The translations under genes were made by a program, and so were the position numbers. Of a stretch of 59,210 nucleotides of DNA, positions 1 to 59,210 are shown piece by piece; the first letter of the stretch is position 1, and every line of letters begins with the position of its first letter. The notes below the pieces were generated by a model. It was not told the DNA's origin, did no database searches, and saw only the letters and a program-made list of their open reading frames with translations. Source of the DNA: Haloarcula japonica DSM 6131 (GTDB taxonomy: Archaea; Halobacteriota; Halobacteria; Halobacteriales; Haloarculaceae); NCBI RefSeq assembly GCF_000336635.1, contig NZ_AOLY01000004.1, positions 1-59,210 of the forward strand, written 5' to 3'.

Positions 1-461
1 TGCTGCTTCCACTGCTGACGCGCAATATCGGCGGCTACGTCTGGTCGCTTCCGGTGACGACCGAGCCCGCTCGCGCGCTCGGCGATGAAATCTGGGGCTA
101 CCCGAAGACGGTCGCCGACATCACCCACCGCGACGACGCGACCCGCCGCGAGACGACGGTCGTCGAGGACGGCGACCGCGTGGCGACGGTCAGCATCGAC
201 TGGCCCCGGACATGGGAACGCCGGGAGCGGATAGAGAGTTACGCGGTCCGAGAGGGACGACTGGAACGGACGCCAGTCGAGTTCCAGGGGAAACTGGGGG
301 CCGCACCGCTGAGCGGGCGCGTCGACGTGGACATAGGCGACCACGAGCGGGCTGACACGCTCCGCACGCTCCGCACGCTCAACCTCGGCTCCCGGTGCGT
401 CCTTCGATTCTCACTGGAAGGGCGGATTACGTACGGCGCTGGCCGGCCGGTGGAGCGGTAG
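1..461 (+). CDS. Acetoacetate decarboxylase family protein (5' truncated)
   Basis: The frame is open from base 3 at the window edge, so the N-terminus lies outside. The visible part, about 152 residues, contains EIWGYPK, a signature of the acetoacetate decarboxylase fold, where such enzymes bind small acids or lactone-like substrates. The reading frame continues upstream of the first internal start with ordinary haloarchaeal codon use, so the real start is not here. The substrate cannot be told; in haloarchaea this fold is used for poorly defined decarboxylase or lyase-like proteins. A multi-hairpin intergenic element follows the stop codon. Confidence 0.7.
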   Translation, partial: LLPLLTRNIGGYVWSLPVTTEPARALGDEIWGYPKTVADITHRDDATRRETTVVEDGDRVATVSIDWPRTWERRERIESYAVREGRLERTPVEFQGKLGAAPLSGRVDVDIGDHERADTLRTLRTLNLGSRCVLRFSLEGRITYGAGRPVER

Positions 462-491
462 CGGGACGATGCAGTAGCAGGTAAAAGCCGT

Positions 492-639
492 GCAACAGGC
501 ATACCGCGCGCCTGGCGGCGCGCGGTTTCACTTCTCGCGACCAGCGGGAGCGAGAAGGGCGTTTTTAGCGTAGATTTTTGCGAGGAGCCCTCCCGCAGCG
601 GCGCTTCGCGCCGCGAGGAAGGGCGACGAAGTAAAAAGG
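492..639 (-). repeat. Multi-hairpin intergenic element, copy R1
   Basis: This non-coding element sits between two convergent genes and begins 2 nt after the stop of the SWIM protein gene (minus strand). Read on the minus strand it starts CCTTTTTACTTCGTCGCC, passes through a perfect hairpin with arms GCGGCGC and GCGCCGC around GAA, and ends with a hairpin with arms CCGCGCGCC and GGCGCGCGG followed by TATGCC. The element at 56817-57077 shares both ends but has different internal hairpins, so they form one family. The T-run after the stop could act as a transcription terminator. Confidence 0.7.
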
Positions 640-641
640 TA

Positions 642-995
642 CTAGAGGAATTCCCGAACCTCAGAGTACCACATGTCGTGCTCGTCGCCGGCGCCGATGG
701 CCTCGGCGATGCGAACGGCGATGGCGTGCCAGCAGAGCTGGTCGGGGTCGTCGGGGTCGAGGTTGTACTCGCTGTCGGCGCAGGTGCAGCCGCCGTCCTC
801 GACGATGTACTCGTCGTCGTGGCCGACGACGACGGTGAAATCGCGGTACTGCTTGACCCGGCTCTCGCCGACGGCCTCGATGGCCTGGTGGCCCCGGTCA
901 TCGTGCACCGCGACGATAGCCGACACTGCGTCGGGGGTCAGCTCCCCGGCGGCTTCGAGGTCGGCCACCCACTCCTCGACTGCGGTCACACCCAT
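642..995 (-). CDS. SWIM zinc-finger domain protein
   Basis: A 117-residue acidic protein. Near the C-terminus it carries CTC, then about 16 residues, then CWH, which is the CxC...CxH pattern of a SWIM zinc finger, a fold that usually binds DNA or protein partners. The N-terminal half is probably a small helical domain followed by strands. Stand-alone SWIM proteins of this size are common in haloarchaea but their role is not established. The ATG at 993-995 is the only good start. It is transcribed away from the histidine kinase gene. Confidence 0.75.
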   Translation of the reverse strand: MGVTAVEEWVADLEAAGELTPDAVSAIVAVHDDRGHQAIEAVGESRVKQYRDFTVVVGHDDEYIVEDGGCTCADSEYNLDPDDPDQLCWHAIAVRIAEAIGAGDEHDMWYSEVREFL

Positions 996-1126
996 GCTAC
1001 GGAAAGGGGTGACAAAACGGCGTCGGCTTCAGCAGCCAAGTCCCGACCGCCTGGCAGGCGGCGGGGAGTTATCAATGCTTGTACTGTGCCCAGAAGGATA
1101 AACACGGAGTGCAGATTTGTTCCGAC

Positions 1127-2809
1127 ATGAACCTCGACCTCCCGTGGCTGGCGCTGGGCTCGTTCGCCTCGGGAATCGGGTCGCTGTATCTGCTGGCACA
1201 GCTCCGGGCGCACTGGGACAAGCCCGGCGCACGGTGGTTCGTCGCAACTATCGTCACGCAGACGGTCTGGTGTTTCAGCTACGGCGCGGCGCTGCTGGTG
1301 TTCGACCCGACACTGCGCCTCGCCCTGGAGATGGTGTCCTGGCTGGGGATCATCTGGATCGGGTTCTGCTTCCTCTCCTTTGCGCTGGGATACACCGGCC
1401 GGACGAACGTCCTGGAGAGCGGGTGGTACCGGGGGCTGGCGGTGCTGCCGCTCGCCGGCACGGCGCTCGTCGTCACGAATCCGCTCCACACTGTGGTCTG
1501 GCAGGGCTTCCGGGTCGTACCGGCCGCCGGCAGCGCGGGGGCCGAGTACGCCGTCCTGCCAGTAGGGCTGCTCATCATTATCGTCGCGATGCTGTTCGTC
1601 AGCTTCGGGACCCTGCTGGTGTTCGATACGGTCGTCAGCTACGGCCCGCTGTACCGGCGCGAGGCGCTGGCGGTCGGCCTGAGCCCGATACCGCCCGGGG
1701 CCGCGGTGTTGCTGTGGGCCGGCGGCATCGGGCCGACTCCGACGGTGAATCTGACGACGCTCCTGTTCCTGCCACACGTCGCGCTGGACTTGTACGCGTT
1801 CGTTCGCAGCGACATGTTCGAGTTCCACCCGGCGACGCGACGGGCCGGCGAGCAGGCGGCCATCCACGACATCGCTACGCCGGTCGCCATCGTCGACGAA
1901 CAGGGCCGGGTCGTGAACCTCAATCCAGCTGCCGAACGGATGCTCGCCGTCGACAAGCACGAGGTGCTGACGGAGGCGCTGAACGACTTTCTGGGCGACG
2001 ACGACATCGCAGCCGACGGTGGGAGTTCGCGGGTCTCCATCGAGGCCGGTGGTCGACACCGCGAGTTCAAAGTCCGGCAGACGGCGCTCCGCGATGAGGC
2101 GGGCACGCAGTTGGGCTACACCGTCGTTTTCCAGGACATCACCGACGAGATCCGGCGCGAGCGCCGCCTCGAAGTGCTCAACCGGTTTCTCAGACACAAC
2201 GTCCGCAACGAGAGCGTCGTCATTCAGGCCCGGGCGGAACTACTGGCGGGGGAACTGGACGGCGAGCAGTCCGACCACGCGGCGACCATCGAGCGGTCGG
2301 TCAGTCGCTTGGTTGACTCTGGCCAGAAGGCCCGGACCCTCGCCGAAGCGGGGTCAGACGATGCCGGACTCGAATCCGTCGGGCTTGCCGACCTCGCCGC
2401 CGAAGTCGTAGAAATCGCCCGTGACGAGTACGGTGGTTCAGTCACCGTCGAGATACCCGACGGCCTCCGGCTGACGACCCAGCCTGCCCTGCTGAGGATA
2501 CTGCTTACAAACCTTATCGAGAACGCCCTCCAGCACGTTCCGGACCCCGCTGTCAGCGTCCGTGCAACTGTCGACGGCGACGAGGTCGTGCTGACTGTCA
2601 GCGACAACGGCCCCGGCGTCCCCGAGCACGAGCTCGGCGTGCTGGAGCGGGGCCGTGAGACGGACCTGAACCACGGCAGCGGCATCGGCCTCTGGCTCGT
2701 CCGCTGGACGGCCACGACGCTTGAGGGTGACCTCGACTTCGATACGAGCGACGGGACAACCGTGACCGTTCGACTCCCCCAAGAGCGGACAGCCACTGAA
2801 GCGGCATGA
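1127..2809 (+). CDS. Membrane sensor histidine kinase (7TM-like input, PAS, HATPase)
   Basis: About 560 residues. Residues 1-225 hold roughly seven hydrophobic segments, the input domain typical of haloarchaeal 7TM histidine kinases. A PAS domain follows (about 245-345, ending VFQDITDEIRRE). The phosphoacceptor box is FLRHNVRNE near residue 360, and the ATPase domain shows the N box (LLTNLIENALQHV), DNGPGVP and GSGIGLWLV. I chose the ATG at 1127 because it begins the first membrane segment; an in-frame start at 1079 adds 16 unlikely residues. No response regulator lies nearby, so the partner is elsewhere. The signal sensed is unknown. Confidence 0.88.
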   Translation: MNLDLPWLALGSFASGIGSLYLLAQLRAHWDKPGARWFVATIVTQTVWCFSYGAALLVFDPTLRLALEMVSWLGIIWIGFCFLSFALGYTGRTNVLESGWYRGLAVLPLAGTALVVTNPLHTVVWQGFRVVPAAGSAGAEYAVLPVGLLIIIVAMLFVSFGTLLVFDTVVSYGPLYRREALAVGLSPIPPGAAVLLWAGGIGPTPTVNLTTLLFLPHVALDLYAFVRSDMFEFHPATRRAGEQAAIHDIATPVAIVDEQGRVVNLNPAAERMLAVDKHEVLTEALNDFLGDDDIAADGGSSRVSIEAGGRHREFKVRQTALRDEAGTQLGYTVVFQDITDEIRRERRLEVLNRFLRHNVRNESVVIQARAELLAGELDGEQSDHAATIERSVSRLVDSGQKARTLAEAGSDDAGLESVGLADLAAEVVEIARDEYGGSVTVEIPDGLRLTTQPALLRILLTNLIENALQHVPDPAVSVRATVDGDEVVLTVSDNGPGVPEHELGVLERGRETDLNHGSGIGLWLVRWTATTLEGDLDFDTSDGTTVTVRLPQERTATEAA

Positions 2810-2843
2810 ATGTGGTACTCACGGAGACGGTCCGCCGACCGTA

Positions 2844-2895
2844 CTGAGTGCGATTACACAGCCAACATTCTCAGTGCGATTACACCAGCAACATC
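2844..2895 (+). repeat. Tandem 26-bp imperfect direct repeat
   Basis: Two adjacent 26-nt units (2844-2869 and 2870-2895) share TGCGATTACAC and AACAT and differ at about five positions. The second unit runs directly into the conserved GGTGGGACTGAAAG start of the structured element that follows. The shared CAGCAACA just before that motif is also present upstream of the copy at 45018, so part of the unit may belong to the element. Confidence 0.6.
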
Positions 2896-2896
2896 G

Positions 2897-3034
2897 GGTG
2901 GGACTGAAAGGGGCGAGGCGCTGGCGGACGGCGGGCGATGCAAGCACTGCACGAGCGACTGTAAGGAGCGAGGCAGCGCGCAGCGAGACCTCCGATGCCA
3001 GCGCCTCGGGGCTTTCTGGCTGTTCACAACAGCC
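2897..3034 (+). repeat. Structured intergenic element GGTGGGACTGAAAG...GGGGCTTTCTGGCTG, copy 1
   Basis: No protein is encoded here. The 5' motif (2897-2910) and the 3' motif (about 3008-3023) can pair through GAAAG and CTTTC. Between them is a perfect 12-bp stem, CGAGGCGCTGGC (2914-2925) with GCCAGCGCCTCG (2997-3008), enclosing about 70 nt. A second perfect hairpin, GGCTGTT-CAC-AACAGCC (3018-3034), closes the element like a terminator. Copies at 45018, 44958 and 29633 keep the end motifs but change or lose the inside. This is compatible with a structured RNA or a mobile hairpin; transcription is not shown. Confidence 0.65.
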
Positions 3035-3099
3035 TGAAAAATAGCGGACCCGACAGGCAGGTTCGAACGACTTAACGGCGACCGCACGGACCGGAGAGT

Positions 3100-4203
3100 A
3101 TGCGCGTCAGTGAGGGCCGAGTGACCGTCACGGTGCCGGAACAGCCCGACGCGGGGAAGGGCGCGGACGTGTTCTTCAACCCCGTCCAGGAGCTGAACCG
3201 CGACATCACCGTGGCGGCACTGCGGGCCTACCGAGAGCGAACCCCCCGCGTGTCGACGTACTTGGACGCCACCGCCGCCAGCGGCATCCGGGGCGTCCGC
3301 GCGGCGGCCAACGACTGGGAGACGACGCTGTGTGACATCGACGACGACGCAACGGCGCTGTGTGAGCAGAACCTCGAACGCAACGACCTCGCGGCCTCAG
3401 TCCGGCGGTCGGACGCGAACGTGCTTATGCACTCCGAGGCGTTCGACGTGGTCGACGTGGACCCCTTCGGGACGCCGATCCCCTTCGCCGACGCGGCCGT
3501 CCAGGGGACCAAACACCTCCTCTGTGTGACGGCCACCGACACCGCGCCGCTGTGTGGCGCGCACTTCGAGAGCGGCGTCCGCTCGTATGGGGCGGTCCCG
3601 CGAAACACCGAGTTCCACGCCGAGATGGGGATGCGCGTCCTCCTGTCGGCGATGGTCCGGACGGCGGCCCGCTACGACATCGCCGCCCGGCCGATTCTCA
3701 GCCACGCGACCAAGCACTACGCTCGGACCTATCTGGAGTTCGACCACGGCGCGAAGGTCGCCAACGACTGCATCGACGAACTGGGCTACGTCCACCACTG
3801 CCAGCACTGCCTCTGGCGCGACCACGACTACGGGCTCATCGCCGACCCACCCGAGGACTGTCCCGTCTGTGACAAACACCTCCAGACGGCCGGCCCCATC
3901 TGGCTCGGCCGGACCTGCGACCCAGCGTTCGCCGACGCCATCGCCGAGCAGGTCACGGAGGAAATGGGCACCGCCGACGAGGCGAAAGAACTGCTGGCGA
4001 CGCTCAGAGACGAAATCGACACGCCGACCCACTACGACCAGCACCGCCTCTGCAAGCGCTGGGGACGCGGCGCGGAAGCCATGGACGAGTTCATCGAGAA
4101 ACTCCGCGATGCTGGCTACGAGGCCTCCCGAACGCACTACGGCGGCACGACGTTCAAGACGGACGCCGACGTGGTGGAAATTCGCGAGGCGACGGCGGAG
4201 TAA
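3100..4203 (+). CDS. trm1: tRNA (guanine(26)-N2)-dimethyltransferase Trm1
   Basis: A 367-residue cytosolic enzyme that uses S-adenosylmethionine to form N2,N2-dimethylguanosine at position 26 of tRNA. The N-terminal methyltransferase domain shows [16 protein letters not shown], the SAM-binding loop, and VDVDPFGTP, the family's catalytic motif. The C-terminal half has paired cysteines HHCQHC and CPVC, typical of the Trm1 zinc-binding region. Length fits archaeal Trm1. The ATG at 3100 follows a structured intergenic element by about 65 nt, with a possible TATA box (CTTAACGG) near 3071. Confidence 0.95.
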
Positions 4204-4264
4204 CGGACTACAGGAGTCCAGACAGTCCCGAGGATTACGAACGGAGTGCGAGCCGAACTGATTC

Positions 4265-4681
4265 TTACCGACCGTTCGCCCGGCCGACGCTCTCTCGAAC
4301 CGCGGAGACGAGGTCGTAGCCCAGCAAGTACACCGGGCGCAGGAAGTAGTTCGCCATCCCCGCGAGACCGAGCAGCCCGCCGATGGCCTGCACCTCGCCG
4401 GGTGTGGCCGACAGGCGGACGAGCAGCGGCAGGGCCGTAATGAGCGGTGCGAGCCACAGCGACTGGACGATGCCGTCCATATCGACACCAGCGACGGGAC
4501 CGAATCGGTCCTCGTCCGGTCGGGCGGCGAATAGAACAGCCATCAGTACCAGCAGGCCCACGACAATCGGCAGAGACGCGCCGACGCCGGCGACACTGAA
4601 TCCGATAGCCAGTGCGGCCGCGATGAGCAACAGGACAGTCACCTGCATCGTCCCGTGCCGGATGGCCGCTTCCGTATCCAT
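4265..4681 (-). CDS. Hypothetical membrane protein
   Basis: 138 residues with about four hydrophobic segments, for example TVLLLIAAALAIGFSVAG and LPIVVGLLVLMAVLFAA. The C-terminal part, LAGMANYFLRPVYLLGYDL, is less hydrophobic and ends in basic residues. The ATG at 4679-4681 (MDTEAAIRHGT) is preferred to upstream starts, which would add an Arg-rich stretch unlike real haloarchaeal protein. It is transcribed away from the MATE gene and converges on trm1. I do not recognise a named family. Confidence 0.6.
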   Translation of the reverse strand: MDTEAAIRHGTMQVTVLLLIAAALAIGFSVAGVGASLPIVVGLLVLMAVLFAARPDEDRFGPVAGVDMDGIVQSLWLAPLITALPLLVRLSATPGEVQAIGGLLGLAGMANYFLRPVYLLGYDLVSAVRESVGRANGR

Positions 4682-4775
4682 ATCCGGTCGTTGCCGCGAT
4701 GCTGTATAAACCCTGTGAGGGCGGCGTCCCTTTCTTAACACCTTTCGGGTTCGACCGCAAAGCAGTGGCGAACAC

Positions 4776-6212
4776 GTGCCCTCCACGTACAACCCGGTCC
4801 GCGGCGTCCTGCTGTTCGTCGGCGGCCTCCTCGCGCGGGTCGGCCTCGTCGAGCGCGAGCGGGTCCGCCGAGCGACGGACCTGTCCTGGCCACGGATCGT
4901 CACCGGAGTCGCCCGGATGTCGAAGTCGACGGTCGACGTGGCGATGGTCGGGCTGGCGCTCGGGCCGACCGCTATCGCCGGCGTCGGCTTCGCCGCCCCG
5001 TTCTGGGAACTGGTGTTCGCGCTGGGCGGCGGCGTCGCCGGGGGGACAATCGGGATGGTATCCCAGCGCTACGGGGCCGACGCCGACGAGGAGTTGGCGG
5101 TCACCGTCACGACCAGCGCCGCCGTCGTTCTGGGGCTGACACTCCCATTGATGGCGGCGTACTGGGTCGTTCCCAGTCTGCTCGTCGATCTCGTCGGAAC
5201 GGGGTCCGAAGCCGTCGGCTACGGGACGCGGTACCTGCGCGTCGCCGCCCTCGGCGTCCCCTTCGCCGCACTGAACCTCATCGCCAGTCGGACGCTCGTG
5301 GGGGCCGACGACGCCTGGTCGCCGATGCTGCTCCGGGCCGGCGGCGCGGTCGTCAACATCGCGCTGAACGCGGTGCTCATCTTCGGCTTCAGCCTCGGTG
5401 TCGTCGGGGCGGCGCTTGGCACTGTCATTGCGAACGTGCTCGTCACGACCGGGTTCGCTGTCGGGCTGGCCCGCGGTGGGCTGCCGATAATCGGTGCGTT
5501 TCCGGTCCGGATTCCGGTGTCGCGGCCGTTCGTCGACCGCGGACTGGGGCGTGACCTCGCGGAGACCGGGGCACCGCTGGTGGGGGCCAACCTCGCGCGG
5601 ACCGGGGCGCAGTTCCCTCGGCTGTTCATCGTCGGCCTGTTCGGACCTGGCGTCGTCTCGGCCTACGTCGTGGCACTCCGCGTCCGGGCGCTGCTTGACA
5701 CACCGAACTGGGGGCTGAGTCTCGCGTCGAGCAGCCTCGTCGGGCAGGCACTGGGCGACGATGACGAGGGCGAGGCGACCGTCTGGGCGCAAACGGTGCT
5801 CCGGCTGAGCATCGGCGTGTACATCGTCGTCGCGGCGACGCTGCTTCCGTTCTCGCGGGGCATCGCCCGCCTGTTCGTCTCGGACCCAACAGTGCTCCCG
5901 CTTGTGACGGTGTTCGTCGCGGTTGCGTGTGCCAGTGTCGTGTTCCGGGGCGTCGACGGCGGCTCGACCGGGCCGCTCCGGGCCAGCGGCGACACGCGCT
6001 GGCCGTTTTACTCCCAGCTGGCCGGGATGTACCTGTTCGCCCTTCCGCTGGCGTATCTCGGCTACGTCACGCCGCTCGGCGAACTCGCACTGTACGCCTC
6101 GCTGATGGTCGAGACGGCGGTTCCCGCGGCGGTGACCTACTATCGCTTCCGGTCGGGGACGTGGCGGGTCGTGAGCCGGTCCTACCGGCCCGACACGGCG
6201 CTCGACGATTGA
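4776..6212 (+). CDS. MATE family multidrug/cation exporter
   Basis: 478 residues with about 12 membrane segments in two similar halves, as in the MATE (DinF/NorM) family, which uses an ion gradient to export organic cations and other compounds. The opening LSWPRIVTGVARMSKSTVDV and the repeated GxxxGxxxxA helices match the family. The start is GTG (4776-4778), with a TATA-like TTCTTAACACC about 40 nt upstream. It stands alone between a divergent membrane gene and the YihY gene 69 nt downstream. The second MATE gene in the window (11078) belongs to a TetR operon; this one has no local regulator. Confidence 0.9.
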   Translation: MPSTYNPVRGVLLFVGGLLARVGLVERERVRRATDLSWPRIVTGVARMSKSTVDVAMVGLALGPTAIAGVGFAAPFWELVFALGGGVAGGTIGMVSQRYGADADEELAVTVTTSAAVVLGLTLPLMAAYWVVPSLLVDLVGTGSEAVGYGTRYLRVAALGVPFAALNLIASRTLVGADDAWSPMLLRAGGAVVNIALNAVLIFGFSLGVVGAALGTVIANVLVTTGFAVGLARGGLPIIGAFPVRIPVSRPFVDRGLGRDLAETGAPLVGANLARTGAQFPRLFIVGLFGPGVVSAYVVALRVRALLDTPNWGLSLASSSLVGQALGDDDEGEATVWAQTVLRLSIGVYIVVAATLLPFSRGIARLFVSDPTVLPLVTVFVAVACASVVFRGVDGGSTGPLRASGDTRWPFYSQLAGMYLFALPLAYLGYVTPLGELALYASLMVETAVPAAVTYYRFRSGTWRVVSRSYRPDTALDD

Positions 6213-6281
6213 CGCACGTCGGCGAGCGACTGTCATCAGTCAGTCGACAGTATATTTGTGGCTCCACCTTGACGTGCCCAC

Positions 6282-7514
6282 GTGGACCGCACACGCGCTG
6301 TCTCCGTCGGTCGGGCTGTCATCCGTACCGTTCAGGAGGAGGAGGTCTCCTTTCTCGCCGCCGGCATCGCCTACTACATGTTCGTCTCCCTGCTGCCGCT
6401 GTTGCTGCTGACGCTGGTCGTCGGCACGCTGGCGGGCGGGGAGGCCTTCGCCGAGCGAGTCGTCAGCGCCGCCGGTGACGTACTCACACCGGCAGCGTCG
6501 ACGCTGCTCGAAGACGCGCTGACCAGCGGGGCCGGCCGCGGGGGCGCAACCGTACTCGGTGTGGGCATCACACTCTGGAGTGCGCTCAAGGTGTTCCGCG
6601 GGCTGGATACGGCTTTCAGCCGCGTCTACGGGACAGACGGCCCCGACTCGATCATTGGCGAACTCGTCGACGGGCTGGCTGCGCTGGGCGGCATCGGTAT
6701 CGCGCTGGTCGGGCTCGGTATCATCGGGGCGTTCGGGACAGTGCTGGGCGTGCAGGTCGCGCTCGGCGGGCTTGCGCTCGTTCCTGTGCTGGCAGTCGCC
6801 TTCCTCCCGCTGTACTACCTCTTTCCCGATCAGGAGATGACACTGCGGGAGGCCGTTCCCGGCGCGGTGTTTGCCGGTGTCGGGTGGACGCTGCTCGGGA
6901 CGGGGTTCAACGTGTATGCGGCGCAGGCCGACTCCTATCAGGTGTACGGCGTCATCGGCGGGGTCCTGTTACTCGTGACGTGGTTCTACTTCGCTGGACA
7001 GGTACTCCTCGTGGGCGCGGCGGTCAACGCGGCGCTCGCGGACCGGCAACTACAACAGGTACCGCACCGACGGTCCGGCAAAGCGATGAGTGAGGACGCT
7101 GACGAGACTGACACGCCCCCGCCAGCAGGAGCCGGGCCGACCGGCCGAGACGAGGCGCTGACAGACGAAGAGCTCAGAGAGCTCCGCGAGGAGTTCGAGT
7201 CGTTCCGGGAGGACATCGAGGGCCGGACGCTCCACCGCGACGAGGTGAAGTCCGACCTCAAGCAGTACGTCCGCCGCCGGATGCGTCGCGGCCACGCCCG
7301 CCAGTGGGGCCCCTACATCGTCTTGCTGTACGGCACGATAATGACCCTCGGCGCGTTCTACTATCTGAAGGGACTCTATGCCGTCCTGGCGATGCTGGTC
7401 ATCTGGCTGTCGACGCTCGGCCTCTACACCGTGATGATTGCGGTCGGTGTGACGCTCACCGCCACCGGTCTTCCCGGACGGCTCGTCGACCGCGTGCGCG
7501 ACTGGCGACAGTGA
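6282..7514 (+). CDS. YihY/BrkB family membrane protein with C-terminal extension
   Basis: 410 residues, GTG start. Residues 1-265 have the YihY fold: VSFLAAGIAYYMFVSLLPL, a central LWSALKVFRGLDTAF and the final GGVLLLVTWFYFAGQVLLVGA. Bacterial relatives were once called ribonuclease BN, wrongly, and the true function is unknown. After a charged helical linker (TDEELRELREEFESFRED, about 295-315) comes an extra domain with two or three membrane helices (about 340-405), not part of the usual family. The stop codon overlaps the start of the PAP2 gene by one base (TGATG), so the two are probably co-transcribed. Confidence 0.85.
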   Translation: MDRTRAVSVGRAVIRTVQEEEVSFLAAGIAYYMFVSLLPLLLLTLVVGTLAGGEAFAERVVSAAGDVLTPAASTLLEDALTSGAGRGGATVLGVGITLWSALKVFRGLDTAFSRVYGTDGPDSIIGELVDGLAALGGIGIALVGLGIIGAFGTVLGVQVALGGLALVPVLAVAFLPLYYLFPDQEMTLREAVPGAVFAGVGWTLLGTGFNVYAAQADSYQVYGVIGGVLLLVTWFYFAGQVLLVGAAVNAALADRQLQQVPHRRSGKAMSEDADETDTPPPAGAGPTGRDEALTDEELRELREEFESFREDIEGRTLHRDEVKSDLKQYVRRRMRRGHARQWGPYIVLLYGTIMTLGAFYYLKGLYAVLAMLVIWLSTLGLYTVMIAVGVTLTATGLPGRLVDRVRDWRQ

Positions 7515-8404
7515 TGCGAGCTGTCGGCGTCACAGAGGTGCTGTCGGCGCTGCCCGGGGCAGTCGTCGTGCTGTTCGCGCTGGTCACCCAATTAGGGGAT
7601 TTCTGGTTCACCTTCCTGGCCTGTGGCCTGCTGTACTGGCTCGGCCCGCGGACGCCGAAACTCGGTCGCGGCCTCACTCGCGACCGGACGGCGATGCTGG
7701 TGGCGCTGCTCGCCGTCGGTGTCGCGCTCGTCGTCTCACTGAAAGGCGTGTTCGCGCTGCCGCGGCCGCCCGGGGCTGGCACGGCCACCCACGCCGAACT
7801 CCTCCCAGCGGCGCTGCGGGGTACCTACGAGTCAATGGCGACCGGAGAAGGGTTCGGCTTCCCCAGCGGCCACGCCACCCTCTCCCTGCTCGTCTGGGGC
7901 GGTATCGCGTGGGCACTCCGGGTCGGCACGCGTCGACAGCGCACCGCCGTCGCCGCGACGATCATCACCCTCATCGGGATCTCGCGGCTGGTACTCGGCG
8001 TCCACTACCTCGCCGACATCCTCGCGGGCTTTGCCATCGCCGGTGCAGCCCTCGTACTCGCACTCGGCGCGCTCAAAACGCCCGAACGGGTGTTCGGCCT
8101 CGCGGCCGTCATCGCCGTGGCGGGGCTACTCGTCACTGGTGCCTCCCGTAATTCGGCCGGGGCACTGGGCGTCGCTGTCGCGGGTGCCGCAGTCTGGTCG
8201 CTACTGGGTGATGCGATGCCGGAGCCGACCCGGCACGGTGTCGGTATCACGGCGTTGCTGGGCGTTGTCTCGGTCGGAGCGTTTCTCGGCGTGACGTTCG
8301 GGTTAGACCCGTCGCCGGTCGCCGTCACGCTGCTTGCGGGGCTTGGGACCGGAGTCTTGCTAACGCTGCCGCTGGCCGGTGAGCGCCTCGCGAAAAAGGT
8401 GTGA
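7514..8404 (+). CDS. PAP2 family membrane phosphatase
   Basis: 296 residues, highly hydrophobic. The three motifs of the type 2 phosphatidic acid phosphatase family are present in order: K-x6-RP (KGVFALPRPPG), PSGH (GFPSGHATL) and SR-x5-H-x3-D (SRLVLGVHYLAD). These supply the active-site Arg, His and Asp on the outer membrane face. The likely reaction is dephosphorylation of a lipid phosphate or isoprenoid diphosphate. After the catalytic core come about five more hydrophobic segments. The ATG overlaps the stop of the YihY gene by one base. Confidence 0.9.
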   Translation: MRAVGVTEVLSALPGAVVVLFALVTQLGDFWFTFLACGLLYWLGPRTPKLGRGLTRDRTAMLVALLAVGVALVVSLKGVFALPRPPGAGTATHAELLPAALRGTYESMATGEGFGFPSGHATLSLLVWGGIAWALRVGTRRQRTAVAATIITLIGISRLVLGVHYLADILAGFAIAGAALVLALGALKTPERVFGLAAVIAVAGLLVTGASRNSAGALGVAVAGAAVWSLLGDAMPEPTRHGVGITALLGVVSVGAFLGVTFGLDPSPVAVTLLAGLGTGVLLTLPLAGERLAKKV

Positions 8405-8414
8405 GTGGCAGCCG

Positions 8415-9770
8415 TTAGAACTTCTCGAGGTAGCGGTCGAGTTCCCAGTCGGAGACGTCGACGAGGTACTCCTTGTGCTCCTGCGTTTTGGCCTCAACGA
8501 AGTTCTCGTAGACGTGCTCGCCGAGCGCGTCCTGAATCACTTCGTCGTTTTCGAGCGCTTCGACGGCTTCGCCGAGGTTCGACGGGAGCGTGGTGATGCC
8601 GTACTCCTCACGTTTCTCTTCGTCGAAGTCGTAGATGTTCTCGCGGACAGGGTCGTCGCACTCGAGGTCCTGCTCGACGCCGTCGAGACCGGCGTGGATG
8701 AGTGCGGCGAAGGCGAGGTACGGGTTACACGACGGGTCGGGGAACCGAGCCTCGATACGGCTTGCGGCCGGCGTTCGGGCGGCCGGCTTGCGGATGAGCG
8801 CCGAGCGGTTACGGTCGGACCAGGCGACGTAGACAGGTGCCTCGTAGCCCGGAACCAGACGCTTGTAGGAGTTCACGGTCGGGTTCGAGACGGCCGTGAT
8901 AGCCGGTGCGTGCTTGAGAATCCCGGCGGTGAAGCTCTTTGCCGTCTCGGAGAGGTTGAACTCGTCGTCCTCGTCGTGGAACGCGTTCTCGCCGTCCTCG
9001 GTGAACAGCGAGAGGTGCGTGTGCATCCCGGAGCCGTTGATCTTCGGGATGGGTTTCGGCATGAACGTCGCGTGCAGGTCGTGTTCGGCCGCGATGGCGC
9101 GGACGACGGAGCGGAAGGTCGCGACGTTGTCGGCCGTCGAGAGCGCGTCGTCGTAGGTGAAGTTGATCTCGTGTTGGCCCTGGGCGACCTCGTGGTGGGA
9201 GGCCTCGATGTCGAAGCCCATGTCTTCGAGGCCGTAGATGATGTCACGGCGCACGTCGGAGGCGAGGTCCTTCGGCGCGAGGTCGAAGTAGCCGCCGGCG
9301 TCGTTGGTCTTGGTCGTCGCACGGCCCTCTTCGTCTTCCTCGAACAGGAAGAACTCGGGCTCGGGGGCGGCGTTGACCGTATAGCCCATGTCGTTTGCGC
9401 GCTTGATAGCTCGCTTCAGGACGCCACGCGGGTCGCCGGAGAACGGCTCGCCGGTCGAGGTGTCGATGACGTCACAGATGAGTCGGGCACTGGAACCGCC
9501 GTCGACGTTTTCTCTCCACGGGAGTACCGAGAACGTCGAGGGGTCCGGGTCCAGACGCATATCGGATTCCTGAATCCGGACGAAGCCGTTGATCGAGGAG
9601 CCGTCGAAGTAAATCCCCTCTGTGAACGCTTTCTCTGCTTGGTCGGCTGTGATCGAGACGTTCTTGATGGTACCGAGGATGTCGGTAAACTGGAGTCGGA
9701 GGAAGTCGACGTTCTTCTCTTCGATTTCGTCGAGTACCTCCTGTGCCGCCTCTGAAAGTTCGCTTGTCAT
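8415..9770 (-). CDS. glnA: Glutamine synthetase, type I
   Basis: 451 residues, the normal length for type I. It makes glutamine from glutamate, ammonia and ATP in the cytosol and is the main entry for ammonium. Signatures include [38 protein letters not shown] and the ATP-site stretch [14 protein letters not shown]. The start at 9768-9770 (MTSELSEAA) is preferred over an upstream frame extension rich in Lys/Arg. It is divergent from lrp, whose product is known in Halobacterium to act on glnA. A palindrome TTTGCGCAAA lies upstream of its TATA box. Confidence 0.96.
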
Positions 9771-9896
9771 CTTTGGACACCCGATAGGAACGGTGCTACT
9801 ACTAAAACCCTGCTGATTTGCGCAAAGGTTTCGACGCTTTCGCTTACATTTGGACATTCGTAAAATTCTAATCCCTGGGGGGCGTCCCCCAATGTA
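9771..9896. promoter_or_regulatory. glnA/lrp divergent control region
   Basis: The 126-nt region serves both promoters. For glnA (minus) a TATA-like TTTTAGTAG lies at about 9801-9808. For lrp (plus) TAAAATTCTAATCC lies at about 9861-9874. A perfect 10-bp palindrome TTTGCGCAAA (9817-9826) sits just upstream of the glnA TATA box. The sequence TTTGGACA(C/T)(C/T)CG occurs twice, at 9772-9783 and 9849-9860. A hairpin GGGGG-GCGT-CCCCC (9877-9890) lies just before the lrp start. The palindrome is a candidate Lrp or general regulator site, by position only. Confidence 0.6.
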
Positions 9897-10355
9897 ATGA
9901 CGTACGAAAATCTCGACCGTGAGCTAGTGAATGCACTTCTGGGTGACGGCCGTGCCAGCCTCCGAAGCCTCGGAGAAGACCTCGACGTGTCGGTAACGAC
10001 CGTCTCAAACCACCTCTCCGATCTCGAAGACGAGGGAATCATCAACGGGTACACGCCCAAAGTCGACTACGACAAGCTCGGTTACGACGTGACGGCCATC
10101 ATCCAGCTCAAAGTGGAAGGGTCGTCGCTCCCGGCAGTCACCGAGGATCTCGAAGAGCACAAGCAGATGATCTCGGTGTACGAGGTCACCGGCGACTACG
10201 ACGTCATCGCGGTCGGGAAGTTCGCCGACACCGACGGCATGAACGCCCAAATAAAGGAACTCCTCACCGACCCAGACATCAGAGAGTCGAACACCTCTGT
10301 CGTACTCAATGCCGCAAGCGAACACGAACAGTTCGACCTCGACCTGAAGGAGTAG
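9897..10355 (+). CDS. lrp: Lrp/AsnC family transcriptional regulator
   Basis: 152 residues. An N-terminal helix-turn-helix (about 5-50; [30 protein letters not shown]) is followed by the RAM/AsnC effector-binding domain (about 65-145; [16 protein letters not shown]). These regulators form octamers and respond to amino acids. The divergent arrangement with glnA is conserved in haloarchaea, and the Halobacterium Lrp regulates glnA. The ATG at 9897 is 23 nt from the TATA-like box, so the mRNA is probably leaderless or nearly so. Confidence 0.93.
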
Positions 10356-10458
10356 CGACCGTCGTTCCGAGCGCTCTCAGAGCGACGGCTCCCGGGAGTC
10401 TGATTTCCGGGTGGCATGGTACGCGAACCCAGCCTCAAATGGTACCGACGAATACTTG

Positions 10459-10472
10459 ACTGACCAGTCAGT
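10459..10472. promoter_or_regulatory. Inverted repeat, probable TetR operator
   Basis: ACTGAC-CA-GTCAGT is a perfect 6-bp inverted repeat with a 2-nt spacer, followed by a further TAGTCA half-like site. It ends 12 nt before the TetR start codon, between the probable TATA box (near 10450) and the start, where a bound repressor would block transcription. The predicted effect is autorepression of the TetR-MATE operon. Confidence 0.65.
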
Positions 10473-10484
10473 TAGTCACGCGTA

Positions 10485-11081
10485 ATGAACGACGGCGACA
10501 CGGCCGACGATATTATGGATGCGACCTACCGTGCGCTGTGTACGCACGGCTATGCGGATCTGACGATGCAGGATATCGCCGACGAGTCGGACAAGAGCAA
10601 AGCTGCCCTCCACTACCACTACGACAGCAAGCACGACCTCCTCTGTGCGTTCCTCGAATACCTCTATGACGGGTTCGTCGACCGGATCGAAGACCCCGAC
10701 GGCGAGAACCCACACGAGCGCCTGCTGGCACTCATCGATTCCGTGCTGGACAAGCCGGACGACGGGAGCGAAGAGTTCGGGACGGCGATTCTCGAAATCC
10801 GTGCCCACGCGCCCTACGAACCCGGCTTTCGCGAGCGGCTCACCGAATTCGACGACTACCTTGTCGACGAACTCGAAGTGATCCTCGAAGACGGTATCAC
10901 TGACGGGACGTTCAAATCGGACCTCGACGCCGAGGAGACCGCCCGGTTCATCGTCACCGTCCTGACCGGGGCTGCGACCGAGCGTGTCACGACCGGGCGC
11001 CCGGTCGAGTGTACCCGACGGATGCTCGCCGAGTACGTCGAGACACATCTTCTGGACGGACAGCAGGAGGTCACAGCGTGA
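10485..11081 (+). CDS. TetR family repressor of the adjacent MATE exporter
   Basis: 198 residues. The N-terminal DNA-binding domain is clear: ILDATY-type helix 1 (IMDATYRALCTHGYADLT), then MQDIADESDKSKAALHYHY, the TetR helix-turn-helix. The C-terminal helical domain would bind a ligand. The operator-like palindrome lies just upstream and the MATE start overlaps its stop by four bases (GTGA), so repressor and pump form one operon. The expected ligand is a substrate of the pump; its identity is not visible. Confidence 0.9.
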   Translation: MNDGDTADDIMDATYRALCTHGYADLTMQDIADESDKSKAALHYHYDSKHDLLCAFLEYLYDGFVDRIEDPDGENPHERLLALIDSVLDKPDDGSEEFGTAILEIRAHAPYEPGFRERLTEFDDYLVDELEVILEDGITDGTFKSDLDAEETARFIVTVLTGAATERVTTGRPVECTRRMLAEYVETHLLDGQQEVTA

Positions 11082-12565
11082 GCGTCCGGCAGAAACTGGG
11101 TCGTCTGGGTGCGCGGCTCGGGAACCTGTTCAAGGGGCAGGAGGAACTGGACCTGACCAGCGGTGACATCGGCAAGCCGTTGCTGTTCCTTTCTTTCCCC
11201 ATCGTCATCACGAACCTGCTACAGGTGGCGTACAACCTCGCGGACACGTTCTGGCTGGGGCAGTACTCCACGACAGCGCTTGCGGCCATCTCCTTTGCCT
11301 TCCCGATGATCTTCCTGCTCATCTCGCTCGGCATGGGGCTGTCGGTGGCGGGCAGCGTCCTGGTCGCACAGCACACCGGAGCCGAGGAACATCGCGAGGC
11401 CGAGTACGCCGCCTCCCAGACTGTGACGTTCGCGCTGTTGGCCTCCGTGCTGCTCGGCGCGACTGGCTACTTCTTCGTCGAGGACTTCCTGAGCCTGCTC
11501 GGGGCCTCCGAGCAGGTTCTCCCTGGCGCGACGGGCTACCTGCAGGTCGTCTCGCTCGGACTGACGGCGATGTTCGGTTTCTTCGTGTTCATCTCGCTGA
11601 TGCGCGGGGCCGGCGACACCATCACGCCGATGCTGGTGATGTTCGGGACTGTCGTGCTGAACATCGTCGTCGACCCGTTCCTCATCTTCGGCTGGTGGGT
11701 GTTCCCCGAGATGGGCGTCGTCGGCGCGGCCGTCGCGACGATCTTCTCGCGTGCCGTAGCGCTGGTCGTCGGTATCGGTATCCTGCTGTCAGGCAGGCGC
11801 GGCGTGCGGATTCACCTCAGTGATATGGCACCCGATCTGGAGTACCTCCGGAAACTGCTCAGACTGGGCATCCCGGCCTCCGTTGAGGGGACCGGTCGCG
11901 CCGTGTCAGTCAACGCCATGTTGTTCATCGTCGGGACGTTCTCGGTGACGGTGGTCGCGGCCTTCGGCGTCGGCATCCGCGTGTTCTCGCTGGTGTTCAT
12001 GCCGGCCATCGCGATGGACCGCGGCGTCGAGACGATGACCGGCCAGAACCTCGGGGCCGAGCGGCCTGACCGCGCAGCGACGGCCAATCACTTCGCCGCA
12101 AAAGTCTCGTTCGCCATCCTCACCGTGCTGGGCGCGATCACTATCTTCGCCGCACCGGCCGTCGTCAGCGTGTTCAGCGACGACCCCGAAGTCGTCCGCA
12201 TCGGGGCCGAGTTCCTCCAGTGGGTCGCCCCGACCTTCGGATTCATCGGCGTCGTCCGGGCCTACTCCGGTGGGTTCCGCGGAGCCGGCAAAACCCTCAC
12301 CGCAGCGGCGCTGGCGGTCACGATGCTGGGAATCATCCGCCTGCCGGTCGCCTGGGTCGCCTCCCGCCCGGTCGCGGTCCCGGCGTGGCTCGGCCCGCAG
12401 GTCGTCGACCTCTTCGCGTACTCGATGGCCGAACAGGGCATCTGGCTCGCCTTCGCCGTCTCGAACGTCCTCGCGGCCGGCCTCGCAGCGGCCTGGTTCC
12501 TCCGCGGGACGTGGCGCGATGCCGATCCCCGGACCGGCAGCGAACCGGCCGTCGCGGACGACTAA
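11078..12565 (+). CDS. MATE family efflux pump (TetR operon)
   Basis: 495 residues with 12 predicted membrane helices. The N-terminal DIGKPLLFLSFPIVITNLLQ and YNLADTFWLGQ are standard MATE features. It exports organic compounds in exchange for Na+ or H+. The GTG at 11078 overlaps the TetR stop and is in the right place for translational coupling; an upstream ATG at 11009 lies deep inside the TetR gene. It is only distantly similar to the MATE protein at 4776, so the two are not a recent duplication. Confidence 0.93.
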   Translation: MSVRQKLGRLGARLGNLFKGQEELDLTSGDIGKPLLFLSFPIVITNLLQVAYNLADTFWLGQYSTTALAAISFAFPMIFLLISLGMGLSVAGSVLVAQHTGAEEHREAEYAASQTVTFALLASVLLGATGYFFVEDFLSLLGASEQVLPGATGYLQVVSLGLTAMFGFFVFISLMRGAGDTITPMLVMFGTVVLNIVVDPFLIFGWWVFPEMGVVGAAVATIFSRAVALVVGIGILLSGRRGVRIHLSDMAPDLEYLRKLLRLGIPASVEGTGRAVSVNAMLFIVGTFSVTVVAAFGVGIRVFSLVFMPAIAMDRGVETMTGQNLGAERPDRAATANHFAAKVSFAILTVLGAITIFAAPAVVSVFSDDPEVVRIGAEFLQWVAPTFGFIGVVRAYSGGFRGAGKTLTAAALAVTMLGIIRLPVAWVASRPVAVPAWLGPQVVDLFAYSMAEQGIWLAFAVSNVLAAGLAAAWFLRGTWRDADPRTGSEPAVADD

Positions 12566-12614
12566 CGGCGCTGGTCACTGGAAGACAACCGCGAAAACGT
12601 TCTGAAATCGCGTT

Positions 12615-13157
12615 TCAGCGCCGTTCGGCCCGCTCGAAGCGCTCGTCCGTGAGGTACACGTCGCCGTCCTGAACCGTGACCTCGATGCTGTCGAGGGCGT
12701 CGCCAGCACATGGGCCGTGCGTGCAGACGCCATCGTCGGGTTCGAACTGTGCGCCGTGTTTGTGACACACCAGTTGGTCACCCCGCACAATCGCGCCCCG
12801 GCCCGGGTCAAGCGGGACTTCGGGCTGGTGGGGACAGGAGTTGCGCCAGGCGGCGACGGCGTCACCCGAGCGGTGCAGGATACAGTTGACGCCGCGCCGG
12901 CCGTTACGAGCCTCGAACACGAGCGTGCTGTCGGTGGGTACCGAGTCGAGTTCGGCGATGCGGCACGGGTCGTCACCGTCGTCGTTGCCGTCGGGCGACT
13001 GCTCGTCGTTGCCGCTGGACTGCCCATCGTCGCCAGTGCCGGAAAAGCTGAATCGGACAGTCGCGTCGCCGGCCTCGACCTCGCCACCGTCGTCGTGGAC
13101 ACGGACCGATTCCGATTCGTCGTCGGTGTCGACGGTCACGTCCACGGGGTCGCTCAT
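12615..13157 (-). CDS. Rieske [2Fe-2S] domain protein
   Basis: 180 residues. The C-terminal 100 residues form a Rieske ferredoxin-like domain: CPH and, 20 residues later, CHKHG supply the two Cys and two His ligands of a [2Fe-2S] cluster. The N-terminal 75 residues are a very acidic region ending in a Gly/Asn/Asp-rich linker. No membrane anchor or catalytic oxygenase domain is present, so it is a stand-alone electron carrier or an assimilatory-type Rieske protein. The start MSDPVDV (13155-13157) removes a Ser-rich shadow extension. It is divergent from the acidic protein at 13255. Confidence 0.85.
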   Translation of the reverse strand: MSDPVDVTVDTDDESESVRVHDDGGEVEAGDATVRFSFSGTGDDGQSSGNDEQSPDGNDDGDDPCRIAELDSVPTDSTLVFEARNGRRGVNCILHRSGDAVAAWRNSCPHQPEVPLDPGRGAIVRGDQLVCHKHGAQFEPDDGVCTHGPCAGDALDSIEVTVQDGDVYLTDERFERAERR

Positions 13158-13254
13158 ACAAACTTGTCGGCGATTGACACACATAGCGATGTCGAAGTCA
13201 TCCGCGGCATGCCGGTTGCAAAACGGAATTATGTCATCCGCTCGAAAAGACGGT

Positions 13255-13512
13255 ATGGACCGAGACGACGTTTCCGTCGAAGTGGAAGTCGAAGTGGAGA
13301 TAGACACAGCGGAACTGGAAGCCGAAGTCGAAGACATGGCGGAGTTCGAGGCGGAACTGGAGGGCAAGGGCGTCGAAATCGAACTAGAGGCCGAAGTCGA
13401 ATTCGCCGAGGCCGACGAACATGAAGAGATGGACGAGACAGAAAATGAGACGGAGGCCTCCGAAGCCGACGACGAGATGGACGAGGCAACGGATAACGAA
13501 GACCAGGAGTAG
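13255..13512 (+). CDS. Small, extremely acidic protein with alternating Val/Glu repeats
   Basis: 85 residues, nearly half of them Glu or Asp. The first part alternates hydrophobic and acidic residues (DDVSVEVEVEVEIDT), a beta-strand pattern; the middle repeats units like ELEAEVEDMAEFEAELEG; the C-terminus is Glu/Asp/Thr/Ala only. There are almost no Lys or Arg. The ATG at 13255 is 97 bp from the divergent Rieske start, so the two may share control. No family is recognised. It could be a scaffold or cation-binding protein, but there is no direct evidence. Confidence 0.6.
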   Translation: MDRDDVSVEVEVEVEIDTAELEAEVEDMAEFEAELEGKGVEIELEAEVEFAEADEHEEMDETENETEASEADDEMDEATDNEDQE

Positions 13513-13786
13513 GCACAGACAGCGTCAGCCGCGGTTGGCAGGGCACACCTCAGTGGATGCGGGTGAACCCGATTTCACAATCGCAGGCGAGGTATCGGGC
13601 GCAGCCGGTGGCTTTTCCAGCGCTGTGACTGAGAGGAGCCAGTCAATAATCAGTATCGTCGGCAGTACCGACTGATTCACACTGACACTACGGGCCGTCT
13701 CACCACGCATCTACCTATCAGAGTACGTACTGAAATCTATTTCTCAGAATGCTTACTAATACGCCCTGGCTACGAACAGGCACACG
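13513..13786. other. Intergenic region with promoter and a doubtful 40-codon ORF
   Basis: No confident gene. A GTG at 13553 opens a 40-codon frame (to 13675) whose product, with EPDFTIAGEVSGAAGGFSS, has ordinary haloarchaeal amino-acid use, but it has no recognised relative and no obvious promoter. The last 70 nt are more AT-rich and hold the promoter of the FMN reductase gene (TACTAATACG, about 13752-13761). Confidence 0.35.
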
Positions 13787-14371
13787 ATGCACGACACGCC
13801 ACACGTTATCGGTATCAGCGGCAGCCTCCGTGACGACAGCGGAACCAGAATCGCTGTCCAGTGTGCCCTCAATGCGGCGACCGGTGCCGACGCGACCACG
13901 GAACACATCGACCTGCGGGAGTGGGACCTCCCGCTGTTCGACCCCGACGCGGGTGCGGCTGAATCCGGTGACGGCCCGGAACTCGCCGCTTGCGTCCGCG
14001 AAGCCGACGCGATAGTCCTCGGAACACCTGTGTACCACGGCACAATCGCCTCACCGCTGAAGACAGCGCTTGATTACTGCAGTATCGACGATGTCGAGGG
14101 GACGACCATCGGCATCCTCGCAGTGGCCGGCGGTGGGTTCCCGACACCGACGCTCCAGCACCTGCGCGCTGCCGTTCTTGAACTGAAAGGCTGGCCGCTC
14201 CCGCAAGGTGTCGCCATCCCCGACTCGTGGGCCGCCTTCGAGGACGGCAGCATCGCCGACGGAGACATCGCGGAGCGCGTTGAGGAACTTGGCTCAAACG
14301 TCGTTGCGTACGCAGGTGTTGCGGACCGACGTGAGGAAACGGAACAGTCGGAACTGGCGACCGGGGACTGA
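13787..14371 (+). CDS. NADPH-dependent FMN reductase family flavoprotein
   Basis: 194 residues with the flavodoxin-like fold of the NAD(P)H:FMN reductase family. GISGSLRDDS near the N-terminus is the phosphate-binding loop for FMN, and TPVYHGTIASPLKTALDY carries the conserved PxYxxxxxxxLKxxxD region. It reduces free FMN or acts as a quinone/azo-type reductase. It converges on the glutamate-cysteine-ligase-like gene with only 2 nt between stop codons. The substrate is not predictable from sequence. Confidence 0.9.
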   Translation: MHDTPHVIGISGSLRDDSGTRIAVQCALNAATGADATTEHIDLREWDLPLFDPDAGAAESGDGPELAACVREADAIVLGTPVYHGTIASPLKTALDYCSIDDVEGTTIGILAVAGGGFPTPTLQHLRAAVLELKGWPLPQGVAIPDSWAAFEDGSIADGDIAERVEELGSNVVAYAGVADRREETEQSELATGD

Positions 14372-14373
14372 GG

Positions 14374-15894
14374 TTACTCGAACCAGTCGACGAAACTCCC
14401 CTCCAGCAGATTCTCCTCCTGATGCCGGATGTAGGTGGCCTGCATCCCCCAGATCGCTTCGGCCAGCGGGACGTTCTCCTCGACGCGGCGGCGGACGTAG
14501 TCGTGTTTCCAGCGTGCGGGTGTGAGCCGGCGGTCGACGCGTTCACGCAACGGCCGGATGTAGCTGTGGGCCTCCTCCGCCGAGAGGCCCCGCTGTTCGA
14601 GGCCCTCGCGCGCGTGCTCGAACAGTTCACCGTATATTTCTTCGGTGCTGGTCGTTGTTGCTCCGTCAGCGGTAATCCACTCGATTTTCGCCCGAAGGCC
14701 GTTCCGCGCGGCGGTGTAGAAGTTCTTCTCCGCCGTCTCCCAGTCCAGCGACCGGATGGGGTGTTCGAGCTGTGGCAGGCTCTCCATCAGGCCGGCAAAG
14801 ACGGCTGCAAAGCCGATGGCGTCGTCGACGGTCGGCTGAGCGGCCAGCGGGCGGAACTCGATGCGAGCGTTTGCCGCCGACCGCGTCGGCCCTTCGAACA
14901 CCGGCCTGACCCACCGCCAGTAGGAGCCGTGCTTGTGTCGGAAGTGGACGAAGTCGTCGTCGAAACGGGTGCCGGACGGCAGGTCGACCGGGACAATAGT
15001 GTCGTCCGCGACGATGTCGTCGATAGCCTCCTCGACGGAGTCGAAATCCGGCGGGAAACAGACTTTCGGTGGCGTCGTGTCGCCATCAGGTGGATTGAGA
15101 ACCGACTCGAAGACGCCGATTCGGTTTTCCATGTTCGCCCGGGCGACGATCTCCGGGTCGGGTGCGTCGTCGTAGAGGTCAGGCGGGAAAAACGGGGAAT
15201 TGACGCCAAGCGCCAGCAGCGGCGCGGCGATCCGGAGCGCGTAGCTGAAATACTCCGGCAGGTCCGGAGCGTGAGGAATCTGGTAGTGGGGTTGAATCGA
15301 GGTGATGAGCGACTCCGGCATCACTGTCTCGGCCTGTAGCGAGACGTGCGGCGCGTCGATTTCGAACGCCGAGGGGTAGTCCGTATTGGCCATCGTGTGA
15401 TAGCGGACGGAGTCCGACATGTTCGTCCCGATGCGGACGCCGCTCTGTTCGACGCAGTCACAGAGGTACTCCCGGGCCGTCTCACCGGTGGGTGGAACGG
15501 TCCACATGCCGTCAGAGACGAGGCGGATGCCCTCATTGCGCACCCGTTGTTGGGCCGGCATCAGCGACGCCTTCAGTTCGTTGCGCTGGGCCGCCAGCCC
15601 GTGGGTGTTCAGCGGCTGCGGGCTCGTCTGCATCTCGGCGTTGTGCAGGCCGAGCTCCTTCTCGAATCCGATGAGTTCGAGCAACTGACGCGGGACCCGC
15701 TGGAGTGCGTCGGTCTGCTCATCGACGGCATACAGCTCCAGTTCCATGCCGACAATCGCCTCCGAGTTGTCGAAGGTCCCGCTTCGGACCGCGGACTTGA
15801 GCGCTTCGGCTTCCTCGCGGGCCCGTTCGTTGAATGACTCGCTGTCCGCTGCAAGCACCTCAGCCACCCGGTCCGCCAGTTCCGAAGCCGACAT
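14374..15894 (-). CDS. Glutamate-cysteine ligase-like (GCS2-type) protein
   Basis: 506 residues. AIVGMELELYAVDE resembles the ExE metal-binding start of the carboxylate-amine ligase fold, and further matching blocks are HNAEMQTSP, a middle ENRIGVFES and RIEFRPLAAQPTVDDA. The family forms gamma-glutamyl peptide bonds; haloarchaea use gamma-glutamylcysteine as their main small thiol, so a role there is plausible, but this long type differs from the shorter haloarchaeal GshA and the substrate may be another. Start ATG at 15892-15894 (MSASELADRV); the longer frame adds a low-quality extension. Confidence 0.75.
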   Translation of the reverse strand: MSASELADRVAEVLAADSESFNERAREEAEALKSAVRSGTFDNSEAIVGMELELYAVDEQTDALQRVPRQLLELIGFEKELGLHNAEMQTSPQPLNTHGLAAQRNELKASLMPAQQRVRNEGIRLVSDGMWTVPPTGETAREYLCDCVEQSGVRIGTNMSDSVRYHTMANTDYPSAFEIDAPHVSLQAETVMPESLITSIQPHYQIPHAPDLPEYFSYALRIAAPLLALGVNSPFFPPDLYDDAPDPEIVARANMENRIGVFESVLNPPDGDTTPPKVCFPPDFDSVEEAIDDIVADDTIVPVDLPSGTRFDDDFVHFRHKHGSYWRWVRPVFEGPTRSAANARIEFRPLAAQPTVDDAIGFAAVFAGLMESLPQLEHPIRSLDWETAEKNFYTAARNGLRAKIEWITADGATTTSTEEIYGELFEHAREGLEQRGLSAEEAHSYIRPLRERVDRRLTPARWKHDYVRRRVEENVPLAEAIWGMQATYIRHQEENLLEGSFVDWFE

Positions 15895-16025
15895 ATCTCC
15901 GGGTTTGCAGCCATGGGTGTTAAGCATGCCCCAGAGAGCGGGCAGGTAGCGAGCGCGTGGATTCCCCACGCACGACGCGACCGCCGCTCACTCCCGACCT
16001 CACCGAGAAGGCAGATCACACAGCC

Positions 16026-16520
16026 TCACAGCAGCTCCCCGACGTCACTCATCGTCTCCCCTAACGGGTCCCGTTCCTCAGTTATGAGCGCCCCCTCCAC
16101 CGCATCGCGGGCGGTAGGCAACGGCTCGTGGGTTTCGATATAAACAGCCAGCGCAAACTCCTGTTCAGTCACGTCAGCGAGTGCGATGGCGTCGCTGCGG
16201 GAGAGGTCCCCGGCAAGCCAATCGGCGATTATCTCTCGTCCCTGTGGCCCGACCGGTGACACTTGCTCGCCGACGAGATGGAGCGTCTTGGCGGCCATCA
16301 CAGGCGCAACACCGGCAGCGCGGCCCGCATCGCCGACGCTCTTGCCGGCTGCGTAGGCTTCGACGACGGTCGCCGCTGTCGCCGCTGAGCACGGGAGGTC
16401 GTCTGCCACGGGGGCCAACCGCTCCGGGAGAGGTGCGTCTGTCTCATCGACGGCAGCGATGCCGCGGTCACGCTGGTGGGTCGTGACCTCGACACCAGCG
16501 GCGATATCCGACAACGTCAT
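16026..16520 (-). CDS. Conserved haloarchaeal protein of unknown function with HTH-like segment
   Basis: 164 residues, Ala-rich and mostly helical. AYAAGKSVGDAGRAAGVAPVMA looks like a helix-turn-helix of the sigma/transposase type, and DWLAGDLSRSDAIALADVTE could be a second. It is divergent from tfb and its ATG (16518-16520) is followed upstream by the AT-rich shared control region. The position suggests a transcription-related role, which is inference only. Confidence 0.6.
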   Translation of the reverse strand: MTLSDIAAGVEVTTHQRDRGIAAVDETDAPLPERLAPVADDLPCSAATAATVVEAYAAGKSVGDAGRAAGVAPVMAAKTLHLVGEQVSPVGPQGREIIADWLAGDLSRSDAIALADVTEQEFALAVYIETHEPLPTARDAVEGALITEERDPLGETMSDVGELL

Positions 16521-16595
16521 TAAAATTTCCTTCTATACTCCGGAATTTAATACTGACGGAAGATCGATAGGCGCTGATGTTAATTCCAGTATCTA

Positions 16596-16614
16596 CCTAC
16601 CGGTTACCGGTAGG
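16596..16614. promoter_or_regulatory. Perfect 19-bp palindrome upstream of tfb
   Basis: CCTACCGG-TTA-CCGGTAGG has 8-bp perfect arms and a 3-nt spacer, a strong candidate operator. It lies 77 nt before the TFB start and about 46 nt before the TATA-like GGTTTTTTAACC (about 16657-16668). Outside it, GGAATTTAA (about 16552) and TTAATTCC (about 16580) form another loose inverted pair. It may also control the divergent gene at 16520. Confidence 0.6.
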
Positions 16615-16690
16615 CAGTTTCACCGAAAAACGCCCGGAAACCCGCCTTTGCATCGGTTTTTTAACCCTCCATCCAGCCGTAGGTGGAAAC

Positions 16691-17551
16691 ATGAGCACGA
16701 CGGTAACGCAATGTCCGGAGTGTAACGGGTCAGTCAAACAGCAGGGCGTCGAATCGGTCTGTAGCAGTTGCGGGCTGGTCGTCGGCGAGGACGCTATCGA
16801 TCCCGGGCCGGAATGGCGGTCGTTCGACGATGATGACACGGACCGGGCACGCACGGGCGCGCCGCTGACGCGGTCGCGCCACGACCGCGGTCTCTCGACG
16901 AAAATCGGCCGTTCGACGCGACTGAAAGGGCGCAAACGCCGTCAGTTCGCTCGCCTCCGCCGCGAGCACAACCGCGCCCAGATCAGCTCGAAACGGGAGC
17001 GAAACAAGGTGTACGCCTTCACCGAGATCCGGCGTATCATCAGTTCGATGGCGCTCTCGGACGCGATACGGGACCGGGCCTGCGTGCTGTTCGAGTCCGC
17101 ACAGAACGAGAACCTGCTGCAGGGCCGAACGCTAGAAGGGTTCGCGGCCGCGGCCATCTACGCTACCTGCCGGACCGAAGGCGTCGCCCGAACCGTCGAC
17201 GAACTCTGTACCGTCGCCAAAGCGACCCAGGCGGAGCTTCGTGCAGCGTACGACGCCCTGAATAGGGAGCTCGGCTTGCCGACCGGTCCGATTGACCCAC
17301 GTGAGTATGTCCCCCGGTTCGCGACGGCGCTGGATCTGCCGACAGCGGTCCGCCAGCGTGCGGAACGGCTCGTCGACGAGGCACAGGACCGTGGCCTGGT
17401 CAGCGGGCGTAATCCAGCCGGTGTCGCGGCGGCGTGTCTCTACACCGCGGCGCAAGAGCAGAACGTGGCGCTCACACAGGTCGAAGCGGCAGAGACGGCG
17501 GACGTAACGCCAGTCACGCTCCGTGGGACCTACACCGAGCTACAAGAGTAG
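16691..17551 (+). CDS. tfb: Transcription initiation factor IIB (TFB)
   Basis: 286 residues. An N-terminal zinc ribbon (CPEC and CSSC, about residues 9-30) is followed by the B-finger/linker (WRSFDD...TGAPLTRSRHDRGLSTKI) and two cyclin folds (about 95-185 and 190-286). TFB recruits RNA polymerase to the TBP-TATA complex and reads the BRE. Haloarchaea carry many TFBs with different roles; which one this is cannot be said. The TATA-like element about 24 nt upstream implies a leaderless mRNA. Its 3' end overlaps the convergent MinD-like gene by 22 nt. Confidence 0.94.
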   Translation: MSTTVTQCPECNGSVKQQGVESVCSSCGLVVGEDAIDPGPEWRSFDDDDTDRARTGAPLTRSRHDRGLSTKIGRSTRLKGRKRRQFARLRREHNRAQISSKRERNKVYAFTEIRRIISSMALSDAIRDRACVLFESAQNENLLQGRTLEGFAAAAIYATCRTEGVARTVDELCTVAKATQAELRAAYDALNRELGLPTGPIDPREYVPRFATALDLPTAVRQRAERLVDEAQDRGLVSGRNPAGVAAACLYTAAQEQNVALTQVEAAETADVTPVTLRGTYTELQE

Positions 17552-18246
17552 ACTGCGTCAGCAAGCGCTTCGAGCGAGTCGTGTGCTGGTGCTTCCGGTG
17601 CTGTTTCTCGAATCGGCTGTCCGTGTGTCTGTGCCGTCGCCAGCGGCTCGCTCTCCGGAATTTCGACGGCCGGCGCACCGAACCGGTCCGCGACGGCCTC
17701 GGTCGCAGGGTTCGGTCCGGCGCGGTTGAGAGCGACCCGACAGAGCCCGGCGTCGAGTTCGCGGGCCAGCGCCCGGACCCGGAGCGCGTCAGCGAGCGCC
17801 GCGTCTTCCGGTGTCGTGACGAGTACCGCAGCGTCAGCGGCAGCAAGGGGAAGCCCCACGTCGGCGTGCATCCCCGCCGGCGAGTCGACGATGACCCAGC
17901 GATAGGTCCGCTCCAGCGCGGCGAATACGTCTGTGAGGCCCTGCAAGTCGGCGCTTCGAGCGCCGGCCAGCGTTCGTCCGCATGGGACGAGAGTCACGGG
18001 ACCGTCCCCGCGGACAGCCTCATGCGGGTCGGCGCGGTCGGCAAGAACGTCGTGCAGGTCGGGGCCGTGACTGGACGGGAGGTCCGCCATCCCGAGGTCG
18101 CCGTCGACGACGACGCTGCCCGCGTTCGTGTTTGTGAGCGAGTTCCCGCTGTCAGCCCGTTCGAGCGCGTCGAGTTCCGCCGCGAGATTGTACGCGATAG
18201 TGGACTTGCCGACGCCGCCCTTGCCACCGGTGACTGCCAAGATCAT
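17530..18246 (-). CDS. MinD/ParA-like ATPase (SIMIBI)
   Basis: 238 residues. The deviant Walker A motif GGKGGVGKST at residues 8-17, the switch VVVDGDLGMADL and WVIVDSPAGMH mark a MinD/ParA-type ATPase, which dimerises with ATP and often sits on membranes or nucleoid. No C-terminal amphipathic membrane-targeting helix is obvious. It is the last gene of the mcm-side cluster: its ATG overlaps the stop of the preceding gene (ATGA). The 3' end overlaps tfb on the other strand by 22 nt. Confidence 0.85.
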   Translation of the reverse strand: MILAVTGGKGGVGKSTIAYNLAAELDALERADSGNSLTNTNAGSVVVDGDLGMADLPSSHGPDLHDVLADRADPHEAVRGDGPVTLVPCGRTLAGARSADLQGLTDVFAALERTYRWVIVDSPAGMHADVGLPLAAADAAVLVTTPEDAALADALRVRALARELDAGLCRVALNRAGPNPATEAVADRFGAPAVEIPESEPLATAQTHGQPIRETAPEAPAHDSLEALADAVYSCSSV

Positions 18247-19019
18247 GCTAGGCGGGACAGCGTTTCGGTCGGCACCGTGGCGGCCGCCCGTCGGTCGGCA
18301 AGCCGCTCGGCCCGCCGGGCCAGCGCCCGGAGCATTTGTTCGTCAGTGTCGCCGCGTGCCGCAACTGTCCGCACGCCGGACAGCCCGTCCGCCGCACGAA
18401 CCGCGGCCGTCGCCGCCGACAGCGAATCCACCTCGGCCAGCCGCTCGGCACGGTCGACCCGTCGAGCAACGGTTTCGAGCCACTGCGAGACCGAATCGGG
18501 GAGTTGCTGTTCTGACTGCCGAGCGGAATCAGCCCTTGATCTGGCTGAGGGTTGGACAGTCGCTGTCTGCGGGTCCACCCGCCTGTCGTCCCATTCAACC
18601 GCAGATGCGTCCGACCGGCTGTTCTCGGAGTCGGCCCCCTGTGTCCGCTCGCCCGCAGGCACAGCGTCAGCAGGCGGTGCCGGATCGCCCAGTTCCCTGA
18701 GTACGGCATCTGCGGAGTCGAGTCGCTCGTCCGCTGAGGTAGTATCGGGCGCCGGTTCGGCGCGCACCAGCTCCGCCGGCTGGGCAGACGGTGGAGCCGG
18801 TGTCGCGTACCCGAGCGCGTGCGTCCCCGGCCTAACGACCCCCTCGAACCCGTCCTCCGACCAGCCGGCCGCAGGAATGCCCTGCGTTCTCGGCGGCCAG
18901 AGGGGGCCATCGAGACGGTTCCGAACGGTAATTCGAGTCGGTTCGGGGATGTCACCGACGGTTGCCGTGACGAGCGTCACGCCGTCGACTCGCTCGGCGC
19001 GACAGTCGAAGGTAACCAT
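18243..19019 (-). CDS. Uncharacterised protein of the MCM-MinD cluster (Ala/Arg-rich helical C-terminus)
   Basis: 258 residues. The first 90 residues look like a beta-rich domain (VTFDCRAERVDGVTLVTATV; RITVRNRLDGPLWPPRTQGIP). A disordered Pro/Asp/Ser/Ala linker follows, then a helical domain of about 75 residues rich in Ala and Arg (WLETVARRVDRAERLAEV). The stop overlaps the MinD-like start by four bases, so translation is probably coupled. The ATG at 19017-19019 is chosen over an upstream in-frame start. No family with known function is recognised; a partner of the MinD-like ATPase is a reasonable guess. Confidence 0.65.
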   Translation of the reverse strand: MVTFDCRAERVDGVTLVTATVGDIPEPTRITVRNRLDGPLWPPRTQGIPAAGWSEDGFEGVVRPGTHALGYATPAPPSAQPAELVRAEPAPDTTSADERLDSADAVLRELGDPAPPADAVPAGERTQGADSENSRSDASAVEWDDRRVDPQTATVQPSARSRADSARQSEQQLPDSVSQWLETVARRVDRAERLAEVDSLSAATAAVRAADGLSGVRTVAARGDTDEQMLRALARRAERLADRRAAATVPTETLSRLA

Positions 19020-19051
19020 AGGAACGGTGGCCCGGCCTTCCGATTTAAAAG

Positions 19052-19861
19052 TCAGCAACGGACGACGGGCGCATCAAGGCAGTCCGACGCAGCCGTCGGT
19101 GACCTGAACTGATCCGTTCCAAGGACGACCGGTGCGGGCGTCCGGGCGACCCGGAGTACGGCCAGCGCGGCCGTTACTGGATCAGCGTTGAACGGACTGT
19201 CTGGGACCGGCCCCGGAACGGCTTCGATGGCCCGAGCGAACGTATCGGCGCATCGGTCGACGAGGGTCGCCCGAGCGTTCCGCCGGAGGTTGGCCAGTTC
19301 GTCGGCAAGCCGACGTTGTTTCTCCAACGTATCCCGGTAGGCGCGTGCCCGCTCCCGGCGGAGTTCCCGAGTTTCTCTGGCGGCAGCCCGCCGTGTCTCC
19401 CGTTCGCTCAGTTCCGTCGCCGCGTCCCGGAGAGCGGCCTGTACCGCCTCGTCGTCCGCACCGACCGCCTGCCGAGCGGTGAGACGACCGCGGTGGGTGG
19501 CGACCGCCTCCTGCAGGCCGTCGATAGTCGACTCCGGGACGGGGTCGACAGGGTCCGGCAGCTCCGGCGGCGAGCAGTCAAGCTCGGCCAGCTGGGCGCG
19601 GCACTCAGCGATAGCGTCGTCCTGCGGGGTCTCGTATCCACGTGACCGAGCGGCGGCCGCGAGTGCAGTCCGCGTTCGGAGTCCCATCGACGGGTGGACG
19701 TGTCCGGTGTAAGCGTACACAGCCGGTGGCTCCGGGCAGGAGACGGCCGGGAAACGCCGCTGTCCACGAATGCTTGCGGCGATGATTCGACCATCGATGT
19801 CTCGCGTACGGAGATCGACGACAGCACCTGCGTAAGTGGTTCCAGCGACGCGGAGCTTCAC
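19052..19861 (-). CDS. Uncharacterised coiled-coil protein of the MCM-MinD cluster
   Basis: 269 residues. The N-terminal 50 residues appear beta-rich (MKLRVAGTTYAGAVVDLRT). The centre, about 120-205, is a charged coiled coil (SERETRRAAARETRELRRER), and the C-terminal 60 residues are a small alpha/beta part ending in VLRVARTPAPVVLG. Its ATG overlaps the stop of the gene upstream by four bases. The Arg-rich coiled coil is unusual among acidic halophilic proteins and could bind nucleic acid or a partner. Confidence 0.65.
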   Translation of the reverse strand: MKLRVAGTTYAGAVVDLRTRDIDGRIIAASIRGQRRFPAVSCPEPPAVYAYTGHVHPSMGLRTRTALAAAARSRGYETPQDDAIAECRAQLAELDCSPPELPDPVDPVPESTIDGLQEAVATHRGRLTARQAVGADDEAVQAALRDAATELSERETRRAAARETRELRRERARAYRDTLEKQRRLADELANLRRNARATLVDRCADTFARAIEAVPGPVPDSPFNADPVTAALAVLRVARTPAPVVLGTDQFRSPTAASDCLDAPVVRC

Positions 19862-20193
19862 AGGTCGACGCCTCGGAGTTGGTCCGGGTCCGGGAGGTCA
19901 CGCCCGGACGCGAACCGCCCGTAAGGCGTCGCCGGTTCCTTGCGTGCCTCGTACCGTTTGGCCGCCTCGCGGACGTGCTTCGGGACATCTGTCGGCTCGA
20001 ACGGCTCGACGTGTTCGATCTGTACGTCGAGGTCGTGTTTCTCGTGGAGTCGGAGTGCCTGAAAGGCCCCGTACTCGGTTTCGGAGAACAACGCTGCTCT
20101 CCCGAACTGCCGAACAACACAGTCTTCGTGGGCACGACAGACGTTCCGCAGGTCTCTGCGTGCCGCCCGGGAGTAGGTGACGACGAGTAGCAC
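19858..20193 (-). CDS. Uncharacterised protein of the MCM-MinD cluster
   Basis: 111 residues, GTG start at 20191-20193 (MLLVVTYSRAARRDL). It has more basic residues and His than its neighbours, with one LHEKHDLDVQIEHVEPFEP segment. It overlaps the next gene by four bases. Upstream lies a very AT-rich 60-nt stretch that probably holds its promoter. No known domain is recognised. Confidence 0.65.
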   Translation of the reverse strand: MLLVVTYSRAARRDLRNVCRAHEDCVVRQFGRAALFSETEYGAFQALRLHEKHDLDVQIEHVEPFEPTDVPKHVREAAKRYEARKEPATPYGRFASGRDLPDPDQLRGVDL

Positions 20194-20363
20194 TGGATAG
20201 ACATTGCTATTATTGCTATAAAATTTTACTGAATTGAATTAGATTTAGGCTGAATATATATGGCAGTCGGAAAGAAAGATAGGGGAGACAGTCGGATTCG
20301 AGAGTCAACACCGTGGGGATGATGTGGGATACACCGATAGTACTCACGCTGCTCGAAAGGGGC
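20194..20363. other. AT-rich intergenic segment inside the MCM-MinD cluster
   Basis: About 65 nt (20208-20272) are strikingly AT-rich for this genome, with ATTGCTATTATTGCTATAAAA (two ATTGCTAT-type repeats) and ATATATAT. On the minus strand this gives several TATA-like boxes 15-70 nt before the GTG at 20193. I see no gene here. It splits the cluster into an mcm part and a MinD part. Confidence 0.5.
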
Positions 20364-20636
20364 CTACTCGACGACTGTAACAGTGAAATCGCCGGCATCC
20401 GCGACGAGGTCCTGTACCCGCTCGCGGGCTGCTGTCTCGGACGGCGCAAGGACGACGAGTCCGTCTACGGCAGCCCCACCGCTTGCCCGGTAGGCCTGCA
20501 GGTCCCCCTCGAACTCAGTCGCGTAGGTCCGGAGCGTCCCGCGAACGTCCCGTTCGAGGTCACTGAGCGACCGCGACCCTGCCTCGAACTCGGCCAGCGC
20601 CTCCTCGATATTGCGGAGTGCGGAGATACGGTCCAT
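20364..20636 (-). CDS. Small conserved protein downstream of mcm
   Basis: 90 residues, helical N-terminal half (ISALRNIEEALAEFEAGSRS) followed by a strand-rich C-terminus (VDGLVVLAPSETAARERV). Its ATG (20634-20636) is one base from the mcm stop, so it is almost surely co-transcribed and translationally coupled. No family is recognised; location suggests a replication-linked role. Confidence 0.7.
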   Translation of the reverse strand: MDRISALRNIEEALAEFEAGSRSLSDLERDVRGTLRTYATEFEGDLQAYRASGGAAVDGLVVLAPSETAARERVQDLVADAGDFTVTVVE

Positions 20637-20637
20637 A

Positions 20638-22734
20638 TCAGGTCGTCCGGAGGTGATCCGTCCGGGGCTCGTACACCTCGCCTTTCTGTTTCAGCTTGTC
20701 AATCTCGTGTTCGGCCTTCGACTCGTCGATACCGACCTCCTCGGCACGCTCGATGACCACGTCGGCGGGTGCGCCCTCGTCGTACTCGTCCTCGATGTCC
20801 GAGATGATGCCCTTGATGTTCTGGATGCGGTCACGCTGGGTCTTCGACTGGCCGGTCTCGACCACGTCGGCGTCGAACTCGCCGGTCTCGGGATCGACGC
20901 CGATCTCCTTCAGGCAGTAGTGGGCGATGTCGACCGCCCGGTCGGCGTCGGCTTCGTCGACAGTGTCGGAGAGGCGTATGCGTGCAGAGGCCTCAGCAAG
21001 CCGGACCAGCGCCTCCAGTTTCCGGGCGGTGACGGGCACCGGCGCGTCCTCGTCCTGCCCCTTCATCCGCAGATCGACGTAGAAATCCTCGATGCGCGAT
21101 TTCGCCTCCTCCGTCATCGTCGGGAAGCAGTTCCGCTTGGCATAGGCGACGTACTTCCGGAGGAGGTCCGGTTCGATAGTCGGCGCGACCTCCTCTGTAA
21201 CGGTGCCGACCTCCTCCTCGCTGAAGTTCGAGGTCGGGTTCTCCGTCCGGTGGGTGTGGAGCTCGCCGGCGTAGTTGGTCTGGATGATGTGTTCAGCGAG
21301 GTTGCGGTCCTTTTCCTCATCGGGCTTGTCCGTCACGGTGAAGATGAGGTCGAACCGCGAGATGAGCGCCGGTTCGAGGTCGATCTGCTCGCCGATGGGT
21401 TCGTACTGGTCGAAGCGGCCGTACTTCGGGTTGGCCGCGCCCAGCAGCGAACAGCGGGATTTGAGCGTCGCGTTGATTCCGGCCTTGGAGACGCTGATAC
21501 GCTGCTGTTCCAGCGCCTCGTGCATCGCAGACCGATCTTCTGGACTCATCTTATCGAGTTCGTCAATCGCGGCGATCCCCTGGTCTGCGAGCACGAGCGC
21601 ACCCGCCTCCAGCGTCCACTGCTGACCGTCGCCGAAGTCGTCGCGAACGGCGGCCGCGGTAAGCCCCGCGCTCGACGACCCCTTTCCGGAGGTATAGACG
21701 GAGCGTGGTGCGATGTTCTCGATATATGACAACATCTGCGATTTCCCTGTTCCCGGGTCTCCTATCAGCAACATATGGAGGTCTCCGCGTATTCGAGACC
21801 CGTCAGGTAGCTCCTTCGTCACGCCGGAGAAGAGCTGGAGCATCATCGCGAGCTTCTCCTTCTCGTAGCCGTAGATGGAGGGGGCAATGGCCCCGACCAT
21901 CTTGTCGTAGATGTCGGGTTCGCTGGAGAGTTCGACGATTTCCTTCTTGTCGGCGTCGGTGATCTCCATGTCTTCGAACTGCTCGTCCTCGATTTCGACG
22001 CTGACGCCCTCCATGTAGATGTCGAACATCGGGGACTTCTCGTTGTCGTTGCCCCGCTGGTCGAGTTTGAGGATGCCGGTTACGCGGACGTGGTCGCCGG
22101 CGGTGACGTGGCCCGTGATGTCGTCCTCGATGTTGATATCGATTGACTGGGGCGTCTCCCCGCCGCGCAGGCCCTCGGGGGACTCCTGCACGCGGAGCTT
22201 CTGCGCGTCGATGAACTGGGACTGGTCGGTGTTGAGTCGGAACGGCCCTTGCCGTTCACAGCCCTGGCAGTCGTGTGGTTCCTGAAAGTCACCGGCAGTC
22301 TGGGGAATGCGCGTGAGCGTCCCACAGCGCTGGCACTCGAAAGCCGCTTCGATGACTTTCGGGCGCACATCAGTCGCTTTCCGGATGATACCACGGACGG
22401 CGACGAGGTTGCCGTGATGTTCGTGGCGGAGGTCACGGATGTCCTCGGAATCCGGGAGATTTCGAACGCGGACGTGGGCCTGCCCGAGTGAAACATCGAC
22501 CGGGAGGTCGTACAGTCGAAGCGCCTCCTCGGCGTACTCCTGAATCTGCTCGGGCTTGGTCCGGTAGTCGTCGGCCAGGTCTGGATCGAAGCGATAGAGG
22601 TCGTCCCAGTCGATATACAGCGATTTCTGGTCGTTCGGATATTTCTGGGCGAGCTCACCGATCTCGTTGCGGTAGTAGTTGCGGTAGAACTCCTCGAAGC
22701 GGTCGATGAGTTCGGTGTTCTCGGCGGTCGCCAT
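20638..22734 (-). CDS. mcm: MCM replicative DNA helicase
   Basis: 698 residues, full length and without an intein. The N-terminal domain has a zinc motif (CQRC and CQGC, about 133-158). The AAA+ core has Walker A GDPGTGKS (about 330), Walker B AAIDELDKM, and the arginine-finger stretch ISRFDLIF, then a C-terminal winged helix. The hexamer unwinds DNA ahead of the fork. The start (22732-22734) lies 29 nt from a TATA-like TTCTTAGG, so the message is nearly leaderless. A motif shared with the rpa3 promoter lies just upstream. Confidence 0.97.
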   Translation of the reverse strand: MATAENTELIDRFEEFYRNYYRNEIGELAQKYPNDQKSLYIDWDDLYRFDPDLADDYRTKPEQIQEYAEEALRLYDLPVDVSLGQAHVRVRNLPDSEDIRDLRHEHHGNLVAVRGIIRKATDVRPKVIEAAFECQRCGTLTRIPQTAGDFQEPHDCQGCERQGPFRLNTDQSQFIDAQKLRVQESPEGLRGGETPQSIDINIEDDITGHVTAGDHVRVTGILKLDQRGNDNEKSPMFDIYMEGVSVEIEDEQFEDMEITDADKKEIVELSSEPDIYDKMVGAIAPSIYGYEKEKLAMMLQLFSGVTKELPDGSRIRGDLHMLLIGDPGTGKSQMLSYIENIAPRSVYTSGKGSSSAGLTAAAVRDDFGDGQQWTLEAGALVLADQGIAAIDELDKMSPEDRSAMHEALEQQRISVSKAGINATLKSRCSLLGAANPKYGRFDQYEPIGEQIDLEPALISRFDLIFTVTDKPDEEKDRNLAEHIIQTNYAGELHTHRTENPTSNFSEEEVGTVTEEVAPTIEPDLLRKYVAYAKRNCFPTMTEEAKSRIEDFYVDLRMKGQDEDAPVPVTARKLEALVRLAEASARIRLSDTVDEADADRAVDIAHYCLKEIGVDPETGEFDADVVETGQSKTQRDRIQNIKGIISDIEDEYDEGAPADVVIERAEEVGIDESKAEHEIDKLKQKGEVYEPRTDHLRTT

Positions 22735-22762
22735 TTGAGTGGACAGTGGTTATGCCCACTGG

Positions 22763-22798
22763 CCTAAGAAGGTTCGCAAACCGGGGTGGAACTGAAAC
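22763..22798 (-). promoter_or_regulatory. mcm promoter with motif shared with rpa3
   Basis: On the minus strand GTTTCAGTTCCAC (22786-22798) is followed by GGTTTGCGAACC (22771-22782; GGTT and AACC are inverted) and then TTCTTAGG (22763-22770), the likely TATA box. The 13-nt motif differs at one base from GTTTCACTTCCAC, found at nearly the same distance upstream of the rpa3 TATA box. Confidence 0.55.
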
Positions 22799-22882
22799 GA
22801 TATGCTGTCGAATCCGAAGCCGGTAGTGGAACCGACCCCGAAGAGAAGAGGTGGTCAGAGTAACTGTGGTGGAAAAACCGAA

Positions 22883-22955
22883 TGGGATCGCCCAGATTTG
22901 AACTAGGGGCGCGGGCACCCAAGGCCCGAAGGTTACCAAGCTACCCCACGATCCC
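22883..22955 (-). tRNA. tRNA-Pro (anticodon TGG)
   Basis: Read on the minus strand, GGGATCG pairs with CGATCCC, the D arm contains AGCTTGGTA, and the anticodon arm is CGGGC-CTTGGGT-GCCCG with anticodon TGG. The T arm (TTCAAAT loop) is normal apart from one G-T pair. No CCA is encoded and there is no intron. It reads CCA and possibly other proline codons. Confidence 0.95.
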
Positions 22956-23010
22956 GTATTACCTTCTCGACTCGACAGCGTGTAAAGCGTTTCGTTGCAA
23001 GGCGGCCGTG

Positions 23011-24939
23011 TCACGCGGGAGCGAGGCCCCAGAAATACGCGATACCAAGGGTCGTCGCAACGGCGAAGACGGCCTGTAGCGGGGCACCAACCTTCAGGTA
23101 GTCGGTGAATCGGTACCCGCCGGGACCGTAGACGAGGAGGTTCGTCTGGTAGCCGACCGGCGTCATGAACGCCGTCGAGGCGGCAAACGTGACGGCAAGG
23201 ACGAAGGCGAAGGCGTTGGCGTTCAGTTGCTGGGCGGTTTCGATAGCGACCGGGATCATCAGGACGACAGAAGCGTTGTTCGAGATGATGTTCGTCAGCA
23301 GCGCCGTGACGAGATACATGAGGCCGAGGACGACGGCGAGGCCGCCACCGGCGGTGAGGACACTGCCAGCACCCATGACGAACAGCTCCGCGAGCAGATC
23401 AGCGCCGCCAGTCTCCTGCAGGGCGATACCCAGCGGAATGACGCCGGCGAGCAGGAAGATGACATCCCACTGGACAGCGTCGTACAGCTCCGGGGGGCGG
23501 AGACAGCCAGTGAGAACCATCGCCAGCGCGCCGCTGAGCGCCGAGATGACGATGTGAATCGGCGTCAGTGCCGCGACACCGACGACGGCGGCGACGATGC
23601 CGATTGCGATGGGGATCTTCGACCGCCGGAAATCCGGCCGTGCGACCTCCTGCGCGACGATGAAGTCGTTATTACGGTTGAGGCGTTCGATGCTCTCGGG
23701 AGTGGCCTGCACCAGAAGCGTATCGCCGATGCGGAGTGTGACGTGGTCCATTCGCTGGCGGTACAGCTCTTGCCCGTGGCGAAGCGCCAGCACGGTCGCG
23801 TCATAGCGCTGGCGGAAGCTCGTGGAGACGAGTGTTTCACCGATGAGCGAGGAGCCGGGAGCGACGACAACCTCGACGAGGTTCTTCCGCTCGTTTGCGG
23901 TTTCCAGTTCCGCGTCGTCGACCTCGACATCCGGGATGACGTCCAGCCCTTCGACGTCGAGGAGGTCGACGAGCGTGTCCCGGTCCGTCCGAACGGCGAA
24001 GACATCACCAGCCTGAATGGATTTCTGGCCGAGCGGTTCGAGGAACGTGCGTTTCTCGCGGACCAACTGGACGATGTCCACGTCGAACTCTGAGACTCTG
24101 AGCGCCTCCTCGACAGTCTGGCCGATGAGCGGGGAGTCTTCGCGAACGACAACCTCGGTGAGATACTCACCCATCTCGAACTCCTCGGTGAGGTCCTCCT
24201 CGGCCGGGATACGCGACGGGATCAGATAGCGCCCGACGGTAAGGAGATAAACCGTTCCGATGACGGTCACAATGATGCCGAGCTGGGTGAACTCGAACAT
24301 ACTGAACGGGCGGCCGATCAGTTCCGCCGAGAGCTGCGAGGCGAGGATGTTCGTTGAGGTGCCGATGAGCGTCAGCATCCCGCCGAACATCGAGGCGTAG
24401 GACAGCGGTAGCAGTAATTTCGACGGTGAGAGCTTGCCCTTGTGCGCGATATCAGTGACCATCGGCAGGAGGATGGCGACGGCGGCGGTGTTGTTGATGA
24501 ACCCGGAGATAGGTGCGACCAGCCCGACGGTGGCACCGAGCTGTTTCGTTTCGCTATCCCCGGTCAGGGAAGCGATTTTCGCGCCGAGGATCTGGACGAT
24601 GCCGGTCCGCTGGACGCCGTCGGAGAGAATGAACATCGCCAGCACGGTTATCGTCGCCGTCGAGGCAAAGCCGGAGAGCCCGCGATTCAGCGGCGAAATC
24701 CCGTCACCGGCCTGATGTAACACGTACACCGGCTCGGCGAGCAGTCCGACATCAGCCGCGAGTACGGTCACCGGTTCGGCCAGCATCAGCGCGACCATGA
24801 CGCCGATCGCGGTCACGTCGACGGGCAGCGCCTCTGTCGCAAACAGCACCAGCGCGGCGACGATGACCGCGAAGACGAACAACATCCCCGGCGTGACAGG
24901 TGGCAGCGACACGTCTGTCCCCTGCAGGGCCAGTGACAA
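23011..24939 (-). CDS. SLC13-type (Na+/anion) permease with two TrkA-C domains
   Basis: 642 residues. Two membrane halves of about five helices each flank a soluble centre with two TrkA-C/RCK-C domains (about 230-310 and 315-400; for example VVVREDSPLIGQTVEEA and VVVAPGSSLIGETLVS). GFINNTAAVAILLP and NIISNNASVVLMIP are the re-entrant hairpin motifs of the divalent anion:Na+ symporter family; AFMTPVGYQTN is near the C-terminus. Relatives move sulfate, dicarboxylates or similar anions. The substrate is not defined. The start at 24939 fits the first membrane helix. Confidence 0.9.
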   Translation of the reverse strand: MSLALQGTDVSLPPVTPGMLFVFAVIVAALVLFATEALPVDVTAIGVMVALMLAEPVTVLAADVGLLAEPVYVLHQAGDGISPLNRGLSGFASTATITVLAMFILSDGVQRTGIVQILGAKIASLTGDSETKQLGATVGLVAPISGFINNTAAVAILLPMVTDIAHKGKLSPSKLLLPLSYASMFGGMLTLIGTSTNILASQLSAELIGRPFSMFEFTQLGIIVTVIGTVYLLTVGRYLIPSRIPAEEDLTEEFEMGEYLTEVVVREDSPLIGQTVEEALRVSEFDVDIVQLVREKRTFLEPLGQKSIQAGDVFAVRTDRDTLVDLLDVEGLDVIPDVEVDDAELETANERKNLVEVVVAPGSSLIGETLVSTSFRQRYDATVLALRHGQELYRQRMDHVTLRIGDTLLVQATPESIERLNRNNDFIVAQEVARPDFRRSKIPIAIGIVAAVVGVAALTPIHIVISALSGALAMVLTGCLRPPELYDAVQWDVIFLLAGVIPLGIALQETGGADLLAELFVMGAGSVLTAGGGLAVVLGLMYLVTALLTNIISNNASVVLMIPVAIETAQQLNANAFAFVLAVTFAASTAFMTPVGYQTNLLVYGPGGYRFTDYLKVGAPLQAVFAVATTLGIAYFWGLAPA

Positions 24940-25027
24940 AAGGATGGGTCGTTTGCGAGCGCGGGCGTCCGCTCACACCCTGCTCCGGCGGCCGACGTTT
25001 ATCCCTGTCCAGGCCGAACAGCTCACA

Positions 25028-25201
25028 ATGAGCCTTTTCAACGATCTCGGTCGAAAAGTCGAGGAGCTGAAACAGGAGGTCGGAAACGCGACCGACGACG
25101 AAGCCACCCACCGGTGTATCGAGTGTGATACGCTCCTCTACACAGACCACGACGAGTGTCCCGAATGTGGGAGCACGTCGGTCATACCCCTGTCTGACTA
25201 G
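25028..25201 (+). CDS. Small zinc-ribbon protein
   Basis: 57 residues. The C-terminal half, CIECDTLLYTDHDECPECG, holds two CxxC pairs of a rubredoxin-like zinc ribbon. The N-terminal half is a short helix (MSLFNDLGRKVEELKQEV). Stand-alone ribbons like this are numerous in haloarchaea and their roles are mostly unknown. The TATA-like GTTTATCC is about 26 nt upstream, giving a nearly leaderless message. Confidence 0.8.
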   Translation: MSLFNDLGRKVEELKQEVGNATDDEATHRCIECDTLLYTDHDECPECGSTSVIPLSD

Positions 25202-25234
25202 CAACAGCGAGGAACCCGACCGGAGTCGCGTCGC

Positions 25235-27427
25235 TCACCGCGTCGGGCCGTCACGACCCAGGTCTTCGAGCAGAGCGTCGTAGCTCCGGCCGAACACCGC
25301 CTGTTTTCTGAGCGAGGTTATCGCGACCTGGAAAACGGGGACGGCGAACTGTCCGTCCGGTCCGCCGACGACGACGGCCGCTTCGTGGTCCGTTTCATCG
25401 CTCCATTCGCCGTCGAGTTCTCGGACGAGTACCTCACCGAAGTAGCCGCCGAGTTCCCGCACGACGCTTGTAAATGCGCGGTCGTCGAACGACGCATCGC
25501 TCCCGAACGTCGTTTCGGCGAAACGCTCGTCGTCCCACTCTGCGTCGACCAGATCGTCGAGCCGCGAAAGCGAAGTCGGCGAGAAGTCGAGGTCGTGTTC
25601 ACCCCAGAACTCCGCGAACTCGACAGCGGTATCGGCGTGGTCCGCACGGACCGTGTCGGGTTCCCACGAGCGGGCCATCGAGCCAGTGGTCGGGTCGCTG
25701 TCAGTAGACGCAGACAGTTCACTCTCGTCGGTGGCCGCTGTCGCAGCCGTCTCGTCAGCGGTCACATCCTGTGATGCCGCGTGCTCGCTGGTATCGGTCG
25801 TTTCGGCATCCCCGACAGGAACCGATGTGTCGGGGCTATCATCGAACAGTTCGCCAGCATCGGATTCCGCAACGGCTGCCGGCGCATCATCGGCCGCCGC
25901 GGCGTCGGCGGTGTCTGTCGGTGACTCGTCAACCGTCGTTTCGGAAGCCACCTCCGCGTCTGGAGCGGCGTCTGACGACGCATCCGGCGAGCTATCGGGG
26001 GTCGGGTCGTCATCCGTCGGTTCTCCGACCGCTCCGTCGTCGGCTGCGTCCGTCGCTGCTTCGTCAGCGGATATGTCAGTTCCCGCCTTCGTGGCCGCGG
26101 TCTCACTGGTTCCGTCCTCGTCGCGAGAGTCGACAGCCGAGTCTTCGAAAGGTGTCTCGGCCGCCGGCGCGTCGTCCGGGGAGTCCGCTGTCGCACTATC
26201 GAACGACGACTCCGCTTCGTCGATGTAAGTGGCCGCTTCATCAGCCGTGACCGCATCATCGCCCGTCGTCTCTTCATCAGCCGTGACCACATCATCAGTC
26301 GTTGTCTCGCCAGCAGCAGTCGTGTCGGCAGTCGGTCCATCCGAAGAGGCGTCGGAGAGTGTCTCAGCTACCGGTATTTCAGCCGTGGGGTGGTCAGCAG
26401 CGGTTTCATCCGCCGACTGCTCGACGGCGGTGTCGGTAGCCGGCTCCGCATCGCTTGAACTGATAGTTGCTCCGTCGCTGGCGGTTTCACCGGTCGACGG
26501 TTCGCTACCGGTGTCGTCTGACGCTGAATCGGTCGAGTCGGGGTCGGCATCTCCAGCGGTGTCGGAAGCCGAGCCGCCGGCTTCGTTGTCCGGTGGAGCC
26601 TCGTGCTGTGGTTCGTCAGCGACCTCGCTGATGACGGGTGTGGGACCGGTGTCGTGCGACTGGTCGTCAGTTTCCGTCCCGGATTCGATCCGTCGGACGA
26701 CGCGGGTCGGCTCCGTTTCGACAGCCTGAGACGGGGCAGAATCAGCTGTATCGCCGGCGGCTACCCCAGTTTGTGCGTCTGTCGCCGTCGATTCGGGAGG
26801 CGCGTCGCGCTCGTCAGCCTGTCCGTCGTCGACGCGGCTAACGATCCGCGTCGGCTCGGAGACGATGCTGTCGGCGTCGGTTTCGTCCGCATCCCGCGCT
26901 CCCCCATCGTCGATGCCTTGTGCAGTATCGAGCGCCAGTTCGGATTCCAGCCGCGTCACGACAGCCGCGAACACCGGCTCGTCGCCGAACGAGCGGGCGG
27001 CCACGTCGAACACCGCGACCGTCACCTCGTCGTCCGGGCCGGCGACGGTAACGCCCCACCGGCCGTCGGACTGGACCCATTCACCATTGTACGCCCGCAA
27101 GAGGAGTTCGCCGAGATAGCTCCCGAACCGTACCGTGTTCTCAGTGTATTCCGTCACGCCGGCGTCGTCGCCCGCGGTTTTGCCGTCGTAGCTCTCCTCG
27201 ATGGCCGTATCGAGGCGCGCGAGCGCTTCGGGGTCGAACGTCAGCGGGTCCGCGCCGTCGACGACGCGCTCGGCGTACTCGCGAAAGGTCGCCGGGTCGA
27301 GCGTCGCCGTATCACGTAGTTCCGGCCCGTCGTCGGACGGCCGGTTGTCCCCGGCCGCCTGCTCGTCCCTGTCGGTCGACGAGTCATCGCCACCGACAGC
27401 GCGACGGATCGTATCGAACAGGCCCAT
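25235..27427 (-). CDS. Uncharacterised protein: two similar end domains joined by a long acidic linker
   Basis: 730 residues. The N-terminal domain (about 40-170) and C-terminal domain (about 590-725) share a layout: a helical FREYAERVV / VEFAEFWGEH part, a LARLDTAIE / LSRLDDLVD helix, GSYLGELLLRAYNGEW / GGYFGEVLVRELDGEW, and VAVFDVAARSF / VPVFQVAITSL. Between them are about 400 residues of Asp, Thr, Ala, Ser and Glu with repeats like TADEETTGDDAVTADEAAT and no hydrophobic core. The ATG at 27425-27427 (MGLFDTIRRAVGG) is preferred to a GTG two codons upstream. Function unknown; the linker suggests a flexible tether. Confidence 0.7.
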   Translation of the reverse strand: MGLFDTIRRAVGGDDSSTDRDEQAAGDNRPSDDGPELRDTATLDPATFREYAERVVDGADPLTFDPEALARLDTAIEESYDGKTAGDDAGVTEYTENTVRFGSYLGELLLRAYNGEWVQSDGRWGVTVAGPDDEVTVAVFDVAARSFGDEPVFAAVVTRLESELALDTAQGIDDGGARDADETDADSIVSEPTRIVSRVDDGQADERDAPPESTATDAQTGVAAGDTADSAPSQAVETEPTRVVRRIESGTETDDQSHDTGPTPVISEVADEPQHEAPPDNEAGGSASDTAGDADPDSTDSASDDTGSEPSTGETASDGATISSSDAEPATDTAVEQSADETAADHPTAEIPVAETLSDASSDGPTADTTAAGETTTDDVVTADEETTGDDAVTADEAATYIDEAESSFDSATADSPDDAPAAETPFEDSAVDSRDEDGTSETAATKAGTDISADEAATDAADDGAVGEPTDDDPTPDSSPDASSDAAPDAEVASETTVDESPTDTADAAAADDAPAAVAESDAGELFDDSPDTSVPVGDAETTDTSEHAASQDVTADETAATAATDESELSASTDSDPTTGSMARSWEPDTVRADHADTAVEFAEFWGEHDLDFSPTSLSRLDDLVDAEWDDERFAETTFGSDASFDDRAFTSVVRELGGYFGEVLVRELDGEWSDETDHEAAVVVGGPDGQFAVPVFQVAITSLRKQAVFGRSYDALLEDLGRDGPTR

Positions 27428-27506
27428 GAACACCGGAAGTACGTGCCGCTACAAGAATGTACGCCGAAAGGATACTCGGCCGACAGGTCTGTGGGGCGAA
27501 AGCGGC

Positions 27507-29552
27507 TCAGTGCTCGTCACGCAGTTCCATGTCGGCGACGATCTCGTAGGGATGTTGCCCCTTGCGGATACCATCGAGCAACTGGAACGATTCGTCGGGT
27601 GCGAGGAAGTGCCGCGTCACGGCCCGGCCGAGCGGCGTCGGTGAGAGGCCGTCGATGAACTCGTATTCCAGTAGCTTCCCCAGTGCATGCTTGGTCGGCA
27701 CCTCACCGACCATCCGGTCGTTGAGCCGCTTTGCCTCCTTGCCGGCGACGGTGACGTTCGCCAGCGTCTCCTCGACGGCCGCGCCCTCGTCGTAATGAGT
27801 GATGACCGGCTCCATCTCGCCTTTCAGGAGCTTGAACGCCACCTCGTCCTCGGTCATCTCCATGCTGTTGTGGTACGAACAGTCGGGTTCGACCAGCATG
27901 TAGACGGTACCTTTGTCGTGGTAGTCCGGGCGGCCGGCCCGGCCGAGCATCTGGCTGAACTCCTGGACGGTGAGCCACTCGATGCCCATCGCCAGTGAGT
28001 CGAAGATGACCTGTGAGGCCGGGAAGTCGACTCCGGCAGCCAGCGCCGCCGTCGTCACGACCGCCGCGAGGTCTTGGTCGGCGAACTGCCGCTCGACTCG
28101 CTGGCGCTTCCGGTTGTCCAGCCCGGCGTGGTACGGCGCGGAGCTGTACTCCAGTTTCCGTGAGATCTGGTGACAGCGCCGTCGGGAGTTCGTGAAGATG
28201 ATGGTCTGGCCGCGGTAGCCCTTGCTGGATTTGTTGTCGAAGGCCCGCTTGACGAGCTTCTTTTCGGTCTCGATCTTCTCACGGCCGTCGGCAAATGTGA
28301 CGTGCCGTTCGATTGGGACCGGGCGCTCCTCGAACTCGATGAGCGTCGCCCGGAGCTGGTCGGCCAGCTGGCCGGGGTTACCGACCGTCGCCGAGAGGTA
28401 GATCCACTGCGTATCGCCGCTGTCGGGCGCGCCACCGGACTCGCAATAGTATTTGAGTCTGGAAATCAGCCCGTCGAGCCGGTGGCCCCGCTCGTCCTCG
28501 CCGAGCGTGTGGACCTCGTCGATGACGACGGTCCCGACGGTCCCGAGGTCCTTGCCGGTCCGGAGCGCGTGGTCGATCCCCTCGTAGGTGCCGACGATGA
28601 CATCCGCTTCGGGGTCAAAGCGACCGCCCTCGTCGGCGATGCGGCTCGCACCCACCCGGAGGGATACGTCGACCATGTCGCCGTAGCGGTCCTGGAACTG
28701 CTCGTACTTCTGATTCGCGAGCGCGACCAGCGGGACGAGAAACAGCATCGTGCCCTTGTTGTTCAGGACGCGGTCGATACCGGCCATCTCGCCGATGAGC
28801 GTCTTCCCCGTCGCCGTCGCGCTCACGACAAGCTGGTCGCGGCCCTCCGTGGCCCCGTGCTCAACGGCGAGGCTCTGGACCGGCAACAGCGTCTCGAACC
28901 GGGATTCGAGGTGCTCCTGCATCCCGGGGTGGAGGTCCAGCGAGTCCACCCGGACGGGGTCGACCTCGTCGACGGTCGCCGAGATCTCGTCGAACTTCGT
29001 CAGGTCCGGGTCCAGCTGGCCGGACAGGAGGTTCGTCACCCGGTCGAGGTCCTGTACTTCGAGCAGCAACTCTTCGAGTCGGTCGCGCGCGTCGCCGCTG
29101 ATACTGCCTTTGAACGCGAGTTCGCGGTCGAGCTGCTGGCGAGCGCACTCCGGGCAAATGGTCTCGTCGTCGGTCTCGATAGCGGTCTCGCTCGTAATCG
29201 GCGAGTAGCGCCCGTCAGAGGCACACAGTCTACAGGTCCGGACGACCTTGGCCTCGATCTGGTAGGCATCGAGCATCTCGCGGATGCGCTCACGCGCAAG
29301 CGGGGCGGTCTGTTCTGAAACCCGAATGCGGGCCGCACGGCGGGCAAGATCGACGAACTGGTCGGGCGAGCGAAGCTCCTCGCTGGTCCCGTCCTTGACG
29401 CGGAGCCGACGCGGGCGGGGGCCGGCGTCGGTCTCCTTCAGTTCGAGGATGCCGTGGAAGAGCCGCTCGCCGTCCCGGTGGGCGGCGACGCGGAACTCCT
29501 CGCCGTGTTCGTGGAGGAACAGCGTCTCTACCTGTGCGGCCTGCTGTGACAC
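27507..29552 (-). CDS. Large SF2 DEAD/DEAH-box helicase (Ski2/Hel308-like)
   Basis: 681 residues. A haloarchaeal N-terminal region (1-200) contains a zinc pair (CRLC and CPEC, about 110-150). The helicase core has VVSATATGKT (Walker A), VIDEVHTLGEDERGHR (motif II), YLSATVGNP (motif III), FTNSRRRCHQ (IV) and QMLGRAGRPDYHDKG (VI). ATP-dependent unwinding or remodelling of nucleic acid is expected. The substrate is not known. The tandem-domain protein gene lies 79 nt downstream on the same strand, but I see no firm evidence that they are one operon. Confidence 0.88.
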   Translation of the reverse strand: MSQQAAQVETLFLHEHGEEFRVAAHRDGERLFHGILELKETDAGPRPRRLRVKDGTSEELRSPDQFVDLARRAARIRVSEQTAPLARERIREMLDAYQIEAKVVRTCRLCASDGRYSPITSETAIETDDETICPECARQQLDRELAFKGSISGDARDRLEELLLEVQDLDRVTNLLSGQLDPDLTKFDEISATVDEVDPVRVDSLDLHPGMQEHLESRFETLLPVQSLAVEHGATEGRDQLVVSATATGKTLIGEMAGIDRVLNNKGTMLFLVPLVALANQKYEQFQDRYGDMVDVSLRVGASRIADEGGRFDPEADVIVGTYEGIDHALRTGKDLGTVGTVVIDEVHTLGEDERGHRLDGLISRLKYYCESGGAPDSGDTQWIYLSATVGNPGQLADQLRATLIEFEERPVPIERHVTFADGREKIETEKKLVKRAFDNKSSKGYRGQTIIFTNSRRRCHQISRKLEYSSAPYHAGLDNRKRQRVERQFADQDLAAVVTTAALAAGVDFPASQVIFDSLAMGIEWLTVQEFSQMLGRAGRPDYHDKGTVYMLVEPDCSYHNSMEMTEDEVAFKLLKGEMEPVITHYDEGAAVEETLANVTVAGKEAKRLNDRMVGEVPTKHALGKLLEYEFIDGLSPTPLGRAVTRHFLAPDESFQLLDGIRKGQHPYEIVADMELRDEH

Positions 29553-29632
29553 AGTCGTCTAGAGGCGACTGCGCTACTTGAGCGGTTCGGACTAGGTGTG
29601 GATGGTGCTATCGTTGTGACCGTTGGTTTGAC

Positions 29633-29652
29633 CAGCCAGAAAGTCCCACCCA
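29633..29652 (-). repeat. Collapsed copy of the GGTGGGACTGAAAG...TTTCTGGCTG element
   Basis: On the minus strand the 20 nt join the outer halves of both end motifs: TGGGTGGGACT directly followed by TTTCTGGCTG. The inner half of each motif and the whole stem are absent. It lies in the 179-nt gap between the helicase and cupin genes, where nothing else is recognised. Full copies are at 2897 and 45018, and a 33-nt copy at 44958. Confidence 0.5.
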
Positions 29653-29731
29653 GCATAGCTCGTCTACTCGGCTGCATATGGGGCGGTTTGGCTCTCAGCT
29701 GTTGCTATTCCCGTGTAACTGCTGATGGCAG

Positions 29732-30097
29732 TCACTCCTGCAGTTTGATCTTGTCGTCGCCGGCCGGAACGGCACAGAGGAACGCGCCCGGTTCGTCGCC
29801 AGCGTTGCGGTACCAGTGGACGGCACCGGCGGGAATGTGGAGGCTATCGCCGGCTTCGACGTCGTACTCCTCGCCTTCGATGCCGACGGTGTACCGTCCA
29901 GAAAGGACGTACTGCTCGTGTTCGATTTCGTTGGTGTGTTTCGGCACGCTGCCGCCGGCGGCGAGCGTGAACCGGCGGATCGCGAGATTGCCGCCGCCTT
30001 GTTCCGCGCCGATGAGGACGCCCTTTGCCAGCCCGTCGGCCGCGCCGACGGCCTCGTACTCGATGTCCTCAGCCCGGCGAATCAGTGGGTCGCTCAT
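29732..30097 (-). CDS. Cupin domain protein
   Basis: 121 residues, a single beta-barrel cupin. Motif 1 is HTNEIEHEQYVLSGRYTVGI, with His/His/Glu metal ligands, and motif 2 is DSLHIPAGAVHWYRN. Such proteins bind a metal ion and catalyse or sense small molecules; the substrate cannot be predicted. Start ATG at 30095-30097 (MSDPLIRRAEDI), divergent from the protease gene. Confidence 0.88.
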   Translation of the reverse strand: MSDPLIRRAEDIEYEAVGAADGLAKGVLIGAEQGGGNLAIRRFTLAAGGSVPKHTNEIEHEQYVLSGRYTVGIEGEEYDVEAGDSLHIPAGAVHWYRNAGDEPGAFLCAVPAGDDKIKLQE

Positions 30098-30197
30098 GTG
30101 CGGTTCATCGCGGGCACACCGCAAAGGCGTATCGACGGCGGTGCTCTCCGCAATCCTGCCAAAGGGGATTAAGACCGTCCCCCGATAAGCGAGGGGT

Positions 30198-31403
30198 ATG
30201 CGCCGGTTCCGCATTGGAAGCGCGTTCGGAATCCCCATCCAGTTGGACCTGACGTTTCTCCTCGTGCTACCGCTGTTCGCCTGGATTATCGGGACACAGA
30301 TCGAGCAGACGACCGAGCTGTTGAACGGGACGTTGAACGCCGGGCTGGACGCGACCGTTCTCACCGACGGTGCGCTCGTCTGGGTGCTCGGCATCGGTGC
30401 GGCCGTCGGCCTGTTCACCGGCGTCGTCCTCCACGAACTCGGCCACTCGCTGGTGGCCATCCGCTATGGCTTTCCAATCGACTCTATCACGCTCTGGCTG
30501 TTCGGCGGCATCGCCCAGCTCAGCGAGATGCCCGAAGACTGGAAACAGGAACTGGTCATCGCCATCGCCGGCCCTATCGTCAGTGTCGCCGTCGGCGCTG
30601 TCTGTTTTGTCGCGTTCCAGATTCTGCCGAGCGGCGCGGCGACGGCCATCGAATCGGCGCGGTTCATCCTCGGCTATCTCGCGCTGATGAACATCGCGCT
30701 GGCGGCGTTCAATATGCTCCCGGGGTTCCCGATGGACGGCGGCCGCGTCCTTCGCGCGTTGCTCGCCCGCCGGCGATCCTACGCCAGAGCCACCACCATC
30801 GCCGCCGAGGTCGGGAAAGTGTTCGCCGTCTTCCTCGGCCTGTTTGGCATCTTCGTCCTCGGAAATATCTTTCTCGCGGGGCTGGCCTTCTTCATCTATA
30901 TCGGCGCGGCGGGCGAGTCCCGCCAGACCTCAATGCGGGCCGCGTTCGAGGGCGTGACCGTCGCGGACGTGATGACGCCGGCGGACCGCGTGACGACGGT
31001 CTCCGAAGACCTGTCCGTCCGAGAACTCATCCAGACGATGTTCAAGGAGCGCCACACCGGCTATCCAGTCGAGCGCGGGGGCGAGGTTGTCGGCCTCGTG
31101 ACGCTCGAAGATGCCCGCGCCGTTCAGGAGGTCGAGCGCGATGCCTACACCGTCGGTGACGTGATGACGACCGAAATCATCACGATCAGCCCGGACACCG
31201 ACGTGATGGACGCGCTGACCTCGCTCCAGCAGAACTCCGTCGGTCGCCTACTCGTCACCGACGAGGACGATTCCTTCGAAGGGCTGCTCACCCGGTCTGA
31301 CATCATGACGGCGCTCTCGATTATCAAATCGAGCAGCGACTACACCGCCATCGGCGAATCAGAAACCGAGACCGTCCGACCCGAGTCCAGAATAGAGCGA
31401 TAA
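30198..31403 (+). CDS. Site-2 protease (M50) family membrane metalloprotease with two CBS domains
   Basis: 401 residues. Membrane segments carry the zinc site HELGH (VLHELGHSLVAIRYG) and the third ligand region NMLPGFPMDGGRVLRALLA, as in intramembrane proteases of the rhomboid-unrelated SpoIVFB/S2P type. Two CBS domains follow (about 255-310 and 315-375; VADVMTPADRVTTVSEDLSV and VGDVMTTEIITISPDTDV) and may bind adenosine nucleotides. It cleaves membrane-bound substrates, such as regulators. Its stop is 1 nt from the convergent phosphoribosyltransferase. Confidence 0.93.
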   Translation: MRRFRIGSAFGIPIQLDLTFLLVLPLFAWIIGTQIEQTTELLNGTLNAGLDATVLTDGALVWVLGIGAAVGLFTGVVLHELGHSLVAIRYGFPIDSITLWLFGGIAQLSEMPEDWKQELVIAIAGPIVSVAVGAVCFVAFQILPSGAATAIESARFILGYLALMNIALAAFNMLPGFPMDGGRVLRALLARRRSYARATTIAAEVGKVFAVFLGLFGIFVLGNIFLAGLAFFIYIGAAGESRQTSMRAAFEGVTVADVMTPADRVTTVSEDLSVRELIQTMFKERHTGYPVERGGEVVGLVTLEDARAVQEVERDAYTVGDVMTTEIITISPDTDVMDALTSLQQNSVGRLLVTDEDDSFEGLLTRSDIMTALSIIKSSSDYTAIGESETETVRPESRIER

Positions 31404-31404
31404 A

Positions 31405-32052
31405 TCACTCCTCGGCGAGGTACGACATCGCGACCTCGTCGGAGACCTGCTCGAACTGCTCGTAGTACTGGCCGACGGCACGGAACTCCGACGGAATCTC
31501 CAGACAGACTACCTCATCGACCAGCGCTTCGAGGTCCGATATCGCCCGCGGCGAGGCGACCGGCACTGCGAGCACGAGCCGTTCGGGGTCGGCCTGTTGG
31601 ATCTGCTCGATGCAGGCCCGTGCCGTCGCGCCCGTCGCCACGCCGTCGTCGACGAGGCACACCCGCTTGCCCGTAAGCGACGGCGATGACTCCGGGTCAC
31701 GGTAACGCTGGGCTTTCTGCTTGGCGGCGTCGGCCATCTCCGCTCGCGTGTTCGCAACGTAGTCACGAGGAATCTCTCGTCGATCAATGACATCGGTATT
31801 GAGCCACACGGTCCCATCGGCGGCGACAGCGCCGATGGCGTATTCGGGGTTGTTCGGTGCGCCGATCTTCTTTGCCACCGCGATGTCCAGCGGGACACCG
31901 AGCGCGTCGGCGACGGGACGGCCAACCGGCAGTCCACCACGCGGGATTGCGAGGACGATGTCGGCTTCGATGTCCCGCTCGCGCAACGCCTCTCCCAGCC
32001 GTTTCCCAGCCGCCTGCCTGTTCTCGAAGGTCGGGGAGCGGTTGCGTACCAT
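31405..32052 (-). CDS. Phosphoribosyltransferase family protein
   Basis: 215 residues of the type I phosphoribosyltransferase fold. The PRPP loop is RVCLVDDGVATGATARA. The N-terminal IVLAIPRGGLPVGRPVADALG and AVAKKIGAPNNPEYAIGA match the subgroup often annotated as a stand-alone phosphoribosyltransferase or predicted purine-type enzyme of haloarchaea and many bacteria. The base substrate is not known. Start ATG at 32050-32052. Confidence 0.88.
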   Translation of the reverse strand: MVRNRSPTFENRQAAGKRLGEALRERDIEADIVLAIPRGGLPVGRPVADALGVPLDIAVAKKIGAPNNPEYAIGAVAADGTVWLNTDVIDRREIPRDYVANTRAEMADAAKQKAQRYRDPESSPSLTGKRVCLVDDGVATGATARACIEQIQQADPERLVLAVPVASPRAISDLEALVDEVVCLEIPSEFRAVGQYYEQFEQVSDEVAMSYLAEE

Positions 32053-32123
32053 ACTAGTTAGTTCGCTGTCGAGACGCAAATATTTCCGCATGCTGGCGAC
32101 TTCGTGCCAGCCAAAGAACTCAG

Positions 32124-32402
32124 CTACTCGGCCTCTAGCGCCGCAGCGATTGCTTCGAGTTCGCCCTTCCGGAAGGGCTGTTCCGCGTCCGTCGGGTCGT
32201 CGTCCCCCCGTTCCCCGATTTTCCAGAGAATCCCCGCCCGCATCTGTGGCTTCGACGGCAACCGATCCGTGTCGATGTCATATCCGACGGCCTCGCAAAT
32301 CGCCGCCAGCGCTTCCTTAGTAAAAGCAGTCGAGACCGGGCGTTCGTACCGTCCGACAGCCTCGCGAATCTCGTTCCGCAGTTCGTCGACAGTCGGTGAC
32401 AT
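32124..32402 (-). CDS. Small conserved hypothetical protein
   Basis: 92 residues, helical, acidic. TKEALAAICEAVGYDIDTDRLPSK is a possible winged or helix-turn-helix-like part; the C-terminus is FRKGELEAIAAALEAE. Start ATG at 32400-32402 (MSPTVDELRNEIREA). It lies 43 nt downstream of the decayed HNH gene on the same strand. Relatives of this size are found in haloarchaea, but no function is recognised. Confidence 0.6.
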   Translation of the reverse strand: MSPTVDELRNEIREAVGRYERPVSTAFTKEALAAICEAVGYDIDTDRLPSKPQMRAGILWKIGERGDDDPTDAEQPFRKGELEAIAAALEAE

Positions 32403-32445
32403 ACGCGTACTGGCGGCGGGCCGGATTGTGTAGATTCCGGTCCGA

Positions 32446-32769
32446 CTACACCGTCGCGCCATCGACAGCAGACGCGTCCCACTGCCGGATGCCAGCCCGC
32501 CAGTGCAGTTCCGCCCGCGAGACGCGACCGAACTCCGCCCGCCGGTGACAGCCCGGACACAGCGAGACCACGTTATCCAGCGTGTGTGCGTCACGGACGG
32601 CAAGGGCTGGTATCGCGACACTCATCAGAACAGTACCGTTTCTCGTACTCAGAATGAAATTGGTCCGAACAGTGCTCAAATCTCTGTTTGCCAAGCGTTC
32701 GCCGTGGACACTGAGTCCGCGCTCCGAGTCAAACGTTCGGTCACAGGAAGGACAATAGTGGTATTTCAC
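32446..32769 (-). pseudogene. Decayed HNH endonuclease
   Basis: The 107-codon frame joins two parts that should not touch: an N-terminal zinc finger (CPSCDRTFDSERGLSVHGE) and the C-terminal half of an HNH domain (HTLDNVVSLCPGCHRRAEFG). Between them, in another frame on the same strand (32618-32671), is a recognisable second zinc finger, CSDQFHSEYEKRYCSDEC. So there was at least one frameshift, then a deletion of the central HNH core with the catalytic histidine. The locus is more AT-rich than its neighbours and lies 104 nt downstream of the tRNA-His 3' end. Such HNH genes are often mobile. Confidence 0.65.
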
Positions 32770-32873
32770 CTGAAAGTAAAACTCTCTGACAGCTCGTAAA
32801 GAACCAGAATCAGAATAGAAATAAGAATCACCGAAATACTGAAAGTGTCGAAATCGGCGTGTAGAAAGTCTGA

Positions 32874-32945
32874 GTCCGGGCGCGGGAATTGAACCCGCCT
32901 CTTAGCCACCACAAGGCTAAAGGATGCCACTACCCCAGCCCGGAC
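32874..32945 (-). tRNA. tRNA-His (anticodon GTG)
   Basis: On the minus strand GTCCGGGC pairs with GCCCGGAC over eight bases, which includes the extra G(-1) opposite C73 that identifies tRNA-His. The anticodon arm is TTAGCC-TTGTGGT-GGCTAA with anticodon GTG. No intron and no CCA. The final C73 (32874) is encoded. Confidence 0.95.
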
Positions 32946-33113
32946 ACGCTTGCTGAAGCATACGTAGATATTCCGCTGGAACAGAAATACGTTACGAATC
33001 TGGAAATCAGTGGGTCGTGAGAGCGCGTGACAGCGGTGGTATATCGGGTGCTGTCCAGTCTATCGACCGCTTCGGGACGCTTTTAGGCGGCCGACACGTA
33101 CAGAAAAGCACGC

Positions 33114-33566
33114 GTGGCTATCACGGACAAAATCTACGTCAAGAACCACCAGCAACTCGCCTCCCAGCTAGAGACGAGTTTCCCGAAGGGGGCGTTCAAG
33201 GGTGCGACGCTGGATATTCTCTTTCAGGGCGAGGGGCTGGCAAAGCTCGACGAAGCCTCCCGAGAGCGAGTCCTGGATTTCGCTGAGGACTTTCTGGACT
33301 GTGACTGTGAGGCCAACCCCCACTGTGGCTGTGCCGAGCGGAAGTTCATCTCGTACCTGCTGGAACTGCGCGAGCAGGGGATGGGGCCGGACGCCATCGT
33401 CGACGTGATGAGCGACGACTACATGCTGTATGCGTATCCGGGCGACGTGCTTTCCTTCCTCGATAACTCCGTCAGAACGTTAGAAGCCGTGGAAACCCTG
33501 GCCGACGTCGATGGGCGCGACGACGTCGCCGAGGACGTCCAGCAGAAACGCCAGCGATTACTCTAG
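33114..33566 (+). CDS. Conserved haloarchaeal cysteine-containing protein
   Basis: 150 residues, GTG start. FLDCDCEANPHCGCAERKF holds five Cys and a His in a compact group, a likely metal or Fe-S site. The rest is helical and very conserved in style (ITDKIYVKNHQQLASQLETS; KGAFKGATLDILFQGEG). I remember the family as haloarchaea-specific but cannot name a function. Its 3' end overlaps the convergent coiled-coil protein gene by 9 nt. A TATA-like GCTTTTAGG lies about 33 nt upstream. Confidence 0.75.
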   Translation: MAITDKIYVKNHQQLASQLETSFPKGAFKGATLDILFQGEGLAKLDEASRERVLDFAEDFLDCDCEANPHCGCAERKFISYLLELREQGMGPDAIVDVMSDDYMLYAYPGDVLSFLDNSVRTLEAVETLADVDGRDDVAEDVQQKRQRLL

Positions 33567-33992
33567 GTCGTCGAAGCTGCCGATACGGTAGGAGGCGTCG
33601 TCCTCTTCGCCCTGGTCGAGGTCTTCGAGGTGGATGACTTCGTCCTGATCCATCTCGTCGAGCTGCTGGCGGAGCTTCGTGACGTAGCGCTTGTGTTCTT
33701 CCAGTTGTTCGCGGAGGTGTTCGGCTTCGAGTTCGAGCCGTTCGTGCTCGCGAACGAAGCTCTTCGGGACTTCGACCTTCGGCGGGAAACTCTCGGTGCT
33801 GGTCTCGGTCGCGTCGTCCTCGAACTCGTGTTCCGGCGCGACTTTCACCTGGCCGTCGTGGGAAACGAGCGTATCGACGTAGTCACGAAAAACTGCGGAC
33901 AGCGAGATATCGCGCTCCTCGGCGATTTCGCGGAGGGTCTCGAATTTGTCCTCGCTGACGCGAAAGGAGATAGTCTTGTTTTTGTTGCCCAT
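33558..33992 (-). CDS. Ribbon-helix-helix-like protein with coiled coil
   Basis: 144 residues. The N-terminus, KNKTISFRVSEDKFETLREIAEE, has the strand-helix pattern of a ribbon-helix-helix DNA-binding domain. A coiled coil follows (about 75-115; HERLELEAEHLREQLEEHKR), then an acidic tail. It may be a small regulator forming long dimers. The ATG at 33990-33992 removes 8 upstream residues. It converges on and overlaps the neighbouring gene by 9 nt. Confidence 0.7.
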   Translation of the reverse strand: MGNKNKTISFRVSEDKFETLREIAEERDISLSAVFRDYVDTLVSHDGQVKVAPEHEFEDDATETSTESFPPKVEVPKSFVREHERLELEAEHLREQLEEHKRYVTKLRQQLDEMDQDEVIHLEDLDQGEEDDASYRIGSFDDLE

Positions 33993-34126
33993 AGTTACGT
34001 ACTGTTTTAGCAGCAACGTATTTAATCGTTTGTCAGACGCTACCGGACCTGTTCCTCAGTGGCCGTCTCTGGCAACAGCCGAACCGCAGTGATTTAACAG
34101 CGGGCCAACCCCGCTTCTGGATAGAG

Positions 34127-34555
34127 ATGGCGACAGATATCGACGCAACTGGCCACCACTTCGGCATCATCGTCAACGATCTGGACCGCGCCGTCGAGTT
34201 CTATCGCGACGTGCTCGGACTCGACGTACTGACCCGCTTTTCCGTCGGTGACAAGGCGTTCGGAACCGCGGTCGACATCGAGGGGGCCAGCGCCGAACTG
34301 GTTCACCTCGACGCCGGCAACGTCCGTCTAGAGCTGGCGACATACGAGCCGGAGGGCGAGGCGATGCCGGACCCGGACCTCAATCGACCAGGAGCGACCC
34401 ATCCCGGGCTTGAAGTCGACGATCTCGACGCCGTCGCTGACCGACTGCCCGACGATGTCGAGACGCTCAGCGACCCCCAGACGACCGAGAGCGGGACGAC
34501 GATAATGTTCGTCGTCGATCCTGAGGGGAACCGAATCGAGCTACTGGAGCCGTAG
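34127..34555 (+). CDS. VOC/glyoxalase family protein
   Basis: 142 residues with the paired beta-alpha-beta-beta-beta modules of the vicinal oxygen chelate fold: HHFGIIVNDLDRAVEFYRDVLG at the start, then LELATYEPEG, HPGLEVDDLDAVADRL and FVVDPEGNRIELLEP at the end. Metal ligands would be His near residue 9, Glu near 68, His near 91 and Glu near 138. This pattern is like methylmalonyl-CoA epimerase or glyoxalase I, but the exact reaction is uncertain. The gene is alone. Confidence 0.85.
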   Translation: MATDIDATGHHFGIIVNDLDRAVEFYRDVLGLDVLTRFSVGDKAFGTAVDIEGASAELVHLDAGNVRLELATYEPEGEAMPDPDLNRPGATHPGLEVDDLDAVADRLPDDVETLSDPQTTESGTTIMFVVDPEGNRIELLEP

Positions 34556-34600
34556 CGGCAGAAAAGTCACTAACAGCGAAAATCGAGGATAGCGCCGGAG

Positions 34601-35215
34601 TCAGTCCGCGCTGGCTTCGGCCTGCTCGTCCTGCAGGCTCTCCAGCGCACCGACGACCGACTGGCGGTAGTTCTCGATGGACAGTTGCTCGTACTCCTCG
34701 TCGGCCATCGCGATGTACTCATCAGTGGCCGGGTCCTCCAGGTCGGCCTCCTTGTACCGCTTGACCCGGTCGAGGGTTCGCTCGGCCGTCTCGACGACCC
34801 AGCGGTCACGAGTCGCTTCGTCGACCTCCGAGATGGATTCGGGGCGGATCGAGACGTTCACTTCGCCCTCGTCGGTCTCGTAGGTGCGTGGCTTGCCGAC
34901 GACGGCGACGTAGGCCGGCGGTTCCAGTTCACGCAGCATCGACGCCGCGTCGGGCTGGTACTGCCCGGCGTACATGAAGAACGTGTCGCCGTTGGGGTCG
35001 ACGACCCGTCCCTGCCAGTACTCGCTGTCCTCGCCGACGTCCTCGGTCTCGGTGAGGGTCCCGACCAGGAACACGCGGTTGGCGCGCTGCCCGGTCGGAA
35101 GGAGGACGTACACCGGCGCACGGTCGTCGTCGGATTCCTTGAACGTGTAGCTCGCGTCGTTGAACTCGCGTGCGAAGACGCGCCGTGCGACCTCGCGGGT
35201 GGGTGTACTCGCCAT
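34601..35215 (-). CDS. rpap3: RPA-associated protein (COG3390 type)
   Basis: 204 residues, directly abutting the RPA gene with no spacer, so it is the second gene of the two-gene operon. It contains an OB-fold-like part (YVLLPTGQRANRVFLVGTLTE; QGRVVDPNGDTFFMYAG; VAVVGKPRTYET). In Haloferax, RPA-associated proteins of this group bind their partner RPA and are needed with it for DNA repair. The two-gene layout and partner type match rpa3-rpap3 rather than the three-gene rpa1 operon. Confidence 0.88.
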   Translation of the reverse strand: MASTPTREVARRVFAREFNDASYTFKESDDDRAPVYVLLPTGQRANRVFLVGTLTETEDVGEDSEYWQGRVVDPNGDTFFMYAGQYQPDAASMLRELEPPAYVAVVGKPRTYETDEGEVNVSIRPESISEVDEATRDRWVVETAERTLDRVKRYKEADLEDPATDEYIAMADEEYEQLSIENYRQSVVGALESLQDEQAEASAD

Positions 35216-36160
35216 TTAGATCGACCTCGCTTTGATGAGAATCTCGTCAGCATCCACGGCGCCGGTCAGTCGCTCCTGCTCGTCGGCGAGCAAGTAGCGG
35301 CCGAACGTCGGGCCTCGAACGCGGTAGTACCGACCGAGAATCTTCTGTCGCATCTCGTCGGCGACGACGGTGGTGTCGAGCGCGTCCATCGCCATCTCCT
35401 TCCCCTCCTCAAGGGAAATGCCGGTCAGCTCCTCGGTCGCTTCCTCGTCGAAGATGACCTCGGTGACCTCCTCGCCGTCGTCGAGGACGCCCTTGATGCG
35501 GAGGTCGAACTCGCCCTCGACCTCGCCGTGTTCGTTACAGCGGCCGTTCTGGAGGACGCGCGTGCAGTCGTCCTCTGGACAGCGTTTGATAAGCCCGGAG
35601 CCGGACTGGATATCGACCAGCGCGCCGTCGGCCTCAACGCTGTCATCGCCAACCTCGATTGCTTCGTCGAGTTCCTCAATGGTGGTTGTCCGGTTGAGCT
35701 TCACGGAGAAGCGACCCTGGTACTCGTCGGTCACGACGTTGCGCAGGGCGTAGGACTTGCCTTCTTCGAGCGACGGGAGGTCGGACTTCGACCACTTCGT
35801 GAACTTGATCGTGCCCGTCTCGTCGCCCAGCAGGCCGACCTGAGCAACGGCGTCGGCGCGTGGCTCCCAGAGTTCGACGACCGTCGCGCGGACATCAACC
35901 CATTCCTCGGGGGCGTCGACGTCGGCGACGTTGACCTGCTCGTTGCCGCCGCCGTCGCCGCCGCCCAGCTGATCGCGGTCCATGCCGGCCTCGTCGAGGT
36001 ACGTGTTGACGACGCTCCGGCGGGCCTCGCTGATGGGGACCTGGTAATCGTTCACCAGCGTATCGAGACGTTCGACAACGTCGTCGACGTCTATCTCTAG
36101 CTGGTCGGAAAACTGCTCGTGTATCTCTGTCGCGTGGGTACGCAAATCTGACTCAGTCAT
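35216..36160 (-). CDS. rpa3: Replication protein A, single-strand DNA-binding (RPA3 type)
   Basis: 314 residues. One clear OB fold (about 75-165; VDVRATVVELWEPRA) is followed by a zinc motif (CPEDDCTRVLQNGRCNEH, about 190-207) and a C-terminal OB-like region. It binds single-stranded DNA in replication and repair. Size and single main OB fold fit haloarchaeal RPA3, not the longer RPA1. In Halobacterium the equivalent operon is known to be raised in radiation-resistant strains. The promoter region shares a motif with mcm. Confidence 0.93.
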   Translation of the reverse strand: MTESDLRTHATEIHEQFSDQLEIDVDDVVERLDTLVNDYQVPISEARRSVVNTYLDEAGMDRDQLGGGDGGGNEQVNVADVDAPEEWVDVRATVVELWEPRADAVAQVGLLGDETGTIKFTKWSKSDLPSLEEGKSYALRNVVTDEYQGRFSVKLNRTTTIEELDEAIEVGDDSVEADGALVDIQSGSGLIKRCPEDDCTRVLQNGRCNEHGEVEGEFDLRIKGVLDDGEEVTEVIFDEEATEELTGISLEEGKEMAMDALDTTVVADEMRQKILGRYYRVRGPTFGRYLLADEQERLTGAVDADEILIKARSI

Positions 36161-36221
36161 TGGCTTTCACTGTCTCCGCCTGGTTTTCGTTGGGAGACAT
36201 CCGACGCTTGGTCCCCTTCGG

Positions 36222-36256
36222 ATATAAATACTCGCCCAGCGGAGTGGAAGTGAAAC
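36222..36256 (-). promoter_or_regulatory. rpa3 promoter with motif shared with mcm
   Basis: On the minus strand the order is GTTTCACTTCCAC (36244-36256), 13 nt, then TATTTATAT (36222-36230), a good TATA box. The rpa3 start is about 62 nt further, giving a leader of some 40 nt. The motif differs by one base from the one upstream of the mcm TATA box. Confidence 0.6.
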
Positions 36257-36338
36257 TGGCTCTGGGTGGCGGAATCCCGAAGGCGGGGTGTGAAAGCCAC
36301 GCGAGAAGATTGATTTGTGGCCGGGCACAACGGTCAGT

Positions 36339-36623
36339 ATGGCCGACGACGACCGACTCGCACGGTTCATCCGGGACACCTTGCGGTCGGCCGAGCAGCA
36401 ACTCTCCGACGCAAAGAAGGCCTACAAGAACGGCAAGCGGTCGGCGGAGGCCGGCCTGCCCAGGGACGAGGAGGGGCGGGCCCGAATCGTCTGTCGCCGC
36501 CACGCCGAGTACCGCGCGGTATCGATGGACGAGCAGCGGCGGCCAGTCTGTTACGATGCGGAGAACCTAGATTGCCAGGGCTGTGTCGAAGACATCAGGG
36601 ACGGAACGATAGAGACGTGGTAA
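36339..36623 (+). CDS. Conserved small haloarchaeal protein with Cys/His residues
   Basis: 94 residues. The N-terminus is a basic-acidic helix (LARFIRDTLRSAEQQLSDAKKAYKN), the middle RIVCRRHAEYRAV and the end CYDAENLDCQGCVEDI supply four Cys and a His that could bind zinc. The ATG at 36339 removes 8 upstream residues. It is divergent from rpa3 and shares a 178-nt control region with it. The function is unknown. Confidence 0.75.
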   Translation: MADDDRLARFIRDTLRSAEQQLSDAKKAYKNGKRSAEAGLPRDEEGRARIVCRRHAEYRAVSMDEQRRPVCYDAENLDCQGCVEDIRDGTIETW

Positions 36624-36705
36624 GTGGCTGCTGGCAGTTGGTTCAGCTGATCCGCGCCTCGGTCGCCAGTACAACACTTTAGCACCGGCCGGGTGAAGTC
36701 CGGGT

Positions 36706-37698
36706 ATGGAGCGACCAATCGTCGCGCTCGTCTTGGCCGGAGGCACTGGCACGCGCCTGTACCCGGCGAGTCGGAGCGACCGGCCCAAACAGTTTCTCTC
36801 GTTTGGGGAAGACGAGTCACTACTGGCCGAGACTGTCAGTCGGGTCGGGTTCGCCGATGAAACCTACGTGTTGACGCGCGACTCCTTCGCCGATGGGGTC
36901 CGGGAGCGCGTCCCGAATGCGGCAGTACTGACCGAACCGGAACCGAAAGACACCGGGCCGGCGCTGGCGTACGCGGCCCACCGCATCCGCGAGCAGGTCG
37001 GCGACTGTGTTCTGCTCTGTCTGCCGAGTGACCACCGGATTTCGGGGCCGTTCGAGACAGTCGCACGGACGGCCACGCGGGTCGCAGTGGAAACCGAGGG
37101 GCTCGTCACCGTCGGCATCGAACCGGACCGACCGGCGACCGGCTACGGCTACATCAAGCCCGGCCCGTCCGGGAACGGCTTCGCGCCGGTCGAGACGTTC
37201 CACGAGAAGCCCGACCGTGAAACCGCGGAACGGTACGTCGAGGAGGGGTTCTACTGGAACGCCGGGCTGTTCGCCTGGACGCCGACGGCGCTCCTGTCCG
37301 CCGCGGAGTCATCGCCGCTTGCACCGATGGTCGAACGGCTGAACGAGGACCCCAAAGCGGCGTTCGACGCCGTCGGCCCGGTGAGCATCGACTACGCCGT
37401 GCTCGAAGAGGCCGAGAACGCTTTCGTCGTCCCGGCGGCGCTCGACTGGGACGACCTGGGCTCGTGGGACGCCTTCGAGCGAGTGCTGGACAGCCAGGAC
37501 GGAAACGCGGTGCTCGGCGACGCGGTTACCATCGACGCCGACGGGAACGTGCTGGCGAGCGACGGCCACGTCAGCGCCGTCGGTGTCGAAGACCTCGTCG
37601 TGGTGTCCTTCGACGACCGCACGCTCGTCGTTCCGAAAGACGAGGCCCAGCGCGTTCGGGAGGTCGTGTCGGAACTGCGGGACAGCGGGCGGTTCTGA
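36706..37698 (+). CDS. Mannose-1-phosphate guanylyltransferase-like protein
   Basis: 330 residues, nucleotidyltransferase fold. VLAGGTGTRLYPASRSDRPKQF is the nucleotide-binding signature, followed by PKDTGPALAYAA, LPSDHRI, YGYIKPG and FHEKPDRETAERYVEEGFYWNAG, which together fit the ManC group rather than glucose-1-phosphate enzymes. Product GDP-mannose would feed glycosylation. No isomerase domain is attached. The C-terminus ends with a short beta-helix part. It stands alone, with no sugar genes nearby. Confidence 0.88.
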   Translation: MERPIVALVLAGGTGTRLYPASRSDRPKQFLSFGEDESLLAETVSRVGFADETYVLTRDSFADGVRERVPNAAVLTEPEPKDTGPALAYAAHRIREQVGDCVLLCLPSDHRISGPFETVARTATRVAVETEGLVTVGIEPDRPATGYGYIKPGPSGNGFAPVETFHEKPDRETAERYVEEGFYWNAGLFAWTPTALLSAAESSPLAPMVERLNEDPKAAFDAVGPVSIDYAVLEEAENAFVVPAALDWDDLGSWDAFERVLDSQDGNAVLGDAVTIDADGNVLASDGHVSAVGVEDLVVVSFDDRTLVVPKDEAQRVREVVSELRDSGRF

Positions 37699-37719
37699 CC
37701 GGACCGGCAGCCGGGGCTG

Positions 37720-38502
37720 TTAGCTCCGCATCGACCCGCCGTCAATCGGGAGTGCCGTCCCGGTGACGTAGGAAGACCGGGCCGACGAGAGGAACGCAAC
37801 CACGTCCCCGAGTTCCTCGGGCTGGCCGACGCGCTGGAGGGGCGCGTCTGACCACGACTCGATGCCTTCCTCGTAGGAGTCGTACTCGCCGCGCTCGACG
37901 GCGGCTTCGACGAGTTCCTCGATGCGGGGCGTCTCGTGTGCGCCGGGCAGGACGGCGTTGACACGGACCTCCGGCGCGAACTCGCGGGCCTGGGTCTTCA
38001 TCAGACCGATGACCGCCCGGCGGACGGCGTTCGAGAGTACCAGGTCGTCGATGACCTCCCGGACGGAGCGCGAGGTGATGTTGACGATGGTGCCGGCCTC
38101 GGAGTCCCGGAGGTAGGGATAGGCGGTCCGGGTGGTCCAGACGGCGCTCATCACCAGCAGGTCGTAGGCGCTGTACCACTCGCGCTCGGTCGTCTCCATG
38201 AACGGTCCGGGGGCCGGGCCGCCGGCGCTGGTGACGACGTGGTCGAGGCCGCCGAAGGTGTCGACGGTCTCCTCGACGAGCGCCTCGATCTGGTCGGGGT
38301 CAGTGATGTCGGCCTCGACGGCCAGTACGTCGCCGTCACCGATAGATTCGAGTCGGTCACGCGCCTCGTCGACGTGGTCCGGCGTCCGGCCACAGACTGC
38401 GACGTTGGCTCCTTCAGCGGCGAGCGCTTCGGCGCTTGCGAGGCCGAGGCCGCTCGTCGCGGCGGTACACAGCGCTGTGTTGCCATCGAGTTCGAGGTCC
38501 AT
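37720..38502 (-). CDS. Short-chain dehydrogenase/reductase family protein, atypical active site
   Basis: 260 residues, Rossmann fold. The cofactor loop is TAATSGLGLASAEAL and NVAVCGRTPD, with DHVVTSAGGPAPG for the NNAG-like motif and IVNITSRSV for the catalytic Ser. The usual Tyr-x3-Lys pair is not visible: the corresponding stretch is LVLSNAVRRAVIGLMKTQ. A known subgroup of SDRs has LSNxxR here. So it may use a different mechanism or be a reductase with altered residues. The ATG at 38500-38502 removes 9 extra residues. Confidence 0.85.
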   Translation of the reverse strand: MDLELDGNTALCTAATSGLGLASAEALAAEGANVAVCGRTPDHVDEARDRLESIGDGDVLAVEADITDPDQIEALVEETVDTFGGLDHVVTSAGGPAPGPFMETTEREWYSAYDLLVMSAVWTTRTAYPYLRDSEAGTIVNITSRSVREVIDDLVLSNAVRRAVIGLMKTQAREFAPEVRVNAVLPGAHETPRIEELVEAAVERGEYDSYEEGIESWSDAPLQRVGQPEELGDVVAFLSSARSSYVTGTALPIDGGSMRS

Positions 38503-38577
38503 ATCGGCTACAAGAACCGACTGTCTCAAAGAAGTCCCGCTCGCGGACTGTCCCAGATACCCTGACCGCGGACCGGC

Positions 38578-39027
38578 CTAGCTGCCCCAGAAGTTGTCCC
38601 GGCTCCCGAGCCGCCGGCCGTCGTCGGGGTCGTCATCCGTCTCGTTGGTCTCAGTGTCGCTCTCTTCGGTTTCGGATTCCGAAAGTTCTTCGTCCATCTC
38701 CAGTCGCTCGACCTCCTCGGCGCGGGCGTGGTTCGAGTGGACGTTCGTCACCTTGACCAGCGACCGCGCCGGCGGGAGCACGCCGTCCACCATAATGATG
38801 AAGCCGTCCTCGGTCCGACCGACGCCGGCGCCGCTCTCGTGGATGTCCTCGACGTCGACGGTGACTTCCTCGCCCATCTTGACCGGCTGGCTCTTGAGCT
38901 CCGAGATCGGCTGGTTGTAGTGATTGCACCACTCCGCGCCGCCGCGGTCGCCGTAGTGGGTACAGCCCATCCCCTGAATTCGTTCGGTGAATTCGGGACA
39001 GTCGTCTGCGAGCGGACAATCGGCCAT
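38578..39027 (-). CDS. TRAM domain protein with N-terminal Cys motif
   Basis: 149 residues. The N-terminal 45 residues hold CPLADDCPEF, CTHYGDRGGAEWC and NHYN, a possible Cys/His metal site. A TRAM domain (about 50-110; GEEVTVDVEDIHESGAGVGR; IIMVDGVLPPARSLVKV) binds RNA in many enzymes and in the stand-alone cold-shock-like archaeal proteins. The tail is acidic and disordered. Start ATG at 39025-39027. Probably an RNA-binding protein. Confidence 0.85.
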   Translation of the reverse strand: MADCPLADDCPEFTERIQGMGCTHYGDRGGAEWCNHYNQPISELKSQPVKMGEEVTVDVEDIHESGAGVGRTEDGFIIMVDGVLPPARSLVKVTNVHSNHARAEEVERLEMDEELSESETEESDTETNETDDDPDDGRRLGSRDNFWGS

Positions 39028-39462
39028 ATCAGGGGATAACGTGGCCGCTGGCAAAACGCTTGCGACCCCAGCGCGGCGTCACACAGCCCGTTATGACATC
39101 TGAGGCGGTCACCGCCAGACACCTTACTGCCACTCGCCGATTGTCGGCTCGTTCGGCAGCGCCCGCAGCTACGAGACCACGGATGCAGCAGGCCTAGTTT
39201 GCCCCCGCTTTGTTCGTACGTCTCCCAAACGCAGTCAAAAGGAGCCGGTCGAGTGTAGGTAGCCGGGGGGAGTGACCGACCACGGCACGCCACCGGACGA
39301 TCAGTACGGCCACCGGCGGTGCGAGCGGCTGGAATGCTTCGAGAGTCGGGTGCGCTGCAGGATGCCCCACGGCCGGAGTTGCGTCCGAGCGCCAGCGCGG
39401 CATTCTGTGCCGAATATGTTTTTCCACAACTGTCATGCCAGCCGCTTACCTGTCATGCGATA
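39028..39462. other. 435-nt intergenic region without a confident gene
   Basis: It separates the TRAM gene and the truncated haemoglobin gene. A 63-codon frame from a GTG at 39272 encodes a Cys/His/Arg-rich peptide (HRRCERLECFESRVRCRM), which is too basic for this genome to be convincing. The last 60 nt hold the haemoglobin promoter. I see no RNA gene or mobile element. Confidence 0.4.
39430..39458 (+). promoter_or_regulatory. Direct repeats CTGTCATGC before the haemoglobin gene
   Basis: CTGTCATGC occurs at 39430-39438 and 39450-39458, exactly 20 bp apart (two helical turns), and TGGCAT after the start codon is inverted relative to ATGCCA at 39435. A TATA-like AATATGTTTTT (about 39414-39424) precedes them. 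The spacing suits a dimeric regulator, possibly one sensing oxygen or nitric oxide stress; this is inference. Confidence 0.4.
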
Positions 39463-39825
39463 ATGGCATCACAGTCCATCTTCGAGCGGATCGGCGGTCG
39501 CGACGCGGTCGATGCGGTAGTCTCGGACTTCTACGACCGAGTACTCGACGACCCAGTGCTCGAACCGTACTTCGAGGAGACCGACATGGACCAGCTCCGC
39601 AGCCACCAGGCGCAGTTCATCAGCGCTGTCGCGGGCGGCCCGGTCGACTACGACGGCGATGAAATGCAGACCGCCCACGAGGGCATGGGAATCACCGAAG
39701 ACGCGTTCGCTAACGTCGCGACCCACCTCGAAGCCGCGCTTCAGGAGAACGGCGTCCCCGACGACGACGTCGAAGCGATTCTCACTGAGGTCGCTGCCAT
39801 GGAAGACGACATCGTGGAGACGTAG
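39463..39825 (+). CDS. Truncated haemoglobin (group I-like)
   Basis: 120 residues, the right length for a two-over-two globin. SIFERIGGRDAVDAVVSDFYDRVL matches the B helix with the Tyr that contacts bound oxygen, and MQTAHEGMGITEDAFANV carries the proximal His of helix F. It binds oxygen or nitric oxide; relatives detoxify NO. The ATG at 39463 follows two direct repeats; a longer frame to 39319 adds Cys- and Arg-rich residues unlike the family. Confidence 0.92.
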   Translation: MASQSIFERIGGRDAVDAVVSDFYDRVLDDPVLEPYFEETDMDQLRSHQAQFISAVAGGPVDYDGDEMQTAHEGMGITEDAFANVATHLEAALQENGVPDDDVEAILTEVAAMEDDIVET

Positions 39826-40219
39826 CCGGCTGCCGTGAGTCAGACGCACACACAGCTCCGGAGCGGAGGCCAAGCCAGATTGTACAGCGGAGCACGGTAT
39901 CGCCCTGCCCCAGCAAACAGAGACCGTGAAACTGCAGGTGTTTAACCCATATCTTCAAAACAGTAGCTGGGTGTGAAAATGTCGCTATTACATACGTGTT
40001 GCCGGAAAACCCATGCGTGTGAAGGGGACAAAACCGGTACCATCCCCCCAAGTCGGGTTGCCGTGCCTCTGACAAGTCATGCAAACTGACGCGGTACTGG
40101 TAGTCGTATGCCCTTCACTGCAATACTAAGGGAACCTCGTAGTTCGTTCCGGAGACGATTGGTTTTGTGAGACCGGACAGCAAATGGTATTGATGCTTCT
40201 CGTTGTTGGTCGCAGATAA
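39826..40219. other. 394-nt AT-richer intergenic region at the 3' side of tRNA-Arg
   Basis: No gene is supported. The base composition is less GC-rich than the surroundings and the only longer frame (minus, 39782-40084) has an un-halophilic amino-acid mix. It lies directly downstream of the 3' end of tRNA-Arg, the usual place for integrating elements, but I find no second copy of the tRNA 3' end and no integrase. It may be an old scar. Confidence 0.4.
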
Positions 40220-40324
40220 CGGGCACGGTGGGATTCGAACCCACGACCGTCGGATGTCTTCCCCCAATGGCAGCGCCAGCGGGGATAGAAGTCCGACGCT
40301 CTATCCGGACTGAGCTACGTGCCC
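40220..40324 (-). tRNA. tRNA-Arg (anticodon TCT) with a 30-nt intron
   Basis: On the minus strand GGGCACG pairs with CGTGCCC, the D arm has AGTCCGGATA, and the anticodon stem is TCGGA/TCCGA. The loop is CTTCTA then the intron (40256-40285) and then A, so the mature loop is CTTCTAA with anticodon TCT. The exon-intron joints form a textbook bulge-helix-bulge: GGA/TCC, bulge ACA, CTTC/GAAG, bulge TAT, CCCC/GGGG. Splicing would cut TA^T and AC^A. No CCA is encoded. Confidence 0.95.
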
Positions 40325-40378
40325 TCGCTGTCGTGTACTTCCGGTGGTGACAAAAGAAATGCGGAACGCAGTCGCCGG

Positions 40379-40675
40379 TCAGTCACCGTGGTCGAGGTCT
40401 TCTTCGACGTCATCGGCCGTCGTAATAGCGTTTACATTACCGGTCTGAATTGCTGTCAGCCCGTCCAGCTCACAGAGGGCGTCGATTTCGTCCTGCGTGG
40501 TCGAGACCAGCAGGTCGTCAAACTGGAGGTGGCGCTCGACGGTCGCGCCGGCGGCCTCCGCAGCGGCGGCGACGCTCTTGGGGTCGGCATCGTCGGCCGT
40601 TTCGAGAACCAACTCCACGGGCTCGCCGTCGATAGGGTCCGCACGCAGACTCTCGACGACACGGGAGACGTACAT
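40379..40675 (-). CDS. Small conserved protein downstream of DUF373
   Basis: 98 residues, alpha/beta and acidic (MYVSRVVESLRADPIDGEPVELV ... LCELDGLTAIQTGNV). The start overlaps the stop of the DUF373 gene (TGATG), or a GTG three bases upstream overlaps by four, so both are in one transcript. FDDLLVSTTQDEIDALCELDGL resembles a ferredoxin-like or ACT-like half. Function unknown. Confidence 0.7.
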   Translation of the reverse strand: MYVSRVVESLRADPIDGEPVELVLETADDADPKSVAAAAEAAGATVERHLQFDDLLVSTTQDEIDALCELDGLTAIQTGNVNAITTADDVEEDLDHGD

Positions 40676-41772
40676 CACTCGGACGAAGGACCGCCGGGGC
40701 CTTGATTGTGCTGTTCGGGGTGGTCGAAGCGTGCCTCCGCGACAGCAAAGGCCAGCGTACTGACTAGACCGAGCAGGGTCCCGCCGGTGAGCATCACCGC
40801 GAGGTACTCCAGGTCACGAACCCCGAGGAAGAAGGCGCTGACGGCGTGCAACACGGCGGCGATCGACAGGACGTAGAAGGGGGCGTTGAGATATCGCCAG
40901 CGGAAGCTGCCGTCGAGGTACTCGTCGGTCACGCGGCCGAGGCTGGAGGTGATGCCGGCGGCGGCAAACCACTGAATCGCACCGGAGACCAGCGACGCGA
41001 TGACTTCCAGCGCGTCGGGGTCCGTCTGGCGTTCGAGTTCCTGAACACCGCTGACGCCGCCGATAGCGAGCAGTGCGGCTGCGACGACGTAGGTGATGAT
41101 CGTCACGCGCCCGGCGTACAGCCCCGAGGTCGCCCGTTCGACCGCTTCGTCCAGTATCTTTTCAGCGCCGAGGCCTCTGGCGAGGATATAGAGCCCAAGC
41201 AGGCCGGAGATGACACCCAGCGCGGATCCGGGGTAGCCCAGTGCCTCGATGGCTATCGTCAGCGGGTAAATCAGCAGGAGGATGCCCAGCGGGACCAGAA
41301 TCGTCCCGCGGGTCTCCGGGTCGTCGAGTACCTGCTTGATGGTGTAGTACATCGATTCGAGGTTCTGGGCCTGCCGGACGACGACGCGGCGGACGCCGTC
41401 GATGCGGACCCGCGAGCGGATGACGGGGACGACGGATTCGTCCTGTGCGCCGTCGGTGACGATGAGCGCCCGCACGTCCTCGCTGGCGGCCAGCGACGCC
41501 AGCACGGTATCGACCTCCTCGCCGACGGCCCGGTTGGCAGCGACATCGCTCCCGTCGACGCCGGTGACGGCGGCGACCTCGACTGGTTCGTCGGTGATGT
41601 CGTCGTAGATATGGACGCCCTCGAACAGGACGTTTACGTCGGAGTCCTCCGGGTCGTTCGAGGCCAGCGCTACCGCTGCGTCTACGACGGCATCGCGCCC
41701 GATGACTGGCGTGTCGATGCCGGTCTTGCGGCCGAGGTCGTCGTCGAGGTCGATACACAGCACCAACAGCAT
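40675..41772 (-). CDS. DUF373 family membrane protein
   Basis: 365 residues. A soluble N-terminal domain (about 1-145; LVLCIDLDDDLGRKTGID, VRALIVTDGAQDESVVPVI) is followed by about six membrane helices, the arrangement of the archaeal DUF373 family, whose function is unknown. The N-terminal domain has acidic residues in a Rossmann-like pattern. It is preceded by a PsiE-like gene 44 nt upstream and followed by a small protein gene, probably one operon. Confidence 0.85.
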   Translation of the reverse strand: MLLVLCIDLDDDLGRKTGIDTPVIGRDAVVDAAVALASNDPEDSDVNVLFEGVHIYDDITDEPVEVAAVTGVDGSDVAANRAVGEEVDTVLASLAASEDVRALIVTDGAQDESVVPVIRSRVRIDGVRRVVVRQAQNLESMYYTIKQVLDDPETRGTILVPLGILLLIYPLTIAIEALGYPGSALGVISGLLGLYILARGLGAEKILDEAVERATSGLYAGRVTIITYVVAAALLAIGGVSGVQELERQTDPDALEVIASLVSGAIQWFAAAGITSSLGRVTDEYLDGSFRWRYLNAPFYVLSIAAVLHAVSAFFLGVRDLEYLAVMLTGGTLLGLVSTLAFAVAEARFDHPEQHNQGPGGPSSE

Positions 41773-41816
41773 CTACCGGCGCTACGCCGCCTGTCTTTAA
41801 CTTCTTTCGGGACCGG

Positions 41817-42317
41817 TTACCCTGATTCCGACAGCGTCCCGCGGGTCCGACGCTCGACGAGCAACAGCGCCGCAAGCCCGAGAATAATGAGCGTGTACGC
41901 TGCGGCAGCGGTGAGCGCGGCCTGTTCGGAGCTGTACTCACCGGTACGGAAGATGATAGCCTTCCGGACCATCGCGATGACGCCGGTGTAGATGACCAGG
42001 CGGACGATTCGGCGTGTCTCGCTTTCCTGCGTGTACGCGACCACGGTCTGGTACACCTCGACGATGATAAAGAGGAGGAGAGCCGTGTCGATGAAACCGA
42101 CAACGACCAGCGGGTCGGTGATATCGCCGCGGAGCGCGCTCTGGAATATCTGGAGGGTCAGATCGAAGACACCGATGGCAAAGAGGAGAACCAGTACCAG
42201 CGCCGCGATGACCTCGACGTATCGGATGAGCGACTCGCTGACCCCCAGCACCCTGTCGTCGAACGACTCCGCTTCCGGCAGTGGCCCGCCCACGGGGTCA
42301 GAATCCTCGTCATCCAT
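41817..42317 (-). CDS. PsiE-like membrane protein
   Basis: 166 residues with four membrane helices, and IRYVEVIAALVLVLLFAIGVF, VGFIDTALLLFIIVEVYQTVV and RRIVRLVIYTGVIAMVRKAII as in the phosphate-starvation-inducible PsiE family. The role in bacteria is unclear. The N-terminus is acidic and cytoplasmic. The ATG at 42315-42317 (MDDEDSD) is used. It is upstream of DUF373 on the same strand. Confidence 0.8.
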   Translation of the reverse strand: MDDEDSDPVGGPLPEAESFDDRVLGVSESLIRYVEVIAALVLVLLFAIGVFDLTLQIFQSALRGDITDPLVVVGFIDTALLLFIIVEVYQTVVAYTQESETRRIVRLVIYTGVIAMVRKAIIFRTGEYSSEQAALTAAAAYTLIILGLAALLLVERRTRGTLSESG

Positions 42318-42354
42318 ACACACGAAACGGACGCCAGACCATTCAAACCGGTCC

Positions 42355-43704
42355 CTATCTAGCGTGGCCCGGGTCCGCCGGCCGGGGCTCGTAAGCGTCC
42401 TGTGTCACGCCCAGTCGGGAGACGAGCCACAGGACCGGGAGCAACAGTATGCTCCCGACGACGAAGGGCGACCAGTAGCCGACGGCGAAGTACAGCCCGC
42501 CCATAACAGGTGGACCGACGGTGCGGGCCAGACTACCGGCACCCTGCGTGATACCGAAGGCGCTCCCCTGAAGGGCGGCGCTAGCTCGCTGGGAGACAAG
42601 CGCCGTCAGCGTCACCGAGAGGATACCGTTGCCAAGCGGCAGGAGCGTCAACACAAGCAAGAGGCCGAGCAGGTCAGCGGTGAGAAACGGGGCAACTGCG
42701 GTCAGGTCGGGCAGGATCGAACCGAGGAGCCGCGAGGCCGGAATGGCACCGACGCCGACGACGAGCAGCCCGCTCCCGAACAGCGAGAGTCGGACCGGAC
42801 TGTAACGCGCCGAGAGTCGGCCGACCAGCACCCCCTGCGTGATGACTGCGAGAACACCGATGTATGTCAGCAGGAGCGCGCTCTGGGCGGCCGTGTAGCC
42901 GTAGATATCGGCGACGTAGGGGACGAACATCACCTGTACGCCGGAGAAGGCAAAGGAGACGAGAAAGAAAGCTGCGAGCAGCGGTCGGAGGCCAGGCGTC
43001 GATACCGCCGCCCGGAGCTGGGTAATCGACGAGGTGCGGTCGGTGGTGGCTGCGGCCGCGGACTCGGAGACGGTCCTTGACTCGGGGAGAAAGAGCAGGG
43101 CGACGAACACACCGGCAAGACTCGCGGCCGCGGCGGCAAAGCTCGGTAGCGAGAACCGGGTGATCGGGACGGCTGCCGGCAAGAGGCCGTCGACGGCGGC
43201 GACTGTGGCGTCGAAACTCAACACCGCGCCGATTCCGGGGCCGAAAATGAAGCCAAGGCCGAAGGCGGCTCCGATGAACCCCAAGGCTGCAGCCCGGCGC
43301 TCCGGCGGTGTTACGTCGGCAACGTAAGCCTGGGCCGTCGAGAGGTTGCCGCCCATCGCACCGGCCAGCAGTCGGGAGAGGAACAGGAGCCACAGCGCGT
43401 CAGCGAGGCCGAACACCGTCCACGCGACGACGGAGCCACACAGCGACACCACCAGCACTGGGCGGCGGCCGACGCGGTCCGACAGTGAACCGAGAAGTGG
43501 CGCGAACACGAACTGCATCGCGGAGTACGAGGCAGCCAACAACCCGATGACGAACTCCGTCCCGCCGGGGAACGTACGCGTGTAGTACGGGAGGATGGGG
43601 ATGATGATACCGAAGCCCAGCAGGTCCAGAAAGACGACGAAGAAAACGACCGCGAGGCCGCGACGGCGTCGGGACCCGGTGATTCCGGCCCCGGTCTCTG
43701 TCAT
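42355..43704 (-). CDS. MFS transporter, DHA1 type
   Basis: 449 residues with 12 helices. Signatures are FFVVFLDLLGFGIIIPILPYY in helix 1, GSLSDRVGRRPVLV in loop 2-3 and GGNLSTAQAYVADVTPPERRA in helix 5, as in tetracycline/multidrug proton antiporters. Substrate unknown; export of a drug or metabolite is the usual function. The ATG at 43702-43704 is chosen since earlier residues are a shadow of the radical SAM region. It is divergent from the radical SAM gene. Confidence 0.9.
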   Translation of the reverse strand: MTETGAGITGSRRRRGLAVVFFVVFLDLLGFGIIIPILPYYTRTFPGGTEFVIGLLAASYSAMQFVFAPLLGSLSDRVGRRPVLVVSLCGSVVAWTVFGLADALWLLFLSRLLAGAMGGNLSTAQAYVADVTPPERRAAALGFIGAAFGLGFIFGPGIGAVLSFDATVAAVDGLLPAAVPITRFSLPSFAAAAASLAGVFVALLFLPESRTVSESAAAATTDRTSSITQLRAAVSTPGLRPLLAAFFLVSFAFSGVQVMFVPYVADIYGYTAAQSALLLTYIGVLAVITQGVLVGRLSARYSPVRLSLFGSGLLVVGVGAIPASRLLGSILPDLTAVAPFLTADLLGLLLVLTLLPLGNGILSVTLTALVSQRASAALQGSAFGITQGAGSLARTVGPPVMGGLYFAVGYWSPFVVGSILLLPVLWLVSRLGVTQDAYEPRPADPGHAR

Positions 43705-43837
43705 ACCACCGTCTGCGTCGGGGAGCGGGATAAGAGCGCCGGACGGCCGGAACAGCCAGGGGACGACCCATGCCGTCCCATCCCACGCCGGGACCGATGC
43801 GCACGCTTTTTCCCGCTGGGAGGAGTGGCTAGAGACA

Positions 43838-44866
43838 ATGATTTCCGAGGGCTGCGAACAGTGCGCCAAAGGCGGCAAGATGGTGCTGTTCGTCTACGGC
43901 TACTGCGACCAGCGAGACTGCTTCTACTGTCCCCTCGGGGAAAACCGCAAGAACGTCACCCAGATGTACGCCAACGAGCGTCCCGTCGAGGACGACGCCG
44001 ATGTCATCGAGGAGGCCAAGCGTATGAGCGCGCTCGGCACCTCAATCACGGGTGGCGAACCCCAGGAAGCCCTCGACCGGACCTGTCACTACCTGGAGCT
44101 GCTGAAAGACGAGTTCGGCGAGGACCACCACACGCACCTCTACACCGGCATCCCCGGCGGCCGCGAGAACATGCGCCGCCTCTCGGAAGCGGGGCTCGAC
44201 GAAATCCGCTTCCACCCGCCGCTGGAGCAGTGGGGCGACCTCCACGGGACCGAGTGGGAGGACATCCTCTATATCGCCCGCGAAGAAGGACTGACGCCGG
44301 CCTTCGAGATTCCCGGCATCCGCGCCGAGGAAGAGTTCTTGGAGTTCCTCGACGAGGGCGCGGCCGACTTCTGTAACATCAACGAGTTCGAGATGTCCGA
44401 CGGGAACTACCGCCGGATGCAGGAGGAGGGCTTCGAGCTGAAAGACGACCACATGAGCGCCGTCGAGGGCTCCCACGACATCCTGGAAAAGATGGGCGAC
44501 CACGAGAAGGTGTACTTCTGTACGAGCGTCTTCAAGGACGCCGCCCAGCACCGCTCGCGGCTCAAGCGCATGGCCCGTAACATCCGCCGCCCGTTCGACG
44601 ACGTGACCGACGATGGCACGCTCGTCTACGGGAAGGCCTGGACCACCGAAGCCCGACTTGAAACCCTCGGCGTCCCCGAGGAGTACTACACCGTCAAATC
44701 AGAGCACGTCGAACTGGCCTGGTGGCTGCTGGAGGAGATGGTCGAAGAGGGCGACGTCGAGAAGGGCGAAATCGTCGAGCAGTACCCGACCTACGACGGG
44801 ACGGTCGTCGAGCGGACGCCGCTGTCGAACAGTGCTGACGCCGGACGAGCGACGGCCGACGACTGA
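43838..44866 (+). CDS. Radical SAM protein (COG2108-like) with CX4CX2C motif
   Basis: 342 residues. LFVYGYCDQRDCFYCPLGENR is near the N-terminus; the three Cys are spaced CX4CX2C, not the common CX3CX2C. ITGGEPQEAL is the GGE motif for the SAM amino group. An N-terminal CEQCAKGG may bind a further metal. Relatives are described as related to pyruvate formate-lyase activating enzyme. The reaction is unknown. I chose the ATG at 43838 (MISEGCEQC); upstream frame residues are poor. Confidence 0.85.
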   Translation: MISEGCEQCAKGGKMVLFVYGYCDQRDCFYCPLGENRKNVTQMYANERPVEDDADVIEEAKRMSALGTSITGGEPQEALDRTCHYLELLKDEFGEDHHTHLYTGIPGGRENMRRLSEAGLDEIRFHPPLEQWGDLHGTEWEDILYIAREEGLTPAFEIPGIRAEEEFLEFLDEGAADFCNINEFEMSDGNYRRMQEEGFELKDDHMSAVEGSHDILEKMGDHEKVYFCTSVFKDAAQHRSRLKRMARNIRRPFDDVTDDGTLVYGKAWTTEARLETLGVPEEYYTVKSEHVELAWWLLEEMVEEGDVEKGEIVEQYPTYDGTVVERTPLSNSADAGRATADD

Positions 44867-44957
44867 GAACAGCGTCGTTTTGTCATTCTGCGCGATGGCA
44901 TCTCCGGGAGCGAGAGCCCTATACTGTCGGGAGTGTGTAATTGGTGGATAGAAATTG

Positions 44958-44990
44958 GAACAGCCAGAAAGCCCTCGCGTTCAGTCCTAC
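44958..44990 (-). repeat. Reduced 33-nt copy of the GGTGGGACTGAAAG element
   Basis: On the minus strand GTAGGACTGAA is joined by CGCGA to GGGCTTTCTGGCTGTTC, so the end motifs are present but the long inner stem is missing. It faces away from the full copy 27 nt downstream, so the two form a head-to-head pair in the 334-nt gap (44867-45200) between the radical SAM gene and the membrane protein gene. Nothing else is recognised in that gap. Confidence 0.6.
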
Positions 44991-45017
44991 TCAGACCGGC
45001 TGATCAATCAGCAACAA

Positions 45018-45113
45018 GGTGGGACTGAAAGAAGCGGCTGGCTCCGGGAAGACGGCCGCTGCAAGGACCGCAGCAAGTCCCTCAACCGGAGCCAGCCGGG
45101 GCTTTCTGGCTCT
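45018..45113 (+). repeat. Structured intergenic element GGTGGGACTGAAAG...GGGGCTTTCTGGCT, copy 3
   Basis: The motifs at both ends match copy 1 (2897). The central stem is CGGCTGGCTCCGG (45035-45047) with CCGGAGCCAGCCG (45086-45098), a perfect 13-bp pairing whose sequence differs from copy 1, with 38 nt enclosed. Upstream it also shares CAGCAACA with copy 1. Conserved ends with an exchanged but still perfect stem point to selection on structure or to a hairpin-forming mobile unit. Confidence 0.65.
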
Positions 45114-45200
45114 CTGTGTCAATTATTACTAAACTAAACACTACTGTGCCGTCCGGCCTGAGTTTTATTTATCAGTCGGGTGAAAGTCAGGTACCCCTCC

Positions 45201-46040
45201 ATGCGACTTGCTATCGACAGCGGCAAACTCCTGTATGCACTTGGTGTTTTGTTCGCCGCGGCGGCGCTCCTGTATTTCGTCCGGGACGTCGTGTTCGACC
45301 TCTCGATAACGGTGAAAGCAGCACTGCTGTTGCTTGGCTTTATTGCGCTGTTCGTTGCGGGTGTGGCCCTCGAGCGGGACGTGCTTGACGTCGTCGCCTT
45401 CGCTCTCAGTGGCGTGACCTACGTCGTGTTCGTCGGCTACGTCGTCGTTCGGTATTCGCCGGGTGAAACGGGCACGTTCCTGTTGCTCGCCCTGTCCGCG
45501 GGGCTGTTCGTCGGGCTCGGCTACGCGCTCCGGGCAGGGATTCCGACACCGTCGCGGCGAACGGCGGCGGTGGTACTCGGGAGCCTCCTCGTCGTGAGCG
45601 GCGTGTTCGTTGGAGCCGACGCGCTCAGCGGCGGCGTGACCTACGACGTGCAGACGGACGAGTCCGTCACCGTGTCGATCCCGGAGACGGAGCAGACCCC
45701 GGACAGGTACCCGTACATCGAGGCGGAGATCGGGGCCGTTACCGCGTCGAACCCGTCACCGTTTCTACGGGCGCTAACCCTCCCCTCGCTTTCGGGCTGT
45801 CTGGTCGGGCCGACAGACCATCCACAGGACAGCGTGTATGTCGACACCGATATCGAGTGGGACGAGGACACCATCGGCGCTTCGACAACGAAGTCCTACG
45901 CCGTCAGCGCTGAGTTGCCGATTGACCCGAACCGGACGGAGTCGAAAACGTACACTATCGAACAGGGGATCGACTGCAGCGCGGAGCGCTCCGAGCCGAC
46001 GATAGCGATTCAGGTCGACGGACGCAACAGAGTAGACTGA
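45201..46040 (+). CDS. Hypothetical membrane protein with extracytoplasmic C-terminal domain
   Basis: 279 residues. Four or five membrane helices (1-150; for example LLYALGVLFAAAALLYFV, VVLGSLLVVSGVFVGADAL) are followed by an exported domain of about 125 residues rich in beta strands (VTYDVQTDESVTVSIPE; YIEAEIGAVTASNPSPF) with a pair of Cys. The ATG at 45201 removes 7 residues. I do not recognise the family. It converges on the zinc-ribbon gene with no gap between stop codons. Confidence 0.65.
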   Translation: MRLAIDSGKLLYALGVLFAAAALLYFVRDVVFDLSITVKAALLLLGFIALFVAGVALERDVLDVVAFALSGVTYVVFVGYVVVRYSPGETGTFLLLALSAGLFVGLGYALRAGIPTPSRRTAAVVLGSLLVVSGVFVGADALSGGVTYDVQTDESVTVSIPETEQTPDRYPYIEAEIGAVTASNPSPFLRALTLPSLSGCLVGPTDHPQDSVYVDTDIEWDEDTIGASTTKSYAVSAELPIDPNRTESKTYTIEQGIDCSAERSEPTIAIQVDGRNRVD

Positions 46041-46358
46041 CTACTCCAGTTCCGTGAGACACTCCTGGCAGTAGGTGGCGTCTTCCATGTTCGGTGTGCC
46101 GCAGGTGTCACAGGTCACGACCGATAGACCGGTCTCCGAGAGCGGTGACGTCTCGTCGGTTAGTGCGTCGACCGGCCAGTCGGGGCCGGTCGGCGACTGG
46201 TCCCGCATCTCGGCGCGCTGGTGGGCCTGTTGGATGAGTTCGTCGTCACGCATCGCTTCGAGGCCGCGCCACAGCCCCAGAAACAGTAGCGTCGGCGCGA
46301 CGATAACGAACAGGCCAGCGATGACGCGCAACGCCAGTTCCACCTGGCCAAGTGGCAT
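46041..46358 (-). CDS. Membrane-anchored zinc-ribbon protein
   Basis: 105 residues. One N-terminal membrane helix (LALRVIAGLFVIVAPTLLFLGLW), an acidic linker and a C-terminal ribbon CDTCGTPNMEDATYCQEC with two CxxC pairs. This fits a membrane-tethered adaptor. The start MPLGQVEL at 46356-46358 is chosen over an upstream Arg-rich extension. The partner and function are unknown. Confidence 0.75.
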   Translation of the reverse strand: MPLGQVELALRVIAGLFVIVAPTLLFLGLWRGLEAMRDDELIQQAHQRAEMRDQSPTGPDWPVDALTDETSPLSETGLSVVTCDTCGTPNMEDATYCQECLTELE

Positions 46359-46465
46359 ACGATAACAATGGTCTGGAGCGTCGAATATCCTTCGTCGTAT
46401 CCGTCGACTCACGGGTCGACAGGCCGCGTCGCCGCCTTCTTCCCTCGTCTCGCTGAAGGCAGGGT

Positions 46466-46981
46466 ATGAGTGGCCCTATCGTAGCAGTCGGTGGCGGACT
46501 CGCAGTGGTCGTGCTTCTCGGATTGAGCGCGTTCTTTTCCAGTTCGGAGATAGCGGTGTTCTCGCTACAGAAGGACTGGATAGCACAACAGGCAGCAACG
46601 GGGGAGCGACAGGCGCAGGTGCTGCAAGAACTGTACGATAATCCACATCGCCTGCTGGTAACGCTGCTGGTCGGCAACAACATCGTCAACATCGCGATTT
46701 CGAGCATCATCACCGTCCTCGTCGCGAGCTATCTCTCGCCGGGGCCGGCAGTCGTTGCAACCACGGTCCTGACGAGCTTCCTCATCCTGATTTTCGGCGA
46801 GATCGTGCCGAAAGCGTTCGGCCTCGGCAACGCACAAAAATGGGCACTGACCGTCGCATCGCCGGTCCGGATCGTCGAGCGCGTGCTCTCCCCGCTTATC
46901 ACGTTGTTCGACGGGATTACCAGTCGTATAAACGCCCTCATTCCCGTCGAAACGGACATCGAGAAGCCGTATTTGGACTGA
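46466..46981 (+). CDS. Stand-alone DUF21 (CNNM) membrane domain protein
   Basis: 171 residues, three to four helices. SAFFSSSEIAVFSLQKDWI, NPHRLLVTLLVGNNIVNIAISS and FGEIVPKAFGLGNAQKWA are the DUF21/CNNM signatures, the membrane part of Mg2+/Co2+ efflux proteins. The CBS pair and CorC/HlyC domain that normally follow are absent; the gene ends with DIEKPYLD and a normal stop. It may act with a separate partner or alone. Confidence 0.85.
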   Translation: MSGPIVAVGGGLAVVVLLGLSAFFSSSEIAVFSLQKDWIAQQAATGERQAQVLQELYDNPHRLLVTLLVGNNIVNIAISSIITVLVASYLSPGPAVVATTVLTSFLILIFGEIVPKAFGLGNAQKWALTVASPVRIVERVLSPLITLFDGITSRINALIPVETDIEKPYLD

Positions 46982-46984
46982 CCG

Positions 46985-47359
46985 TCAGTACTGATACAGT
47001 GAAACGACGAACGGGAGCTTGTTGTACATCCAAATCGCCAGCGGCAGGCCGACAATCGTCACCGACAGCGCGTACGCGACGCCGGTCCAGATGCCGCTGG
47101 CCCACCAGCCGACGAAGACGAACCAGACCGCGCGGACGAGCAGTGAGTGCTGCGAGCCGCCGTCGGTCTCCGTGACGAGTCGGTCGCGTCGCTTGAGCGT
47201 CAGCACGAGCGGCACCCTGTTTATCATCTTGATGCCCAGCGGAAGGCCGATGATTGTGACGTTCAGTAACCACGCGACCGAGAGCCAGATACCGGTCACC
47301 CACCAGCCGACGAGCAGGAACCACACCGCCCGAACGAGGAGGGGCCGCTGTTCACTCAT
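46985..47359 (-). CDS. Tandem YccF (DUF307) membrane protein
   Basis: 124 residues made of two similar halves: LLVRAVWFLLVGWWVTGIWL ... NVTIIGLPLGIKMINRVP and LLVRAVWFVFVGWWASGIWT ... SVTIVGLPLAIWMYNKLP. Each is a YccF domain with two short helices. YccF proteins are inner-membrane proteins of unknown function. The ATG at 47357-47359 begins the first unit. Confidence 0.85.
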   Translation of the reverse strand: MSEQRPLLVRAVWFLLVGWWVTGIWLSVAWLLNVTIIGLPLGIKMINRVPLVLTLKRRDRLVTETDGGSQHSLLVRAVWFVFVGWWASGIWTGVAYALSVTIVGLPLAIWMYNKLPFVVSLYQY

Positions 47360-47445
47360 ACCTGAACCTACCCTGGCCGGCATCATAAGCTTCCTCTCCG
47401 GTGTGAGGATAGAAATCGAGCCAGCCACACAGTGTAGATTCGGCA

Positions 47446-47500
47446 TTACGCTTCGAACCCGTCTTCGAAGACGAACGTCCCGTTCCGCTGGACGACCTGC
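47446..47500 (-). pseudogene. Vestige of a second aminopeptidase 3' end
   Basis: On the minus strand the 18 codons read VQVVQRNGTFVFEDGFEA and end in TAA, close to the C-terminus of the intact aminopeptidase gene next to it (VVQRDGTFVFEDGFED). Bases 47453-47483 are identical to 47602-47632. The rest of the second gene is missing, and a hairpin element lies between. It is either the end of a deleted tandem duplicate or a duplication made at the element. Confidence 0.75.
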
Positions 47501-47506
47501 ACCGAC

Positions 47507-47594
47507 CTTTTTCAGCGTCGGGTCGCCTCTGGCGACCGCTCCTTGAAAAACGTCGACGAAAAGGCCGACCGCTCACTCAGTTCGCGGTCGGTAC
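47507..47594 (+). repeat. Multi-hairpin element, partial copy R3
   Basis: It starts with CCTTTTTCAGCGTCG, identical to the conserved end of the R2 element (read on its minus strand). It then holds hairpins GGTCGCC-TCT-GGCGACC and GACCGC...GCGGTC and the sequence GACGAAAAGG. It lacks the GAAACCGCGCGCC end seen in R1 and R2. It separates the intact aminopeptidase gene from its vestigial copy, so it may mark the rearrangement. Confidence 0.5.
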
Positions 47595-48686
47595 TCAGTC
47601 CTCGAACCCGTCTTCGAAGACGAACGTCCCGTCTCGTTGGACGACCTCGCCATCGACTTCGATGAACGAGTCCTCGCTCATGTCGACGATCATATCGACG
47701 TGGACGGCCGACTCGTTTTGCTCGTTGTCCTCGCCGACGGTCTCGTCGTAGGCTCGTCCTACCGCCATATGAACGGTGTCGCCCATCTTTTCATCGAACA
47801 GCATGTTGTAGGAGAACTGGTCGATATCGCGGTTCATGCCGATGCCGAGTTCGCCTAGCCGGTTCGCGCCGTCGTCGGTCGAGAGGACCTCGCTCAGAAG
47901 GTCCTCGTTCTTGGCGGCGCTGTGCTCGACGACTTCGCCGTCCTCAAAGCGGAGGAAGACATCAGTCACTTCCCGGCCCTGGTGGTACAGTGGCTTGTCG
48001 AACAGCACCTCGCCCTCGACGCTGTCGGGGACCGGTGCGGTGAACACCTCGCCACCAGGGAGGTTCTTCTCGCCGTAATCGTTGAGCGTCTCGTTACCGG
48101 CGACCGACATCGTCACGTCGGTCGTCTCCCCAGAAACGATACGGACCTCCTCCGCGGGGTCCAGAATCTCGACCATCTGTGCCTGGTGCTCGCGGACGGC
48201 GTCCCAGTCTTTGAGGACGGCATCCCAGACGAAGTTCTCGTACCCCTCCGTAGAGGTCTGGGCGAGCTGGGCGTTAGCGGGTGCGGGGTACTGTGTGAGA
48301 CACCAGGTCTTCGAGAGTCGTTCGTTCAGGAGTGGCTGCTGGGACTGCTGATAGGCGGCCGTCGTCTCAGGGTCGACGTCGCTGGTCTCGGTGACGTTGT
48401 CGCGGCCCTTGATCGCGATGTACGCGTCCATCTCCTCGTACAGCGCTTCGATATGGCTCGGCGTTTCGAACTCGTCCCGGTTGCGGAGATAGGCGCGGCG
48501 GAACCGCTCACCGAGGCGGTTCTGCACGACAAGCGGGTTCGCGCCGCGGTCGGCGGCAAACTCGTGTAGCGCGGCAACGAGGTCTTCGGCCTGCGGGTGG
48601 GCGTCGATAACGATGTTGTCGCCTTCGCTCAGGTCGATAGAATGGTCGACGATGACTTCCGCATGTTCGCGAATACGTGGGTCCAT
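47595..48686 (-). CDS. M29-family aminopeptidase
   Basis: 363 residues. The N-terminal domain (IREHAEVIVDHSIDLSEGDNI) and C-terminal active-site region (GELGIGMNRDIDQ; FDEKMGDTVHMAVGRAY; HVDMIVDM) match thermophilic-type M29 dimetal aminopeptidases, which release N-terminal residues from peptides. Metal ligands would come from Glu, His and Asp of these stretches. The ATG at 48684-48686 (MDPRIREH) is used. The last 16 codons are duplicated just downstream. Confidence 0.93.
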   Translation of the reverse strand: MDPRIREHAEVIVDHSIDLSEGDNIVIDAHPQAEDLVAALHEFAADRGANPLVVQNRLGERFRRAYLRNRDEFETPSHIEALYEEMDAYIAIKGRDNVTETSDVDPETTAAYQQSQQPLLNERLSKTWCLTQYPAPANAQLAQTSTEGYENFVWDAVLKDWDAVREHQAQMVEILDPAEEVRIVSGETTDVTMSVAGNETLNDYGEKNLPGGEVFTAPVPDSVEGEVLFDKPLYHQGREVTDVFLRFEDGEVVEHSAAKNEDLLSEVLSTDDGANRLGELGIGMNRDIDQFSYNMLFDEKMGDTVHMAVGRAYDETVGEDNEQNESAVHVDMIVDMSEDSFIEVDGEVVQRDGTFVFEDGFED

Positions 48687-48729
48687 ACAGATAGGCACCA
48701 CCGGCGGCCCCTAATCGTTACCCTCCCGG

Positions 48730-48855
48730 CTACTTCTTCTTGCTCTGCTGGAGCCCCTCTTTGAATCCCTGAAACGTCCGCCGGAGCATCAGATACATAA
48801 AGAAGAAAAACAGGAGCACAGCGGCGAGGAGTGCGTAAGTGAGCAGGTCAGCCAT
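48730..48855 (-). CDS. Very small membrane protein
   Basis: 41 residues: one long hydrophobic helix (LTYALLAAVLLFFFFMYLMLRR) and a basic tail QQSKKK. ATG at 48853-48855. Single-helix proteins with a Lys-rich end of this kind are common in haloarchaea and usually uncharacterised. It is on the same strand as the aminopeptidase, upstream of it by 43 nt. Confidence 0.55.
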   Translation of the reverse strand: MADLLTYALLAAVLLFFFFMYLMLRRTFQGFKEGLQQSKKK

Positions 48856-49014
48856 ACCGGCGGTTGTCGAGCCGTCATCAAAGTCCTTTCGGGAGTCGTG
48901 CCTTCGGGCGTCTACTGGGCGATATTGGAGGGTAAAATACGGGTTTGACCGATAGCTACAACGACCACTGTGCTTTGGCAAAGACTCATAATCCCATAGA
49001 ACATACAGATAGTC

Positions 49015-49698
49015 ATGTCGTTGCTGCCCTCTCGGGACCCGGCGACCCCGGACGCCGAACCCCGAGTTATCGGTGTCGACAGTGAGGATGCGGACGACGT
49101 GCTGTCGGCACTCTCGGCAGAGACCGCGCGCAACTTACTGTCAGAGCTAAACAAGGAGCCAGCACCGCCGTCGGAGCTGGCCGACCGGGTGGATACGTCG
49201 CTGCAAAACGCGCAGTACCACCTGAAGAAACTCAAAAACGCCGGTGCGGTCGAGGTCGTCGATACGGCGTACTCCGAGAAGGGCCGCGAGATGGACGTGT
49301 TCGCGCCGGCCAACCAGCCACTCGTCATCTGTGCCGGCGACGAACAGGAGACGTCGGGCCTGCGGGCGGCGCTGGCGAACATTATCGGCGGGTTCGCGAT
49401 CATCGGCTTCGCCAGCCTGTTGGTCCAGCAGGTGTTCGGGAGTGGGCTTGGATCGCTGTTCGGCGGCCCGACAGTGTCGTCCGGGAGTGCGGACACTGGT
49501 GCCCGAGATCCGAGTTTTTACTCCGGGAACGCGACCGTGACCGACGGCGGCTTTGAGGCTACTGCGGGCGCACTCGACACTGCTGCACAGGGCGGTGCCG
49601 AGGCCGCCGCCGCTGTGATTCCGCCGGGGTTAGCGTTCTTCGCCGGCGGCGCATTCGTCATCGCGGGCATGGCGGCGCTGTGGTACATGCGACAGTAG
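49015..49698 (+). CDS. Membrane-anchored winged-helix (ArsR-like) protein
   Basis: 227 residues. The N-terminal half (about 25-90) is a winged helix: LSALSAETARNLLSELNKE, SELADRVDTSLQNAQYHLKKLKNAG. Two membrane helices follow (about 120-145 and 205-225), separated by a Gly/Ser/Ala-rich outside segment. This is a one-component architecture in which a DNA-binding domain is tethered to the membrane. Its target genes are unknown; neighbours do not look like a regulon. It starts with ATG 49015. Confidence 0.85.
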   Translation: MSLLPSRDPATPDAEPRVIGVDSEDADDVLSALSAETARNLLSELNKEPAPPSELADRVDTSLQNAQYHLKKLKNAGAVEVVDTAYSEKGREMDVFAPANQPLVICAGDEQETSGLRAALANIIGGFAIIGFASLLVQQVFGSGLGSLFGGPTVSSGSADTGARDPSFYSGNATVTDGGFEATAGALDTAAQGGAEAAAAVIPPGLAFFAGGAFVIAGMAALWYMRQ

Positions 49699-49755
49699 CC
49701 GCGGATTCGATTCACTGTGACGTGAGCTTTTGGCGGAAATTACCGTGTTACTGTC

Positions 49756-50265
49756 TTACCGCTCGACGAGAGTCGTCGAAATCGGCGTCCCGTCCGGGGA
49801 ACGGAGACGGACGCGGACGTTACCAGCCATCACATCCAGTTCCGCATGGGCCGGCTGGTAGCGCCGCGGGTCGGCATAGCTCCCCGGGTTGACCAGCGTC
49901 CAACCGCCGAAGTCGGTCAGCGTGGGGTTGTGTGAGTGCCCGACGACTACGACATCGGCCTCCTCCTGTCGAGCCAGCATGCCAAGCGAGGTTTCCGAGT
50001 GCTCGTGGCCGTGAACGATGACGATGGTGAGTCCTTCCCAGGAGACGGTCGCAACGTCGGGGAGTCGGGCGCGGACCGCTGGTCTGTCGTTGTTCCCGAT
50101 AACACCAGTCAGTTCGTCGCATTCGGCGTCGATAGCGTCAAGGACCTGCTCAGTCATGAAATCGCCCGCGTGGAGAACGTGGTCGGCCTCGCGGACAGCA
50201 TCGAGCGTCCGACCTGACAGTCGATGGTCGTCCGTCCCGTGCGTATCGGAGATGACAGCGAGCAT
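49756..50265 (-). CDS. Metallophosphoesterase (YfcE/MJ0936-like)
   Basis: 169 residues, calcineurin-like fold. DTHG, GDF, GNND, GHEH and GHSHNP give all the dimetal ligands. Small stand-alone enzymes of this kind hydrolyse phosphodiesters such as model nucleotides. The ATG at 50263-50265 (MLAVISDTHG) starts the first strand, so the 16-residue upstream extension is discarded. It is divergent from the CDF transporter, sharing a 66-nt promoter region. Confidence 0.92.
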   Translation of the reverse strand: MLAVISDTHGTDDHRLSGRTLDAVREADHVLHAGDFMTEQVLDAIDAECDELTGVIGNNDRPAVRARLPDVATVSWEGLTIVIVHGHEHSETSLGMLARQEEADVVVVGHSHNPTLTDFGGWTLVNPGSYADPRRYQPAHAELDVMAGNVRVRLRSPDGTPISTTLVER

Positions 50266-50331
50266 ACCCCCGGTAGTGGAGCCAGGTATAAATCCAGAAG
50301 CATTTTGCGTCACGGTCGTGACGGAAAAATA

Positions 50332-51303
50332 ATGGCAGGGAGCAAGTCAGTCGTCATCGCCGCACTGATAGCCAACGGCGCGATTGCGATCCTGAAGTTC
50401 TTCGGTTTCCTTCTTACCGGTAGTGCTGCGATGCTGTCGGAGACGTACCACAGCATCTCAGACACCGGGAATCAGGTGTTTCTGCTCATCGGAATTCGGT
50501 TCAGCGAACGGGAGCGCGACCGCCGCCATCCCTTTGGGTACGGCAAGGCGCAGTTCTTCTACAGTTTTCTCGTCTCCGTGTTCCTGTTCGGCATCGCCGG
50601 CTGGGAGAGCGCGAAGCACGGCTGGAACGAACTCATGGCCGGCGGCCACGGCGGCGGTGGACACGCCGGTGAAGCGGTCGAGTTCCTGTTTTTCTCCTTC
50701 CAGCCCCCGGCCTGGCTGGACCCGCTGTGGGTCAACTACACGGTCCTTCTGGGCGCTTTTGTCTTCGAGACGTACGCGCTGGTGAAGGCCCGCGCCGAAA
50801 TGAAACGACAGATCGACCGGAACGACTGGTCGGGCTACCGCGAGGCGTTCCGCAAGACAAGCGACGTGACCACGCTGACCGCGCTGACAGAGGACACCAT
50901 CGCGCTCACAGGCATCGTCATCGCGCTGGCCGGCCTGTTCCTCGAACAGCAGACCGGCAACCCCTTTTTCGACCGGATTTCAGCCCTACTCATCGGGATT
51001 ATGCTGATGGGCTTCGCCCTGGCGCTGGCCTGGGAGAACAAGCGCCTCCTGCTGGGGGAGAGCCTGCCGACGGACGAGGAACAGCGCCTCCGTGACGTCG
51101 TCATGCAGAACGAGCACGTAGACGAAATCGTCGGCTTCCGGACGGTCTACTTCGGGCCGAACGAGGTCATCGTCTTCGCAGACCTGCAGTTCGACCCGAC
51201 GCTCGACACGGAGTCGATGGACAACGAGATAACGGCGTTGGAGTCGGCGATGCGCGAGACCAACGACAACATCAGGAAAGTCTACATCGAGCCGGAACTG
51301 TAA
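50332..51303 (+). CDS. Cation diffusion facilitator (CDF) transporter, ZnT9-like subgroup
   Basis: 323 residues with six membrane helices and a C-terminal cytosolic domain. Helix 2 has SETYHSISDTGNQ (HxxxD metal site) and helix 5 has LTEDTIALTG instead of the common HxxxD, as in the ZnT9-type branch. A His/Gly-rich loop (GGHGGGGHAGE) may bind metal. Zinc or a similar divalent cation is likely. The ATG at 50332 lies right after the promoter. Its stop overlaps the convergent lipoprotein gene by 22 nt. Confidence 0.88.
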   Translation: MAGSKSVVIAALIANGAIAILKFFGFLLTGSAAMLSETYHSISDTGNQVFLLIGIRFSERERDRRHPFGYGKAQFFYSFLVSVFLFGIAGWESAKHGWNELMAGGHGGGGHAGEAVEFLFFSFQPPAWLDPLWVNYTVLLGAFVFETYALVKARAEMKRQIDRNDWSGYREAFRKTSDVTTLTALTEDTIALTGIVIALAGLFLEQQTGNPFFDRISALLIGIMLMGFALALAWENKRLLLGESLPTDEEQRLRDVVMQNEHVDEIVGFRTVYFGPNEVIVFADLQFDPTLDTESMDNEITALESAMRETNDNIRKVYIEPEL

Positions 51304-52034
51304 GGATCTCTGTCTTCGAGCCACCACGGAATCGGAACGCGCTCGAGATCGGTTGTGACTGTCATCGTCGTGTCGATATCCGGCCGCTCCGGGCGCTGTT
51401 CGGTGTGTTCGACGTGTCTGATTATCCCCTGCCGGTCGACGTACAGCCGCGACCGCCCGACTCCGGATTCGTTCCCGGCAGTCGATGTCTCGACCGTATC
51501 CGTCGCAGCCAGAACAGCGACCGGCCGGCCGCGCCACCTGACCGACTCCACCTTTCGATACGCAGTCTTCGATAGGAGCTGACGAAGCAGGTCAACTCCG
51601 GCCGGTGAGGCGACCAGCGATGTGTTCCCCGTTGCCGGCGTGGTGGCGTATGGCGTATCGGGGTCGTCGCGGACGTTCGTGTACACCGTCCCGTCGGCGA
51701 GGACTACGTCGTCCGATATCGGACCGAACCGTCGCTGGACGCGCTGAACGCCTCGCTGACGGTCTATCCAGACGTCGAGCGTATTCTGTGGCCCCGCCTG
51801 TTCAACGTGGCGGTGAAAGCTGCGTGTCGCCAGCGCCCGCTCGTGGCGGTCGAGCAGTCGCGCTACGTTGACCGTGCCGTCGCTAGTGGGGACCGGCACC
51901 GTCTCGTCCGGCGAGTCAGTGGGGACTGGCGCTGGCGTCACCGGGTCGCTATCGTCCGCCGTCGGACCGGCCGGGAGAAAGCCGGAACAGCCCGCGAGAA
52001 GCGCGATACCGACGGTGAGCGTGACGCGCCACAT
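51282..52034 (-). CDS. Predicted lipoprotein
   Basis: 250 residues. The start MWRVTLTVGIALLAGCSGF is a lipoprotein signal with the lipobox LAGC. A Pro/Thr/Asp linker follows, then an exported domain of about 180 residues (VNVARLLDRHERALATRSFHRHVEQ). This fits a cell-surface protein of unknown function anchored by lipid. The ATG at 52032-52034 starts the signal peptide; the longer frame (to 52136) overlaps the helicase region. Confidence 0.75.
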   Translation of the reverse strand: MWRVTLTVGIALLAGCSGFLPAGPTADDSDPVTPAPVPTDSPDETVPVPTSDGTVNVARLLDRHERALATRSFHRHVEQAGPQNTLDVWIDRQRGVQRVQRRFGPISDDVVLADGTVYTNVRDDPDTPYATTPATGNTSLVASPAGVDLLRQLLSKTAYRKVESVRWRGRPVAVLAATDTVETSTAGNESGVGRSRLYVDRQGIIRHVEHTEQRPERPDIDTTMTVTTDLERVPIPWWLEDRDPYSSGSM

Positions 52035-52110
52035 ATGGTTCTGGAAGGGCGCTCGCGGCAAGTAGCTGTGGGGGCGAACCCTTTTGCCGGTGAACGGCCA
52101 AACCAGGCCT

Positions 52111-54288
52111 GTGGCGACGACCGACGACGGGTACATGCGGTTTTTCCCCTTCGAGGAGCCGTACGACCATCAGCAGGAGGCGATGGGAACGATATACGAC
52201 GCCCTCGATGAGGGCCGTGACGTACTGTTCGAAGGGGCCTGCGGGACCGGCAAGACGCTCGCATCGCTGGTCCCCGCGCTAGAACACGCCCGCGAGACGG
52301 GCAAGACCGTCGTCATCACGACGAACGTCCACCAGCAGATGCGCCAGTTCGTCGAGGACGCCAGAGCAATTACCGACCAGGAGCGCCTGCGAGCGGTCGT
52401 CTTCCGCGGCAAGGGGTCGATGTGTCACATCGACGTGGACTACGAGGAGTGTCAGGCGCTGCGGGACACGACCCGTGATCTGGTCGACGTCGAGAGCGAC
52501 ATCGCCGAACTCGAACAGCGCGAAGGGGAACTCCTCTCGGACGGCCAGGCTGGCAGCAGCGAGGCGATGGAGGCCCGTAACGCCGTCGTCGAGGAGCTCC
52601 GGGACCTCCAAGACGAGCGCGAGGAAATCGAGACCGAACGGTCGACCTGTGACCACTACTACCGGAACCTCACCGTCGACACCAGCGAGTTCTATTCCTG
52701 GCTGTTCGACGACGTTCGGACGCCCGACGACGTGTACGAGTACGCTCACCAGCAGGGACTGTGCGGCTACGAACTGCTGAAAGAGGGGATGGACGGCGTC
52801 GACCTCGTCGTCTGTAACTACCACCACCTGCTGGACCCGACCATCCGCGAGCAGTTCTTCCACTGGATCGGCCGCGACCCCGAGGACATCATCGCCGTCT
52901 TCGATGAGGCGCACAACGTCGAGTCGGCTGCTCGGGACCACGCCCGGCGGACGCTCACCGAGAACACGCTCGACCAGGCGCTGGACGAACTCGACGGCGA
53001 GGACGACGCCCGAACCGACGCCGCAGCCAACGTCATCGAGACGTTCCGGGACGCGCTCGTCGAGGCCTACGAGGACTCCTTCGGGTTCGGCGAGCGTGAG
53101 GCCGTCGACGAGCACTGGGACGACGTCACCATCGCCAACGACGACCGGAAGGACGACCTGACACTTGCCTTCCTGCAGGGGTACACCGGCCCCGGCTTTC
53201 ACGAGGAACTGGATCGGGCGCTGGAACTCGGCCGGGACCTCGACGCGCGCTACCAAGAGGCGTTCAAGAAGGGAGAACTGGACACCAGAAAGGAGTGCCA
53301 GACGCTGCAGGCCGCCGGCTTCATCGCCGACTGGCTCGACGAAACAGACGACACCGGTCAGTACCCCGTCGTCAGCGTCCGCCGCGACGAGTCGACGGAC
53401 GACGTGTACGGCCGCGCGGAACTGTACACCTGCATCCCCGAACAGGTCACCCGCGACCTGTTCGAGGACCTGCACGCGGCGGTGCTGATGAGCGCCACGC
53501 TCCGACCCTTCGACGTGACCGAGAACGTGGTCGGCGTCGAGGACCCGGTGACGATGGCCTACGGCGCACAGTTCCCCGAGGAGCGCCGCCGAACCTACGC
53601 CGTCGACGGCCCTGCGCTGTTTTCCAGCGAGCGGGACGACCCGCAGACACAGCAGCGTATCGCGCGCACCCTCGAAGGCATCGTGCGCTTCACGCCCGGC
53701 AACACGCTCGTGTTCTGTCCCTCCTACAGCGAGGCCGAGCGCTACCACGACATGACCGCCGTGAGCGCGACCCGGTATCTGGACGAACCGGGAACCCAGG
53801 CGCGTGACCTCCGAGAAGCCTTCACCAGCGGCGACGACGGCGTCCTCTATACCTCGCTGTGGGGGACGCTTGGGGAAGGCGTGAGCTACGACGGCGACGA
53901 TGCCCGGACAGTTGTGGTCGTCGGGGTCCCGTACCCCCACCTCGATGACCGGATGGACGCCGTACAGGACGCCTACGACGTGGCCTTCGGCGACGACGAG
54001 GCTGAGGCCGGCTGGCGCTACGCAGTGGAGATTCCGACAGTCCGGAAAACGAGACAGGCCCTCGGGCGTGTCGTCCGGTCACCTGATGACTTCGGCGCTC
54101 GCATCCTGCTGGATAAGCGCTACACGGAGGCTGCTGAGATGGAGATGCACGACTACGCCGTCCGGGGGACCTTCCCGCCCGAGGAACGGCGCGAGATGGT
54201 CGATATCGGCCCCGAGAAGCTCAAGTTCGCGATGCTGAATTTCTATCAGGACATGGACGCCTACGACGGGCCGCCGCCGAAGCCGTAG
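52111..54288 (+). CDS. XPD/Rad3-DinG-type DNA helicase with Fe-S cysteines
   Basis: 725 residues. Walker A GACGTGKTLAS (near residue 43), motif II VFDEAHNVES, later motifs VLMSATLRPF, VFCPSYSEAERYH and QALGRVVRSPDDFGARILLD. Four cysteines in MCH, EEC, TCD and LCG between motifs Ia and II form the Fe-S site of the XPD family. It unwinds DNA 5'-3' in repair. I use the GTG at 52111, about 25 nt after the TATA-like CCCTTTTGCC; the ATG at 52135 is possible too. It is divergent from the lipoprotein gene. Confidence 0.9.
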   Translation: MATTDDGYMRFFPFEEPYDHQQEAMGTIYDALDEGRDVLFEGACGTGKTLASLVPALEHARETGKTVVITTNVHQQMRQFVEDARAITDQERLRAVVFRGKGSMCHIDVDYEECQALRDTTRDLVDVESDIAELEQREGELLSDGQAGSSEAMEARNAVVEELRDLQDEREEIETERSTCDHYYRNLTVDTSEFYSWLFDDVRTPDDVYEYAHQQGLCGYELLKEGMDGVDLVVCNYHHLLDPTIREQFFHWIGRDPEDIIAVFDEAHNVESAARDHARRTLTENTLDQALDELDGEDDARTDAAANVIETFRDALVEAYEDSFGFGEREAVDEHWDDVTIANDDRKDDLTLAFLQGYTGPGFHEELDRALELGRDLDARYQEAFKKGELDTRKECQTLQAAGFIADWLDETDDTGQYPVVSVRRDESTDDVYGRAELYTCIPEQVTRDLFEDLHAAVLMSATLRPFDVTENVVGVEDPVTMAYGAQFPEERRRTYAVDGPALFSSERDDPQTQQRIARTLEGIVRFTPGNTLVFCPSYSEAERYHDMTAVSATRYLDEPGTQARDLREAFTSGDDGVLYTSLWGTLGEGVSYDGDDARTVVVVGVPYPHLDDRMDAVQDAYDVAFGDDEAEAGWRYAVEIPTVRKTRQALGRVVRSPDDFGARILLDKRYTEAAEMEMHDYAVRGTFPPEERREMVDIGPEKLKFAMLNFYQDMDAYDGPPPKP

Positions 54289-54363
54289 GGTCGCGATCCG
54301 TCGGACGACGGCGACCGGCGGAAACCGGATGTTTTGAAACCCTCCGTGCGAAACTGGCGGGCA

Positions 54364-54996
54364 ATGCTAGTCGCCTTCGACTTCGACGGGACGCTCTCCG
54401 ATTCGGAGATGACGGTCCTGCTCGGGAGCCAGAACGGGACGGCCGAGGATATGGCCGACATCACCGAGCGCGCGATGAACGACGAGATAGAGTACGCCGA
54501 GAGCCTCCGCCAGCGATGTGCGCTGCTGGAAGGCCTCTCGGATGAGCAGGCCCAGGCGGCCTTCGACGAGGTCGCCCTGCGTCCCGGCGCGGCGCGGGTC
54601 ATCGAGGCGCTGCGGGATGCCGGCGTCTACGTCGCTATCCTCACCGGCGGGTTCGAGCGCGGCGTCGAGGCTGCACTCGAAACGGAGGGGGTCGAGGTTG
54701 ACGCCATCGTCGCCAACCGGCTGCTGGTCGAGGACGGCACCCTCACCGGCGAGGTCCGTGGCCCGCTCATCTCCGGGACGAAAGACGACGCCATGGAGGT
54801 CGTCACCGCCGTCACCGGCGAAGACCGGGACACGACCGTCGCCGTCGGCGACGGGGCCAACGATCTGCCCATGCTCGAAGTCGCGAATCTCGCTATCGGC
54901 TTCGACCCGAAACCGGCCGTTGCCCCATCGTGTGACACGACGGTCGAGACGATGGATGAACTGTATGAGCTGCTAGAGGCCGAGGGAATCCTGTAG
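54364..54996 (+). CDS. serB: HAD phosphatase, phosphoserine phosphatase-like
   Basis: 210 residues. VAFDFDGTLSDSE (nucleophile Asp), VAILTGGFERG (motif II), the Lys in SGTKDDA (motif III) and VGDGANDLPML (motif IV) are the four HAD motifs, and the order and spacing match SerB. Reaction: phosphoserine to serine plus phosphate. A different HAD substrate cannot be excluded. The ATG at 54364 removes 10 residues. It is followed by a 272-nt gap. Confidence 0.85.
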   Translation: MLVAFDFDGTLSDSEMTVLLGSQNGTAEDMADITERAMNDEIEYAESLRQRCALLEGLSDEQAQAAFDEVALRPGAARVIEALRDAGVYVAILTGGFERGVEAALETEGVEVDAIVANRLLVEDGTLTGEVRGPLISGTKDDAMEVVTAVTGEDRDTTVAVGDGANDLPMLEVANLAIGFDPKPAVAPSCDTTVETMDELYELLEAEGIL

Positions 54997-55268
54997 CGAA
55001 CTCTCCGTTTCTGTCGCTCACTGTCCCGATCTGTACGCTGCACGGTAGACGGAGAACAAACGGGGAGAGGCACGCTCCCCACGGACGCGAGCAGTCGTTG
55101 TCGGACCAATGACAGAGTATGGTTGAGCGTGAACCGACGCGTGCTCGCAATCGGCGACGGTTCATTTAACACATAAACTCCTACCGTAATAACCTTGGCG
55201 AATGGGTGAATTATTGCACTCCGGCAGTCCGTTCGTCCACAGAATATCGGTAAAATACTACGTATCAG
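54997..55268. other. Intergenic region between serB-like and metY
   Basis: No gene found. The second half is AT-rich (CATTTAACACATAAACTCC, 55163 onward; AAAATACTACG, near 55252), which may serve as transcription stop signals for the two convergent genes. A 35-codon frame from 55202 runs into metY and is not convincing. Confidence 0.4.
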
Positions 55269-56567
55269 TTAATGAGTTGCCTGTCCGATTGCCTGATCGA
55301 GGTCAGCCTTGATGTCCTCGACGGACTCGGTACCGACGGAGAGTCGGACCATATCGTCGGTGACGCCGGCGGCGGCCTTTTCCTCGTCCGTGAGTTGCTG
55401 GTGGGTGGTCGAGGCCGGGTGGATGATGAGCGTCTTCGCGTCGCCGACGTTTGCCAGCAGGGAGGCGATTTCCGTCGACTCGACGGTCGTCCGTGCAGCG
55501 TCGTAGCCCGCTTCGAGGCCGAACGTTATCATGCCACCGTAGCCACCGTCGAGGTACTTGCTGGCGGTGTCGTGCGTTTCGTGGCCTTCGAGGCCGGGGT
55601 AGGTGACCCACGAGACCTCGGGATGGTCGGCGAGGAACTCGGCGACGCCCATCGCGTTGTCGCAGTGGCGGTCCATCCGCGCGGGCAGGGTCTCCAGCCC
55701 CTGCATCGTCTGCCAGGCATCGAAGGGGGACTGCTGACAGCCCAGGTCACGGAGACCGCGGGCGATGGCGGCGTAGGTGAAGGCCGCGTCCTCGAAGCGC
55801 TCGCGGAAGTTGACGCCGTGGTACGCTGGGTTGTCGCCGGCGATTTCGGGGTACTTGTCGGCGTGTTCCTCCCACGGGAAGGAGCCGCCGTCGACGAGAA
55901 CGCCGCCGACGGTGGTGCCGTGCCCGTGAATCCACTTCGTCGTGGAGTTCCAGACGAGGTCGGCCCCGTGCTCAAGCGGGTTACAGAGGTACGGCGTCGC
56001 GAACGTGTTGTCGACGAAGAAGGGGACGCCGTGGTCGTGGGCGATCTCGGCAAGGCGCTCGAAGTCGGGCGTGACGAGCGACGGATTGCCGATGGTCTCA
56101 CAGTGGACATAGGCCGTGTTCTCGTCGATGGCTTCGGCGTAGGCGTCGTAGTCGAGTGTATCGACGAACCGGGTCTCGACACCGTTTCGCGGCGCGGTGT
56201 GGGTGTAATAGGTGTAGGTCCCGCCGTACAGCGACGACGCTGTGACGACGTTGTCGCCGACATCTGCGAGCAGGAAGGTTGCGAGGTTCAGCGACGCCAT
56301 CCCGGAGGCCGTGGCGACCGCGCCGACGCCACCCTCCAGTGCCGCCAGCCGCTCTTGGAGCATCCCGACCGTGGGGTTCATCAGCCGCGAGTAGATGTGG
56401 CCCGGCTTCTCCAGCGCGAACTGCTTTGCGGCGTCCTCGGCGTCCTCGAAGACGTATGAGGTGGTCTGGTACAGCGGCGGCGCGCGCGAGCGGGTCTCGG
56501 CGTCCGGCTCTTCCTGCCCGACGTGCAACGCATCAGTCTCGAATCCGCGGTCTGGGTCGTCGCTCAT
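55269..56567 (-). CDS. metY: O-acetylhomoserine sulfhydrylase (PLP enzyme)
   Basis: 432 residues, Cys/Met metabolism PLP family, long form typical of MetY. The PLP lysine is in WNSTTKWIHGHGT, with PFFVDNTFATPYLCNP and QRL-like surroundings; TASGMASLNLATFLL is in the N-terminal part. It makes homocysteine or methionine-type products from O-acetylhomoserine and sulfide or methanethiol. MetX, often adjacent in haloarchaea, is not in the window. ATG at 56565-56567. Confidence 0.93.
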   Translation of the reverse strand: MSDDPDRGFETDALHVGQEEPDAETRSRAPPLYQTTSYVFEDAEDAAKQFALEKPGHIYSRLMNPTVGMLQERLAALEGGVGAVATASGMASLNLATFLLADVGDNVVTASSLYGGTYTYYTHTAPRNGVETRFVDTLDYDAYAEAIDENTAYVHCETIGNPSLVTPDFERLAEIAHDHGVPFFVDNTFATPYLCNPLEHGADLVWNSTTKWIHGHGTTVGGVLVDGGSFPWEEHADKYPEIAGDNPAYHGVNFRERFEDAAFTYAAIARGLRDLGCQQSPFDAWQTMQGLETLPARMDRHCDNAMGVAEFLADHPEVSWVTYPGLEGHETHDTASKYLDGGYGGMITFGLEAGYDAARTTVESTEIASLLANVGDAKTLIIHPASTTHQQLTDEEKAAAGVTDDMVRLSVGTESVEDIKADLDQAIGQATH

Positions 56568-56816
56568 ACTCTCTGCTTTTACCGGATGGGTCTTAATTGC
56601 GCCTCAATCGGTGAGGCCCGCCACTGCTACGAGATACCGGTGATTCTTCGCACCGTTTCCAAACGGATTCGGGACCGGACTGTTGGCGGAGTCGCCGCCA
56701 CGCCGCGAACGAACGTGCAGACGAGTCTTCCGGCCGGGAGCGAGTGGCGCGACGACTGTCGCGCCCGGAGCGACCCGGGGAAGGGCAGGCCTGCGTCAGT
56801 CACAGAGAGACACGAT
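56568..56816. other. Intergenic region with a perfect 8-bp hairpin
   Basis: Upstream of metY. The perfect hairpin GGCGCGAC-GACT-GTCGCGCC (56746-56765) is flanked by GC-rich sequence CCGGGAGCGA / CCGGAGCGA. It directly borders the R2 multi-hairpin element and may be its outer part. The first 40 nt hold the metY promoter (minus, ATTAAGACC near 56592-56600). No gene is seen. Confidence 0.45.
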
Positions 56817-57077
56817 TGGCAAGCATACCGCGCGCCGACGGCGCGCGGTTTCCCCGGACTCGCTGCACACGGCGAGTCCGGCCTTTTTCGCCACCGAAAG
56901 ACTCGCAGGGCTCGTCTTTCGAGCCTTGCTTCGCTCCGCTCAGCAAGACCACGTTTTTCGAGTCGAGCGGGACCGAAGGTCCCGCTGACCATGCGAACGG
57001 GCGCTTTGCGCCCGTGAGCAGAGAGCCGTCCCACAGCGCGCTCGTAGAGCGCGCGAGGAACGGCGACGCTGAAAAAG
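56817..57077 (-). repeat. Multi-hairpin intergenic element, copy R2
   Basis: It begins 5 nt after the stop of the PolD subunit gene. On the minus strand it starts ACCTTTTTCAGCGTCGCC, then hairpins GCGCGCTC-TAC-GAGCGCGC, CGGGCGC-AAA-GCGCCCG, AGCGGGACC-TTC-GGTCCCGCT, another near GGCTCG...CGAGCC, CCGGACTCGC...GCGAGTCCGG, and ends with GAAACCGCGCGCCGTCGG, CGCGCGGTATGC. Both ends match R1 at 492-639; the interior differs in number and sequence of hairpins. Confidence 0.7.
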
Positions 57078-57082
57078 GTGGT

Positions 57083-58651
57083 TTAGCTGAACTTCCGGAC
57101 CGTCATATCCAGCGTATCCAGATCCAGAATCGGCGCGAAGCCGGCGTCGGGATCGATGTTGACGCTCTTCTGGAACGCGGTCTGGGCCTGCCAGCACCCG
57201 GAGTTCAGCGCAACGACGTTGTGGTACTCGCCCCAGCCGAGCTTGTGGACGTGGCCGGTGTGGAACACGTCGGGGACCTCCTCCATCACCAGATAGTCGC
57301 GGTCCTCAGGGGCCAGTCGGGTGTGGCCGCCGTACTGCGGAGCGACGTGGCGCTTCTTCAGGAGCTGGTACATCGCCTTGTGTGGTTCCTCGTAGCTGGC
57401 CTCCTCGTCGGGGAGTTCGGCGATAACTTCGTCGAGCGAGACGCCATGGTACATCAACACCGTGACGCCCTCGACAGTGACCAGCGAGGGGTTGGAGTGA
57501 ACCTGCGCGTCGTGGGCGGTCATGATGTCCCGGAGTTCCTCGTCGAAGCCGGGCTGGGGCTCGGCCAGCCGAACGGCGTCGTGGTTGCCCGGGATCATCC
57601 GGATCTCCATGTCGCCCGGGACTTCCTTGAGGTACTCCGAGAACGCGCGGTACTGGTCGTAGATGTCGATGATGTCCAGTTCCTCGTCCTGCTCAGGGTA
57701 GATACCGACGCCTTCCACCATGTCGCCGGCAATGAGCAGGTATTCGACGTTCTCGGCTTCGGCGGTGTGGAGCCAGTCGGTGAATCGATGCCAGGCGTCC
57801 TCCATGAACTCCTGACTGCCCACGTGGACGTCTGAGATGAGCGCCGCCTGGACGTGCCGGTCGGCGGTCGAGGGGCTGTGCGTTCGGGGCACGTCCGGGA
57901 AGTATAGCGAGTCCACGAACAGGATGCCGGCGTCGTCGGCCAAGGTCCCCTCGACGGCGATAACTTCGTCCATGAGCAACTGCTGGACGAGATCGGCGAT
58001 AGGACGGTCTTTCATCACCAGACAGGGGAAGGTCCCGTTCGTGTCTTCCAGTTCGACGAGCCAGTGCCCGCTGGCGGTTGAACGGATGTCCGAGACCATC
58101 CCGATCAGCGCCGCGTCGCTGCCGCCGCCCATGTTCTCGATGGCATCGGTCGGCCGGTGGTTCACTCTGCCGCGCAGTTTGCTCGCCAGTTTCTCGTAGC
58201 GGTCCCGGAACACCGCGACGAAGTCCGAGTACTCGCCGGTCCCGGTGGACTGGCCGGTCATGTCGTTCGCGACTTCGATGGCCCGCAGGGATGTGTCCAC
58301 ATCCCGTGACCCCCCCGTTTCAGGTGGAGCGGTCGTACCCGGTTCGGTCGATGTGGGTTCGCCTGTTCCAGTTGAAACGGAGGGGTGTGGCTGCGTCGGA
58401 GCGCCGGCCGTTTCGGTTTCTGGATTCGGTTCAGTATCCGGCCCGTATTCGGTACTTTCTGTTGCTTCAATCACAGATTCGACGTGGTCGGTTGTCAGCT
58501 TCAGCGCTTCGTCGGGGAGCGTTTCGAGTGCGCGTTCCAGCGTCGCCGATGGATCTCGGGTGTCGGCAATTCGAGTCACCGCCTCGCGCTCCGCGTTGTA
58601 GCCGCGGCTCGCGAGTTCGCTGACGATTCGTGCCGGCGTCTCCAGAGGCAC
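57083..58651 (-). CDS. polD1: DNA polymerase D small (DP1) subunit
   Basis: 522 residues. The N-terminal part is a helical region, then an acidic, disordered linker (about 70-125), an OB fold (about 175-245; GGSDAALIGMVSDIRST) and a calcineurin-like phosphoesterase domain with DVHVGSQ, AGDMVEG, PGNHDAVR, YHGVSLD and HTGHVHK, so it keeps the 3'-5' exonuclease metal ligands. It pairs with the large DP2 subunit, not in this window. I take the GTG at 58649-58651 (MPLETPARIVSEL); a GTG three codons upstream is possible. Confidence 0.93.
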   Translation of the reverse strand: MPLETPARIVSELASRGYNAEREAVTRIADTRDPSATLERALETLPDEALKLTTDHVESVIEATESTEYGPDTEPNPETETAGAPTQPHPSVSTGTGEPTSTEPGTTAPPETGGSRDVDTSLRAIEVANDMTGQSTGTGEYSDFVAVFRDRYEKLASKLRGRVNHRPTDAIENMGGGSDAALIGMVSDIRSTASGHWLVELEDTNGTFPCLVMKDRPIADLVQQLLMDEVIAVEGTLADDAGILFVDSLYFPDVPRTHSPSTADRHVQAALISDVHVGSQEFMEDAWHRFTDWLHTAEAENVEYLLIAGDMVEGVGIYPEQDEELDIIDIYDQYRAFSEYLKEVPGDMEIRMIPGNHDAVRLAEPQPGFDEELRDIMTAHDAQVHSNPSLVTVEGVTVLMYHGVSLDEVIAELPDEEASYEEPHKAMYQLLKKRHVAPQYGGHTRLAPEDRDYLVMEEVPDVFHTGHVHKLGWGEYHNVVALNSGCWQAQTAFQKSVNIDPDAGFAPILDLDTLDMTVRKFS

Positions 58652-58739
58652 GTTCCACACTCAGTGTCTGCGGCCAAAAGGATAGCGAACCGACGGCCGT
58701 CACAAGATTGATACGCCACTGTCGGCAATCCGAGATAGG

Positions 58740-59210
58740 ATGGGCCGGGACGAATCGTCACGTAGCACGCCGCCAGACGAAACAGGGGAGTCTATGGACG
58801 CCGGCCCGACGTTTCGTGTCGGCCTGTACGCCCGTGATATCGGTACGAGCGTCGGAGCAGTCATGCTCGTCGGCGTGTTCCTGTTTGCTGTCAGTGGGGT
58901 GTGGCCGCCACTGGTCGCCATCGAAAGCGGGAGCATGGAGCCACACATCGACACCGGCGATATGGTGTTCGTCATGGATGCAGAGCGGTTCTCTGGACAG
59001 GAGGCCCGTCACGGCATTGTAACGGCAGCGGCCGGAGCAGAAACCGGATATCAGACCTTTCAGCAGCCCGGAGACGTCATCGTCTTCGAACCCAACGGTA
59101 ACGAGCAGCGAACGCCGATCATCCACCGGTCGATGCTGTGGGTCGATGCCGGCGAGAACTGGTACGACCGCGCAAACCAGACGTACGTCGGGAGCGCGGA
59201 CAGTTGCGAC
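58740..59210 (+). CDS. Archaeal signal peptidase I (S26B), 3' truncated by window
   Basis: 157 residues are visible; the frame is open to the end. After an N-terminal cytosolic tail of about 38 residues there is one membrane helix (about 39-60), then IESGSMEPHIDTGDMVFV with catalytic Ser65 and, later, TPIIHRSMLWVD with the His that replaces Lys in archaeal enzymes. PGDVIVFEPNG fits the substrate-binding strand. It cleaves signal peptides outside the membrane. It starts 88 nt from the divergent PolD small-subunit gene. Confidence 0.9.
   Translation, partial: MGRDESSRSTPPDETGESMDAGPTFRVGLYARDIGTSVGAVMLVGVFLFAVSGVWPPLVAIESGSMEPHIDTGDMVFVMDAERFSGQEARHGIVTAAAGAETGYQTFQQPGDVIVFEPNGNEQRTPIIHRSMLWVDAGENWYDRANQTYVGSADSCD

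Follow-up and report, generated by a model that had tools for sequence, protein, structure and literature searches.

What kind of unit keeps its ends fixed while the paired stem between them differs from copy to copy? The question is raised by two sites (copies 1 and 3), 42 kb apart, in a 59,210-nucleotide stretch of DNA from Haloarcula japonica DSM 6131, the whole of which was analysed and is referred to here as the window. The sequence-only reading had described 14-nt ends common to both copies, and these match exactly at both sites; with up to two mismatches, the left 14-mer occurs at three places and the right 14-mer at five, against a mean expectation of 0.33 each. The stems, described as perfectly paired yet different, consist of 12 bp plus one G.T in copy 1 and 13 bp in copy 3, and the GAAAG/CTTTC pairing suggested as an extension continues the stem of both copies across a symmetric 3x3 internal loop. 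Both copies are single arms of a larger, dispersed two-armed repeat, whose parts in the window are as follows.

2900-3024 (+): copy 1, one arm, left arm missing; covariance-model match (CM R1) at 2900-3025, 100 bits, E 2.1e-21
2906-2910 (+): copy 1, P1 5' strand GAAAG, (nearly) invariant in 43 aligned arms
2914-2926 (+): copy 1, P2 5' strand CGAGGCGCTGGCG
2996-3008 (+): copy 1, P2 3' strand TGCCAGCGCCTCG
3012-3016 (+): copy 1, P1 3' strand CTTTC, then the outer end TGGCTGTT at 3017-3024
about 29632-29694: element with both arms collapsed, CCAGCCAGAAAGTCCCACCC-spacer-GGGGCGG-TTTGGCT; right side degenerate
44958-44990 (-): left arm of the copy 3 element, a remnant without stem, GTAGGACTGAACGCGAGGGCTTTCTGGCTG
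44991-45020: spacer of the copy 3 element
45021-45114 (+): copy 3, right arm of a second element; covariance-model match (CM R1) at 45021-45115, 78.6 bits, E 2.3e-16
45035-45047 (+): copy 3, P2 5' strand CGGCTGGCTCCGG
45086-45098 (+): copy 3, P2 3' strand CCGGAGCCAGCCG

Copy 1 has a histidine-kinase-like gene (1079-2809, +) on its left and a trm1-like gene (3100-4203, +) on its right, both named from their sequence, and is abutted upstream by two copies of a CTCAGTGCGATTACACAGCCAACAT-like unit (2850-2897) that is common to the element-bearing relatives. The collapsed left form of the element at 29632-29694 also occurs in two other genomes (G005 and G034) at different loci. In the Haloarcula japonica DSM 6131 genome as a whole, 10 hairpin-bearing arms plus remnants were counted. 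Some of these arms stand in divergent pairs, from which the true unit was recognized as a two-armed element.

The complete element consists of two outward-facing arms flanking a partly palindromic spacer of 24-31 bp, with ends GGGGCTTTC(TGGC)TGTT, and mostly measures about 200-400 bp. Its parts run in the order inverted outer end (AACAGCCAGAAAGCCCC), arm, inner motif CCCCTTTCAGTCCCRCCC, spacer, inverted inner motif, second arm, and second outer end. The fold of each arm is GGGACU-GAAAG-GGG-13 bp-apical helices-13 bp'-GGG-CUUUC; the 13-bp stem varies almost freely in sequence, whereas its length is fixed, as are the 3x3 GGG loop and the feet. Among the 184 arms of 92 complete elements, 165 retain the 3x3 loop, 95 have a 13-bp stem, and 29 have a 14-bp stem. 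At least 9 of the 13 stem positions are paired in 245 of 280 collected arms.

Compensatory change in the stem, proposed earlier from two copies, is borne out across the family. In 207 distinct stem pairs, a mean of 12.26 of 13 positions are Watson-Crick paired, compared with 6.87 after shuffling of the partners. When 43 arms are aligned, six helices emerge, with 31 consensus pairs, of which 21 carry double changes. These arms contain 279 double-change cells versus 84 with shuffled partners and at most 51 with slid partners, and the covariation score is 0.56 versus 0.15 and at most 0.08, respectively; the counts assume independent copies, an assumption that holds only in part, and the slid control preserves the relatedness among copies. 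A covariance model built from the same 43 arms, with the window copies left out, recovered copies 1 and 3 with the E-values listed above, and its third-best match in the window was the remnant at 44958-44990 (E 0.054).

The imperfect stem positions are asymmetric between strands. Read on the GGGACTG strand, they comprise 87 G.T/T.G and 19 A.C/C.A mismatches, and 38 versus 14 when two apical pairs are left out (p 0.001). Double-stranded DNA gives no reason for G.T over A.C, so either one strand folds or one strand meets C-to-T change; we take it that one strand is under selection to fold. The fold could also be that of a multi-copy host non-coding RNA, a small RNA or cis-regulatory hairpin selected at the RNA level, which several covarying helices, an invariant P1, conserved unpaired motifs, and strand-specific tolerance of G.U-type pairs would fit. 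Wobble pairs, however, occupy only ~3% of stem positions, which is low for an RNA helix, and neither GNRA nor UNCG tetraloops were found in 61 arms. Apical triloops on the GGGACTG strand are GNA in 20 of 31 cases, and the complementary TNC in 0 of 31. Mini-hairpins with GNA loops are exceptionally stable in DNA (PMC4686876), and the triloop and strand data together point to folding as ssDNA. Two arms of the Haloarcula japonica genome (L006 and L010; C5:134783-134901 and C37:550633) have an apical unit that by eye seems to be the reverse complement of that in most arms, and appear hard to square with a strict sequence requirement there.

Covarying stems could also arise with no selection on the fold, if template switching at inverted repeats copied one arm onto the other (quasi-palindrome correction) while the sequence drifted freely. 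Compensated stem changes are indeed far commoner than one-sided ones, and inverted repeats clearly recombine at the in-place inversion loci described below. Such copying would, however, correct the unpaired GGG/GGG loop beside the stem, which is retained, and it sits poorly with a stem length fixed at 13-14 bp, with strand-biased partner errors, and with apical helices P3-P5 that keep a conserved motif despite imperfect pairing. We regard this explanation as improbable.

The sequence-only reading would have been undone had no further copies existed in haloarchaea; copies are present in many genera. Across the class Halobacteria, 48 of 391 genomes, belonging to 20 of 86 genera, contain a strict pair pattern, and none contains its reversed control. 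Named carriers include Haloarcula, Halonotius, Halorarius, Haloterrigena, Natronococcus, Halohasta, and Halomicrococcus, with Haloarcula rara SHR3 among the rich ones, and the distribution is patchy. The exact motif GGGACTGAAAGGGG is found 0-76 times per genome across 19 genomes of the genus Haloarcula, and a single genome from another family contains 64 copies (reversed control 0), these counts being lower bounds because the pattern permitted no mismatch. No viral contig carries the strict pair pattern. Matches on plasmids with annotated records have no gene listed at their sites, in a gene table that is incomplete.

Judged by our own gene calls, all arms whose position could be assigned lie outside genes, and no orientation preference relative to the flanking genes was found. 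Strong outward hairpins located solely between genes might be expected of bidirectional terminators or other 3'-end elements of convergent genes. The pairs, however, occupy 29 tandem, 20 divergent, and only 7 convergent gaps, about as gap length predicts, and the flank consensus has no T-run after the arms, which makes this explanation very unlikely. A cis-regulatory or terminator role was rejected on the same grounds, gene context matching the baseline. The right flank of the pair on contig C5 is an accessory region. Y1 transposases (PF01797) were considered as partners and set aside: 15 of 21 carriers have them, as do 12 of 19 non-carriers, which shows no association. Several rich carriers lack them; the six of 21 carriers without PF01797 include the single-contig genome G120 with eight pairs, and it is absent also from G001 and G025.

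Comparison of orthologous loci reveals elements in many states. At the histidine-kinase/trm1 locus, the element of close relatives has an identical stem or a different one, has collapsed, or is absent, and one pair displays a compensated stem change (CCGGTCGCTCGAC in L089 versus CCGGCCGCTCGAC in L093). The htpX/pspAB locus ranges from a full element to a bare gap, and at the copy 3 locus the element is absent from the gap in all 15 other relatives inspected. Two loci show inversion in place. In one, a 323-bp element is 99% identical and in the same orientation with both flanks reversed (L391 versus L392); the other is L416 versus L417. By eye, the spacer of G003/G005 also looks reversed relative to that of G012. 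The element ends show no target duplication of 2-12 bp, and no clean pre-insertion site came to light. In a set of 114 complete elements, unlinked copies, which share no flanks, are ~73-81% identical over their longest matches, so no recent movement is seen. Two collapsed forms, GGGACTTTC and GGGGCTTTC, are both common, which fits arm deletion at CT or GGG microhomology better than a single precise empty site, a reading we discarded.

Two further kinds of insert came to light at these loci. At htpX/pspAB, modules of ~60 bp within an arm are present in one species and precisely missing from the same arm in another (L398/L425 versus L399/L416). They consist of two perfect short hairpins with conserved linkers (for example TAGCGAGGGACC...CGGACCATGCGAACGG...GTGAGCAGA), recur at L396, L397, L404, L405, and L410, and appear to be a second, nested family of double-hairpin inserts. 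Near copy 3, the last 50-100 bp of the gene ending at window position 44866 are repeated once or twice downstream in several relatives (L122, L123, L126, L127, and L128). A T-rich hairpin insert (..TTTTTCGAGGAGTGGT..ACCCGACGATGAAAAAGGT..) lies between the repeats, which gives the impression that it duplicated the gene tail and left the gene itself intact.

The two origins proposed for copies 1 and 3, a structured RNA or a hairpin-based mobile unit, can now be weighed. The mobile unit fits better, given a copy number of 0-76 within one genus, orthologous sites that are repeatedly empty or lost, in-place inversions, the lack of orientation preference, and the fact that 58 solitary arms have no sharp, promoter-like AT-rich block upstream of them. 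The host RNA fits worse for these reasons and is, in our judgment, unlikely. The earlier statement that no named haloarchaeal RNA matches agrees with a search of the Rfam 15 covariance models, which at gathering and lax thresholds gave no match at the arms. Elsewhere in the window, at 40220-40324 (-), lies a 105-nt tRNA match that is long enough for an intron.

We consider the repeat to be probably a non-autonomous, dispersed hairpin DNA element of haloarchaea, REPIN/SMR-like, that is moved in trans through a folded strand. We infer that the folding molecule is ssDNA in preference to RNA, that a protein recognizes it, and that movement is in trans. The unit is an inverted pair of arms facing out from a spacer and bounded by inverted ends. 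The arm strand GGGACTGAAAG...CTTTC would fold singly, most likely as ssDNA, into the conserved hairpin, whose feet (GGGACTGAAAG and CTTTC...TGTT) and GGG/GGG loop may be recognized by sequence and whose 13-bp stem may be recognized by shape and length only. An enzyme of the host, or one borne by a transposon, could then act in trans and move the element through its folded form. Such an element would be a small selfish DNA maintained through folding and single-strand handling, and its decay would proceed by loss of arms through short repeats; solitary arms, those of the window included, may be read as decayed elements. A more specific proposal, which we put forward tentatively and hold to be possible at best, is an undescribed class of archaeal mobile DNA in which a predicted recombinase excises, flips, and reinserts a structured single strand that it would know by feet and shape and not by the sequence of the stem, so that orthologues invert in place and exchange arms.

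The architecture defined here is exact and testable, and it describes plentiful intergenic DNA that has gone unannotated in haloarchaeal genomes, where the exact core motif occurs up to 76 times. It would extend REPIN-like biology to archaea with no evident RAYT. The natural in-place inversions and arm losses offer a system in which to look for an enzyme or repair pathway that processes hairpin DNA under high-salt conditions, and a 13-bp stem that is free in sequence and yet perfectly paired presents a clean case of selection on shape only.

Several known systems share part of this design. The attC sites of integrons have conserved ends and a variable palindromic middle, and one of their strands folds as ssDNA; the haloarchaeal elements, unlike attC sites, are outward pairs between genes and do not form cassette arrays. 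MITEs have ends that match a resident transposon and commonly a target duplication; no such duplication is seen at the ends of the haloarchaeal elements. REPINs are doublets of bacterial REP sequences that form hairpins (PMC3116915), and they likewise comprise an inverted doublet of a short conserved motif with a spacer, scattered in intergenic DNA, with solitary motifs taken as decayed doublets and compensatory changes on both sides of the hairpin. Each haloarchaeal arm differs in being a long hairpin of several helices whose 13-bp stem is free in sequence, in an archaeal host; its foot is GGGACTGAAAG with no class-wide GTAG/CGTC (GTAG appears in some spacers only), and it has no link to Y1 (RAYT-type) transposases. 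The small mobile repeats (SMRs) of Haloquadratum walsbyi are short, non-coding haloarchaeal elements with no target duplication, no assigned mobilizer, and inverted terminal repeats unrelated to known transposons (PMC3119063); the present family is likewise short and non-coding, with inverted ends, no target duplication, and no assigned mobilizer. SMR-A of Haloquadratum walsbyi, however, is ~110 bp long, inserts into PATE/IS605 ends, and has copies commonly >95% alike (PMC3119063), whereas the elements described here mostly measure ~200-400 bp, have highly divergent stems and unlinked copies only ~73-81% identical over their longest matches, and were not seen to target PATE/IS605, as judged against the published SMR description. 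The mitochondrial double-hairpin and repetitive hairpin-forming elements are also hairpin repeats that invade intergenic DNA with no function assigned (PMC2800124); they belong to other genomes and have other sequences, and the parts of that description available to us do not mention a class-wide covarying architecture or a 13-bp rule. A literature search of titles and abstracts, and with the motif letters, found no such haloarchaeal repeat described, most subscription journals lying outside its coverage. By analogy, the element may work like a REPIN and resembles the SMRs of Haloquadratum. As tested, it departs from each in a defining feature and is therefore filed with neither, which leaves it a previously unlabeled, dispersed two-armed repeat of haloarchaea.
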